Shown here: positions 1 through 35,482 of the stretch, piece by piece
Layout of the letters: the number at the start of each line of letters is the position of its first letter
Position numbering within the stretch: position 1 is the stretch's first letter
Assembly (NCBI GenBank): GCA_017510835.1
Contig: JAFWLZ010000031.1
Location: 1-35,482 of the forward strand
Source of the DNA: Candidatus Saccharimonadota bacterium
GTDB lineage: Bacteria > Patescibacteriota > Saccharimonadia > Saccharimonadales > Saccharimonadaceae
Direction: 5' to 3'
DNA length: 35,482 nucleotides
Notes under the pieces: model-generated
Told to the model about the DNA's origin: nothing
Seen by the model: only the letters and a program-made list of their open reading frames with translations
The model's database searches: none
Made by a program: the position numbers and the translations under genes

Positions 1-2250
1 GATTATGGCCGCGACGACCTCTATAATCAGGTCTGGGACTTCGTTCACGAACAGCGCGGCAACATGGAGCTCCAGCTAAGAGCACTTGGCGCATCCTGTG
101 ACTGGGATAGCCTCACTTTTACCCTCGATCAAAAGGTTGTCGACACCGTCTATAACACCTTCGAGAAACTCTGGAAACAAGGCCTTATCTATCGTGGCGA
201 AAAACTCGTAAACTTTTGCACTAAACACCAAACCGCCTTTGCCGACATCGAAGTAACCCACAAAGACGAAAAGGGCAAACTCTGGCAAATCGCCTATCCA
301 CTCGTAAAGCCGAAGAATGGCGTCGAAGAAATTATCATCTCAACCACCCGCCCAGAAACCCTTCTTGGTGATACTGCTGTAGCCGTTAACCCTGAGGATA
401 ACCGCTATAAGAACATAATTGGACAGAAAGTCAAGCTACCACTCACTGACCGCGAAATCGAAATCATTGCCGACGAACACGCTGATCCAGAATACGGCAC
501 CGGTGTCGTAAAAATCACCCCTGCCCACGATCCGAACGATTACGAAGTAGGCGAACGTCATAATCTCGAAATGATCACCGTTATCGGTTTCGATGGCAAG
601 ATGACCGCCGCCGCAGGCGCCAACTATGAAGGCCTCACCACTCAAGAAGCCCGCGAGAAAATCCTCGCCGACCTCGAAGAACAAGACCTCCTACGTGGCG
701 AAGAACCAATCGTCCACTCCGTCGGCCACTGCTACAAGTGCGACACCGTCATCGAACCGCTCTTAAAAGAGCAGTGGTTCGTAAACATCAAGCCACTCGC
801 TCAGGCCGCCATTGATGCGCTCAAAGCAAACGAGATTAAATTCCACCCAGAAAACAAGAAACGCGTCCTTATCAACTATCTCAAGAATCTCAAAGACTGG
901 AACATCTCCCGCCAGATCCCATGGGGTATCCCAATCCCAGCCTTCGTTAACGTCGACGACCCTACCGATTGGATTTTCGATAAGCGCGTCGACCAAGCCG
1001 AAATAGAGAAGGGCGGCAAAACTTATCGCCGCGACGAAGATACCTTCGATACCTGGTTCAGCTCCGGCCAGTGGCCATACATCACCACTAGCGACCGCAA
1101 ACAACATTACCCGACCAGCGTCATGGAAACCGGCGCCGATCTCCTCTTCCAATGGGTCGGTCGCATGATCATGCTCGGCCTCTATAACACCAACGAAGTT
1201 CCATTCAAAGATGTCTATATGCACGGCATGGTGTTAGACGAAAAAGGCCAGAAGATGTCCAAATCCAAGGGTAACGTCATCAACCCAATCGAAATCGTCG
1301 CCAAGTACGGCTCCGATGCACTTCGTCTCGGCCTCATCGCCAGCCGCAGCGCCGGCGTCAACCAAGCTTTCAGCAGCAGCAAGGTAATCGCCAGCCGCAA
1401 CCTTTGCAACAAACTCTGGAACATCTCCCGCCTCGTCCAAGACATGGTCGACAACGCCGAAAAATCAAAGGGCGAAGTCGAATGCCTCAGTAACGGGGAA
1501 GATTGGATCTGCCGCGAAATCGACAAGACTAGCAAAGAGATTCAAAAGCTCCTCGATCACTACCGCTTCGCTGAAGCCGGCGACACCATCTATGATCTTA
1601 TCTGGAACAAATACGCCGACTGGTTCCTCGAAGGAGAGAAACTCTGGAAGAACATCCCACTTCTCAAAGCCACGCTCGAGCAAATCCTCATCATGCTTCA
1701 TCCATTCGCTCCATTCGTCACGGAAACGATTTGGCAGACGCTCAGCTGGACTGATGGCATGTGCATGACTCAAAAATGGCCTGAGGCGCTCAAATACAGC
1801 CCTACAAAGGCCAAGAGCTTCGAAGAGCTAATCCTTATCGTCACGGACGTCAGAAGCCACTTCCAGAGCCTCCCAGGCGCTGCTAGCTATCCAATCGCCT
1901 TCTACGACGATAAGCTCATCTATGACAATCAGCTTCTACTTCAGCACTACACCAAGGCACCAAGCATCCCAGAGATTCAGCCAGAGGAAGCCCATGGTCT
2001 CCATCTCGCCATCGCTGGCCACCCAAACATCTATCTTGAGATCCCAGCCGATATTCACGCCAAGTACAAGGCTAACCTCGAAGAGCGCATCATGAACCTC
2101 GGCAAAGAAATTGAGGTTCTCGAAGCACGTCTTCGCAATCCAAACTACGTCAAAAAGGCACCAAAGGAACTCGTCGACGAAACCAAGCAGCAGCTCGAAA
2201 CCAAACAAAAACTCCTCGACGATATGAAAGCCGAATTCGAACTCGTCTAG
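1..2250 (+). CDS. valS: valyl-tRNA synthetase, 3' part (5' end outside window)
   Basis: This class I aminoacyl-tRNA synthetase charges tRNA-Val with valine in the cytosol. The frame is open from base 1 (DYGRDDLYNQVWDF...), so the gene starts upstream and the HIGH motif is not in the window. Visible are the LGASCDWD segment that follows HIGH in ValRS, the CP1 editing domain (TTRPETLLGDTAVAVNP and GTGVVKITPAHDPND), the KMSKS loop (QKMSKSKGN), the tRNA-binding helical domain and a C-terminal coiled coil (about the last 70 residues, NLGKEIEVLEARL) typical of ValRS. The editing domain clears mischarged threonine. Codons are strongly biased to C-ending forms, unlike the AT-rich genes at the right end. 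The stop codon is followed immediately by the -35 box of the next gene, and no terminator is seen between them. Confidence 0.97.
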   Translation, partial: DYGRDDLYNQVWDFVHEQRGNMELQLRALGASCDWDSLTFTLDQKVVDTVYNTFEKLWKQGLIYRGEKLVNFCTKHQTAFADIEVTHKDEKGKLWQIAYPLVKPKNGVEEIIISTTRPETLLGDTAVAVNPEDNRYKNIIGQKVKLPLTDREIEIIADEHADPEYGTGVVKITPAHDPNDYEVGERHNLEMITVIGFDGKMTAAAGANYEGLTTQEAREKILADLEEQDLLRGEEPIVHSVGHCYKCDTVIEPLLKEQWFVNIKPLAQAAIDALKANEIKFHPENKKRVLINYLKNLKDWNISRQIPWGIPIPAFVNVDDPTDWIFDKRVDQAEIEKGGKTYRRDEDTFDTWFSSGQWPYITTSDRKQHYPTSVMETGADLLFQWVGRMIMLGLYNTNEVPFKDVYMHGMVLDEKGQKMSKSKGNVINPIEIVAKYGSDALRLGLIASRSAGVNQAFSSSKVIASRNLCNKLWNISRLVQDMVDNAEKSKGEVECLSNGEDWICREIDKTSKEIQKLLDHYRFAEAGDTIYDLIWNKYADWFLEGEKLWKNIPLLKATLEQILIMLHPFAPFVTETIWQTLSWTDGMCMTQKWPEALKYSPTKAKSFEELILIVTDVRSHFQSLPGAASYPIAFYDDKLIYDNQLLLQHYTKAPSIPEIQPEEAHGLHLAIAGHPNIYLEIPADIHAKYKANLEERIMNLGKEIEVLEARLRNPNYVKKAPKELVDETKQQLETKQKLLDDMKAEFELV

Positions 2251-2279
2251 TTGACAAATTAGCAGAAATATGCTATACT
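2251..2279 (+). promoter_or_regulatory. sigma70-type promoter with extended -10 for the gene at 2354
   Basis: A perfect TTGACA (2251-2256) directly abuts the valS stop codon. It is followed by a 17-bp spacer ending in TGC and the -10 hexamer TATACT (2274-2279), which gives an extended -10. The predicted start near 2286 leaves a leader of about 68 nt. Confidence 0.85.
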
Positions 2280-2353
2280 CTAAGCATATAGTCGCTCGAT
2301 AAATCAGCGGCATGGTAGGTTCAAAAATGCTTTTTCCAGAGAGGGGTGAGAGT

Positions 2354-2824
2354 ATGGAAAAAAGAGTTATTCTGTTCCCGACTTTTAGTAACTATGAGGA
2401 AGGCTCAGAAGCAAAGCAGTTAGATTTAGAGGAAATCGGTAATAAAGTAGTCGATTTCCGCTTAGCAGAGAAAGAGCGCAGACTCGATGATCTAGAGGAC
2501 CAAGCATATGACTGGTTCCTAAGAGAGTTGAAAGAAGAGGAACACATGAAGTTCGTGCTCAACGATTTAAGTGCATTCTTTGCAAAGTACGGAGTGCACT
2601 ACTCTATTTTTCACAAGAAAGGTTGTACAACCTTTCTCAGGATGTACTGGCCAGATGAAGACGCAGTTTGCCACATAGAAATAGACAATTATGACCGCAT
2701 ATCGAGAAACAGTCCTGGCCTTACAGCCTACCTGGTGAAGAATGGAGTGTATTCGTTTCTTGAAGACACAAATCCAAACCTTTGTTATGAGCTCTTCCAT
2801 GCAAAAAGCCGGAAGACAAATTAG
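2354..2824 (+). CDS. hypothetical protein (156 aa), orphan
   Basis: I do not recognise this protein. The chosen ATG is preceded by a purine-rich GAGGGGTGAG ribosome-binding site; an in-frame start 14 codons upstream has none. The N-terminal half is acidic and helical (about residues 20-65, many Glu/Lys). The second half is a mixed alpha/beta region with aromatic residues and several cysteines (KKGCTTFL, DAVCHIEID, NLCYELF). There is no signal peptide or membrane segment, so it is probably cytosolic. It is monocistronic, with its own near-consensus promoter directly after valS and a strong terminator after it. It is the first of four consecutive orphan genes that share this promoter layout. 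Confidence 0.75.
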   Translation: MEKRVILFPTFSNYEEGSEAKQLDLEEIGNKVVDFRLAEKERRLDDLEDQAYDWFLRELKEEEHMKFVLNDLSAFFAKYGVHYSIFHKKGCTTFLRMYWPDEDAVCHIEIDNYDRISRNSPGLTAYLVKNGVYSFLEDTNPNLCYELFHAKSRKTN

Positions 2825-2840
2825 AACCTAAAACATTAAA

Positions 2841-2865
2841 GTCTCCACTTCGGTGGAGACTTTTT
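2841..2865 (+). terminator. intrinsic terminator of the gene at 2354
   Basis: An 8-bp perfect stem GTCTCCAC/GTGGAGAC closed by a TTCG tetraloop is followed by TTTTT. Six bases later the next promoter starts. Confidence 0.9.
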
Positions 2866-2870
2866 CCATC

Positions 2871-2899
2871 TTGACAAAACATAAGAAGTTTGCTATAAC
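2871..2899 (+). promoter_or_regulatory. sigma70-type promoter with extended -10 for the gene at 2945
   Basis: TTGACA (2871-2876), a 17-bp spacer ending in TGC, and TATAAC (2894-2899). The TTGACAAAAC start is shared with the promoter at 3276. Confidence 0.85.
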
Positions 2900-2944
2900 A
2901 GCAGTATTGGGTATCGCAAAAATAAACAAACAAAAGGAGACAAA

Positions 2945-3214
2945 ATGGCAGGAGAACTAGCTCCAAAACCAGGTGTAGAAGAAATGAGCGATGACGAGAT
3001 CAAGCAGGGTCTCGAAGCCGCAGAAGAAATGAAACAAAAACGCGATGCCGGTAGCGATGCCGAAACTACAGCCGAACCAGAAGCAAAGGCCGAAACAAAA
3101 ACTACCAATAACGAAACTGTCACTCAGTTTGCTCCAGGTGAGCCACTTCACTTCGGTATGTCTTACGAAGATAGACGTGAAGAAATGAAGCGCCGCTACG
3201 AAGAGCAGGACTAA
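2945..3214 (+). CDS. small charged hypothetical protein (89 aa)
   Basis: I do not recognise this short, highly charged, low-complexity protein. The ATG follows a clear AAGGAG site (2934-2939). Residues 15-35 are acidic and helical (MSDDEIKQGLEAAEEMKQK), the middle is rich in Ala/Glu/Thr, and the C-terminus is basic and acidic (YEDRREEMKRRYEEQD). It has no membrane segment or cysteine and is probably largely disordered. It has its own consensus promoter and terminator, which suggests it is a real, well-expressed gene rather than a chance frame. Confidence 0.75.
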   Translation: MAGELAPKPGVEEMSDDEIKQGLEAAEEMKQKRDAGSDAETTAEPEAKAETKTTNNETVTQFAPGEPLHFGMSYEDRREEMKRRYEEQD

Positions 3215-3235
3215 TCAATAACGCACGGTTTCTAT

Positions 3236-3264
3236 AAAAGAGCAGTCTAGACGCTGCTCTTTTT
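3236..3264 (+). terminator. intrinsic terminator of the gene at 2945
   Basis: Stem AAAAGAGCAG/CTGCTCTTTT (3236-3245 with 3254-3263) with an 8-nt loop and a T tract. The A-rich left flank could also allow termination on the other strand. Confidence 0.88.
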
Positions 3265-3275
3265 GACGCCTACCC

Positions 3276-3304
3276 TTGACAAAACACCATAAGTATGCTA
3301 AAAT
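3276..3304 (+). promoter_or_regulatory. sigma70-type promoter with extended -10 for the gene at 3375
   Basis: TTGACA (3276-3281), 17-bp spacer ending in TGC, TAAAAT (3299-3304). It lies 12 bp after the previous terminator. Confidence 0.85.
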
Positions 3305-3310
3305 ATGCAC

Positions 3311-3345
3311 AGTAACTCTTACCTGCGGAAGTGCCGTAGGGTTAT
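3311..3345 (+). promoter_or_regulatory. structured 5' leader upstream of the gene at 3375
   Basis: The leader starts at the predicted transcription start and contains nested complementarity. An outer stem pairs TAACTCT with AGGGTTA (one G-U) and an inner CGG/CCG pair flanks AAGTG. It is followed by an AGGAGGTG ribosome-binding site. It matches no riboswitch family I know and may simply stabilise the mRNA. Confidence 0.3.
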
Positions 3346-3374
3346 AGATCATTTTTCTCGAGGAGGTGGGAATA

Positions 3375-3641
3375 ATGAAGAAAAAGAAGAAAAGAGTACT
3401 GGTTAAAAGATATGGAGAAAAGAGTACATTATATTTTAGAAACTGGGTTTATAAGCCGCCCAGAAAAACATGCGCAGACGCGCTAAATGCGGCTATCCTC
3501 GCCAACAGATGTTCTTATGGAGATGTTTCTCAGGTAGTACATGGCGAAATTAGTCTAAACTTTAATCCATTGCGACACAAAAGACGGGAACGTAGACGAC
3601 TAGAAAATGAATTTAAAGAACTCATAAAACAATACCCGTAA
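3375..3641 (+). CDS. small basic hypothetical protein (88 aa)
   Basis: I do not recognise this protein. It is strongly basic: it opens with MKKKKKRVLVKRYGEK and ends with a second basic helix (RHKRRERRRLENEFKELIKQ), so nucleic-acid binding is plausible but unproven. The centre (TCADALNAAILANRCSYGDVSQVVHGE) could be a small helical domain with two cysteines. The ATG at 3375 is chosen because it sits 9 nt after a perfect AGGAGGTG; the longer frame starts inside that site. It is monocistronic, with its own promoter, structured leader and terminator. Confidence 0.75.
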   Translation: MKKKKKRVLVKRYGEKSTLYFRNWVYKPPRKTCADALNAAILANRCSYGDVSQVVHGEISLNFNPLRHKRRERRRLENEFKELIKQYP

Positions 3642-3645
3642 AACT

Positions 3646-3669
3646 AAGCCGGCCTGAGTGCCGGCTTTT
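3646..3669 (+). terminator. intrinsic terminator of the gene at 3375
   Basis: Perfect 8-bp stem AAGCCGGC/GCCGGCTT with loop CTGAGT and a short T run, five bases after the stop codon. Confidence 0.85.
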
Positions 3670-3677
3670 CCCATACC

Positions 3678-3706
3678 TTGACAAATCGCGCAATTCGTGC
3701 TAGTCT
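3678..3706 (+). promoter_or_regulatory. sigma70-type promoter with extended -10 for the gene at 3734
   Basis: TTGACA (3678-3683), 17-bp spacer ending in TGC, TAGTCT (3701-3706). The -10 is weaker than in the three preceding promoters but the layout is identical. Confidence 0.75.
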
Positions 3707-3733
3707 AAATATAGTAATTAATCAAAAACAAAC

Positions 3734-4738
3734 ATGCGAAAAAACGAAAGCTACAATTCATCAAAAGAAAGAGTCAAATTAGACGAGCAATACAAGGACC
3801 TCATAGAAGCATTCAGAGCTAACCGTGCTTCGGTAGAAACCGACTTTTCCAAGTCCCGTAAGCACAGCAAGGATGAGCTCTACACGGATGCCCATTTCGT
3901 ACATATGAGGAAAAAGGGCTTCGAAAAGAAAAAAGAAGAAATTGATGCCTCCTTCGACGACGAAGCGCTTGAAGGCGTCTTGTGGTATATGGGCAGTAAT
4001 TCTCAAATCTTCGAAGCAGAAGAGTATTCCGAACCGGGTTCCGATTACGACGATTACCGCAACGGCGTCGATGTAGTCTTCGGAATTCCAAGCCAAGAAG
4101 TAGGTAAATTTGACACAATCTTCAGCGTTGACGCCACCACCGCTACTCTAGAAGATGAAGTCGCAGGCAAGTTTTTAGACGTTGATGGAGATCCGAATAA
4201 TGATTCTCCTGGCTGTAACCAAATTAAGTATTACAAGCATGAAGGCAGATGTACACGCCTAAACTGCAAGCCAAATTATATCGTGGGCGCTTCGCCTGCT
4301 ACTATCGCGGAAGCCGTCGGAAAATTTGATAAATGTGGCGACTATGTTATCTGTCCGGAACCAGACGAAGATTTTCGCAGAAAAATCCTCATCGAACTTC
4401 TTTTTGAATCAAAAGCGTATACAAAAGCCTGCGGTCTCGTAAAAAAACGAACCGACTGGACAAAACGTGCCCTTGAAGCACACACTGCAGTTAGTACGGC
4501 ATGTCTCGAAAGCCTCCGTAGATCATTCGAAATTGACGAGAAAGCAGAGGATAAATCCAACCAGCTCATGGCAGCAGTTACAGAAGCTATGAGAAAATAC
4601 CAAAAAGAAGACGCCACTTTTGATGCTATCGTCAAGGAAGCACTAAGACGCGACAACAAATACCGCAAACAAATAAATGGTCGCAAAGTTAATAAAGCCG
4701 GCAAGAAAAATCTTAAACCAGTAACAAACCCTGCCTAG
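3734..4738 (+). CDS. hypothetical protein (334 aa), possibly nuclease-fold
   Basis: I do not recognise this protein with confidence. It has a charged coiled N-terminus (residues 1-75), a central acidic segment DDYRNGVDVVFGIP with D113 followed about 20 residues later by a hydrophobic strand ending in VDATT (D133), and a basic helical C-terminus. The strand-D...strand-D pattern recalls PD-(D/E)XK-like folds, but the lysine expected after the second acid is not in the expected place, so this is only a suggestion. The centre has four cysteines (GCNQIKYY, GRCTRLNCKPN, KCGDYVICPE). No Shine-Dalgarno site precedes the ATG and the predicted leader is about 20 nt. The stop overlaps the stop of the convergent HIT gene. 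Confidence 0.7.
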   Translation: MRKNESYNSSKERVKLDEQYKDLIEAFRANRASVETDFSKSRKHSKDELYTDAHFVHMRKKGFEKKKEEIDASFDDEALEGVLWYMGSNSQIFEAEEYSEPGSDYDDYRNGVDVVFGIPSQEVGKFDTIFSVDATTATLEDEVAGKFLDVDGDPNNDSPGCNQIKYYKHEGRCTRLNCKPNYIVGASPATIAEAVGKFDKCGDYVICPEPDEDFRRKILIELLFESKAYTKACGLVKKRTDWTKRALEAHTAVSTACLESLRRSFEIDEKAEDKSNQLMAAVTEAMRKYQKEDATFDAIVKEALRRDNKYRKQINGRKVNKAGKKNLKPVTNPA

Positions 4739-5109
4739 AACGCTAACTTTTCTTGAATCTCGCGGAAATCGTCTTCAGTCAAACTGAGCGTCTTCCCATA
4801 TTCCCAAGTATCATCAATCGGCATCAGATGCACATGCGCATGCGGTACATCGGTGCCGATTACTTTCATTACCACGCGTCGCCCAGAGACATCTTCCATG
4901 TGCGCCGCGACTTTTTTTACGGCCGCCCACAGCGCATGATAATCCTCGTCCGAGAGCTCATAGATCTTATCTACTTCCGTCTTCGGAATAACCAAAGTAT
5001 GCCCTTTGCTCTCCGGATTAATATCTAGAAACGCAAAAGTCTTCTCGTCTTCGTAAATCTTATAGCAGGGAATCTCACCTGCGATGATCTTCGTAAAAAC
5101 ACTCGCCAT
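4735..5109 (-). CDS. HIT-family nucleotide hydrolase/transferase
   Basis: HIT proteins hydrolyse or transfer nucleotides from dinucleoside polyphosphates or AMP-linked substrates in the cytosol. The HIT motif is intact at residues 90-94 (HAHVH, giving H90, H92 and H94, followed by LMP), and the N-terminal CVFCKIxxGEIP-like signature appears as SVFTKIIAGEIPCYKIYED. The first cysteine pair usual in HINT zinc sites is absent. The length of 124 residues is normal. The ATG has an AAGGAG site 6-8 nt upstream and an extended -10 (TGC TAAAAT) that starts inside the T tract of the preceding gene's terminator. The 3' end overlaps the convergent gene by four bases, CTAG, which serves as stop codon on both strands. 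Confidence 0.9.
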   Translation of the reverse strand: MASVFTKIIAGEIPCYKIYEDEKTFAFLDINPESKGHTLVIPKTEVDKIYELSDEDYHALWAAVKKVAAHMEDVSGRRVVMKVIGTDVPHAHVHLMPIDDTWEYGKTLSLTEDDFREIQEKLAF

Positions 5110-5127
5110 AAATACTCCTTTTTCTAT

Positions 5128-5136
5128 ATTTTAGCA
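5128..5136 (-). promoter_or_regulatory. extended -10 promoter of the HIT gene
   Basis: On the minus strand TGC precedes TAAAAT (5133-5128). It directly follows the T tract of the terminator at 5141-5167, so the upstream promoter half would lie in the terminator itself. Confidence 0.6.
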
Positions 5137-5140
5137 AAAA

Positions 5141-5167
5141 AGAAAAAACCGGGCTTCATCAGCCCGG
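5141..5167 (-). terminator. intrinsic terminator overlapping the 3' end of the gene at 5159
   Basis: On the minus strand the stem CCGGGCT/AGCCCGG (5161-5167 with 5149-5155) has a 5-nt loop and is followed by a T tract (5141-5148). The TGA stop of the upstream gene (5159-5161) lies in the hairpin, so its last codons form part of the stem. Confidence 0.88.
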
Positions 5168-5461
5168 TCCTTCGTTCCACATTAACTTTAGGACAATCTT
5201 GCCAGGAGTATCTACACTAACCAATGCATAATCCGCATCCCTACGCAAAACTTTAGGACAAACAAATCTACCTTTATCGTCGATTTTTCGAATTGCACAC
5301 TCTGGCACTCCAGGTTTTCCGTCATATGAATCGACATGAATCAGATCAAAATTATCATCAGTCGTATAGACCATAACAGTTCTACCAGTTAACAGTGGAG
5401 CATAGCTTTTAATGTTCAGCCTTCCTTGACTATCGAAGGCGCCTCCAGGATAAAAACGCAT
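5159..5461 (-). CDS. small protein with two MraZ/AbrB-like motifs (100 aa)
   Basis: The protein has two D-x-x-G-R signatures about 51 residues apart: FDSQGRLNI (D10, G13, R14) and IDDKGRFVCPKVLR (D61, G64, R65). The second resembles the MraZ/SpoVT-AbrB swapped-hairpin motif (D-x-x-G-R-hydrophobic-x-x-P-x-x-L-R). Two such repeats in one short chain match the MraZ architecture, which suggests a DNA-binding regulator, but MraZ is usually about 140 residues and the first repeat is degenerate. The start has a GGGGTGAT site and a strong promoter (TTGACT, 17 bp, TATAGT). It is not next to mraW/ftsL genes, so it is not the classical dcw mraZ. Function is inferred from motif similarity only. Confidence 0.6.
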   Translation of the reverse strand: MRFYPGGAFDSQGRLNIKSYAPLLTGRTVMVYTTDDNFDLIHVDSYDGKPGVPECAIRKIDDKGRFVCPKVLRRDADYALVSVDTPGKIVLKLMWNEGPG

Positions 5462-5493
5462 AATATCACCCCTTTCACGCGTTTATGGCCATA

Positions 5494-5522
5494 ACTATAA
5501 CACCGAAAGAGAGGAAAGTCAA
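5494..5522 (-). promoter_or_regulatory. near-consensus promoter of the gene at 5159-5461
   Basis: On the minus strand TTGACT (5522-5517), a 17-bp spacer ending in TGT, and TATAGT (5499-5494). This is the same extended -10 design as the four orphan genes at 2251-3734. Confidence 0.75.
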
Positions 5523-5537
5523 TCACGCCACCGACAC

Positions 5538-5559
5538 AAAAATGAGACCTTTCGGCCTC
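5538..5559 (-). terminator. intrinsic terminator after tRNA-Ser(CGA)
   Basis: On the minus strand GAGGCC/GGTCTC with a GAAA loop (one G-U pair) is followed by ATTTTT. It lies about 15 nt after the tRNA 3' end. Confidence 0.7.
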
Positions 5560-5573
5560 TATTTCGCTCGTTC

Positions 5574-5661
5574 TGGCGGAAGCGAGAGGATTCGAACCTC
5601 CGAGACGTTGCCGCCTACACGATTTCGAGTCGTGCGCCTTCAACCACTCGGCCACGCTTCC
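5574..5661 (-). tRNA. tRNA-Ser (anticodon CGA)
   Basis: The cloverleaf is complete: acceptor GGAAGCG/CGCTTCC, D arm, anticodon stem CACGA/TCGTG with loop CTCGAAA (anticodon CGA, reads UCG), the long variable arm typical of serine tRNAs, and T arm with GGTTCGAATCC. The discriminator is G and the 3' CCA is encoded (complement of 5574-5576). Length is 88 nt. Confidence 0.97.
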
Positions 5662-5710
5662 ACCTCCTATCTTATCACAAAATCACCCCTAGCTCGACCA
5701 AAAGGGCAGC

Positions 5711-5732
5711 AAAAACCCGCCACAAGGGCGGG
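5711..5732 (-). terminator. intrinsic terminator after the gene at 5743
   Basis: On the minus strand CCCGCC/GGCGGG with loop CTTGT is followed by TTTTT, just downstream of the stop codon. Confidence 0.85.
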
Positions 5733-5742
5733 CCAAAACTAA

Positions 5743-5955
5743 TTAAGCATCGTCCTTCGACTCGTTAGTGCCGTCCTCAGTATTTTTCTCGATCGGCTCA
5801 ACCTCGTCCTCATCATCGCTCTTTTCGTCAAAGTTCCAACCGTTATCGTAGTTATTTCCAGCCTTATCAACTAGCGAATTATCGTATCCATCTGGTAGCT
5901 CACGTCCCCATTCTGGATTTGTCCCCGGTATAAATCGTTTTTCTCCGCCTGACAT
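5743..5955 (-). CDS. small acidic hypothetical protein (70 aa)
   Basis: I do not recognise this short protein. It starts MSGGEKRFIPGTNPEWGREL, then contains Tyr/Asn-rich DGYDNSLVDKAGNNYDNGW and an Asp/Glu-rich tail, so it is probably disordered and cytosolic. The ATG at 5955 is chosen because a perfect AAGGAGG lies 5-6 nt upstream; a longer frame would need a TTG start inside the promoter. An extended -10 (TGG TATAAT) lies just before the ribosome-binding site. It sits between two tRNA genes on the same strand and has its own terminator. Confidence 0.7.
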   Translation of the reverse strand: MSGGEKRFIPGTNPEWGRELPDGYDNSLVDKAGNNYDNGWNFDEKSDDEDEVEPIEKNTEDGTNESKDDA

Positions 5956-5972
5956 CTTTCCTCCTTTTTCCA

Positions 5973-5981
5973 ATTATACCA
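5973..5981 (-). promoter_or_regulatory. extended -10 promoter of the gene at 5743
   Basis: On the minus strand TGG is followed by a perfect TATAAT (5978-5973). No clear -35 is seen. Confidence 0.65.
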
Positions 5982-5995
5982 AACCCCACTTGGAA

Positions 5996-6133
5996 GCGCG
6001 GTTATTGACCGAGCAAAAAGAATAATTTGAAGACAAAATCGCCTAGGTGGGTGTTTTCTTGCTGCCTTGCGCGACTTATTGGTCGAGCAATGGTAACAAA
6101 AAACACCCAGATGGGTGATTTTGATTCAAATTA
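5996..6133. repeat. imperfect inverted and direct repeats flanking the tRNA-Arg gene
   Basis: Bases 6023-6066 and 6133-6092 (reverse strand) form an imperfect inverted repeat, roughly 34 of about 43 positions matching by eye. Each arm carries a hairpin like the tRNA-Arg terminator (TGGGTGTTTT). In addition 5996-6016 and 6069-6090 are similar direct repeats (GCGCG...TTATTG...CGAGCAA). This may be a duplicated tRNA downstream region or a scar of an inserted element. No gene is seen in it. Confidence 0.55.
6098..6117 (-). terminator. intrinsic terminator after tRNA-Arg(GCG)
   Basis: On the minus strand CACCC/GGGTG with loop ATCT is followed by TTTTTT, about 17 nt after the tRNA. Confidence 0.75.
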
Positions 6134-6210
6134 TGGTATGCCCGATACGATTCGAACGTACGACCTTTGGCTCCGCAAGCCAACGCTCTATCCAACTGAG
6201 CTACGGGCAC
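6134..6210 (-). tRNA. tRNA-Arg (anticodon GCG)
   Basis: The cloverleaf is complete: acceptor GTGCCCG/CGGGCAT (G1-U72 wobble), D arm GCTC/GAGC, anticodon stem TTGGC/GCCAA with loop TTGCGGA (anticodon GCG), variable AGGTC and T arm GTACG-TTCGAAT-CGTAT. Discriminator A and an encoded CCA are present. Length is 77 nt. Most bacteria read CGU/CGC/CGA with an ACG anticodon edited to ICG; here G34 reads CGC/CGU directly. Confidence 0.95.
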
Positions 6211-6363
6211 ATATACACTGTGGATCAATATACGCCAGTGAGTATCTCGCACTGCAAAACGCCCAAAGGACGTATACTTCCACCGTTCAAAGATTAAACG
6301 AACGTCGCGCCAGTACAAAGACAAAACGTGATAAACGGTATTATAGCACATTTTCCAGAGAAA

Positions 6364-6372
6364 TGGTATACT
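6364..6372 (+). promoter_or_regulatory. extended -10 promoter directly before the gene at 6379
   Basis: TGG TATACT ends 6 bases before the ATG, so the predicted transcription start coincides with the start codon (leaderless mRNA). No clear -35 or ribosome-binding site is present. Confidence 0.6.
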
Positions 6373-6378
6373 TATTTC

Positions 6379-7110
6379 ATGGGAGAAAAGCAGAAGAAAT
6401 CCGGACTCAAACCAAAATTCCAAAAAGCCAAGGCTAAATTCTTTAAAACTTACTACAGCAACCCTGCAAAAGATTTAAAGATTATCGCTGTTACTGGCAC
6501 AAAAGGGCGGGATATCACTGCACATTACTTACAAGAAATACTCAAGAGCCGCGACAATCGCGCCGGCTTGGTTATCAACCCAAAGAGTACTTCTGATCTC
6601 TATAAACGACTATTCAAAATCTGGAAAACCGGCACCGATTACGCCGTCGTTTCCGTAGACAGCGTCGCATTAGCGAACCACTTTTTCTATGGCATGCCGA
6701 TTTACGCCGCTGTCATTACTGACGACATCAACAATGCTTCACTCGATTCGCAGCCAGATGACGCTCGCGCAATCCTATTCAATACGAAGCCAGACTTCAG
6801 CATCTTGAATCGCAACGATTCCAACTATCATACATTTGCCGAATATCCGAGCAAAACCGCTACTTTCTCGTACGGTACCGAACATGGCGCCGACCTCAAG
6901 GTAACTCCAGGCAAAATCTACAAGATGGGCTCCGAAGCGACCCTTACCTACAATAGCGAACGTTTCGAAGTTGCTACCTATATTACCGAGTCAGACGCCG
7001 CTATCTATATGGGCGCTGCCGCTATGACCGCCTTCGCGCTCGGCTTCAGTTCTGACGATATCGTTGATGGCATCGCAAATTACGAACCAAAACCAGTAAC
7101 AGAGAAATGA
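6379..7110 (+). CDS. MurE-like Mur-ligase central-domain protein, probable pseudoenzyme
   Basis: The chain aligns by eye along its length with the ATP-binding central domain of the MurE encoded at 8784, but stops before the C-terminal ligase domain (243 aa). The catalytic positions are replaced: the P-loop GTNGKTTT becomes GTKGRDIT (K to R, T to D), ELTSHAL becomes SVDSVAL, and TNVTHEHLDYH becomes TDDINNASLDS. The fold-defining strands (DLKIIAVTG, TDYAVVSVDS, IYAAVITDDI, DFSILNRNDSN) are kept. ATP-dependent ligation is therefore unlikely and a binding or scaffold role is more plausible. The start at 6379 is chosen because the extended -10 ends 6 nt before it, and the N-terminus is basic (residues 1-25). 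It overlaps the next gene by ATGA, so translation is probably coupled. Confidence 0.75.
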   Translation: MGEKQKKSGLKPKFQKAKAKFFKTYYSNPAKDLKIIAVTGTKGRDITAHYLQEILKSRDNRAGLVINPKSTSDLYKRLFKIWKTGTDYAVVSVDSVALANHFFYGMPIYAAVITDDINNASLDSQPDDARAILFNTKPDFSILNRNDSNYHTFAEYPSKTATFSYGTEHGADLKVTPGKIYKMGSEATLTYNSERFEVATYITESDAAIYMGAAAMTAFALGFSSDDIVDGIANYEPKPVTEK

Positions 7111-7958
7111 TTAATCAAAAACTCCTAGTATCAGGTGCAGACTTTTTTGCGGACGAATTCGAAATCAATCCGTATTACACCGACAATTCAATCGATGTCA
7201 AAAAGGCCATGGCTGAACACGCCGAAATTGTCGACTGTTTCAAACAGGCCGGTATTGAAGTTATCCAGGTCAAACCACCAAAAGATTGCCAAGATGGCGT
7301 CTATACCGCTAACTGGGCGCTCATCAAAGACGGCGTCGCTGTCATGTCTCGCCTTCCAGAGGCACGCAAAGGCGAGGAGGCCTACGCTAAGAAGCAGCTC
7401 GAAAAACTCGGCATCAAATGTCTTGATGCGCCGGACGATTATCTCTTTTCGGGGCAGGGCGACTCGCTCCGCTGTGGCGATTATCTCTTTGCTGGTCGCG
7501 GCTATCGTTCTGATCCAGAAGCACAACGCTTCGCCGCCAACGCCCTCGGGCTAAATCTTATTCAACTTCACACGAAACCACAGTTGAACGACGACGGCAC
7601 TGACCACATCAATCCGTTCACAAACCATGCTGACAGCTTCTGGTATGATCTCGACCTTGCGCTTGCAATCATCGATGAGCACACAATTGCCTACTGCCCA
7701 GAAGCTTTCGACGACGAATCGCGCCAAAAACTTGAAGACATCAAAAACCTCGACAAAATCATCGTCGATTACGACGAATGCACCAAGGGTTTTGCCTGTA
7801 ATATGGTCAGCACCGGAAAATACGCCATTATGTCTAACAAAGCGCCAAAACTCCAAAAAGAGCTCGAGGCTCGCGGCATCAAATGCCTCACGCCAGACGT
7901 TACTGAGCTTAAAGAAGGTGGTGGTTATATTCGTTGCGTCAGCCTCTGGATTAGCTAA
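7107..7958 (+). CDS. DDAH/amidinotransferase-like guanidino-modifying enzyme
   Basis: This belongs to the pentein superfamily that includes dimethylarginine dimethylaminohydrolase, amidinotransferases and arginine deiminase. Visible family segments are VYTANWALI (residues 65-73), GQGDSLRCGDYLFAGRGYRSD (116-136, counterpart of E-G-G-D-x-L), CNMVSTG (231-237) and the C-terminal GGGYIRC with the probable nucleophile C277. At the position of the usual H-x-D motif the sequence reads YDLDLALAI, so the expected histidine seems replaced; H174 lies nearby. The length of 283 residues is normal. It starts inside the stop of the Mur-like gene (ATGA overlap), indicating a two-gene operon. The substrate cannot be told from sequence. 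Confidence 0.75.
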   Translation: MINQKLLVSGADFFADEFEINPYYTDNSIDVKKAMAEHAEIVDCFKQAGIEVIQVKPPKDCQDGVYTANWALIKDGVAVMSRLPEARKGEEAYAKKQLEKLGIKCLDAPDDYLFSGQGDSLRCGDYLFAGRGYRSDPEAQRFAANALGLNLIQLHTKPQLNDDGTDHINPFTNHADSFWYDLDLALAIIDEHTIAYCPEAFDDESRQKLEDIKNLDKIIVDYDECTKGFACNMVSTGKYAIMSNKAPKLQKELEARGIKCLTPDVTELKEGGGYIRCVSLWIS

Positions 7959-7969
7959 CATTTTTAAGG

Positions 7970-7975
7970 TATAAT
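7970..7975 (+). promoter_or_regulatory. -10 box of the gene at 8006
   Basis: Perfect TATAAT, 31 bases before the ATG, followed by an AGGAG ribosome-binding site. The -35 is weak (TGGATT at about 17 bp). Confidence 0.55.
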
Positions 7976-8005
7976 TAAGGAAGTAAAAACTTAGGAGTTA
8001 TTTTT

Positions 8006-8740
8006 ATGAACGAAAATACCGCAAAGAAATCTAATGCCGGCTTGATCGTTGCTATCATCGTAGCAGCTCTCATCATTGCTGGCGGCATCGTTGCAACTGT
8101 TTTGCTAATCCCACAGCTTACTGGCGGCAACAACAACGGCGATAACAATGAGAACACTTCTCAGAACGCCGACGACAATAAAAAAGATGACGACAACGAC
8201 GGCTACAGTAATCCAGCCAAGGTCGACGAGGCGTACGCTATAAAGATTGGTAACAAAAAATACACCTTCCGCAGCAAGCTTTCCGACCTCAGCGAATCTG
8301 GCTACGAAGTCAACGAAAAGGTCAAAGACGAGAAAGTTCCAGCTGGTAAGTATATGATCATGATCGGCGGCGGTTACCTTACTAACAAGTCCGACGATAC
8401 TGATATCAAAGTCACTCCATACAACGATTCTAGCGATGACACCACCTTCCCGAATGCTATGCTCGGTAGCGTAACTATCAGCGACGCATACGACGAAGAC
8501 GAACAAGCAGTCCTCGAAAAAATCGAATTCTACGGCGGTATCCACCTCGGCAGCAGCCGTAAGGATCTCGTTAAGGTCTTTGGTGAGCCAACCGAATCCA
8601 AAGAATACGACAACTACAAGGGCGGCAAGTACGAGAAGATCGAATACCAGGACAAGACCTGGAAGAAATTCGAGTTCAAGGTTGAAGACGACAAAGTCAC
8701 TGAAATGTCCTGGACCAACTACGGCAAACTCAATCGCTAA
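8006..8740 (+). CDS. membrane-anchored extracytoplasmic hypothetical protein (244 aa)
   Basis: The N-terminus has a short basic cytoplasmic tail and one transmembrane helix (about residues 11-36, GLIVAIIVAALIIAGGIVAT). A Gly/Asn/Asp-rich linker (about 40-68) follows, then a globular C-terminal domain outside the membrane. There is no lipobox cysteine. The C-terminal part has a glycine-rich GGIHLGSSRKDLVKVFGEP segment, a pattern seen in small repeat domains in which a GxxxxxVxxxLGxP turn recurs. I do not assign a function. The ATG has a good AGGAG site. It ends at a terminator shared with the convergent murE gene. Confidence 0.75.
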   Translation: MNENTAKKSNAGLIVAIIVAALIIAGGIVATVLLIPQLTGGNNNGDNNENTSQNADDNKKDDDNDGYSNPAKVDEAYAIKIGNKKYTFRSKLSDLSESGYEVNEKVKDEKVPAGKYMIMIGGGYLTNKSDDTDIKVTPYNDSSDDTTFPNAMLGSVTISDAYDEDEQAVLEKIEFYGGIHLGSSRKDLVKVFGEPTESKEYDNYKGGKYEKIEYQDKTWKKFEFKVEDDKVTEMSWTNYGKLNR

Positions 8741-8754
8741 TCACTAGATTGAAC

Positions 8755-8786
8755 AAAAATATCTCCCGAACGGGAGATATTTTTTA
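8755..8786. terminator. bidirectional terminator between the gene at 8006 and murE
   Basis: A long A-rich/T-rich flanked hairpin with stem TATCTCCCG/CGGGAGATA serves both strands. The murE stop codon (8784-8786) is in its flank. Confidence 0.88.
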
Positions 8787-10031
8787 TAGTTTTTTGAGCA
8801 CCTTTTTTATTTCATCTAATTCGTAATAGTCGTGCGCGCCGTCCTTACGCTCAATTGTCTTTTCATTGCCTTTACCAAGAAAGAGCACTGTATCATCTTT
8901 CTTTGCGAGCTTGCAAGCCTCTTTGATTGCACTTGGCCTATCAAGCACCTTAAATAGGTCTTTGCCATCCTTCTTGCCGCTCTTACGCGCTCCTACGGCT
9001 ATCATTTCAAGAATCTCTTCACCAGGCGTGTCGCGGTCATCCTCCTCCGTGAGCACAACGATGTCTGCATATTTTCCCGCAATCTCGCCCATCGGCTCAC
9101 GCTTTGACGGATCACGTCGTCCGCCTGCTGAGCCAAACATTACAATCAAGCGCCCCTTCGTCGCCTTCTTCATATCAGGCAACAACTTTTCAAAAGCATC
9201 CGGCGTATGCGCATAGTCCATAATCGCTGTAAACTTCTGGCCACAATCAATTTTTACCATCCGCCCCTCAACTTCCGTCAACGCATAAATCCCATCTGCA
9301 ATCTGCTTATCCGTCAAACCTAAACGACGCCCTACCGCCACGCAAGCTAGGGAATTAGATACATTGAACTGACCTGCGATACGCGTTTTTATCTTTAGAC
9401 CGTCCGATGTTCCATATTCGACGCCGTCCGGGCGTAGTTTCACATTCTTTGCTTTCAGCTTTCCTGCTTTAATACCATAGCTTTCATACTCCTCGACATC
9501 ACTCTCAAAATACTTCGCTGAAGGATCATCGGCATTAATCACGCCGTATTTTGCCTTCTTAAACAACTTGCGCTTTGCATCACGATAGCGCTCGAAAGTC
9601 TTATGATAATCCAAATGCTCGTGCGTAACATTCGTCAGTACCGCCACTTCAATCGGAATGCCCAAATCCCTATGCTGCGCCAAAGCATGGCTCGTAAGTT
9701 CCAAAACCAAATACTTCGCACCCGAATCTACGATCGTCTTGATTCGCTGATTCAATAAACGTACGTCGACTGTCGTCATGTGTTCTTTCTGCTCATGAAT
9801 CTCATCAACACCCCAACCAACCGTCGTCATCACGCCAGTCTTATAACCGGCCTCTTTCAGCATGCGCCAAATCATAAACGAAGTTGTCGTTTTACCATTC
9901 GTGCCAGTTACGCCAATCACGGTCACTTTACGCCCAGGAAAGCCCTTAAGTGCACCAAACAATACTGATTTACCGACATGATAAGGAATCACAGCCGAAT
10001 CATAAAACGGAATTTTTTCTTTCATACCCAT
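8784..10031 (-). CDS. murE: UDP-MurNAc-tripeptide synthetase (MurE-type Mur ligase), N-terminally short
   Basis: MurE adds the third stem-peptide residue during peptidoglycan precursor synthesis in the cytosol. The P-loop GTNGKTTT (43-50), ELTSHAL, TNVTHEHLDYH, the carbamylated-lysine region RDAKRKLFK and GRM at the start of the C-terminal ligase domain are all present, so the enzyme looks active. Only about 35 residues precede the ATPase domain, whereas typical MurE has a UDP-binding N-terminal domain of about 90-100. The position of the DNPR motif that selects diaminopimelate reads TEEDDRDTP, so the third amino acid cannot be inferred. No ribosome-binding site is seen. TG-A-TAAAAT ends 6 nt before the ATG at 10031, suggesting a leaderless transcript. 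A second in-frame ATG lies two codons downstream. Confidence 0.85.
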   Translation of the reverse strand: MGMKEKIPFYDSAVIPYHVGKSVLFGALKGFPGRKVTVIGVTGTNGKTTTSFMIWRMLKEAGYKTGVMTTVGWGVDEIHEQKEHMTTVDVRLLNQRIKTIVDSGAKYLVLELTSHALAQHRDLGIPIEVAVLTNVTHEHLDYHKTFERYRDAKRKLFKKAKYGVINADDPSAKYFESDVEEYESYGIKAGKLKAKNVKLRPDGVEYGTSDGLKIKTRIAGQFNVSNSLACVAVGRRLGLTDKQIADGIYALTEVEGRMVKIDCGQKFTAIMDYAHTPDAFEKLLPDMKKATKGRLIVMFGSAGGRRDPSKREPMGEIAGKYADIVVLTEEDDRDTPGEEILEMIAVGARKSGKKDGKDLFKVLDRPSAIKEACKLAKKDDTVLFLGKGNEKTIERKDGAHDYYELDEIKKVLKKL

Positions 10032-10037
10032 ACAACA

Positions 10038-10046
10038 ATTTTATCA
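10038..10046 (-). promoter_or_regulatory. extended -10 promoter of murE
   Basis: On the minus strand TGA TAAAAT (10043-10038), ending 6 nt before the murE ATG. It faces the vanZ-like gene promoter about 20 bp away. Confidence 0.55.
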
Positions 10047-10059
10047 CTTATCGACCACG

Positions 10060-10068
10060 TGTTATACT
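10060..10068 (+). promoter_or_regulatory. extended -10 promoter of the VanZ-like gene
   Basis: TGT TATACT (10060-10068). The region where its -35 would lie overlaps the murE -10 on the other strand. Confidence 0.6.
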
Positions 10069-10105
10069 CTATAAAAGTTGTTCTTTACGAGAGGGGGCGA
10101 TATAT

Positions 10106-10555
10106 GTGTCAAAAAAGAAGAATCTCATCTGGATTTTGCCGATATTTTGGCTTGGTTTAATAATCTTTCTAACCTTTCAAAATGGCGATTCTAGTGAGAA
10201 ACTCTCGCATATAATCGCCGAAAAAATCTGTGCTATTTTCGATAGCCCTAAGGATATCTATGACTGCGAAGTTGCATTGCGAGATTTAGCGCATATTAGC
10301 ATTCATTTCGTCTTAGCGTTTTTAACTGCTTTGGCGGCCTATTATAAGACCGAAAATCCATTTTATCCCGGAATCACTTCAGTCATCGTTTGCGCCATTA
10401 TTGCTGTTCTTGATGAGGTCGGTCAATTATTCATCGCAAGTCGCTCATTTGAGTATATTGACATTATCCGCAACCTCCTTGGTGTAACCTATGGGACGAT
10501 GTGTTTTATCTTCGTAAATAGCATCAAAAAATACCTCGAAACCGCCCGGAAGTAA
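10106..10555 (+). CDS. VanZ-like membrane protein
   Basis: VanZ-family proteins are small membrane proteins, some of which affect teicoplanin resistance; most have unknown function. After a basic start (VSKKKN) there is a helix (about 7-23), a FQNGDSSEKLS segment, a second helix around HISIHFVLAFLTALAAYY, a third helix, and the family signature DEVGQLFIASRSFEYIDIIRNLLGVTYG. The GTG at 10106 is chosen because it follows a GAGGGGG site and puts the first helix close to the N-terminus; an overlapping ATG two bases upstream is in another frame. Its stop codon lies in the loop of its own terminator. Confidence 0.85.
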   Translation: MSKKKNLIWILPIFWLGLIIFLTFQNGDSSEKLSHIIAEKICAIFDSPKDIYDCEVALRDLAHISIHFVLAFLTALAAYYKTENPFYPGITSVIVCAIIAVLDEVGQLFIASRSFEYIDIIRNLLGVTYGTMCFIFVNSIKKYLETARK

Positions 10556-10570
10556 TCTCGGGTGGTTTTT
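10540..10570 (+). terminator. intrinsic terminator embedded in the 3' end of the VanZ-like gene
   Basis: Stem ACCGCCCG/CGGGTGGT (one G-U pair; 10540-10547 with 10558-10565) followed by TTTTTT. The TAA stop (10553-10555) lies in the loop. Confidence 0.85.
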
Positions 10571-10571
10571 T

Positions 10572-10580
10572 CTGCTAAAA
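10572..10580 (+). promoter_or_regulatory. extended -10 promoter of thyA-folA
   Basis: TGC TAAAAT directly follows the T tract of the previous terminator. A TGGAGG ribosome-binding site comes next. Confidence 0.6.
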
Positions 10581-10600
10581 TATAATTAAATGGAGGAAAA

Positions 10601-11554
10601 ATGAGTATATTTGACGATCAATATCTAGATCTCTGTGAAAAAATCCTAAAAGACGGCGAACGCATCGTAAATTACGCTTCCACCGACAAGCGCAAAGACA
10701 GCGGCGCAAAAAGCAATATTCCGGATCACGCGGCTCAAGGCGCACTTCAATCTGCGACCATCCGTCTTCCGCACCAAATCCTCCAGTTCGACTTATCTGA
10801 AGAATTTCCAATTCTTACCACTAAATTTGTCGCCTTCAAAACGGCCGTTCTTGAAATGCTCTGGATTTACCAGCAGCAGAGCAATGACGTCCGCTGGCTT
10901 CATGATCGTGGCATTAAAATCTGGGATGAATGGGAAATCCCAGAAGACGGCAAGTATCAGGGTAGAGAATGGGACCCGAAAGAATTCGCCCATACTATTG
11001 GCACTGCCTACGGCTGGATCGTCAAACGCTATCAACTGACTCAGAGTCTCATTGAAACCTTAAAGACCAATCCTGGCAACCGCCGTATGATTATGTCGCT
11101 CTGGCAAAATGAATGGCTCCCAACCGCCGCTCTTCCAAGCTGTGTCTGGAACACTCAGTGGCACGTCAGTAAAGCAAACAGCAAGAAACCTCGCTTGAAC
11201 ATGATGGTAACCGTCCGCAGTAATGACGTCCCACTCGGCATGCCATTTAATGTTGCTCAGTACGCCGTCCTCTGTCATCTAATCGCCCAAACTGTCGGTA
11301 TGGAAGCTGGCCAAATGACCTACGTTATTAATGACGCACACATCTACGAGAATCAAATCGACGGCATTAAAGAACAACTTCGCCGCCGCGACGAGAAAAT
11401 GAAGACAGACGGCAAGCTATTCGACGCGCCAAAACTCTGGATCAACCCGGACATCAAAGACTTCTTCAAATTTGATAGCAGCAAAGAGCTAAAAGATATT
11501 AAGCTCATCGACTATCAGCATCAAGGCAAAATTAAGATGGATGTGACTGCGTAA
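10601..11554 (+). CDS. thyA: thymidylate synthase
   Basis: ThyA methylates dUMP to dTMP using methylene-tetrahydrofolate and releases dihydrofolate. The nucleophile is C181 in LPSCVWNTQWHV. Other family motifs are the phosphate-binding RSNDVPLGMPFNVAQYA and the C-terminal DAHIYENQ. The segment after the catalytic cysteine (CVWNTQW rather than CHxxxQF) matches a ThyA subgroup but leaves activity intact as far as can be seen. The length of 317 residues is slightly above the E. coli type. The ATG has a TGGAGG site. The stop TAA overlaps the folA ATG (TAATG), so the two enzymes that use and regenerate folate are translationally coupled. Confidence 0.96.
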   Translation: MSIFDDQYLDLCEKILKDGERIVNYASTDKRKDSGAKSNIPDHAAQGALQSATIRLPHQILQFDLSEEFPILTTKFVAFKTAVLEMLWIYQQQSNDVRWLHDRGIKIWDEWEIPEDGKYQGREWDPKEFAHTIGTAYGWIVKRYQLTQSLIETLKTNPGNRRMIMSLWQNEWLPTAALPSCVWNTQWHVSKANSKKPRLNMMVTVRSNDVPLGMPFNVAQYAVLCHLIAQTVGMEAGQMTYVINDAHIYENQIDGIKEQLRRRDEKMKTDGKLFDAPKLWINPDIKDFFKFDSSKELKDIKLIDYQHQGKIKMDVTA

Positions 11555-12036
11555 TGAGTTTTTCTTTAATCGCCGCAATCGGCCAAAACAACGAACTCGG
11601 TAAAAAAGGCGGCCTCGTCTTTCAAATCCCGGGCGACCTCAAATTCTTCAAAAAAGTTACCACCGGTCATCCAGTATTTATGGGCCTCAACACCTGGCGT
11701 AGCCTTCCAGGTAAACTCCCAAAACGCGAACACTTCGTTCTCGCCCCAGACGCCAAAGACGTTCCGGCCGACCTCAATGCCGTCACGGACCTAGAAGCTT
11801 TTATTAAGGCACACAAAGACGACGCCGAAGAATACTTTGTCATCGGTGGCGGAATGGTCTACAAACAAATGCTTCCGCATTGCGATAAACTATATCTTAC
11901 CGAAGTCCACGCTTCCGACACCGAAGCCGACACCTTCTTCCCGAAATTCGACCACTCACTTTACAAAAGAGAAGTCCTCGGCAAAGGCGAGGACAATGGC
12001 GTCTCTTACGATCACGTTCTCTACGAACTTCTTTAA
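11554..12036 (+). CDS. folA: dihydrofolate reductase
   Basis: DHFR reduces the dihydrofolate made by ThyA to tetrahydrofolate with NADPH. Visible motifs are SLIAAIGQNNELGKKGGL at the N-terminus, the substrate-binding PGDLKFFKK with the catalytic Asp, GLNTWRSLPGKLP for NADPH, and VIGGGMVYKQMLP. The tryptophan usual before the substrate Asp (PWHLP) is replaced here by F (LVFQIP). The 160-residue length is typical. It follows thyA with a one-base overlap and ends before a terminator. Substitutions in the active-site loop may matter for antifolate sensitivity, but that is not testable here. Confidence 0.95.
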   Translation: MSFSLIAAIGQNNELGKKGGLVFQIPGDLKFFKKVTTGHPVFMGLNTWRSLPGKLPKREHFVLAPDAKDVPADLNAVTDLEAFIKAHKDDAEEYFVIGGGMVYKQMLPHCDKLYLTEVHASDTEADTFFPKFDHSLYKREVLGKGEDNGVSYDHVLYELL

Positions 12037-12086
12037 GTTTCTCCCTAAATATCACATATAAATTTGTCATTTCCTTCATGAAACCT

Positions 12087-12111
12087 ACTCCTCCACTCGG
12101 GGGAGTTTTTT
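12087..12111 (+). terminator. intrinsic terminator of thyA-folA
   Basis: Stem ACTCCTCC/GGGGGAGT (one G-U pair) with loop ACTC and a T tract. Confidence 0.85.
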
Positions 12112-12116
12112 ATGCA

Positions 12117-12143
12117 TTAGCACTCGACCCTTGACAGTGCTAA
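12117..12143 (+). promoter_or_regulatory. CIRCE operator (HrcA-binding site) of groES-groEL
   Basis: TTAGCACTC (12117-12125), 9-nt spacer, CAGTGCTAA (12135-12143). This matches the CIRCE inverted repeat except for one base in the right arm (C instead of G). The right arm overlaps the -35 box, which fits repression by HrcA when no heat stress is present. Confidence 0.9.
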
Positions 12144-12159
12144 TTTGCCGCGCTACACT
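12131..12159 (+). promoter_or_regulatory. groES-groEL promoter
   Basis: TTGACA (12131-12136), 17-bp spacer, TACACT (12154-12159). The -35 lies in the CIRCE element. Confidence 0.85.
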
Positions 12160-12196
12160 AGGTTTAGAAATTAATTTTCAGGAGGAAATTACATCA

Positions 12197-12451
12197 ATGT
12201 CTATCAAACCTCTCGCTGACCGCGTCGTCGCCAAAAAAGACGCCGCCACCAGTACGACCGCTTCCGGCATCCTACTTGGCGAAGCAAAAGAGAAGCCAAA
12301 TACCGCTACCGTTGAATCTGTCGGTCCAGACGTAAAAAACGTAAAAAAGGGTGACCGTATCCTATATCGCGAATACTCCGCCACCGAAATAAAATATGAC
12401 AACAAAGATTACCTCATTGTCAAAGAAGAAGATATTTTAGCAACACTATAA
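12197..12451 (+). CDS. groES: co-chaperonin GroES
   Basis: GroES caps the GroEL folding chamber in the cytosol. The N-terminal SIKPLADRVVAKKD, the mobile loop (about residues 15-30, TSTTASGILL), VESVGPDV and the C-terminal YLIVKEEDILATL are all typical. At 84 residues it is somewhat shorter than the usual 94-97. The ATG at 12197 is chosen by the AGGAGG site 11 nt upstream and the family N-terminus; the frame is open further upstream only through the promoter. It is transcribed with groEL, whose ribosome-binding site overlaps the groES stop. Confidence 0.97.
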   Translation: MSIKPLADRVVAKKDAATSTTASGILLGEAKEKPNTATVESVGPDVKNVKKGDRILYREYSATEIKYDNKDYLIVKEEDILATL

Positions 12452-12461
12452 GGAGTTATTT

Positions 12462-14087
12462 ATGGCAAAAAAGATTTTTTATGATGCTGAAGCCCGCGAG
12501 AAAGTTCTCGGCGGCGCCAAGGCTCTCTATGACGCAGTCAAGGTTACCTTTGGCCCAAAAGGTCAGAATGTCGTAATCGAAAAGAGTTACGGCGCACCGA
12601 CCATCACTCATGATGGCGTCACTGTCGCCGAAGCTGTCGATCTCGGCAACGAAGACGACGAAACTCTCGGTTATCAAATGGGCGCAAAACTCATCAAAAC
12701 CGCTGCCCAAAAGCTAAATAAGGTCGCTGGCGATGGCACCACTACTGTCACTGTCCTCACCTATAATATCCTCGCTGAAGCTAATAAGCTTATCGCGGCT
12801 GGTCATAATCCAATGGATCTCCGCAAGGGCATCGAAGCTGCTGGCGCCGAAATCGTAAAGGGCATTAATAAGACTGCCGAGCAAATCGAAGGCGACGATA
12901 GCAAGGTTGCCGAAGTCGCTACTATTTCTGCCGGTGATGCCGAGATTGGCAAACTAATTGCAAATGTCATCTCCAAGATCGGCAAAGACGGTGTCGTCAC
13001 TGTTGAACAAGGCCAAGGTCTCGAAATGCAATCCGAAATCACCGAAGGCTACACCTATGACAAGGGCTACGCTTCACCATTCTTCGTCACCGACACCCAA
13101 CGCCAAGAAGCAATTTTCGATAAACCAGACATCCTCATTACCGATAAAAAGATTTCCGCCGTTAATGATATTGTGCCATTCCTCGAAAAGATGGCTCAAT
13201 CTGGTCGCAAAGACCTCGTCATTATTGCCGAGGAAGTCGAGGGTGAAGCTCTTTCCGTTCTCGTCCTTAATAAACTCAAGGGCGTCTTCAACACGCTCGT
13301 TTTGAAAGCTCCAGCCTTTGGCGACAATCGCAAGCAAATCATGGAAGATATTGCCGTCCTCACCGGCGCTACCGTCGTTTCTAGCGAAAAGGGCATGAGC
13401 CTCGAAGAATCCGGCCTCGAAATCCTTGGTCAAGCTCGCAAGATTATCGCCACCAAGGACCAGACCACTATTATCAATGGCGCTGGCGACACTCGCGAAG
13501 TAAAGGCACGCATCGCCGACATTCAGGCTCAATCCGAAGCCACCATGTCCGATTACGAAACCGAGCAATTCAACAAACGCGCTGCTGCTCTCGCCGGCAA
13601 AGTTGCCGTTATTAAGGTTGGTGGCGCTACCGAAACCGAAATCGACGAGAAAAAATATCGCGTCGACGACGCAGTCGCTGCTACTAAAGCCGCTCTTGAC
13701 GAAGGCATCGTTCCAGGCGGCGGCGTCACGCTCGTCAATCTTGCCAAAGGCATCAAGGACGACAATGCTGGTGCAACTATTCTTAAAAACGCCCTCAAAG
13801 CTCCATTTACGCAGATCATGGAGAATGCCGGTCTTAACAGCCAGGCACTCCTTGCTCAGGTAGAGGCTGCCAAAGATGGGCAGGGCATTAATGTCATGAA
13901 ACCAGCCGAAGGCCTCGTCGACCTTAAGAAAGCCGGTGTCGTCGACCCAGCTCGCGTCACTCGCGAAGCAGTCCAAAATGCCGTCAGCATTGCTGCTACA
14001 ACTATTACTATGGGCGCACTTATCGTCGATCTCCCAGAGAAAAATGATCCAGCCGCAGCTGCCGGTATGGGTGGCGGAATGTATTAA
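12462..14087 (+). CDS. groEL: chaperonin GroEL
   Basis: GroEL forms the ATP-driven folding chamber for non-native proteins. Motifs include TFGPKGQNVVIEKSYGAPTITHDGVTVA (ATP-binding equatorial region), AGDGTTTVTVL with the catalytic Asp, the apical domain around residues 190-370, and GGGVTLVNL near the C-terminus. The tail is the common GMGGGMY. The length of 541 residues is normal. It lies 10 nt after groES under the same CIRCE-controlled promoter and is followed by a strong terminator. Confidence 0.98.
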   Translation: MAKKIFYDAEAREKVLGGAKALYDAVKVTFGPKGQNVVIEKSYGAPTITHDGVTVAEAVDLGNEDDETLGYQMGAKLIKTAAQKLNKVAGDGTTTVTVLTYNILAEANKLIAAGHNPMDLRKGIEAAGAEIVKGINKTAEQIEGDDSKVAEVATISAGDAEIGKLIANVISKIGKDGVVTVEQGQGLEMQSEITEGYTYDKGYASPFFVTDTQRQEAIFDKPDILITDKKISAVNDIVPFLEKMAQSGRKDLVIIAEEVEGEALSVLVLNKLKGVFNTLVLKAPAFGDNRKQIMEDIAVLTGATVVSSEKGMSLEESGLEILGQARKIIATKDQTTIINGAGDTREVKARIADIQAQSEATMSDYETEQFNKRAAALAGKVAVIKVGGATETEIDEKKYRVDDAVAATKAALDEGIVPGGGVTLVNLAKGIKDDNAGATILKNALKAPFTQIMENAGLNSQALLAQVEAAKDGQGINVMKPAEGLVDLKKAGVVDPARVTREAVQNAVSIAATTITMGALIVDLPEKNDPAAAAGMGGGMY

Positions 14088-14101
14088 TCCGCACTACCAA
14101 C

Positions 14102-14133
14102 AAAAAGATTCCGCGATTGCGGAATCTTTTTTT
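14102..14133 (+). terminator. intrinsic terminator of groES-groEL
   Basis: Stem AAAAAGATTCCGC/GCGGAATCTTTTT with loop GATT and a long T tract. The A-rich left flank may also stop transcription from the other side. Confidence 0.92.
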
Positions 14134-14178
14134 ATGATCACCCGGAGGAACAGGTCATCAAACAAGATTTAGATTAGA

Positions 14179-14661
14179 TTATTGGATTTGACCGTTAGCG
14201 TCTGTCATTGGAATACCAAGCTTATCGATAGTTTCAACGACAAAGAGAAGAGCTTCTGCCTTTTCTTTCTGATCTTCAATGCCCTTAGCAGCATTGTAAG
14301 CAGGCTCAATACAAGCCTTGTCTTCAGTAAGCTCGATAATTTCCTTATAGATCTTGAATTTCTTTGCCGGCTCAATATCAACATTTTCGATGATTGGACG
14401 AAGATCTGAAAGAGCCATCGTCTTTACGCGATCGAGATCTGGATCGCCATAAACAGCCTTGCCTGCTGGAGCAGCTGGCATCGCTGGCATTGCCGGAACT
14501 TCTGGTGCTGGAGGCGTACCAAGATCAGGAGTCGTATCAGTAGCGCTCGCAACGCTATTCTCGACTGCCGCGACTGGATCTGCAGCAGGAGCACCTGCAT
14601 TAGTTATACTATTGATTGCTTGTTGCAACTCATCTGGAGTCGCCGTATTATTTTGGTCCAT
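14179..14661 (-). CDS. conserved-type hypothetical protein with Ala/Pro-rich N-terminus (160 aa)
   Basis: I do not recognise a named family. Residues about 1-75 are low complexity (Asn/Thr/Ala/Pro, with PAMPAMPAAPAG) and probably disordered. The rest is a helical domain (DLDRVKTMALSDLRPIIENVDIEPAKKFKIY..., ending KLGIPMTDANG), which looks folded and well conserved in composition. There is no signal peptide or transmembrane helix. The ATG at 14661 is chosen because AAGGTGG precedes it at a normal distance; a GTG three codons upstream lies inside that site. Confidence 0.75.
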   Translation of the reverse strand: MDQNNTATPDELQQAINSITNAGAPAADPVAAVENSVASATDTTPDLGTPPAPEVPAMPAMPAAPAGKAVYGDPDLDRVKTMALSDLRPIIENVDIEPAKKFKIYKEIIELTEDKACIEPAYNAAKGIEDQKEKAEALLFVVETIDKLGIPMTDANGQIQ

Positions 14662-14713
14662 ATTGCCCACCTTTATCTAATCTTTAATTAACTATATATT
14701 ATCACGCTTATGC

Positions 14714-15178
14714 CTAAATACGCAAGAAACGCACTAGCTTATCAAGAAGATCGTCTTTTACTGGCTCCATTGGTAAACGTGCTCCGAACATATCAACAAT
14801 CTGTTCACCCTCAGATTCCGGGAAATACACACGAACTCTTGGACTGAAACGCTTCTTTGGCACAAGAACAATAGAGTAATGGTTACTTTCGTTCATTACA
14901 CCAAACGAACGAAATTGATCAAAAGTATAGAGATTATTGCCTTCCGACAACCCCTTTTCCGAAAGGGAATAGTGAAGCATTCGCGGCTTGCGCGAAGTGT
15001 AGGTTAAAAGCGCAATTGCAGCAACTACTACTAAGGCCATAAATACCCACTCCTGTAGGAAAAATGCCAATACACAAAGACCAATCACTATGATGGCTAA
15101 ACCAAAATACCACCCTGCATTCTTTTTATATTCGATATATTCGCGAGCTTCCCAGTTCACAATTGTCTTATTCGCCAT
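14714..15178 (-). CDS. two-helix membrane protein with a C-terminal soluble domain (154 aa)
   Basis: A short cytoplasmic N-terminus (NWEAREYIEYKKN) is followed by two adjacent transmembrane helices (about 22-40 and 43-60) and a soluble C-terminal domain of about 90 residues with alternating strands (MLHYSLSEKGLSEGNNLYTFDQFRSFGV), which recalls bacterial PH-like membrane proteins. This is inference from pattern only. The extended -10 TGG TATAAT ends about 9 nt before the ATG and no ribosome-binding site is seen, so the transcript is nearly leaderless. Confidence 0.75.
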   Translation of the reverse strand: MANKTIVNWEAREYIEYKKNAGWYFGLAIIVIGLCVLAFFLQEWVFMALVVVAAIALLTYTSRKPRMLHYSLSEKGLSEGNNLYTFDQFRSFGVMNESNHYSIVLVPKKRFSPRVRVYFPESEGEQIVDMFGARLPMEPVKDDLLDKLVRFLRI

Positions 15179-15187
15179 AGTACTTTT

Positions 15188-15196
15188 ATTATACCA
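15188..15196 (-). promoter_or_regulatory. extended -10 promoter of the gene at 14714-15178
   Basis: On the minus strand TGG TATAAT (15196-15188). The predicted start is 2-3 nt before the ATG. Confidence 0.6.
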
Positions 15197-15218
15197 TAAG
15201 CGAAAAAGCGAACACCAT

Positions 15219-15243
15219 CAAAAAATGCCCTAGATTAGAGCAT
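15219..15243 (-). terminator. intrinsic terminator after tRNA-Ser(GCT)
   Basis: On the minus strand ATGCTCTA/TAGGGCAT (one G-U pair, loop ATC) is followed by TTTTTT. Confidence 0.75.
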
Positions 15244-15247
15244 CTTT

Positions 15248-15340
15248 TGGCGGAGGGTGAGAGATTCGAACTCTCGCACCAGCTTTCGCCAGTCTAACGA
15301 TTTAGCAAACCGTCCCCTTCAGCCACTTGGGTAACCCTCC
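15248..15340 (-). tRNA. tRNA-Ser (anticodon GCT)
   Basis: Acceptor GGAGGGT/ACCCTCC, D arm, anticodon stem ACGGT/ATCGT with loop TTGCTAA (anticodon GCT, reads AGC/AGU), long variable arm and T arm GAGAG-TTCGAAT-CTCTC. Discriminator G and an encoded CCA (complement of 15248-15250) are present. Length is 93 nt. Confidence 0.97.
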
Positions 15341-15350
15341 AACACTCCCA

Positions 15351-15380
15351 ATTTTATCACATTTTACCCTTATAGGGCAA
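15351..15380 (-). promoter_or_regulatory. probable promoter of tRNA-Ser(GCT)
   Basis: On the minus strand TTGCCC (15380-15375), 18-bp spacer ending in TGA, TAAAAT (15356-15351). Confidence 0.45.
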
Positions 15381-15450
15381 CAAAGCGATGATCGCTCACC
15401 AAAATACGCGCAAAAACTTAACAGTGAAGAGTATTGGCTCATGCTTGAAC

Positions 15451-15480
15451 TGGACAAACTTTCGCATTTCGTTATATAAT
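15451..15480 (+). promoter_or_regulatory. promoter of the pilin-like gene at 15513
   Basis: TGGACA (15451-15456), 18-bp spacer, TATAAT (15475-15480). Confidence 0.55.
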
Positions 15481-15512
15481 ATCCTTATCTTAAGGAAGAA
15501 TAGATAACGCTT

Positions 15513-15935
15513 ATGAAAAAAATAATCAAAAAAGCAAGCCAAGTAATAACTGGGGCAGCAACTGCTGCTACACTGATGGCTGGCCGCGTTATGGCCGCCG
15601 AGTCTAATCTCACCACTACACCAGGCACCGCAGAAAACCCTGCCCAAGCTGGCGCTGAAACTGCAAAAGCCAACGGCATGCCATCCGACCTCGTTGGCGT
15701 CAATGGCGTATTTACGAAAATCACCAACACCGTCCTTTACGCAGTTGGTATCATCTCTGTTATCATGCTTATTTACGGTGGTCTCCGCTATGTTATCTCC
15801 GGCGGCGACAGCAAAAAGGTTACCGATGCAAAGAACACTATTATGTACGCTATCATCGGTCTTATCATCTCTATTCTTGCCTACGCAATCGTCAACTTCG
15901 TCATCAACGCAGTCGGCGGCGAAACTTCTGTTTAA
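15513..15935 (+). CDS. T4SS pilin-like two-helix protein (140 aa)
   Basis: The protein has a signal peptide (about residues 1-28, MKKIIKKASQVITGAATAAT..., cleavage likely after VMA), a linker, and the two-helix pilin-like domain: TVLYAVGIISVIMLIYGGLRY, the polar loop SGGDSKKVTDAKNT, and IMYAIIGLIISILAYAIVNFV. This matches the VirB2/TrbC-like pilin domain common in Patescibacteria. It is a probable membrane or surface-filament subunit of the secretion apparatus encoded further right. It stands alone on the plus strand, away from its six minus-strand paralogues. An AAGGAAG site lies about 13-14 nt upstream, and a terminator inside the convergent comF follows. Confidence 0.88.
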   Translation: MKKIIKKASQVITGAATAATLMAGRVMAAESNLTTTPGTAENPAQAGAETAKANGMPSDLVGVNGVFTKITNTVLYAVGIISVIMLIYGGLRYVISGGDSKKVTDAKNTIMYAIIGLIISILAYAIVNFVINAVGGETSV

Positions 15936-15942
15936 TTAGAGC

Positions 15943-16584
15943 TTAACTCCTCGCAATTACCGCAATTGCGAGGTTTTTTGCGCCTGCAGCGCGCATCGCT
16001 TCGCATGCCGCCAACATCGAGCTACCCGTCGTCCAAACATCATCTACTAACAAATACCGCTCCTGAGCATCTACTCCCACCGCCTCGTAGGCACCCAAAG
16101 CTTGTATACGTCGCTCATCTATCGTTGCTCCGACTTGCGTTGTATTGTTCCGTCTTTTCAAAACACATTTCATCGGTGAACCCATCTTCCGACACATCAG
16201 CTTAATATGATCAAAACCGCGCTCCCGGATATGTTTACCAATCGTTGGAAGCGGGACCAAAACCCAATCGCCATCAATCACGCCACTCAGCAAATCCGCC
16301 AATTCAAAACTCACCGAACGCACCGAATTATACTTATAAATCTCGATTAACCGTCGCAGAGCCCCTTCGCGTTTTCCGACCCAAAATTGCTTCGAAAAAG
16401 GCAGGGGACAGCTCGGACAAACATCATTAATTAGTCAACCACCACAAGCGATACATTTCCGATTATGTATACCTAAAATGTTATTTTTACAACATCCGCA
16501 TAGTATTCCACCTACTTTTCCACACGAAATACAGTTATGGGGGCAAAATAACTCGCTTATGTTCCTGACTATTGTATTTTTCAC
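15943..16584 (-). CDS. comF: ComF-family phosphoribosyltransferase interrupted by an in-frame UGA
   Basis: ComF-family proteins combine an N-terminal zinc finger with a phosphoribosyltransferase domain and are linked to DNA uptake. From a GTG at 16584, with an AAGGAGGG site 8 nt upstream, the frame encodes a cysteine-rich region (C14, C18, C21, C29, C31, C32, C44, C47) up to codon 49. Codon 50 is TGA (16437-16435). The same frame then continues with C56 and C59 of the finger, the conserved KREGALRRLIEIYKYN helix, VPLPTIGKHIRERGFDH and the PRPP motif YLLVDDVWTTGSS. Counting through the TGA gives 213 codons, the normal ComF length. Only part of the enzyme can be made from internal starts such as GTG 16323. 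It may be a nonsense mutation, a read-through codon or a sequence error. Its last codons form a terminator of the convergent gene. Confidence 0.75.
15949..15979 (+). terminator. terminator of the pilin-like gene, inside the 3' end of comF
   Basis: Stem CCTCGCAATT/AATTGCGAGG (15949-15958 with 15964-15973), loop ACCGC, then TTTTTT. On the other strand it encodes the last codons of comF. Confidence 0.88.
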
Positions 16585-16603
16585 AACAAAACCCTCCTTA
16601 CTC

Positions 16604-16632
16604 TTGATTTTAGCTGCAAAGCTCTCTATAAT
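16604..16632 (+). promoter_or_regulatory. promoter of the Hsp20 gene
   Basis: TTGATT (16604-16609), 17-bp spacer, perfect TATAAT (16627-16632). It is divergent from comF. No CIRCE-like repeat is seen here. Confidence 0.75.
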
Positions 16633-16672
16633 AAAGCGTAAGAGTGTAAAATAGTGGAGGAATTATTAGACT

Positions 16673-17179
16673 ATGGCTCGCAAACAAGACGAAATGAGCT
16701 TAGACGATGAGCTCACTGCCGCCTTCCTTTCCGAAGATGGCGACGCTGGTTTGGCTGACGAAGGATTGGTGGAATCCGCAGATGGCACTCCAGCAGAAGA
16801 AGTCTACGTAGAAGAAACCACCGAAGATAACTGGGAAGACGACACTGAAAATCTTCCAGGTCAGCTAGCTGTCGATGTCTACGAGACCGCTGATAAACTA
16901 ATTATTAAAGCCCGCACCGCTGGTATCGAGCGCAAAGATCTTGATGTCTCGATTTCTGACAATATCTTGACCATTTCCGGCATCCTTAGCGGTGGCGAAG
17001 ACGAGAAAGCTACTCAATGGCACATCCAGGAATGCTACTGGGGCGAATTCAGCCGCACCATCGCTCTTCCTGTCCAGGTTATCGAAGATGGCGTCGAAGC
17101 TGTCCTTAAAGATGGCGTTCTTACCATTTCCTTCGAAAAGGAAAAGGTCGAAGAGCCAAAGCGCATCACAATCAACTAA
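16673..17179 (+). CDS. Hsp20/alpha-crystallin small heat-shock protein
   Basis: Small heat-shock proteins bind unfolding proteins without ATP. The alpha-crystallin domain spans about residues 62-160: LAVDVYETADKLIIKARTAGI, DLDVSISDNILTISG, the characteristic ECYWGEFSRTIALP and GVLTISFEKEK, ending with the ITIN tail. An unusually acidic N-terminal region (about 1-60, LDDELTAAFLSEDGDAG...) replaces the hydrophobic arm seen in many relatives. The ATG follows a GTGGAGG site. Its neighbours are comF (divergent) and the pilin-like cluster (convergent). Confidence 0.93.
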   Translation: MARKQDEMSLDDELTAAFLSEDGDAGLADEGLVESADGTPAEEVYVEETTEDNWEDDTENLPGQLAVDVYETADKLIIKARTAGIERKDLDVSISDNILTISGILSGGEDEKATQWHIQECYWGEFSRTIALPVQVIEDGVEAVLKDGVLTISFEKEKVEEPKRITIN

Positions 17180-17189
17180 TCGTCAAAAC

Positions 17190-17222
17190 AAAATCCTCAG
17201 CTTCAAAACTGAGGATTTTTTC
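17190..17222 (+). terminator. intrinsic terminator of the Hsp20 gene
   Basis: Stem AAAATCCTCAG/CTGAGGATTTT with loop CTTCAAAA and a T tract. Confidence 0.88.
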
Positions 17223-17230
17223 TTGCCCAA

Positions 17231-17258
17231 CAAAAAGCCCCGCCTTATAGACGGGACT
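17231..17258 (-). terminator. intrinsic terminator of the minus-strand pilin-like cluster
   Basis: On the minus strand AGTCCCGTC/GGCGGGGCT pairs through two G-U wobbles and is followed by TTTTT. On the plus strand the same positions give mismatches, so it works for minus-strand transcripts. Confidence 0.8.
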
Positions 17259-17265
17259 CTTTTTA

Positions 17266-17619
17266 TTAACCCTGAAGGGCGTTTAAGACGAAGTTGACGA
17301 TTGCAAATGCGAGAAGGGAAATAATCAAACCAATCACGCCATAGAGAATCGTATCTTTTGCCTTCTTAGTCTTCTGCGGATCACCCTGAGACATCGTATA
17401 GTTGATACCGCCAATGATAATCACAATCACCGCGATAATCGCTACGAAACCAATAATCGCATTAATAATGAGGCCGATATTGCCTTCCAAATCGTCAGAC
17501 GACCCTCCTCCATTCACCTTATCCAGACCATCCTTCGCCTGATTAGCACGGTCAGCTGCAGAACTACCCTTAGTAGTATTGCCGGCTGCAATCAGGGTAA
17601 GTAGTGTGTTTATAATCAT
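17266..17619 (-). CDS. T4SS pilin-like two-helix protein (117 aa)
   Basis: The C-terminal half is the two-helix pilin-like domain (AIIGFVAIIAVIVIIIGGINY, loop TMSQGDPQKTKKAKDT, ILYGVIGLIISLLAFAIVNFV). The N-terminus lacks a classical signal peptide: it begins MIINTLLTLIAAGN and continues with a polar Ser/Gly/Asp-rich segment. It is the last gene of the minus-strand cluster. An AAGGAG site and its own extended -10 promoter (TGT TATAAT) lie upstream, after the terminator of the previous gene, so it is transcribed separately from the others. Confidence 0.87.
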   Translation of the reverse strand: MIINTLLTLIAAGNTTKGSSAADRANQAKDGLDKVNGGGSSDDLEGNIGLIINAIIGFVAIIAVIVIIIGGINYTMSQGDPQKTKKAKDTILYGVIGLIISLLAFAIVNFVLNALQG

Positions 17620-17641
17620 TATTTTTTCTCCTTATGACTGT

Positions 17642-17650
17642 ATTATAACA
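17642..17650 (-). promoter_or_regulatory. extended -10 promoter of the pilin-like gene at 17266
   Basis: On the minus strand TGT TATAAT (17650-17642), about 22 nt before the ATG. Confidence 0.6.
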
Positions 17651-17659
17651 TAACTGTCA

Positions 17660-17692
17660 AACAAAAAACCTCCGCTAGTGTTTAGCGGAGGT
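17660..17692 (-). terminator. intrinsic terminator after the pilin-like gene at 17707
   Basis: On the minus strand the perfect stem ACCTCCGCTA/TAGCGGAGGT with loop AACAC is followed by TTTTTT. Confidence 0.92.
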
Positions 17693-17706
17693 CCTTAGTA
17701 TTCTTT

Positions 17707-18210
17707 TTAGCCGTTAAGAGCGTTCAAGACGAAGTTGACAATTGCGAATGCGAGCAATGCAACTACGAGACCGATAATACCGTAAAGAATGGTATCTTTA
17801 CCTTTCTTGACCTTGTTTGGATCGCCCTGGGAAGTAGCATAGTTGATACCACCAAGAATAATCATCACGACCGCAATCATACCGATTACGAAGATAATCG
17901 TATTAATGATAACTGAAATTACATTGTTCAAATCATCACTATTACACTGGTCAGGGTTCGAAACTAGCGTAGCAGCTTTCTGACAATCGGCAGATGATTT
18001 ACCATAAATAGCCTTCGCATCCGCACCGCTTCCAATAGTAGTACATTTAATCTTGAAATCACCGGTCTTATTTTTGCTAAGACCAGCATACTCACCCTGT
18101 CCGATACACTTCAAATCATCGACAGTTGCAGCGAAAGTCCCGCCAGCGAACACGAGTACTGCAAATACCGCAAGTACGCTACCTTTTAATACTTTACCTA
18201 ATTTTTTCAT
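17707..18210 (-). CDS. T4SS pilin-like protein with Cys-containing ectodomain (167 aa)
   Basis: A signal peptide (MKKLGKVLKGSVLAVFAVLVFAGG..., cleavage likely after TFA) is followed by an extracytoplasmic region of about 70 residues with four cysteines (DLKCIGQ, FKIKCTT, ADCQKA, PDQCNSD) that could form two disulfides. Then comes the two-helix pilin-like domain (VIGMIAVVMIILGGINYATSQGDPNK, ILYGIIGLVVALLAFAIVNFV). It is likely exported and membrane-embedded. An AAGGAG site precedes the ATG. A 52-nt gap with a possible extended -10 (TGT TATTAT) separates it from the gene upstream, and a strong terminator follows. Confidence 0.88.
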   Translation of the reverse strand: MKKLGKVLKGSVLAVFAVLVFAGGTFAATVDDLKCIGQGEYAGLSKNKTGDFKIKCTTIGSGADAKAIYGKSSADCQKAATLVSNPDQCNSDDLNNVISVIINTIIFVIGMIAVVMIILGGINYATSQGDPNKVKKGKDTILYGIIGLVVALLAFAIVNFVLNALNG

Positions 18211-18262
18211 TTTTTCTCCTTATTAAAGAAATCGTTAATAATATAATAACATAAAAATGTTT

Positions 18263-18550
18263 CTACTTAAATACCCCTAAAACAAAATTCACGATCGCAA
18301 ATGCAAGCAAAACAACCACGAGCCCGATCACGCCATAAAGAATCGTATCTTTTGCTTTCTTTATCTTATTTGGATCACCTTGTGACAACATATAATTGAC
18401 GCCACCAATAATAATCACAATCACCGCGATAATACCAATGCCATAGATAATCATGTTAATAACTGAGCCAACATCCGCCTCGAGCGACTCGCCGTCATTC
18501 GCATGATCGACCTGCTCTTGTATGCTTTTTGCTACTGAACGCCAATCCAT
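18263..18550 (-). CDS. T4SS pilin-like two-helix protein without signal peptide (95 aa)
   Basis: This is the shortest family member. A polar helical N-terminus (MDWRSVAKSIQEQVDHANDGESLEADVGS) without a signal peptide leads directly into the pilin-like domain (MIIYGIGIIAVIVIIIGGVNY, MLSQGDPNKIKKAKDT, ILYGVIGLVVVLLAFAIVNFV). An AGGAG site precedes the ATG. It is separated from the upstream paralogue by only 8 bp, so they are co-transcribed. It shares an exact 32-bp DNA segment with that neighbour (18405-18436 equals 18701-18732). Confidence 0.87.
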   Translation of the reverse strand: MDWRSVAKSIQEQVDHANDGESLEADVGSVINMIIYGIGIIAVIVIIIGGVNYMLSQGDPNKIKKAKDTILYGVIGLVVVLLAFAIVNFVLGVFK

Positions 18551-18732
18551 ACTTACTCCTATTTAATGTTTGACAAAACAAAGTTTACAATTGCAAATGA
18601 CAACAAAACTACTAATAAACCAATTACCGAATAAAGAATTGTCGCCTTTGCTCGAGCAATCTTTGCCGGATCGCCTTGAGAGACTACATATAGGACCCCG
18701 CCAATAATAATCACAATCACCGCGATAATACC
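18405..18732. repeat. 32-bp exact direct repeat in two neighbouring pilin-like genes
   Basis: Bases 18405-18436 and 18701-18732 are identical and encode the start of the first pilin helix in both genes. A third copy with one mismatch over 29 bases is at 17411-17439. Confidence 0.8.
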
Positions 18733-18972
18733 TACCCATAGAAAGACTGTATTTAGGGCGTTCTTCACGCGCTCCTGCGCCTGTTCCTCATTATCACTGC
18801 CATCATCGCCACAAATCAATTTATAGTTTGGGTCATCAGTGCTCCCTCTCCAGTTATCACACGCTCCACTGTTCGTTGACGCCTCAGTATCATTCTCGTC
18901 AGCATAGACAGGCGCAGCAACTAGTGAAAGGGCAACAAGAGCCGCAATAATTGCTATAAATATTTTTTTCAT
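18559..18972 (-). CDS. T4SS pilin-like protein (137 aa)
   Basis: A signal peptide (MKKIFIAIIAALVALSLVAAPVYA) is followed by an acidic ectodomain with two cysteines (GACDNW, LICGDD) and the two-helix domain (VFLWVGIIAVIVIIIGGVLYVVSQGDPAKI, ILYSVIGLLVVLLSFAIVNFV). An AGGAGG site precedes the ATG. Eight-base gaps to the genes on both sides show operon transcription. It is probably a structural subunit of the secretion apparatus or a surface fibre. Confidence 0.88.
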   Translation of the reverse strand: MKKIFIAIIAALVALSLVAAPVYADENDTEASTNSGACDNWRGSTDDPNYKLICGDDGSDNEEQAQERVKNALNTVFLWVGIIAVIVIIIGGVLYVVSQGDPAKIARAKATILYSVIGLLVVLLSFAIVNFVLSNIK

Positions 18973-18980
18973 TCTACCTC

Positions 18981-19655
18981 CTATATCCCACTCACTACTA
19001 CGTTTACGATCGCCGACGCAAATAATACTACTAAAAGACCGATCACCGAATAAAGAATCGTTGTCTTTGCCTTCGTAATTCCTTGCGGATTTCCAGTACT
19101 AGTAATATATTGAATGCCGCCGTAAACAATCATTATTACCGCAACAACACCAGACCAAATAAAGACTTTGTTAAAGATTTCGAGGAAGAAATTGCTACCA
19201 TTTTCACCACTATCACGCGCGCCAGACACGATATCCGCTATTACGCCACTAATAATCGAAGCAGACATTACTATTATGAGGCCAATCACAGAATTGGTAA
19301 TTGTCCTCTTGCCCTTAGCAACCTTATTTGGATCGCCTTGACCAATCATATATTGAATGCCGCCATAAATTACAAAACCAATCGCTAAGTAACCCATAAT
19401 CCCAAGGACCATACTTACAACATTCAAAACCGCCGTCCAGACAAACTCTTTAATAGCTTCTTCGTCGCCTTGTCCAGGATAATTTACCTCACAAGTAGCA
19501 GCATCTACTAAACCGTCATACCATGCACGAAGGCCCATAAAATGCGTCTGGCAATCATAACCCTGAGCGGCCGCCACTTCCTGAGTCGGCAATGTCGCAA
19601 CAGTGACCGCACTCATCATCATAATTGCTGCTAATATTTTCGCGATTTTTTTCAT
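18981..19655 (-). CDS. double pilin-like protein with two fused two-helix domains (224 aa)
   Basis: After a signal peptide (about 1-29, cleavage near VAAA) and a short segment with two cysteines (DCQTHF, ATCEVN), the protein has two complete pilin-like domains in tandem. The first has SMVLGIMGYLAIGFVIYGGIQ, loop MIGQGDPNKVAKGKRT, ITNSVIGLIIVMSASIISGVI. The second has VFIWSGVVAVIMIVYGGIQY, loop ITSTGNPQGITKAKTT, ILYSVIGLLVVLFASAIVNVV. They are joined by a roughly 25-residue linker (SGARDSGENGSNFFLEIFNK). This looks like an in-frame duplication or fusion. An AGGAGAG site precedes the ATG. It lies 8 bp and 17 bp from its neighbours. Confidence 0.88.
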   Translation of the reverse strand: MKKIAKILAAIMMMSAVTVATLPTQEVAAAQGYDCQTHFMGLRAWYDGLVDAATCEVNYPGQGDEEAIKEFVWTAVLNVVSMVLGIMGYLAIGFVIYGGIQYMIGQGDPNKVAKGKRTITNSVIGLIIVMSASIISGVIADIVSGARDSGENGSNFFLEIFNKVFIWSGVVAVIMIVYGGIQYITSTGNPQGITKAKTTILYSVIGLLVVLFASAIVNVVVSGI

Positions 19656-19672
19656 TCTCTCCTCTCCATCAC

Positions 19673-20455
19673 TTATGAGTCACTATCCGCGCTAGAATCG
19701 ACCTGAATATTTCCGCTTTCAATATCTTCTGAAGTCTTCGGGATAAACAAGTTCGCTAATGCATATATCAATACCCAAGCAACGATGCCGATAACAATTT
19801 CCATCATACGTCTCTTTGCTGTCGCTACTTGATTCTCGTTGTCCCGCGCCGTCATCCACATCACGCCACAAACAATCAAGCCGATCGTACCAGCAACGAC
19901 CACGCCGCCCGTCAAAACATTAATAACTAGGCTAACAATCGATTGTATACCCGAACTGTCCTTGTTCGTACACCACTCTTTTGGCAATATTGATGTACAA
20001 GCGCCTTCATCTACCGAATCAAGCTCAGTCGGCATAGCATCACTATATTCATTTCCAGAATCATCAGTCGTCGTGCCAGTATCGGTACTAGTGTTGCCAC
20101 TATTATTGTTGTTATTGCTATTAGATGAGCCTCCACTAGAAATAAGTGAATATAGCTGATTATAATAAGATTTCTTCGAAGAATTACATTGAGTTTCAGA
20201 CAACGACGAAGGACAGCTAAGATAGCCCTTTACAGCGTTATAACAAGCGCTACTATCTCTATCACAAGCACCTTTTATAGAATTGTATGTGCTTTCGTCT
20301 TTTTTGAGCTTATTAAAACATGAGCTAGCACTCGTATAGCCAGAACCAGCAACGTCGCAAACAACCTTTGCGAAAGTATTGTCGCTCTTTATAAAGATTG
20401 CCAAACCAAGCGAACAAAGCAGTATGGCCGTAAGTTTAATGATCTTTGTTTTCAT
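19673..20455 (-). CDS. Cys-rich protein with divergent pilin-like domain (260 aa)
   Basis: A signal peptide (MKTKIIKLTAILLCSLGLAIF..., cleavage near TFA) leads to a Cys-rich ectodomain (about residues 30-95: VVCDVAG, SSCFNKL, GACDRDSSACYNA, LSCPSS, TQCNSS), an Asn/Ser/Thr-rich linker (about 105-140) and a second Cys pair (ACTSILPKEWCTN). The two-helix domain is divergent: TGGVVVAGTIGLIVCGVMWM, loop TARDNENQVATAKRR, MMEIVIGIVAWVLIYALANLF. It is the first gene of the minus-strand operon, with an extended AGAAGGA site and a TATAAT upstream. The ectodomain may be a surface tip or adhesion module, which is inference. Confidence 0.82.
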   Translation of the reverse strand: MKTKIIKLTAILLCSLGLAIFIKSDNTFAKVVCDVAGSGYTSASSCFNKLKKDESTYNSIKGACDRDSSACYNAVKGYLSCPSSLSETQCNSSKKSYYNQLYSLISSGGSSNSNNNNNSGNTSTDTGTTTDDSGNEYSDAMPTELDSVDEGACTSILPKEWCTNKDSSGIQSIVSLVINVLTGGVVVAGTIGLIVCGVMWMTARDNENQVATAKRRMMEIVIGIVAWVLIYALANLFIPKTSEDIESGNIQVDSSADSDS

Positions 20456-20493
20456 TATCCTTCTCTTAGTAAAATCCTAAAATTTATACCTTA

Positions 20494-20499
20494 ATTATA
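20494..20499 (-). promoter_or_regulatory. -10 box of the minus-strand pilin-like operon
   Basis: Perfect TATAAT on the minus strand, 39 nt before the ATG. The -35 is not clear. Confidence 0.5.
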
Positions 20500-20580
20500 C
20501 GAAAAACAAGAAAAAAATCCAACTTAAGCCGCCAAAAGGGCAGAAAAGCTCGAAAAATCCCATTTTTCCCTATATAATAC

Positions 20581-20609
20581 TTGACGAAAACGCTTATGTG
20601 TGCTATAAT
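20581..20609 (+). promoter_or_regulatory. near-consensus promoter of the VirB6-like gene
   Basis: TTGACG (20581-20586), 17-bp spacer ending in TGC, TATAAT (20604-20609). The -10 ends 9 nt before the ATG, so the mRNA would have a leader of only about 3 nt. Confidence 0.8.
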
Positions 20610-20618
20610 AGTCTTGTT

Positions 20619-23609
20619 ATGGGCAAGTGTATTAAAAGCATCGCTCTATCTGTTATAGCGGCCGTATTTGGCGTACTAGCACTATCCGGCCCGGTTTTTG
20701 CAACCCCGAATACCGCTAATGATAATCAAGATTCGTCCGTCGTAACCGATGATCCAGCCGATGCTACCAACACTGAAGACCAAAACGAAACTACCGAAAA
20801 CTCTGATGGGAACAACGAGAATGGGGAAGAAAACTCCGAAAACACGGAGTCCTCAACTAGTTGTTATGACCAGGTAGGAAGTCTTGGTTGGATTATTTGT
20901 CCAGGCGCCGGACTTTTTGGTTCAGTCATTGATGGCGCCTATAATATTTTGACGAACTGGATTAGTACCAACCCACTCCCGACAAACGAAGATTCTCCTG
21001 TCTACATCACCTGGAATTATTTCAAAAATATCACCAACAGCGTCTTTATTATCTTCTTCTTGATCATCATCCTGTCTCAGTTGACTGGTTGGGGTATCAA
21101 TAACTACGGCATCAAGAAAGCCCTCCCGCGCATCGTCATTACCGCAATTCTCGCAAACCTCAGTTATTTCCTCTGTATCTTAGCTGTTGACCTCAGTAAC
21201 GTTCTCGGTGCCAGCATATACGGCTTCTTTACGAATATCCAAAACACCGCCATTGAAAGCGGTGCGATTTCGAGTGCTGCAGCTTCTGCTTCAGTCTCCG
21301 CAATTGTCGCCTCGCTTATCGGGGTAGGCGCTGCTGCTGGTACGGTCGCATTTGCGGCCATTACTCTTGGTGGTATTGAAGGTATTATCTGGATGCTTTT
21401 GCCGGTTCTTCTTTCTGGCGTGATCGCAATCTTCTCTGCAGTCGTCACAATGGCTGCTCGCCAGGCACTTATCTTTATTCTCGTAATTGTCGCACCGCTC
21501 GCTATCATTGCTTATATGCTTCCGAATACCGAAAAATATACCCGTAAGTGGTTCGCAATGCTATTCCAGATGCTCATCTTTTATCCGTCATTCGCTATTC
21601 TTTATGGCGCCTCACAGCTTGCTGGTATGGTTATCATTACTTCCGCCGACAACGCCCTCGGTGTTATCCTTGGTGTAGCAGTCAAACTTCTCCCTCTCTT
21701 CTTCTCGATTCCACTCATGCGCATGTCTGGCACCGTTCTCGGTAAAATCGACGGCTTCATTAACCGCAACACCGCTAAAAGCCGCGCCGCATTCGGCGGC
21801 ATTATGGCTGGAAAAGCTGCAAGCGCTCGCAACAAACAGCTTTCCAATGTTGGCCGTTTCCGCAACATGCCATCCGCTCGCCTCGCTAGATATCTTGATC
21901 GCAAACGCTTCCAGCGCGAGTTCGACGCTAAAGAATATGCTGATATGGCTAATAAACGTAACTTAACTAGCGCAATGGAAAGATGGAAAGGTCGCGACGG
22001 TAAATATAATAGACGCGGTATCCAGCACTATCAGAACATTCAGGAAAGTCTTGACTTAGACAACAGACGCACTAATATCGAAACTGATTTTGACGAGGGC
22101 TTCAAGAGCGATGATAAGCGCATTAGCACTAAAGCCAATGTTCGCGCAAAGGTCGACAAGATCAACCTTGGCTTCGACAAGGCTATTATCGATAACGAAG
22201 CTGTCAACTCACGCAAGCAGGCCGTAGCACTCGCCAATATGGAGCATCGCGCCAAACTTATTCATGACAATGTCGAGAAAGATTCTTCCGCTATTCACAA
22301 ACAAGTTCTCGAAACATTCAATATTAATGCTGCCGATTTTGACGCTGTCAACGCTAAGAAGTCTGCATACGAAAATGCTGTTCAGAAACAAGAAATCCTC
22401 AGCAGACAAGCAGCCGGCAAAGCTCTATCCAAATCGGATACTGAATTCCTTAAAAAGAACGGCAACACTCTTACTGCAGCTGAAAATACTCTCCTTGCCG
22501 CCGGCGGTCTTACTGTCGCAGAAAATGCACTTTACGACTCTGGTCAAAAAGCAATCAACTCTACGCTCTCTAACGCAATCTCCGCTAAGCGTAAAGTCGA
22601 TCGCGAAGCTCGCAGCAACTATGTCGAACTTTATGACGACTACGAAGCCGGCCCACGCATCAAAGAGCAGCTCATCCGTGCCTTCAAGACGAAAGACTAC
22701 AACTCTATGTCTGCCGCTCTCGAGATTATGTACAAACGCGGCGATAAAGATGATATCGGCGATGTTCTCGCTAAGTTCTCTAGAGAAGTCTCATCTAACG
22801 ACGATATTCGATTCCAGAAAGAGCTTAACGATATCTGTCTTACTATGAAGAGTGAGGATATTGATGTCGCGCAATGGGCGAAGGCTAACATGATGCGTCG
22901 CGGTATGAATGGTAAGGGTTTCAAGGTTCAATCATTCATCGATTATGAATCCTGGATGAAAGGCGAAACTCTTGCCGGCGATGCTAAAGAAGGTGAAGCC
23001 GACTATAGTAAAGTTCGTAAGACTTGTCGTATCGAGCTTGCAAACGCAATGAGCAGCTGGGATCCAATCGCTACTGCTGACCGTACTATGTGGAACCAAA
23101 TGCTCGATGCGCAAAAAGACGGTATTCTCACAAAAGATAAAAAGGGCAACGAGACTGTTACTGTATACCCAATCAAGTATCTCCGCTCCGCGGTCTGTTC
23201 TGGTCGTATGGACGGTGAGCGCCTCGAATCGTTCAATAAGTGGTTTACTGGCGGCTTCAAACGTGGCGGCACAGACGAAGATAATGCCTTCTTCAGGGCG
23301 CACGAAAAAGAGTATGTCGAGAATGTCGAGAAGTTCCTTGGCGAAATGTCAGCAAATCAGCTCGGCACACTTAAGACTGCAACCCTTGAAGCATTTAATA
23401 ATGTACTCCTCGAGCACTATGGCGAAAAAGATGAAGATGTCATTATCGTAGGCGAAGGCGAGAAAAAGAAGGTCATTAGTAAATATCTACGCGATGCTCT
23501 TGAAACACAGATTACTCAGTTCAACACTGAGAAATCGATGGCAGGCCAGCGTACTGCTATGAACCCAGCCGTCCGCGAAATGCTTGGCATTAAAGATATT
23601 CTTAAATAA
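20619..23609 (+). CDS. VirB6/TrbL-like channel protein with a long C-terminal soluble region (996 aa)
   Basis: This is the probable inner-membrane channel component of the type IV secretion-like apparatus. A signal sequence (about 1-28, MGKCIKSIALSVIAAVFGVL...) and an acidic linker (about 30-80, rich in Asn/Glu/Asp) are followed by several transmembrane helices (about residues 130-375), including FIIFFLIIILSQLTGWG, ALPRIVITAILANLSYFL and MAARQALIFILVIVAPLAII, the last with the ARQALIFILVIVAPLAIIAYMLP signature seen in TrbL/VirB6 relatives. The last roughly 615 residues are charged and mostly helical, and presumably cytoplasmic. The ATG at 20619 is chosen over an in-frame GTG at 20598, because the GTG lies inside the promoter. 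The gene is divergent from the pilin-like operon. Confidence 0.85.
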   Translation: MGKCIKSIALSVIAAVFGVLALSGPVFATPNTANDNQDSSVVTDDPADATNTEDQNETTENSDGNNENGEENSENTESSTSCYDQVGSLGWIICPGAGLFGSVIDGAYNILTNWISTNPLPTNEDSPVYITWNYFKNITNSVFIIFFLIIILSQLTGWGINNYGIKKALPRIVITAILANLSYFLCILAVDLSNVLGASIYGFFTNIQNTAIESGAISSAAASASVSAIVASLIGVGAAAGTVAFAAITLGGIEGIIWMLLPVLLSGVIAIFSAVVTMAARQALIFILVIVAPLAIIAYMLPNTEKYTRKWFAMLFQMLIFYPSFAILYGASQLAGMVIITSADNALGVILGVAVKLLPLFFSIPLMRMSGTVLGKIDGFINRNTAKSRAAFGGIMAGKAASARNKQLSNVGRFRNMPSARLARYLDRKRFQREFDAKEYADMANKRNLTSAMERWKGRDGKYNRRGIQHYQNIQESLDLDNRRTNIETDFDEGFKSDDKRISTKANVRAKVDKINLGFDKAIIDNEAVNSRKQAVALANMEHRAKLIHDNVEKDSSAIHKQVLETFNINAADFDAVNAKKSAYENAVQKQEILSRQAAGKALSKSDTEFLKKNGNTLTAAENTLLAAGGLTVAENALYDSGQKAINSTLSNAISAKRKVDREARSNYVELYDDYEAGPRIKEQLIRAFKTKDYNSMSAALEIMYKRGDKDDIGDVLAKFSREVSSNDDIRFQKELNDICLTMKSEDIDVAQWAKANMMRRGMNGKGFKVQSFIDYESWMKGETLAGDAKEGEADYSKVRKTCRIELANAMSSWDPIATADRTMWNQMLDAQKDGILTKDKKGNETVTVYPIKYLRSAVCSGRMDGERLESFNKWFTGGFKRGGTDEDNAFFRAHEKEYVENVEKFLGEMSANQLGTLKTATLEAFNNVLLEHYGEKDEDVIIVGEGEKKKVISKYLRDALETQITQFNTEKSMAGQRTAMNPAVREMLGIKDILK

Positions 23610-23624
23610 AACAAAAAACCACTG

Positions 23625-23653
23625 AAAAAGAGCCGGACTTTCCGGCTCTTTTT
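23625..23653 (+). terminator. intrinsic terminator after the VirB6-like gene
   Basis: Stem AAAAAGAGCCGGA/TCCGGCTCTTTTT with loop CTT. It can act in both directions. Confidence 0.92.
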
Positions 23654-23665
23654 CTATTGTGATTA

Positions 23666-23674
23666 TGCTAAAAT
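23666..23674 (+). promoter_or_regulatory. extended -10 promoter of the PrgI-VirB4 operon
   Basis: TGC TAAAAT ends 6 nt before the ATG at 23681, so the transcript is probably leaderless. It begins 12 bp after the preceding terminator. Confidence 0.6.
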
Positions 23675-23680
23675 ATAAGT

Positions 23681-24718
23681 ATGGCCCGGTATAAGGTCCC
23701 GCAGGATATTGAAGCTGATGATAAGCTCATCGGTCCTTTTAGCTTTCGCCAATTTGTCTATCTTATAGTCGCGGCGGGCTTAGGTTTTGTCGCCTTTCTA
23801 TTTTTCCAGATTTTTCCGCTCCTCGTCATCATCCCGATCCCGTTCATTATTTTCCTAGTCGTCCTTGCGCTTCCACTTAAAAAAGATCAGCCGATGGAAA
23901 CCTATCTATCCGCAATTGTCGACTTTTATTTAAAGCCGCAAAAACGCGTTTGGATGCCAGGGCAGGTTGAAAGCACTATTAAGATTACAGCTCCTAAGAA
24001 AGTAGAAGATAATCGCACCAAGAATCTCAGCGAAGAAGAAGCCGGTCGCCGCCTTTCTTTCCTTGCCGACATCGTCGATACGGAAGGTTATGCAATCAAG
24101 GATTCTAATCTTCGCGATGATATTGCCAGCGAAGCTGCCAGCACTCAAGACATCTTTGAGGCAAGCCAAACCTTCAATATCGACAAAAACCTCGAAAAGA
24201 GTACTGAAAATCACTATGCCCAAGTAATGAACCAGATGCAGACTGCCATTAATAATGCGCCCACAACGGCTCCCGCAGCCCAACAGCCGGCATCTCAATC
24301 TGCCGAACAACCAACACCACAACCGCCAGTCATCACGCCTGCAATTCCAGTTGCAGCGCCACCACCAAAGCCAGACATCGAGCACAACGCAGCGACTATC
24401 CTTCCAGATATGGACCAAATTCACGATATTTATTCTGTCGATAACCCTGCCGCCGACGCGCTAGACGTCGCACTAGAATCCGTTGACACTGCCGTGCCAG
24501 AAGACAAAGAAGAAAAAGAAGAGAGGCCGAAGGCGGAAGAGCCGAAACCAGAACCGAAGCCTGAACCTAAACCTGAACCAGAGCCAGAGCCGGACGAAGA
24601 TTTAAAAAATCTAGCGAATAATACAGATTTCTCAGTCGAAACGATTGCAAAACAAGCAAAACGCATCGAAGAGAAAAAAGCGAAAGAAAACGGAGAAGTA
24701 TATATTTCACTACATTAA
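23681..24718 (+). CDS. PrgI-family (VirB3-like) membrane protein with disordered C-terminus (345 aa)
   Basis: PrgI/VirB3-type proteins are small inner-membrane partners of the VirB4 ATPase. The N-terminus MARYKVPQDIEADDKLIGPFSFRQFVYL is typical, followed by two helices (about residues 22-42 and 45-68) and the conserved FYLKPQKRVWMPG. A long polar region follows: a helical part (about 100-190), a Gln/Pro/Ala-rich part and a Pro/Glu/Lys-rich tail (about 265-310, PKPEPKPEPEPEPDED), probably disordered. Typical PrgI is about 100-150 residues, so the tail is an extension. No ribosome-binding site is seen. The next gene starts 9 bp later. Confidence 0.88.
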   Translation: MARYKVPQDIEADDKLIGPFSFRQFVYLIVAAGLGFVAFLFFQIFPLLVIIPIPFIIFLVVLALPLKKDQPMETYLSAIVDFYLKPQKRVWMPGQVESTIKITAPKKVEDNRTKNLSEEEAGRRLSFLADIVDTEGYAIKDSNLRDDIASEAASTQDIFEASQTFNIDKNLEKSTENHYAQVMNQMQTAINNAPTTAPAAQQPASQSAEQPTPQPPVITPAIPVAAPPPKPDIEHNAATILPDMDQIHDIYSVDNPAADALDVALESVDTAVPEDKEEKEERPKAEEPKPEPKPEPKPEPEPEPDEDLKNLANNTDFSVETIAKQAKRIEEKKAKENGEVYISLH

Positions 24719-24727
24719 GGAGTAAAC

Positions 24728-25741
24728 GTGCAACCAAATCAACCAAATCAACCATTAATGCCGCCACAAGCCGCCCCGCAGCCGGCTCCTCAGCCGATGC
24801 CTGCCGCGCCGCAACCTGTGACACCAATGCCTACAGCACAACCACAAGCTGCGCCAGCACCACAGCAAGCGCAAGCTATGCCACGACAACGTCCACAAAT
24901 GCCACAAGCCACCCCACAGCCGGCTACACCACAACAGGCCGCTCAAACTCAAGCTCAAGCTCAAGCTGGAGCACGTCCAGCCCAAGCTACGCCACAGCAG
25001 CAGACACCTAAAGCTCCGACTAATGTTCGCGGTAACAATCCAAACTCCGCCCAATCCGCACTCCTTATCTCCGAACTTCGCGATTCGATGGTTATTATGA
25101 AGGATGGATCCTTCCGCTCCGTCGTCGCTTGTAAATCTATTAACTTCGATCTTATGTCCGAGGAAGAACGCGAATCGGTTGAGTTCGCCTACCAAAACTT
25201 CCTTAACTCTCTTAATTTCACCGTTCAAATTCTTATTCGTTCTCAGCGTGTCGATATCGCGCCATATATTGATCGTCTTCTCGACCTTCGTCGTAAGAAC
25301 GACAATATGCTCCTCGGCGTCTTGATGGATGACTATATTAGCTTCATTGACGAACTATCTCAGGAAGCAAACATTATGGATAAATCCTTCTTCGTCGTTA
25401 TTCCTTACTACACCACGAAAGAAGCCGAAAAAGCTCTCGAACAATCGAAAAACTTTTTCAAGACTTTCACAAAAGACAAAACTCCACCAGTCACACGTAT
25501 TGACCGCGCGACCTACGACAAAGCCGTCACCGAGATGACCAACCGTACCGAAGCAGTCATCTCTGGCCTATTCCAAATCGGCATCCAATCCGTTCGTCTT
25601 AATACTAAGGAACTTGGTCAGCTCTATTACAACTTCAATAACCCAGACACTGCTGTTCGCGAACCACTCGGAGACTTTAATAAACTCGCACATCTCTATG
25701 TGAAGAAGGGTGATCGCCCGGCAGAGGAGGAGAAGAAATAA
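24728..25741 (+). CDS. VirB4/TraC N-terminal-domain-like protein with Pro/Gln-rich N-terminus (337 aa)
   Basis: The first roughly 110 residues are low complexity (Pro/Gln/Ala, starting MQPNQPNQPLMPPQ) and probably disordered. The rest (SELRDSMVIMKDGSFRSVVACKSINFDLM..., VQILIRSQRVDIAPYIDRL) resembles the N-terminal domain found ahead of the ATPase in VirB4/TraC proteins, here encoded as a separate gene. There is no P-loop. A GTG start with an AAGGAG site is used. The stop overlaps the ATG of the VirB4-like ATPase (TAATG), so the two are probably made in matched amounts and may act together at the cytoplasmic base. Confidence 0.8.
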   Translation: MQPNQPNQPLMPPQAAPQPAPQPMPAAPQPVTPMPTAQPQAAPAPQQAQAMPRQRPQMPQATPQPATPQQAAQTQAQAQAGARPAQATPQQQTPKAPTNVRGNNPNSAQSALLISELRDSMVIMKDGSFRSVVACKSINFDLMSEEERESVEFAYQNFLNSLNFTVQILIRSQRVDIAPYIDRLLDLRRKNDNMLLGVLMDDYISFIDELSQEANIMDKSFFVVIPYYTTKEAEKALEQSKNFFKTFTKDKTPPVTRIDRATYDKAVTEMTNRTEAVISGLFQIGIQSVRLNTKELGQLYYNFNNPDTAVREPLGDFNKLAHLYVKKGDRPAEEEKK

Positions 25742-27537
25742 TGGCAAAGAAACAAAAACAACTCAGCGCTGCGGATATCGCAGCACAAGCTCAGCTTCAA
25801 GAAGAAGTTGAAATTCAGCGCGCGTTTGAAACCGGTATTACCACTCTCCGCGACCTCATTTCTCCTTCCAGTCTCGAATTCCAATCTGACCATTTTCGCA
25901 TTGGCACTAAGTATGGCCGCACTATATATATTTATGGCTACCCACGCGAGCTCTATACTGGCTGGCTCAGCTCCATTATTAATATGGACGAAGTTCTTGA
26001 TGTCTCGATGTATATCTATCCAGCCGATTCCGCCGTCATTATGAAAAACCTTACTAAGAAGGTCACTCAGCTCGAAGCGTCCATGGATATCAATAGCGAA
26101 AAGGGTAAAGTTCGTGACCCAGAGCTCGAAGCTGCTATCTCCGATGCTGAGGAACTCCGCGATCAGCTTCAGGTTGGCGCCGAGCGCTTCTTCCGCTATG
26201 CGCTATATATTACCGTCTATGCCGACTCTCTCGATGAACTTCAGTTCGTTCAGCATAAAATCGAAAATATCTTTGGCCAGCAGATGGTCTATACAAAGGT
26301 CGCAAGCTCTCAGCAAGAGCAGGGCATGAATAGTACTATGCCTCAATGTACAGATCAGCTTCAAATTCGCCGCAACATGAACACCGGCGCAATTTCGACA
26401 AGCTTCCCATTCACCTCTGCCGACCTTACTCAGGAGAAGGGTATTCTTTACGGCATCAACATGCATAATAACGGCCTCGTTATCTTCGACCGCTTCTCGC
26501 TGGAAAATGCCAATATGGTCGTCTTCGCGAAGTCTGGTGCAGGTAAATCTTATACTGTTAAGCTTGAAGCTCTCCGTTCGATGATGGTCGGTACCGAAGT
26601 TCTCATTATCGACCCAGAAAACGAGTATCAGAAACTCGCTGACGCTGTTGGTGGTTCATATATCCGCCTCAGCCTTAACTCTGATGTCCGTATTAATCCA
26701 TTCGATCTTCCAAAAGTCGTCGACGCAGAAGATGCAAATGACGCGCTTCGCGCTAATCTCGTTACGCTTCATGGCCTTTTCCGTCTCATGCTCGGCGGCG
26801 GCGTCCTTAGTCCAAATGAAGAAGCCGATCTCGATCAGGCTTTAATCGATACTTACGCTCGCGTCGGTATCACAAGCGATCCTCTTACTCATACTGCACC
26901 ACCGCCAACTATCATTAACCTTTACGACACACTCGAACACATGGGCGGCACTGGTCACAGTCTTGCTCAGCGTCTCCGTAAATATACAACCGGTACTTTT
27001 GCTGGTATCTTCTCACAGCAATCAAACATTGAGATTAACAACCAAATGGTCGTCTTTAACATTCGCGATCTTGAAGACGAACTTCGCCCAGTCGCAATGT
27101 ATATCGTCTTGAACCATATCTGGAACATTACTCGTGCCGACCAGCGCAAACGTATGCTCATCGTTGATGAGGCCTGGCAGCTCATGAAATACGAAGATTC
27201 CGCTAGCTTCCTCTTTAGCCTTGCTAAGCGTGCACGTAAATATTATCTCGGTCTCACTACAATTACGCAGGACGTTGAAGACTTCATGTCCTCAAAGATG
27301 GGTCGTGCTATCGTTTCAAACTCATCTATGCAGCTCCTTCTTAAACAGTCTGCATCAGCCGTCGACGTTTTGTCGGATGTCTTTAAGCTCACAAACGAGG
27401 AACGCAAACGTCTTTCAAGCTTCCCAGTCGGTCAAGGTCTCTTCTTCGCTGGTCAAAACCACGTTCATATTTCAATCGTCGCCAGTAACACTGAAGATGC
27501 TCTTATTACAACCAATCCAGGCGCAAGCAAACAATAA
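25741..27537 (+). CDS. virB4: VirB4-like type IV secretion ATPase (598 aa)
   Basis: VirB4 is the conserved cytoplasmic ATPase that powers type IV secretion and pilus biogenesis. Residues about 50-250 form the VirB4/TraC-type N-terminal region. The Walker A motif is AKSGAGKS (263-270) and the Walker B motif is MLIVDEAW (472-479). LIIDPENEYQKL and the later TQDVEDF are also typical of VirB4 relatives. There is no membrane helix. The gene follows its neighbour with a one-base overlap and is the functional core of the operon. Confidence 0.95.
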   Translation: MAKKQKQLSAADIAAQAQLQEEVEIQRAFETGITTLRDLISPSSLEFQSDHFRIGTKYGRTIYIYGYPRELYTGWLSSIINMDEVLDVSMYIYPADSAVIMKNLTKKVTQLEASMDINSEKGKVRDPELEAAISDAEELRDQLQVGAERFFRYALYITVYADSLDELQFVQHKIENIFGQQMVYTKVASSQQEQGMNSTMPQCTDQLQIRRNMNTGAISTSFPFTSADLTQEKGILYGINMHNNGLVIFDRFSLENANMVVFAKSGAGKSYTVKLEALRSMMVGTEVLIIDPENEYQKLADAVGGSYIRLSLNSDVRINPFDLPKVVDAEDANDALRANLVTLHGLFRLMLGGGVLSPNEEADLDQALIDTYARVGITSDPLTHTAPPPTIINLYDTLEHMGGTGHSLAQRLRKYTTGTFAGIFSQQSNIEINNQMVVFNIRDLEDELRPVAMYIVLNHIWNITRADQRKRMLIVDEAWQLMKYEDSASFLFSLAKRARKYYLGLTTITQDVEDFMSSKMGRAIVSNSSMQLLLKQSASAVDVLSDVFKLTNEERKRLSSFPVGQGLFFAGQNHVHISIVASNTEDALITTNPGASKQ

Positions 27538-27553
27538 CGCTTATCGTTTATAT

Positions 27554-27585
27554 TACCACCTAAATATTATATAATTATAGTGGTA
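27554..27585. promoter_or_regulatory. promoter region with 6-bp inverted repeat around the -10 of the gene at 27585
   Basis: TATAAT (27570-27575) ends 9 nt before the ATG, and TACCAC (27554-27559) and GTGGTA (27580-27585) flank it as an inverted repeat. It could be an operator, or a weak hairpin ending at the start codon. Confidence 0.4.
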
Positions 27586-30368
27586 TGTCAGCCGACAATA
27601 TAGGTCAAAAATATCGGCAAGAGCACGATCCATACAACAATATGGAAGAGGCGGTTATTCGCCCAGAAAATATTGCTCGCCAGGAGCTTTCTGATGCCGA
27701 AAAAAATGCAGCAAAACAACAAAATAATGACCAGTCGGCATCTTCTTCAAATGAACGTAAATATCAGCGTCCGTCCGACCGCGCTATTAACGCTTTAAAT
27801 AATCTTGAAAAAAATCAAATCAGTAATTCTTTTCGCAATTCCGTTCGCGGCACAAATCAACGACGCGGCAAAGATAAAACTACCACTAAAAGCAATGGCA
27901 AGCGCGGTTTCTTTAAACGTCGTCTTGCTCCAGCCGGAATAATTACCGCGCTTCTTTTTGGCGGCGGTGCATTTTTCTTCTTTACTCAATCATTCCTTGG
28001 ACCACATCTTTCAAGTCTCTATACCGACGCGACCGACATTCAATTTACTTCATATAATGCCCGCAATCAGCGTATTTTTAAATATATGCTCGACGGTGGC
28101 GACCAGATTAAAATTAGCGGCTTTACAAAAAAATATACCAACTTCACTCCATACATGAAAAACCGCCTCAAAAAGAATGGCATCGAAGTTGGTAAAATCG
28201 ACGCTGACGGAAATTTCAAAACCGGTTCTCTCGTCTCAACAAAAAGTACTGTCCTGAAATACGGCGATGAAATAATTGACGCAAATTCCTTCCAAAACAA
28301 ATTCGCGAGCGATGCTAATTTCCGCGACGCTTATTACCGAGCTAAACGTGGCCGCGTAGCTGGCTTCTTCGATGATTCTGCCGACTATTTTTATAAAAAG
28401 AAAGGTGCCACGCGCGATATCTTTGATAAATATAAATCTACCGGCGACGCCGAAGCGGATAAACAAAACTTCCAAGATACTGTTTCTGATCGCGTAACTG
28501 GCACTGACGCAGATATTAATACCGTCAGTCGCACTAAAGATGATGACGGAAATGACACTGTCGCAAAAAATGGCGAGGATGTTTCGACGAAAAATATCGT
28601 TGGAGATACACCAGAAGCAAAAGCACGCGTAATGGTTGAAAATATTGCCGGTAAAGTATCGAATGCCGGCGTACCAGTTTGCTCAGCGTTACGTATTGCC
28701 AATATGGCTGCCGTCACCGTTTCTGCTTATCAAATTTTCCAATCCATTTCGTACTTCCTCAGCCTCATGGAGCCAGTTAGTAAAATGATGGCAGGGGAGG
28801 GTGATACATCCGCCGTCAATGAAACTCTTAACTTCTTAACAACCGAAACTTCAAATGATGTTCAATATGTAAACTCCGATGGCACTTCCACTACAAAAAA
28901 CGTCTACGGTTCACCGCTTCAATCGACTGGCGCAAAACTAATTCTCGGCGACACTCCATCTTCAAAAGATGAAGTATCTCCATATTCAATCAAAAACGTA
29001 ACACGTGCTGCCACGACTATCGCAGTCAGCACTGGCGCAACTAATATTGTTTGTGATGGCGTTATGGCCGCTTCCGCTGTCGTATCGCTCGTTTCTAATG
29101 CTGTACCAGGCGGCGCGCTCGCAAACTTCGTCGTCAGTGCTGTTGCACAAACCGTCGGCGGCATAGCATTGACTGGAATCGTTGCCGCTGTTGTAAATAC
29201 CGTCATTCCATATGTCGCAAAAATATTCGCTAACAATCTCTTTGAAAATTACACTGGCATCCCAGCCGGAGAACAATTTACCCAAGGTGCCGCCGCCTCA
29301 AACTTTAAGCTCGCAACCCAATCTAGCGCCTATATGCCAGCCTCTGAAGATTACGTTAAGGAACAAAACCGCCAAACTACCGTCGCGCTCGCCGAAGAAG
29401 CAGAAATTGATCGCAAAAACCATAGCCCATTTGACACATCAAATCGCCATACTTTCCTTGGCTCACTCCTTTCTAAATTTGCCTTTATGTCACGCTCAAA
29501 TGGATTATTTAGCCAATTTTCTAATTTTGCCACCACTATTTCCAATGCATTAAATGTCTTTAACCCAGCCGCATCCGCATATGATGAAGAAATATCTTAC
29601 ACCTCAACCTATGAAGCCTGTACTGATGCACTAGAAGATACGGTTTGCGAAATGTATGACCAGGAAATAGTTGCGATGGACTATTCGACTATTGATTTAT
29701 CTCCAGACGATCCAACTTATGTATCCGTCATCGAACCGAATCTCGATGAGAATGGCGATATTAAGGAAGACTCCGAACTCGCAAAATTCATTAATGTTTG
29801 TACCGAGCGCGAATCTCCATGGGGTGTAGTTGACGCCGGTATCATGAATGCTCTTCAAACCGACTTAGGAATCGTAGGGAATAATCTTCCACTTATTAAT
29901 GACGCAATCGACATCATTAATGCCGCCGAAGATATCGCCAATAGACCGTGGGGTACTGGTGAGAATTGTAGAATGTCAAAAGATAATCCGCGTTGGGATA
30001 CGGAATTCAAATATTATCAGCGCTACATCGAAGATATGCGAATTCTAAGTAGTATGGACGATGAAGAGGATTCTAATCCAGTGCTTTCCTATAAAAATAA
30101 TTACTATGACAAGCACCCTCTCGATAATTCCTTCACTGGCACTCTCGCTCGCATTTCCGGCCAATCAAAAGACGATATCGCCTTCCTCATGGAATACGTA
30201 AAATATTCAAACCAAATCGCTAATTATAACCCAGCCTCACGTATTTCATTTACCGGAACAAACGAGCCGAAGCAACTATCCTTTACTTCAACCGAAAAAC
30301 CACAAATCATGGCTGCCATCGCTGAGCAAGCACAAATCTTTATCGACCGAAGGAACTATACCGTATGA
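27585..30368 (+). CDS. large membrane protein of the secretion locus (927 aa)
   Basis: I do not recognise a named family. Residues 1-110 are polar and probably cytoplasmic, ending with a basic segment (GKRGFFKRR). A transmembrane helix follows (about 114-135, LAPAGIITALLFGGGAFFFF). Then there is a large extracytoplasmic region with two further hydrophobic stretches (about 360-400 and about 470-560, GGALANFVVSAVAQTVGGIALTG-like) and a C-terminal globular part (about 640-900). Cysteines in the last third (YEACTDALEDTVCEMYD, NVCTERES) may form disulfides. Its position just after VirB4 and its ATGA overlap with the secreted hydrolase gene suggest a structural component of the apparatus. No ribosome-binding site is seen. 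Confidence 0.75.
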   Translation: MSADNIGQKYRQEHDPYNNMEEAVIRPENIARQELSDAEKNAAKQQNNDQSASSSNERKYQRPSDRAINALNNLEKNQISNSFRNSVRGTNQRRGKDKTTTKSNGKRGFFKRRLAPAGIITALLFGGGAFFFFTQSFLGPHLSSLYTDATDIQFTSYNARNQRIFKYMLDGGDQIKISGFTKKYTNFTPYMKNRLKKNGIEVGKIDADGNFKTGSLVSTKSTVLKYGDEIIDANSFQNKFASDANFRDAYYRAKRGRVAGFFDDSADYFYKKKGATRDIFDKYKSTGDAEADKQNFQDTVSDRVTGTDADINTVSRTKDDDGNDTVAKNGEDVSTKNIVGDTPEAKARVMVENIAGKVSNAGVPVCSALRIANMAAVTVSAYQIFQSISYFLSLMEPVSKMMAGEGDTSAVNETLNFLTTETSNDVQYVNSDGTSTTKNVYGSPLQSTGAKLILGDTPSSKDEVSPYSIKNVTRAATTIAVSTGATNIVCDGVMAASAVVSLVSNAVPGGALANFVVSAVAQTVGGIALTGIVAAVVNTVIPYVAKIFANNLFENYTGIPAGEQFTQGAAASNFKLATQSSAYMPASEDYVKEQNRQTTVALAEEAEIDRKNHSPFDTSNRHTFLGSLLSKFAFMSRSNGLFSQFSNFATTISNALNVFNPAASAYDEEISYTSTYEACTDALEDTVCEMYDQEIVAMDYSTIDLSPDDPTYVSVIEPNLDENGDIKEDSELAKFINVCTERESPWGVVDAGIMNALQTDLGIVGNNLPLINDAIDIINAAEDIANRPWGTGENCRMSKDNPRWDTEFKYYQRYIEDMRILSSMDDEEDSNPVLSYKNNYYDKHPLDNSFTGTLARISGQSKDDIAFLMEYVKYSNQIANYNPASRISFTGTNEPKQLSFTSTEKPQIMAAIAEQAQIFIDRRNYTV

Positions 30369-32146
30369 AAAAGATTATATTTAGTATCCTAGCCGCTCTC
30401 CTAATTTGTCAGCCAGTTTTTGCAACCATTCCAAATGAAGATGTTCTTGATTATTTCGATAAAAACGGTATTTACTATTATAACCCTGACGGAAGCAACG
30501 ATTCATGCAATTCTACTACAACAACTTTGTCCGGTTCCGATGTACCAGAAAAAATATGGAATTTCTATATCGAAAATGGTTTTACCGATGCGCAAGTAGC
30601 CGGAATTCTTGGTAATGGCATGGTCGAAACCGGTCTCGAACCAACCCGCGCTAGCAATTCAACTTATTGGGGCTTATTCCAATGGAGCTATGGTCGTAAA
30701 GAAACGCTTTTTTCTAAACTTCGTGAAGCAGGGCTTGAAAAATATACTTCTTCCGAATATTGGCCATCTGGTGGTTACAAAAAAATCCCAGAAAGTGATC
30801 TTGATAAGCTCCTTAAGATTGAACTAGAAGATACACTTGCCGATAATTATCTCGATTGGCAAGGGGAGTTAAAGAAACAAAATGAGCCGGAAGCTGCAGC
30901 AGAAGTCTTCCTAACTCTCTTCGAGCGCGCTGTCGGCGGCACGGATGAAATTTTATACTACGCACCTTTTGTCGGTATAAAATACCAAGGCACAAAAAAG
31001 CGTCGTGAATATGCCCGCGAGTATTTCGATAAATATTCCGGTAAAGGTACCGTCACTTCCGGCGCAACCGGCACTGTTGAAAATGGCAAAAATCTCAGTA
31101 TTATAGGAGATTCAATCACAGTTAGATCTAATCTAAAAATCCTTGAAAAATTCTCCGAACTTTCCTCTGAAGATGTGAATGCAAAAAATGGTCGTGGCTG
31201 GGATGAAGGAGTTGAAATTGCAAAAAATATGGATCTTAACGACACCGTGATTTTTGCACTCGGCACTAATACAAAAAATCTCACCGACGATCAAATCACT
31301 AATGCCTTAAATGCAATTGGTACTGACAAAAAAATAGTATTTGTCACTAATTACGATAAAACCAATGAAAGTATATATGATTCAAATAACGAAAAATTCC
31401 TTAGTGTTGCGAAGAAAAATTCTAATATTATCGTAGCCGACTGGAAAACCACAGTCAGTAAGAGCCCGGATACTTATATGGCCGATTATGTTCACCCGAA
31501 TGAAGCAGGAGAAACTCTCTTCGCCGAAACACTCTACGATGCAATTAATAGCAACACAAATGAAAATGGTTGTAGTGTTAGCGGCGAATTCACCTCGCTC
31601 GTTAAAGCCTACGCCTGGCCAGAATATCATAAAGCTCCATACACGAATCGTATGCCGGATTATGCCCAAGCAGTAACAACCTCTATTAGTGAAGGACGCT
31701 ACGTTGGCGGCTCCGTTAATGGCGTGCCAGGTATTGACTGTGGTGGCTTCGTAACTATTCTCGCCCAAAATTCCGGACTCGCTTCTGATTACAACGACAC
31801 AAAAGGCGCCACCGACACTCAAGAAGCATGGGTCAAGAGCCATAACTGGACACTCCTTAATTCATCTACGTCTACAGCCGTAGACACAAGTATTCTTCAA
31901 GCTGGCGACGTTGCCTTTACGAATGGCCATACCTTTATTTATGTTGGCGAAATAGATGGCTTTGATTCAAACATCGCCTCTGCATCTTACGGTTCTAGTT
32001 CCGCCCGCGCACCAATGGCGGGACATGAAAGCTTGATTTCTGGTAATGGTAGTATTGTACGTTGGTATCGTAAACCAAACTTTACTACCAGTAACGGTAC
32101 TTCACTAAAAACAAATATAGAGAATAAAGTATATGACAAAGACTAA
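30365..32146 (+). CDS. secreted three-domain peptidoglycan hydrolase: lysozyme-like, SGNH, NlpC/P60-like (593 aa)
   Basis: After a signal peptide (1-20, MKKIIFSILAALLICQPVFA) the protein has three enzyme-like domains. Residues about 55-225 match phage-tail-type lysozymes (IWNFYIENGFTDAQVAGILGN, with probable catalytic E88 in MVETGLEP, then YWGLFQWS). Residues about 240-390 are SGNH hydrolase-like (IIGDSI with S250, GTN around 300, DYVH with D374 and H377), a fold used by sugar O-deacetylases among others. Residues about 415-575 resemble NlpC/P60 or CHAP peptidases (GIDCGGF with C459, GDVAFTNGHTFIYVG with H522). A muralytic protein in a secretion operon would normally make room for the apparatus (VirB1-like). 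Three activities in one chain could also act on another cell's wall. It overlaps the neighbours on both sides. Confidence 0.85.
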   Translation: MKKIIFSILAALLICQPVFATIPNEDVLDYFDKNGIYYYNPDGSNDSCNSTTTTLSGSDVPEKIWNFYIENGFTDAQVAGILGNGMVETGLEPTRASNSTYWGLFQWSYGRKETLFSKLREAGLEKYTSSEYWPSGGYKKIPESDLDKLLKIELEDTLADNYLDWQGELKKQNEPEAAAEVFLTLFERAVGGTDEILYYAPFVGIKYQGTKKRREYAREYFDKYSGKGTVTSGATGTVENGKNLSIIGDSITVRSNLKILEKFSELSSEDVNAKNGRGWDEGVEIAKNMDLNDTVIFALGTNTKNLTDDQITNALNAIGTDKKIVFVTNYDKTNESIYDSNNEKFLSVAKKNSNIIVADWKTTVSKSPDTYMADYVHPNEAGETLFAETLYDAINSNTNENGCSVSGEFTSLVKAYAWPEYHKAPYTNRMPDYAQAVTTSISEGRYVGGSVNGVPGIDCGGFVTILAQNSGLASDYNDTKGATDTQEAWVKSHNWTLLNSSTSTAVDTSILQAGDVAFTNGHTFIYVGEIDGFDSNIASASYGSSSARAPMAGHESLISGNGSIVRWYRKPNFTTSNGTSLKTNIENKVYDKD

Positions 32147-33047
32147 AAAACAACCCCTAGCAAAAAACGTTAAAATTCGTATTTTAATTATTTTTATAGT
32201 TTTCACATTTATTGTTATCTATTCCGCCGCAAACTTAATATATAGAGCAGGAAAGACAAAAGTAACAATCCAAATCGCTCCAAATGACGTCGTAATTACA
32301 ATCAACGACACTCGCGTCAGTAATAAAAGTGATTGCTGGCTTACTCCGGGAAAATATCACTTAGTAGCACAAAGCAATGAACACCTCTCAACTTATGAAC
32401 GTGATTTTGAAGTCCAAGATGAGCCACTCAAAATTTACGCTACTCTTAGTGCACTCGACGATGAAGGGCGCCAATTTATCGAAAAACATCGCCAGGAATT
32501 CGTAACCGTCGAAGGATTAATTGGGGCTCAATTAAATACAGAAGGCGAAAAAGAACGAAATGAAAATCCAATCCTTAATCACCTTCCAATCAATACTGCT
32601 CTATATTCAATTAGCTACGAATATAATACAGACGATCAATTGATTATAAACGTCAAAACTGAACCAGAATATATAGATATAGTCGTAGAAAAATTAAAGA
32701 CATTTAAAGATATTAATATTAGTTCATTAAATATTATTTTCCATAATGAAAATATTTTCAAAAAATATCAAAAGAACTCAGAAGAAGATATAAAACAATT
32801 CATAAAAACCGCCTACAACCTACCAAGCAATTATAAAATTAATGAGATTAAACAATTAGGCGATTATTACTACACGACTATTTATATAGATGATTATAAA
32901 AACAACTTACATTATGCTCATTATCGAATCATCTTAAAGAAAGATGAAAATAGCTGGAAACAAATAACCACTCCGCAACCAATTTTGACAACTTATAATA
33001 CTCCAGACGTATCTAAAGATATTCTAGATATTATAAATTCATATTAG
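32133..33047 (+). CDS. membrane-anchored protein with PEGA-like domain (304 aa)
   Basis: A basic N-terminus and one transmembrane helix (about residues 17-38, ILIIFIVFTFIVIYSAANLIY) anchor an extracytoplasmic part. Residues about 45-105 (VTIQIAPNDVVITINDTRVSNKSDCWLTPGKYHLVA) have the strand pattern of PEGA-type surface domains. The rest is an alpha/beta domain without recognisable catalytic residues. It overlaps the end of the hydrolase gene by 14 bp and converges on recF with a 17-bp overlap. It is much more AT-rich than the genes to its left. It may be the last gene of the secretion operon. Confidence 0.75.
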   Translation: MTKTKKQPLAKNVKIRILIIFIVFTFIVIYSAANLIYRAGKTKVTIQIAPNDVVITINDTRVSNKSDCWLTPGKYHLVAQSNEHLSTYERDFEVQDEPLKIYATLSALDDEGRQFIEKHRQEFVTVEGLIGAQLNTEGEKERNENPILNHLPINTALYSISYEYNTDDQLIINVKTEPEYIDIVVEKLKTFKDINISSLNIIFHNENIFKKYQKNSEEDIKQFIKTAYNLPSNYKINEIKQLGDYYYTTIYIDDYKNNLHYAHYRIILKKDENSWKQITTPQPILTTYNTPDVSKDILDIINSY

Positions 33048-34056
33048 CCGTCATATTAGCTGGAATATTTGTACTCGTAATAATCATTTGATAATTATGA
33101 AAATTTTTCACAAGATATTTTTGACGCATCTCGTCTAATTCAGAGAATATATCATCTAGAAGCACTACTGGTTGCTTTCCGGTTTCTTGCTCGAGGATTT
33201 CCGCTTCAATGAATTTAAGAGCTAAAATAATACTTCTCATCTCACCACGCGAAGCAGAACCGTCCGCATCTTTTCCATTAAAACAAAAGATATAATCATC
33301 CCTATGTGCACCAAAAGTCGTATATCCTAATACTCGATCTTTTTGAAAATTTTTATTTAATTCACTTAAATACTTATTTTCATCAATCTTTTCACCGGTA
33401 TATTCTATACTACACTCATCTTCATTTTTTGCTATTTCACGATAGTTGTTAGTTATTTTTTCATTAATTTTCTCAATAATTTCGTTTCGTATTTTTCTGA
33501 GTTCAGTTCCATATTGAGCGCATAAAACATCCCATGAAAACAAATCATCCGTCGATAAATCTTCTTGTTTTAAAAGATCATTTCTTTGTTTTAAAGCCTT
33601 ATTATAGCGACTAAGCGCAACTGAATAATTATTATTAATTTGCTTAAATAATTCATCAAAATAATCACGCCTCCTAGAAGGGGATGATTCTATTAAGTAA
33701 ATATTATTTGGCTCAAAAAGCACTACTGGATAACGATTTTTCTTCGGTAAACGAATTGATTTTTTGCCATCAATTTCAAAACTTTTCTTATCACTCTTAC
33801 CATCATATCTAATTATGATTTTTTGAGCATCGCATAAATCTATTTCAGCACGATAAAATTCCTCTTCACGCCTCATTATATCTCTATCAACCGCCCTAAA
33901 ACTTTTTCCTCGCAGCGCTAAATATATTGCCTCTAGAACAGAAGTTTTTCCACTTCCATTTTCACCTATAATTAAAGTAGTTGATCGATTACAATCGAGC
34001 TCAAAATTATCATGACAGCGATAATTTGTTAATTTAATTTTCTGAATTATATTCAT
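33031..34056 (-). CDS. recF: DNA replication and repair protein RecF
   Basis: RecF is an SMC-like ATPase that helps load RecA at gaps. The Walker A motif is GENGSGKT (31-38), the signature is SASRGEMRS, and the Walker B is PVVLLDDIFSELDE, with the coiled region around 150-240. YRCHDNFELD at the N-terminus and TSTN near the end are typical. The length of 341 residues is slightly short. Its ATG overlaps the dnaN stop codon (TAATG). The codon use is clearly AT-rich. Its 3' end overlaps the convergent gene by 17 bp without a terminator. Confidence 0.96.
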   Translation of the reverse strand: MNIIQKIKLTNYRCHDNFELDCNRSTTLIIGENGSGKTSVLEAIYLALRGKSFRAVDRDIMRREEEFYRAEIDLCDAQKIIIRYDGKSDKKSFEIDGKKSIRLPKKNRYPVVLFEPNNIYLIESSPSRRRDYFDELFKQINNNYSVALSRYNKALKQRNDLLKQEDLSTDDLFSWDVLCAQYGTELRKIRNEIIEKINEKITNNYREIAKNEDECSIEYTGEKIDENKYLSELNKNFQKDRVLGYTTFGAHRDDYIFCFNGKDADGSASRGEMRSIILALKFIEAEILEQETGKQPVVLLDDIFSELDEMRQKYLVKNFHNYQMIITSTNIPANMTANMNL

Positions 34057-35159
34057 TAGCTCTTAAGAGGCATAATAATATGCGTATAATCCTGATTTTT
34101 ACTATTCTTAATAATAACCGGCGATAATTTTCCAGAAAAACAAAACTCTACTTCGTCTTCCGTAGTTGCATTTAATGCATCAAGTAGATAACGAGAATTT
34201 AAAGTAACCTTACCGTCTTCTTTTACTTCTGCTTCCATTGCAGCAGAGTTTTCACCTAACTCACTCGCGACTGCAGAAATACTAAAATTACCTTCATCTT
34301 TCTTTGCTTCACAAACTACCGATCCATTCGATTCTCGCGCAAATAAGGCAGCCACTTTCGTCATACGGACTAACTCAGTTTTATTTAATTTTACTTTTGC
34401 TTTCTCATTCTTCGGTATTAGCTGACGATAATCCGGGAAGCTTGCATCAATTAATTTTGAAGTAACCTCAATCTCTCCCATTCTAAATTGAATTTGCGAA
34501 TCAATAATCATCACTTCAATTTCTTCCATACTATCAGAAAGGGAACTAAGCACCTCTCTTAATGCTGTAGTTGGAATAATCGCTTTTACTTCACTCGTAA
34601 CATCATCTACGAACTTTTTATCTGCAAGTCTATAACCATCCGTCGCCGCAATATATAAAGCATTCTCAAAAGTATTAAAGAAAACACCAGTAAGAGCAGG
34701 GCGAGTCGTATCATTACTTGCTGCAATTATCACCTGATTAACTGCTTCTTTAAAGATATCTGTCGGAATCTTAAAGGTAACCGCATCTTTTTCATTAATA
34801 GTCGGTAGTTCAGGAAAATCATCCGCCAAAATACCATTAATAATAGATTTGTATTTACCGGCAGAAATAGTTAATTTTTCACCATCAGCCTTTAAAGTAA
34901 CTGGCTCCTTAGGAAGATTGGAAATAAAATCTGCTAATAATCTAGCTGGAACAGTAATAGTACCTTCATTTTTAACTTTTGCGTTTACAAACTCTACCGT
35001 CGCTAATTCTAAATTAGTAGCAGTTAAGACTAATTGTTTTCCTTCTGCGCGAAGAAGTACATTACTTAAGATCGGTAAACCTGCTTTAGTGCTTGCTGCT
35101 ACACGACTTACAATACTTAATGCTTTTGAAAGTCTTTCTTGTAAAACCTCAACCTCCAT
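34056..35159 (-). CDS. dnaN: DNA polymerase III beta subunit (sliding clamp)
   Basis: The clamp encircles DNA and tethers the replicative polymerase. The three clamp domains can be followed: LSKALSIVSRVAASTKAGLPILSNVLLRAEGKQLVLTATNLE, then the second domain with TDGYRLADKK and ALREVLSSL, then KTELVRMTKVAALFARES and the C-terminal SPVIIKNSKNQDYTHIIMPLKS. The length of 367 residues is typical. An AAAGGAGG site precedes the ATG. It lies directly next to the origin region, co-oriented with dnaA and recF, the usual bacterial order. Confidence 0.98.
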   Translation of the reverse strand: MEVEVLQERLSKALSIVSRVAASTKAGLPILSNVLLRAEGKQLVLTATNLELATVEFVNAKVKNEGTITVPARLLADFISNLPKEPVTLKADGEKLTISAGKYKSIINGILADDFPELPTINEKDAVTFKIPTDIFKEAVNQVIIAASNDTTRPALTGVFFNTFENALYIAATDGYRLADKKFVDDVTSEVKAIIPTTALREVLSSLSDSMEEIEVMIIDSQIQFRMGEIEVTSKLIDASFPDYRQLIPKNEKAKVKLNKTELVRMTKVAALFARESNGSVVCEAKKDEGNFSISAVASELGENSAAMEAEVKEDGKVTLNSRYLLDALNATTEDEVEFCFSGKLSPVIIKNSKNQDYTHIIMPLKS

Positions 35160-35171
35160 TTATCCTCCTTT

Positions 35172-35412
35172 TTAATAATTCCTTATATTAATAGTAGTAT
35201 TAGTAGAGCTATGTGGAAAACGTGTAAAACTCATTTTTAACAGATTAAAATATTCTTTTTTAGTTGTTAAAAATAGTTGCGCAAAACTACTCAAAACTCG
35301 TTTATTAGTGTGTGAAAAAATATTTTTATACACAAGTTTGGATTTTTGCACAATTAAATTCGACAATTTTTTCGCTAACTTTTTTACAGTCTTCTGAACA
35401 TCTTTTCCACAA
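35172..35412. other. oriC: origin of replication region (oriC) between dnaA and dnaN
   Basis: This AT-rich non-coding region between dnaA and dnaN has five exact matches to TTWTNCACA: TTTTCCACA on the minus strand at 35212-35220, TTTTTCACA on the minus strand at 35311-35319, TTATACACA on the plus strand at 35326-35334, TTTTGCACA on the plus strand at 35344-35352, and TTTTCCACA on the plus strand at 35403-35411. A near match follows the first (35221-35229). A DnaA-trio-like tract lies beside that pair. An open frame in this region (35172-35420) has no family resemblance and is probably not a gene. Confidence 0.85.
35182..35204 (-). other. DnaA-trio-like tract and unwinding region
   Basis: On the minus strand, after the paired DnaA boxes and a short mixed spacer, the bases read in triplets as CTA CTA ATA CTA CTA TTA ATA and then AT-rich sequence. 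This matches the DnaA-trio arrangement (3'-GAT-5' repeats on the opposite strand) by which DnaA is loaded onto single-stranded DNA. It ends close to the dnaN ribosome-binding site. Confidence 0.55.
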
Positions 35413-35482
35413 TTAGGCATAAATCTTACCTCTTAATTCAGATAATTGCTCACGGAGATTAAAATCTTCTTTTAATCTTTTA
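35413..35482 (-). CDS. dnaA: chromosomal replication initiator DnaA, last 22 codons (5' part outside window)
   Basis: The frame reads KRLKEDFNLREQLSELRGKIYA and then TAA (complement of 35413-35415), and is open to the window edge. A short charged helical tail of this kind, directly before a DnaA-box region and upstream of dnaN and recF on the same strand, fits the C-terminus of dnaA. The identification rests mainly on position, because the ATPase and DNA-binding domains are outside the window. The nearest DnaA box is only 2 bp beyond the stop codon. Confidence 0.7.
   Translation of the reverse strand, partial: KRLKEDFNLREQLSELRGKIYA

Follow-up and report, generated by a model that had tools for sequence, protein, structure and literature searches.

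The window analysed here is a 35,482-nt stretch of DNA (contig JAFWLZ010000031.1 of assembly GCA_017510835.1) from a Candidatus Saccharimonadota bacterium; the features of the locus are listed in Table 1. Its core consists of two co-directional genes, one encoding a short, degenerate MurE-like protein (P0001, referred to as S) and the other a pentein (P0002). The two reading frames share four nucleotides (ATGA), as the initial annotation had described. It had also reported an intact MurE close by, and this gene (P0003) is indeed found 1.67 kb from S, convergent with the pentein gene. A 244-aa protein with an N-terminal membrane segment, an Asn/Asp-rich linker and no Pfam match is encoded between pentein and MurE (8006–8740).

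The sequence TATACT was present about 6–10 nt 5' of the S start codon in 23 of 24 aligned sequences. Since the extended −10 element (TGnTATACT) lies so near the ATG, the mRNA of the S operon is probably leaderless, with its start at or near position 6379. On the other strand, TGTGCTATAAT, the reverse complement of ATTATAGCACA, probably represents an extended −10 box for the tRNA-Arg gene.

Table 1. Positions of genes, promoter elements and key residues of the locus, numbered from the first nucleotide of the window.
Feature	Position	Strand	Remarks
tRNA-Arg(gcg)	6134..6210	-	Divergent from the S–pentein operon; ARAGORN
ATTATAGCACA	6340..6350	-	Kept in nearly all of 24 aligned relatives
TGGTATACTTATTTC	6364..6378	+	Directly 5' of the S ATG; contains extended −10 TGnTATACT
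S (P0001), degenerate MurE central-domain protein, 243 aa	6379..7110	+	
Degenerate P-loop GTKGRDIT of S	6496..6519	+	
ArgZ-like pentein (P0002), proposed ornithine-forming arginine hydrolase	7107..7958	+	ATGA overlap with S
Pentein Asn69, equivalent of ArgZ Asn71	7311..7313	+	44/44 members
Pentein Asp181, in place of the catalytic His (His168 in ArgZ)	7647..7649	+	Asp in 44/44 members
Pentein Cys277, equivalent of catalytic Cys264 of ArgZ	7935..7937	+	44/44 members
Intact MurE, type B (P0003), TEEDDRD at the position of the DNPR-type motif	8784..10031	-	
groES and groEL, which flank the MurE slot in a conserved manner throughout the family	12131..14087	+	

S resembles the central domain of MurE

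P0001 matched Pfam Mur_ligase_M with 32 bits (cut-off 24; E 1.5e-7) and the NCBIfam MurE models with a best E-value of 3.4e-19, and no match to Mur_ligase_C was found by the Pfam profile search of its 243 residues. Motif alignment showed that GTNGKTTT of the MurE P-loop has become GTKGRDIT, with loss of the Lys; that ELTSHAL has become SVDSVAL; and that the Mg-binding catalytic Glu, the THEHLDYH (DHLDYH) motif and the conserved carbamylated-Lys position of MurE are missing. The residues with which MurE contacts its ligands (the Arg of SHALxxHR, the P-loop Lys and DHLDYH) have largely disappeared. These profile searches and alignments bear out the earlier description of S as a MurE central domain devoid of catalytic motifs and of the C-terminal ligase domain, with one restriction: loss of the P-loop Lys holds for the window clade, in which most S proteins have GR, but not as a general trait, as some sister S proteins retain GxxGK[TS]. 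The usual traits of the short form are the losses of Glu and DHLDYH and the absence of the C-terminal domain.

Structure prediction, which the initial annotation had suggested, gave a MurE-type fold for S (AlphaFold; pLDDT 82.5, pTM 0.81) and an ArgZ-type fold for the pentein. The best structural match of S was the plastid MurE-like protein PAP11 (TM 0.83), followed by MurE enzymes (TM 0.78–0.81). The central-domain fold of a MurE ligase is thus retained and its P-loop, its Glu and DHLDYH and its C-terminal domain are not, which supports the assignment of S, on sequence grounds, as a degenerate, non-ligase relative of MurE.

The structural comparison also bears on a possible role of S and the pentein in amidation, as in MurT–GatD, in which ammonia released from arginine by the pentein would be transferred to a carboxylate of the stem peptide. 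MurT is likewise a Mur-ligase relative without the N-terminal domain and is paired with an ammonia-releasing enzyme, and the model of S does match MurT, although with a TM of 0.65 that is below the MurE-type matches. However, the P-loop Lys, the Glu and the C-terminal domain that ATP-dependent amidation would need are absent from the window S, and S matches the MurE types better than it does MurT. We judged a MurT–GatD analogue to be unlikely in the extreme, S having neither the P-loop Lys of an ATP-binding Mur protein nor a C-terminal domain and its partner being a pentein instead of a glutamine amidotransferase.

Two types of MurE in the family

In 151 genomes of the family, MurE occurs in two types when compared with the window MurE: type B (50–100% identity, 75 genomes), to which the window protein itself belongs, and type A (36–43%, 67 genomes). 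The N-terminal UDP-MurNAc-binding domain is missing from the window MurE and from the family MurE proteins read, irrespective of type (L062–L141; about 415–445 aa). Where E. coli has the mDAP motif DNPR, nearly all type-B proteins read have EDDR, within TEEDDRD; at this position g2 proteins (g numbers denote genera) have TEDDSRD and most type-A proteins EESY or EENY. Because the Asn of the mDAP site is absent from both types, their substrate would be basic and without a second carboxylate, which points to lysine or ornithine as the third residue. MurE of S. aureus has an acidic pocket and relies in part on the lysine pool (PMC3829189); as the amino-acid pool can help to decide the substrate of MurE, a dedicated supply of ornithine is plausible.

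Two genomes contain MurE of type A (or A-like) and of type B together and may be replacement intermediates (G081, C2:110490–112948, and G095). In one genome of the window genus (G120, 98% complete), searches for MurE (at E 1e-30), pentein and S found nothing, possibly because this wall step was lost or because the assembly has a gap.

Distribution, selection and ancestry of S

The same 151 genomes were searched for relatives of S. Eight g1 genomes encode a short P0001-like protein, every one beside a pentein. Such proteins also turned up in nine genomes of g2 and, as single cases or a few at a time, in g3, g10, g12 and g59. A longer degenerate form (S-long, 356–388 aa) occurs in g17, g9, g13, g15 and g57. 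S is present in at least 35 of the 75 type-B genomes versus none of the 67 type-A genomes. In g10 (L116–L119), a short MurE-like gene without a recognisable P-loop lies beside the gene for DNA polymerase I (polA).

The reading frame of S is intact in every g1 and g2 genome that carries it. For the closest measurable pairs, dN/dS was 0.08 for S of g1, 0.058 for S of g2 and 0.045 for S-long, and 0.03–0.06 for MurE-B. As these values are low, S is under purifying selection and is a working protein; together with the intact frames they rule out a relic or pseudogene.

S shares 35–38% identity (up to 113 bits) with A-type MurE of related genomes versus 30% (26 bits) with the MurE of the window, which suggests the A-type enzyme as the proper comparison. 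All S proteins grouped with A-type MurE in a tree with outgroups (support 100/100), and an ILNRDD-like motif is common to A and S where B has INADD. S being far closer to A, and B being monophyletic, descent of S by duplication of the window's own MurE was ruled out. A placement of S inside the A group is not secure, since AU tests did not reject a branch point between A and B (p 0.41–0.45). The S-long proteins of g9, g13, g15 and g17 form one clade (100/100) even though other species of g9, g13 and g15 carry an intact MurE-A. S-long has probably spread together with MurE-B for this reason rather than decayed anew each time, and separate decay of MurE-A in situ in the four genera is unlikely.

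Gene order and the pairing of S with the pentein

The genome contigs were scanned for pentein genes, yielding 80 named loci. S lies directly upstream of and co-directional with the pentein in 42 of these; in 13 of them the two genes overlap by 4 nt, and in the rest they are no more than 23 nt apart. Most of these loci are from Candidatus Saccharibacteria MAGs, many of herbivore-gut origin. Conservation as neighbours, on which the initial annotation had staked the pair, is therefore in its favour within the clade. The −10 box is conserved before S and there is no space for one between S and pentein. These features would suit the earlier proposal that S is a dedicated partner of the pentein, binding a nucleotide sugar or other wall precursor and delivering substrate to the pentein or regulating it. 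Yet in g2, in g12 and in most genomes of g10 S occurs without any pentein, penteins occur without S in many genera, and in g17, g9, g13 and g15 S, in its long form, is coupled to MurE-B instead. Moreover, the ligand-contacting residues have been lost from S, and in L170 S is intact beside an interrupted pentein. The distribution rules out an obligate pair, and a dedicated partnership is distinctly unlikely. Because S occurs without the pentein and is elsewhere coupled to MurE-B, it would appear to belong to the MurE locus.

The interrupted pentein is that of one species (L062 5177–6028 and, in genome G128, L170 8001–8537), in which an in-frame TAG splits the gene and both S and MurE-B are intact.

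The type-A genomes, which have no S, show a slot between TsaD and FemAB or groES–groEL that is filled by MurE-A alone. The same slot holds S, MurE-B and a convergent pentein in g17; S, pentein and a convergent MurE-B in g1; and S with a convergent MurE-B but no pentein in g2. The g1 order follows from that of g17 if the MurE-B/pentein pair is inverted, and the S–pentein operon of the window clade may well have arisen by such an inversion next to S. Gene order thus supports displacement at a single locus. Among the 80 pentein loci, pentein and MurE-B are convergent in 70 and FemAB is directly upstream of the pentein in 15; in L208 it is MurE-B that lies directly upstream, with a 4-nt overlap. 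An 828-aa fusion of Ddl (D-Ala-D-Ala ligase) with a Mur ligase is encoded directly downstream of the pentein, before MurE-B, in L087 (5759–8245), and L245 probably has the same arrangement.

Identity of the pentein

By sequence, the closest solved relatives of P0002 are ArgZ and AgrE (3.4e-22), which also occupy Foldseek ranks 1–13 for the predicted structure; the model superimposes on ArgZ with a TM of 0.87 (1.8 Å) versus about 0.77 for DDAH. The equivalents of Asn22, Asn71 and Cys264 of ArgZ are invariant in 44 of 44 members. The catalytic His168 of ArgZ, in contrast, is an Asp in all of these close members. Actinobacterial homologues (Knoellia, Rothia) and two further homologues from CPR genomes also have the Asp, and the His is retained in CPR homologues that are more distant. 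Rv2323c is presumably the namesake of NF045659 (Mtb-type dimethylargininase), judging from the name of the model, and this NCBIfam model scored best against P0002 (143.7 bits), albeit below its cut-off of 300. The NCBIfam arginine dihydrolase model gave 109.5 bits (curated cut-off 450) and Pfam DDAH_eukar 58.6 bits, which exceeds its cut-off of 23. Sequence and fold agree better with an ArgZ-like arginine dihydrolase than with the first reading of this protein as a DDAH/amidinotransferase-like enzyme. With Asp in place of the catalytic His throughout the close members, dihydrolase chemistry should not be assumed; that the pentein is an ArgZ-like, ornithine-forming arginine hydrolase appears rather likely.

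Arginine and ornithine in the family

A pentein is present in 42 of 75 type-B versus 4 of 67 type-A genomes (Fisher p 5e-11, ignoring kinship). Pentein and arcA, in this comparison two routes from arginine toward ornithine, occur together in 3 genomes only (p 0.004, ignoring kinship). Neither is found in 22 of the 75 type-B genomes, which would need to take up ornithine or else build in a different amino acid. In g9, g13, g15 and g27 the pentein is confined to species with MurE-B. In the window genome (about 92% complete), which has several FemAB genes elsewhere, no match was found to two decarboxylase families (both with ornithine decarboxylases among their members) or to ornithine aminotransferase, and for this reason the wall is the simplest sink found for ornithine. 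A divergent Asp-type pentein in g24 (L104, L105, L106) adjoins an aminotransferase, away from MurE, in genomes with MurE-A; two of these aminotransferases were tested and exceed the ornithine aminotransferase cut-off (406.9 and 390.9 versus 378.4 bits).

The pentein could alternatively act in the catabolism of arginine or nitrogen, or form citrulline by deimination, in which case its adjacency to MurE would be mere inherited synteny and S a drifting leftover. The same Asp-type pentein is found in Actinobacteria (Knoellia, Rothia), and synteny is broadly conserved in the family. Growth of Mtb on arginine requires Rv2323c, whose gene belongs to a roc cluster that also encodes ornithine aminotransferase and an arginine transporter; Mtb makes ornithine from arginine with no known arginase (PMC4569260). 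A leftover is hard to reconcile with the strong purifying selection on S, and inherited synteny with a pentein that is linked to different wall genes in varied orders (FemAB, MurE-B upstream, Ddl–Mur fusion) and that in four genera is restricted to the MurE-B species; we consider this explanation unlikely.

Proposed role of the locus

We propose that the window contains a peptidoglycan stem-peptide locus in which the pentein supplies ornithine to MurE-B and S is retained as a non-catalytic partner, and we assign this reading a probability of roughly 0.5. The pentein would hydrolyse scavenged L-arginine to L-ornithine, as cyanobacterial ArgZ does, and the neighbouring MurE-B would add this ornithine as residue 3 of the stem peptide. 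S would descend from a type-A-like MurE, the first occupant of the slot, that was displaced as ligase by MurE-B; devoid of ligase activity, it would have been kept by purifying selection as a scaffold or regulator of the residue-3 step, acting most likely with MurE-B or the Mur assembly. In the window clade, the MurE-B/pentein pair would then have been inverted next to S, giving the S–pentein operon.

The chances that ornithine is the substrate of MurE-B wherever a pentein is present seem about even. That S is a non-catalytic partner in the step carried out by MurE-B is put forward tentatively, at somewhat less than even odds, the chief competing readings being a partner of the pentein and a decoy; the S gene beside polA in g10 counts against a link between S and MurE-B, and the genus-level associations come from related, non-independent samples. 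As such an inhibitor or decoy, S would compete for the Mur assembly and in this way tune MurE-B, without being a required subunit. The shared locus, the MurE-derived fold, the absence of catalysis and the strong selection fit a decoy, but the present evidence does not separate it from a scaffold; we regard it as very unlikely. In its most general form, the proposal of a stem-peptide locus would have the His-to-Asp wall arginine hydrolase and a matching MurE, which it feeds with ornithine, enter several Saccharibacterial lineages as a cassette in place of the original MurE, the old enzyme being kept as a non-catalytic subunit. This extension is doubtful; if true, the replacement would have divided two tasks, catalysis passing to the newcomer and scaffolding staying with the incumbent.

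Relation to known systems

Saccharibacteria are tiny bacteria that live on other bacteria, and their wall chemistry and use of host amino acids are poorly known. The proposed role of the locus, if true, would tie arginine scavenging to wall building in an obligate episymbiont. In one Saccharibacterium in culture (Se), the arginine deiminase system was classified as essential (PMC10633639); as this system also leads to ornithine, our proposal would offer another possible reason for it. The S family forms a clear natural series in which activity was lost and selection retained, and the pentein clade offers a changed catalytic residue for study.

A literature search found no paper on Mur-ligase pseudoenzymes and none linking ornithine, MurE and Saccharibacteria in this manner. 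A MurE-derived non-enzyme (PAP11) and penteins of the ArgZ kind are already known; as far as the searched literature shows, a degenerate MurE family kept beside a replacement MurE, a wall-locus pentein and its invariant His-to-Asp change are new.

The pentein has its closest solved relatives in ArgZ/AgrE of the cyanobacterial ornithine–ammonia cycle, with which it shares the Asn22, Asn71 and Cys264 equivalents, but it differs in the Asp at His168, the lack of an ornithine cyclodeaminase domain and the wall-locus context. To the Mtb-type DDAH family (NF045659) it is related as the best-scoring model, at a score under the curated threshold. The pair resembles MurT–GatD in that a relative of the Mur ligases is combined with a second enzyme of wall precursors. 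MurT, however, has a C-terminal domain and is catalytically active in an ATP-dependent reaction, and GatD is a glutamine amidotransferase, whereas the partner of S is a pentein. With MurE itself, S has the central-domain fold and the ancestry in common but neither the P-loop Lys, catalytic Glu, DHLDYH and carbamylated-Lys position nor the C-terminal domain. PAP11, the best structural match, likewise has the MurE fold and has taken on a structural role, in its case as a subunit of the plastid RNA polymerase; it functions in transcription and much more of the MurE chain is preserved in it, whereas S consists of the central domain alone and is encoded in a bacterial wall locus.

Follow-up and report, generated by a model that had tools for sequence, protein, structure and literature searches.

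The window, the whole stretch of 35,482 nucleotides analyzed here, is contig 17 of an 834-kb genome in 73 contigs (G000), whose named relatives are MAGs of Candidatus Saccharibacteria from gut and rumen. It contains a comF gene of the ComFC type that is interrupted by a TGA (Table 1). The GTG start with its strong ribosome site, the TGA at codon 50, the total of 213 codons, and the cysteine pairs on both sides of the TGA, all described in the initial annotation, were confirmed by re-reading the sequence. Beyond the TGA, the frame continues through a basic helix and the phosphoribosyltransferase domain to the end of the gene. The read-through translation matches the comF family TIGR00201 (E=4.4e-13, residues 29 to 207, at a score short of the curated 233-bit cut-off) and PF00156 (E=1.1e-7, above the cut-off). 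It combines a cysteine zinc finger with a phosphoribosyltransferase domain containing the PRPP motif, as is typical of the ComF/ComFC family, with both the cysteines and DDVWTTGSS conserved. The same two-part architecture is found in ComFC of Helicobacter pylori and other competent bacteria (PMC9005727). Handling of single-stranded DNA is the expected function, and a com system has been demonstrated for a related saccharibacterium (PMC10633639).

Table 1. Coordinates of the comF locus in the window and of comEC loci in the genus
Feature	Position	Strand	Basis or remarks
comF (ComFC-type)	15943..16584	-	213 codons plus TAA, one in-frame UGA read through in the predicted product; translation, TIGR00201/PF00156, orthologues in 39 genus genomes
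GTG start of comF	16584-16582	-	sequence
Terminal TAA of comF	15945-15943	-	sequence
In-frame TGA, comF codon 50	16435..16437	-	between CxxC pairs C44/C47 and C56/C59
Shine-Dalgarno site of comF, AAGGAGGG	16592..16599	-	sequence
TGTTGTGAAAAATACAAT, around the GTG start	16571..16588	-	identical in 19 aligned species
First zinc ribbon of comF (C14-K33), before the UGA	16486..16545	-	
Second cysteine knuckle of comF (C44-C59), holds the UGA	16408..16455	-	
PRPP-binding motif DDVWTTGSS, phosphoribosyltransferase domain	16018..16044	-	translation, PF00156
Trp184 codon in DDVWTTGSS	16033..16035	-	TGG here; TGA in 6 relatives, TGG in 30 species
TTTACACTCTTACGCTTTATTATA, conserved block upstream of comF and of the divergent gene	16627..16650	-	near-identical in 39 genomes
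Divergent gene (MARKQDEMSLDD...), upstream region common with comF	16673..17179	+	arrangement kept in relatives
comF peptide across codon 50, predicted from read-through, CIACGGWLINDVCPSCPLPFSK			
comEC, apparent leaderless start (L092)	G000 contig 21, 9760-11223		
comEC, apparent leaderless start	G041 contig 1, ~155,500		
comEC, apparent leaderless start	G043 contig 1, ~184,300		
comEC, apparent leaderless start	G014 contig 13, ~132,150		

The purine-rich Shine-Dalgarno site is present in nearly all UGA-bearing relatives, and the start codon is covered by a weak predicted hairpin that shows no covariation. Apart from this hairpin, no conserved RNA structure was found near the UGA. In most of the pairs compared, synonymous divergence over the first 49 codons (window 16435-16588) is 2 to 4 times lower than in the remainder of the gene, which together with the invariance of TGTTGTGAAAAATACAAT in 19 species amounts to a further constraint at the nucleotide level. 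The motif CTTA[ACT]GCTT occurs at 16634 of the window and at other intergenic sites; its form CTTAWGCTT precedes comF, the LTD gene described below, comEC, and dprA, and was discarded as a signal of the group after being found upstream of about 45 other genes as well.

Conservation and decoding of the in-frame UGA

Within the genus, 36 of 39 species carry TGA in frame in comF, and none of the 39 carries TAA or TAG. Most carriers have a single TGA (26 species), with two in nine species and three in one. These codons fall in 13 alignment columns, located in the zinc-finger region (codons 41, 42, 50, 52, 54, and 57) or further on (codons 68, 93, 128, 129, 138, an inserted position, and 184), and 30 of the 36 UGA-bearing species have one within codons 41 to 57, while the other six have UGA only beyond codon 57. 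Among the matches listed, comF of some 50 further genera in the family had no in-frame stop. Coding conservation continues past the stop, as seen in the alignments and in pairwise dN/dS values that lie well below 1 before and after the UGA alike (G000/G033: dN 0.064 and dS 0.511 before, dN 0.176 and dS 1.353 after), and no decay by TAA, TAG, or frameshift was found in comF of the genus. A private mutation or a sequencing error is therefore excluded as the origin of the UGA, since independent assemblies of 36 species carry it in a conserved frame. Of the three options left by the initial annotation, read-through is thus favored over a recent nonsense mutation and a sequence error.

The UGA sites turn over, with old ones being lost and new ones arising, so that comF seems to keep a UGA without keeping it in one place. 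An alignment of the relatives at codon 50, a check proposed in the initial annotation, gave TGA in 11 species and TGG in none. Over codons 41 to 57 as a whole, the UGA itself appears to be kept, because 30 species have TGA there and none has TGG. These codons have existed as TGA over about 8.1 substitutions per site of branch length, and with a TGA-to-TGG rate at tryptophan sites of 2.6 to 3.2 per unit branch length, a simple rate model puts the chance of seeing no TGG below P=1e-7. Likewise, only 1 of 37 comF tips lacks UGA, compared to 8.8 in simulations where UGAs are gained and lost independently along the tree; this paucity has P=0.0023 when the mean number of UGAs is taken as given and P=0.08 without that condition. 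The retention test for the LTD gene alone was not significant (P about 0.1).

Other sites are informative about what the codon encodes. Codon W184 of comF is TGA in 6 species and TGG in 30, and the column of W469 in the LTD gene has TGA in 15 species, TGG in 27, and no other codon; the species with TGG at W469 mostly have TGA elsewhere in the gene, often in the signal peptide. Unlike at codons 41 to 57 of comF, the stop is thus not itself kept at W184 and W469. As UGA alternates with TGG at conserved tryptophan positions, it is most likely decoded as tryptophan, at W184 and W469 at least. We consider it very probable from these alignments that comF is an intact gene whose UGA is read through as tryptophan. 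The decoder is most likely the ordinary tRNA-Trp(CCA), in competition with RF2: CCA was the only tRNA-Trp anticodon found, this tRNA is identical in 28 species over the 50 bases compared, and a search of the genus genomes for a suppressor tRNA with a UCA anticodon found none. In the UGA-free G006 and G025, one stem pair of tRNA-Trp differs, with pairing retained. A Hirsh-type G24A change or a 4-bp anticodon stem was absent from the tRNA-Trp of G000, read by eye.

Several forms of recoding were considered and rejected. A genome-wide UGA=Trp code (table 4) conflicts with RF2 being present in 45 of 45 genomes, with tRNA-Trp being found only in the CCA form, and with UGA still terminating genes; the initial annotation had already observed that UGA ends other genes, and it does so for roughly 8 to 15% of genes in the sampled genomes. 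The suggestion that UGA might be read as glycine, as in Gracilibacteria (table 25), is contradicted by its alternation with TGG at tryptophan sites and not at glycine positions. A selenoprotein was discarded, there being no SECIS-like structure; the tRNA-Sec matches examined proved to be ordinary tRNA-Ser or tRNA-Leu, and those to RF01852 above the cut-off, where examined, were tRNA-Ser.

We also looked for a stimulatory context at the UGAs, which is common, although not universal, in programmed read-through. No conserved structure was found downstream, and the next base is mixed. U follows the in-frame UGA in 10 of 97 cases, compared to 34% at genuine UGA stops, and this is explained by coding context, because TGG codons, too, are poor in a following U. 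Back-up stops after genuine UGA stops were more frequent (55% versus 33%), a difference that disappeared once closely following genes were excluded.

Other competence genes and release factor 2

The turnover of sites, as well as the UGA codons in dprA, comEC, and a surface-protein gene, were invisible to the initial annotation, which had only the window. In a domain-family search with stops read through, the DprA domain contained TGA in 20 of 41 genomes and the ComEC domain in 11 of 45, never TAA or TAG in either, and many genomes had no UGA in the domains scanned. The 5' end of comEC contains TGA in all four genomes read, at codon 3 in three and at codon 27 in one. These TGAs look like they stand behind leaderless starts, the start sites being assigned from sequence features; a TATAAT-like box lies 6 to 9 bases 5' of the ATG, with UGA as the third codon in three species. 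In Saccharibacteria, the core of the com system consists of ComEC, DprA, and ComFC, and in S. epibionticum the com genes are dispensable for growth, while transformation requires comEC (PMC10633639). The surface-protein gene (gene 2, the LTD gene), located about 5 kb from comEC, has an in-frame UGA in 34 of 42 genomes, here too as the only kind of internal stop. Its product combines an LTD domain (PF00932, E=1.8e-11) with a signal peptide and a membrane segment at the C terminus.

A survey by homology covered about 2.2 Mb of six genomes, comparing 1,168 genes that had a partner, in 374 families with 411,507 codons. Conserved in-frame TGA turned up in comF and the LTD gene only; the survey is blind to sites near gene ends, for instance those of comEC. 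When the criteria were relaxed to look for N-terminal UGAs, operon junctions produced too much noise. No internal TGA was found in prfB. From the survey and the prfB and com-gene scans, we therefore conclude that, within the sample, in-frame UGA is concentrated in the competence pathway. Two further observations concern single genomes. G000 has two DprA-domain matches, on contigs 1 and 3, with one TGA each, possibly because the MAG mixes strains (contamination 4%). In G012, a lone TAG lies at a tryptophan codon of an otherwise conserved gene (contig 11, 54710-54712) and looks like an ordinary mutation or an assembly error.

RF2 differs within the family beside the GGQ motif, in a comparison of L091 (G000 contig 18) and loci L311-L338. 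In 23 species of the main group, an arginine shortly before GGQ is replaced by histidine, with RF1 unchanged in the same genomes, and in 22 of these 23 an aspartate shortly after GGQ is also replaced by asparagine, G009 retaining the aspartate. Most of the family keeps both original residues, as do the UGA-free G006, G025, and G013 (RF2 YR..TD), which have no UGA in comF, the LTD gene, dprA, or comEC as scanned. In Escherichia coli RF2, changes of residue 246, which adjoins the arginine at position 245, alter activity in termination (PMC5373646), and prfB mutations in Bacillus subtilis, according to work cited in PMC7918605, lift UGA read-through from 6% to 19-54%. The altered RF2 may thus be a permissive factor. 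It is not sufficient and was rejected as the sole cause, because the H/N form also occurs in the sister genus, in 6 of the 7 genomes tested, where neither comF nor the LTD gene has a UGA. The association between UGA and this form of RF2 comes from few independent events on the tree.

Possible role of UGA read-through in competence

If comF is intact, full-length ComF would need read-through of the UGA, with tryptophan inserted by tRNA-Trp(CCA) in competition with RF2. With UGAs in comF, dprA, comEC, and the LTD surface-protein gene, synthesis of the DNA-uptake machinery would be throttled at termination, and the two changes beside GGQ may weaken RF2 and so permit read-through. Since several proteins required for transformation are hit at once, their joint output would depend steeply on the efficiency of read-through, and competence could be coupled to RF2 activity, to Trp-tRNA charging, or to stress, or be restricted to few cells. 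On the present genomic comparison, we lean toward leaky UGA termination being retained as a translational brake on, or a switch for, DNA uptake. Retention with turnover, the lack of TGG at the early sites, and the concentration in one pathway may be read as marks of regulation; the lack of a stimulatory structure and the patchiness of UGA in dprA and comEC are marks against it.

The main rival to a retained brake is tolerance in dispensable genes, whereby UGA would be partly read as tryptophan throughout the genus and would persist, without any regulatory role, where low expression is harmless. In a cultured saccharibacterium, growth does not depend on the competence genes (PMC10633639), which lends some probability to tolerance under drift; UGA and TGG exchange freely at tryptophan sites, gene 2 fits independent gain and loss, and UGA is patchy in dprA and comEC. 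However, the early comF codons never turn to TGG, comF tips without UGA are too few, comF shows no decay by TAA, TAG, or frameshift, and the 374 families, which are expected to include other dispensable genes, have conserved UGA only in comF and the LTD gene, so that we regard mere tolerance as unlikely, albeit the most serious competitor.

The remaining explanations have much lower probability. The UGA could be a true stop that splits the gene, with a separate zinc-ribbon peptide and the enzyme domain made by re-initiation, and its location in 30 of 36 species, after a complete first zinc ribbon, would suit such an arrangement. We find this improbable in view of the six species with UGA only past codon 57, the exchange of UGA and TGG inside the enzyme domain and midway through gene 2, and a conserved internal start not being seen. 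Insertion of another residue (selenocysteine, glycine, or cysteine) by a special tRNA is still less probable: tryptophan is not proven at codons 41 to 57, where TGG never replaces UGA, but neither a UCA-anticodon tRNA, a tRNA-Sec among the matches checked, nor a SECIS-like structure was found, and UGA exchanges with TGG at other sites. As for a recent nonsense mutation, a pseudogene, or an assembly error, the genomes are indeed MAGs, but the agreement of 36 species, the purifying selection downstream, and the restriction to TGA leave it practically no probability.

Several known systems can be compared with the genus. In E. coli and B. subtilis, natural read-through of UGA as tryptophan similarly involves near-cognate tRNA-Trp(CCA) competing with RF2, whereas in the genus the UGA is conserved genus-wide, changes site, and is concentrated in one pathway. 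In bacteria, conserved read-through stops mostly occur singly. Belinky et al. 2021 (PMC7918605) described orthologous in-frame stops under purifying selection, as here, and proposed that they lower expression; the case they worked through is one orthologous TAG position, in contrast to the several genes of one pathway, with moving sites and UGA only, of the genus. Reassignment of UGA to tryptophan, as in Mycoplasma (code 4) or in the Patescibacteriota family JAKLIH01 (class Minisyncoccia, order UBA6257, not Saccharibacteria) (PMC13092985), gives the same UGA/TGG alternation, but the genus retains RF2 and ends genes with UGA, and in-frame UGA was found only in competence-linked genes. No report of UGA read-through in competence genes was found in the openly licensed literature, and we know of no in-frame stop in the ComFC genes of H. 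pylori and other competent bacteria.

More tentatively, and with rather less confidence than in the brake itself, we propose a translational regulon in which read-through of UGA, in cells whose RF2 is altered, would gate comF, dprA, comEC, and the LTD gene, the efficiency of termination deciding when, or in which cells, DNA uptake starts. Standard-code gene callers break UGA-bearing genes, so competence is probably under-annotated in this lineage. If the proposal is true, one codon would mark most of a pathway and be kept despite moving, which would amount to a stop-codon read-through switch at the level of a regulon, and competence in host-dependent Patescibacteria would be tied to translation termination.
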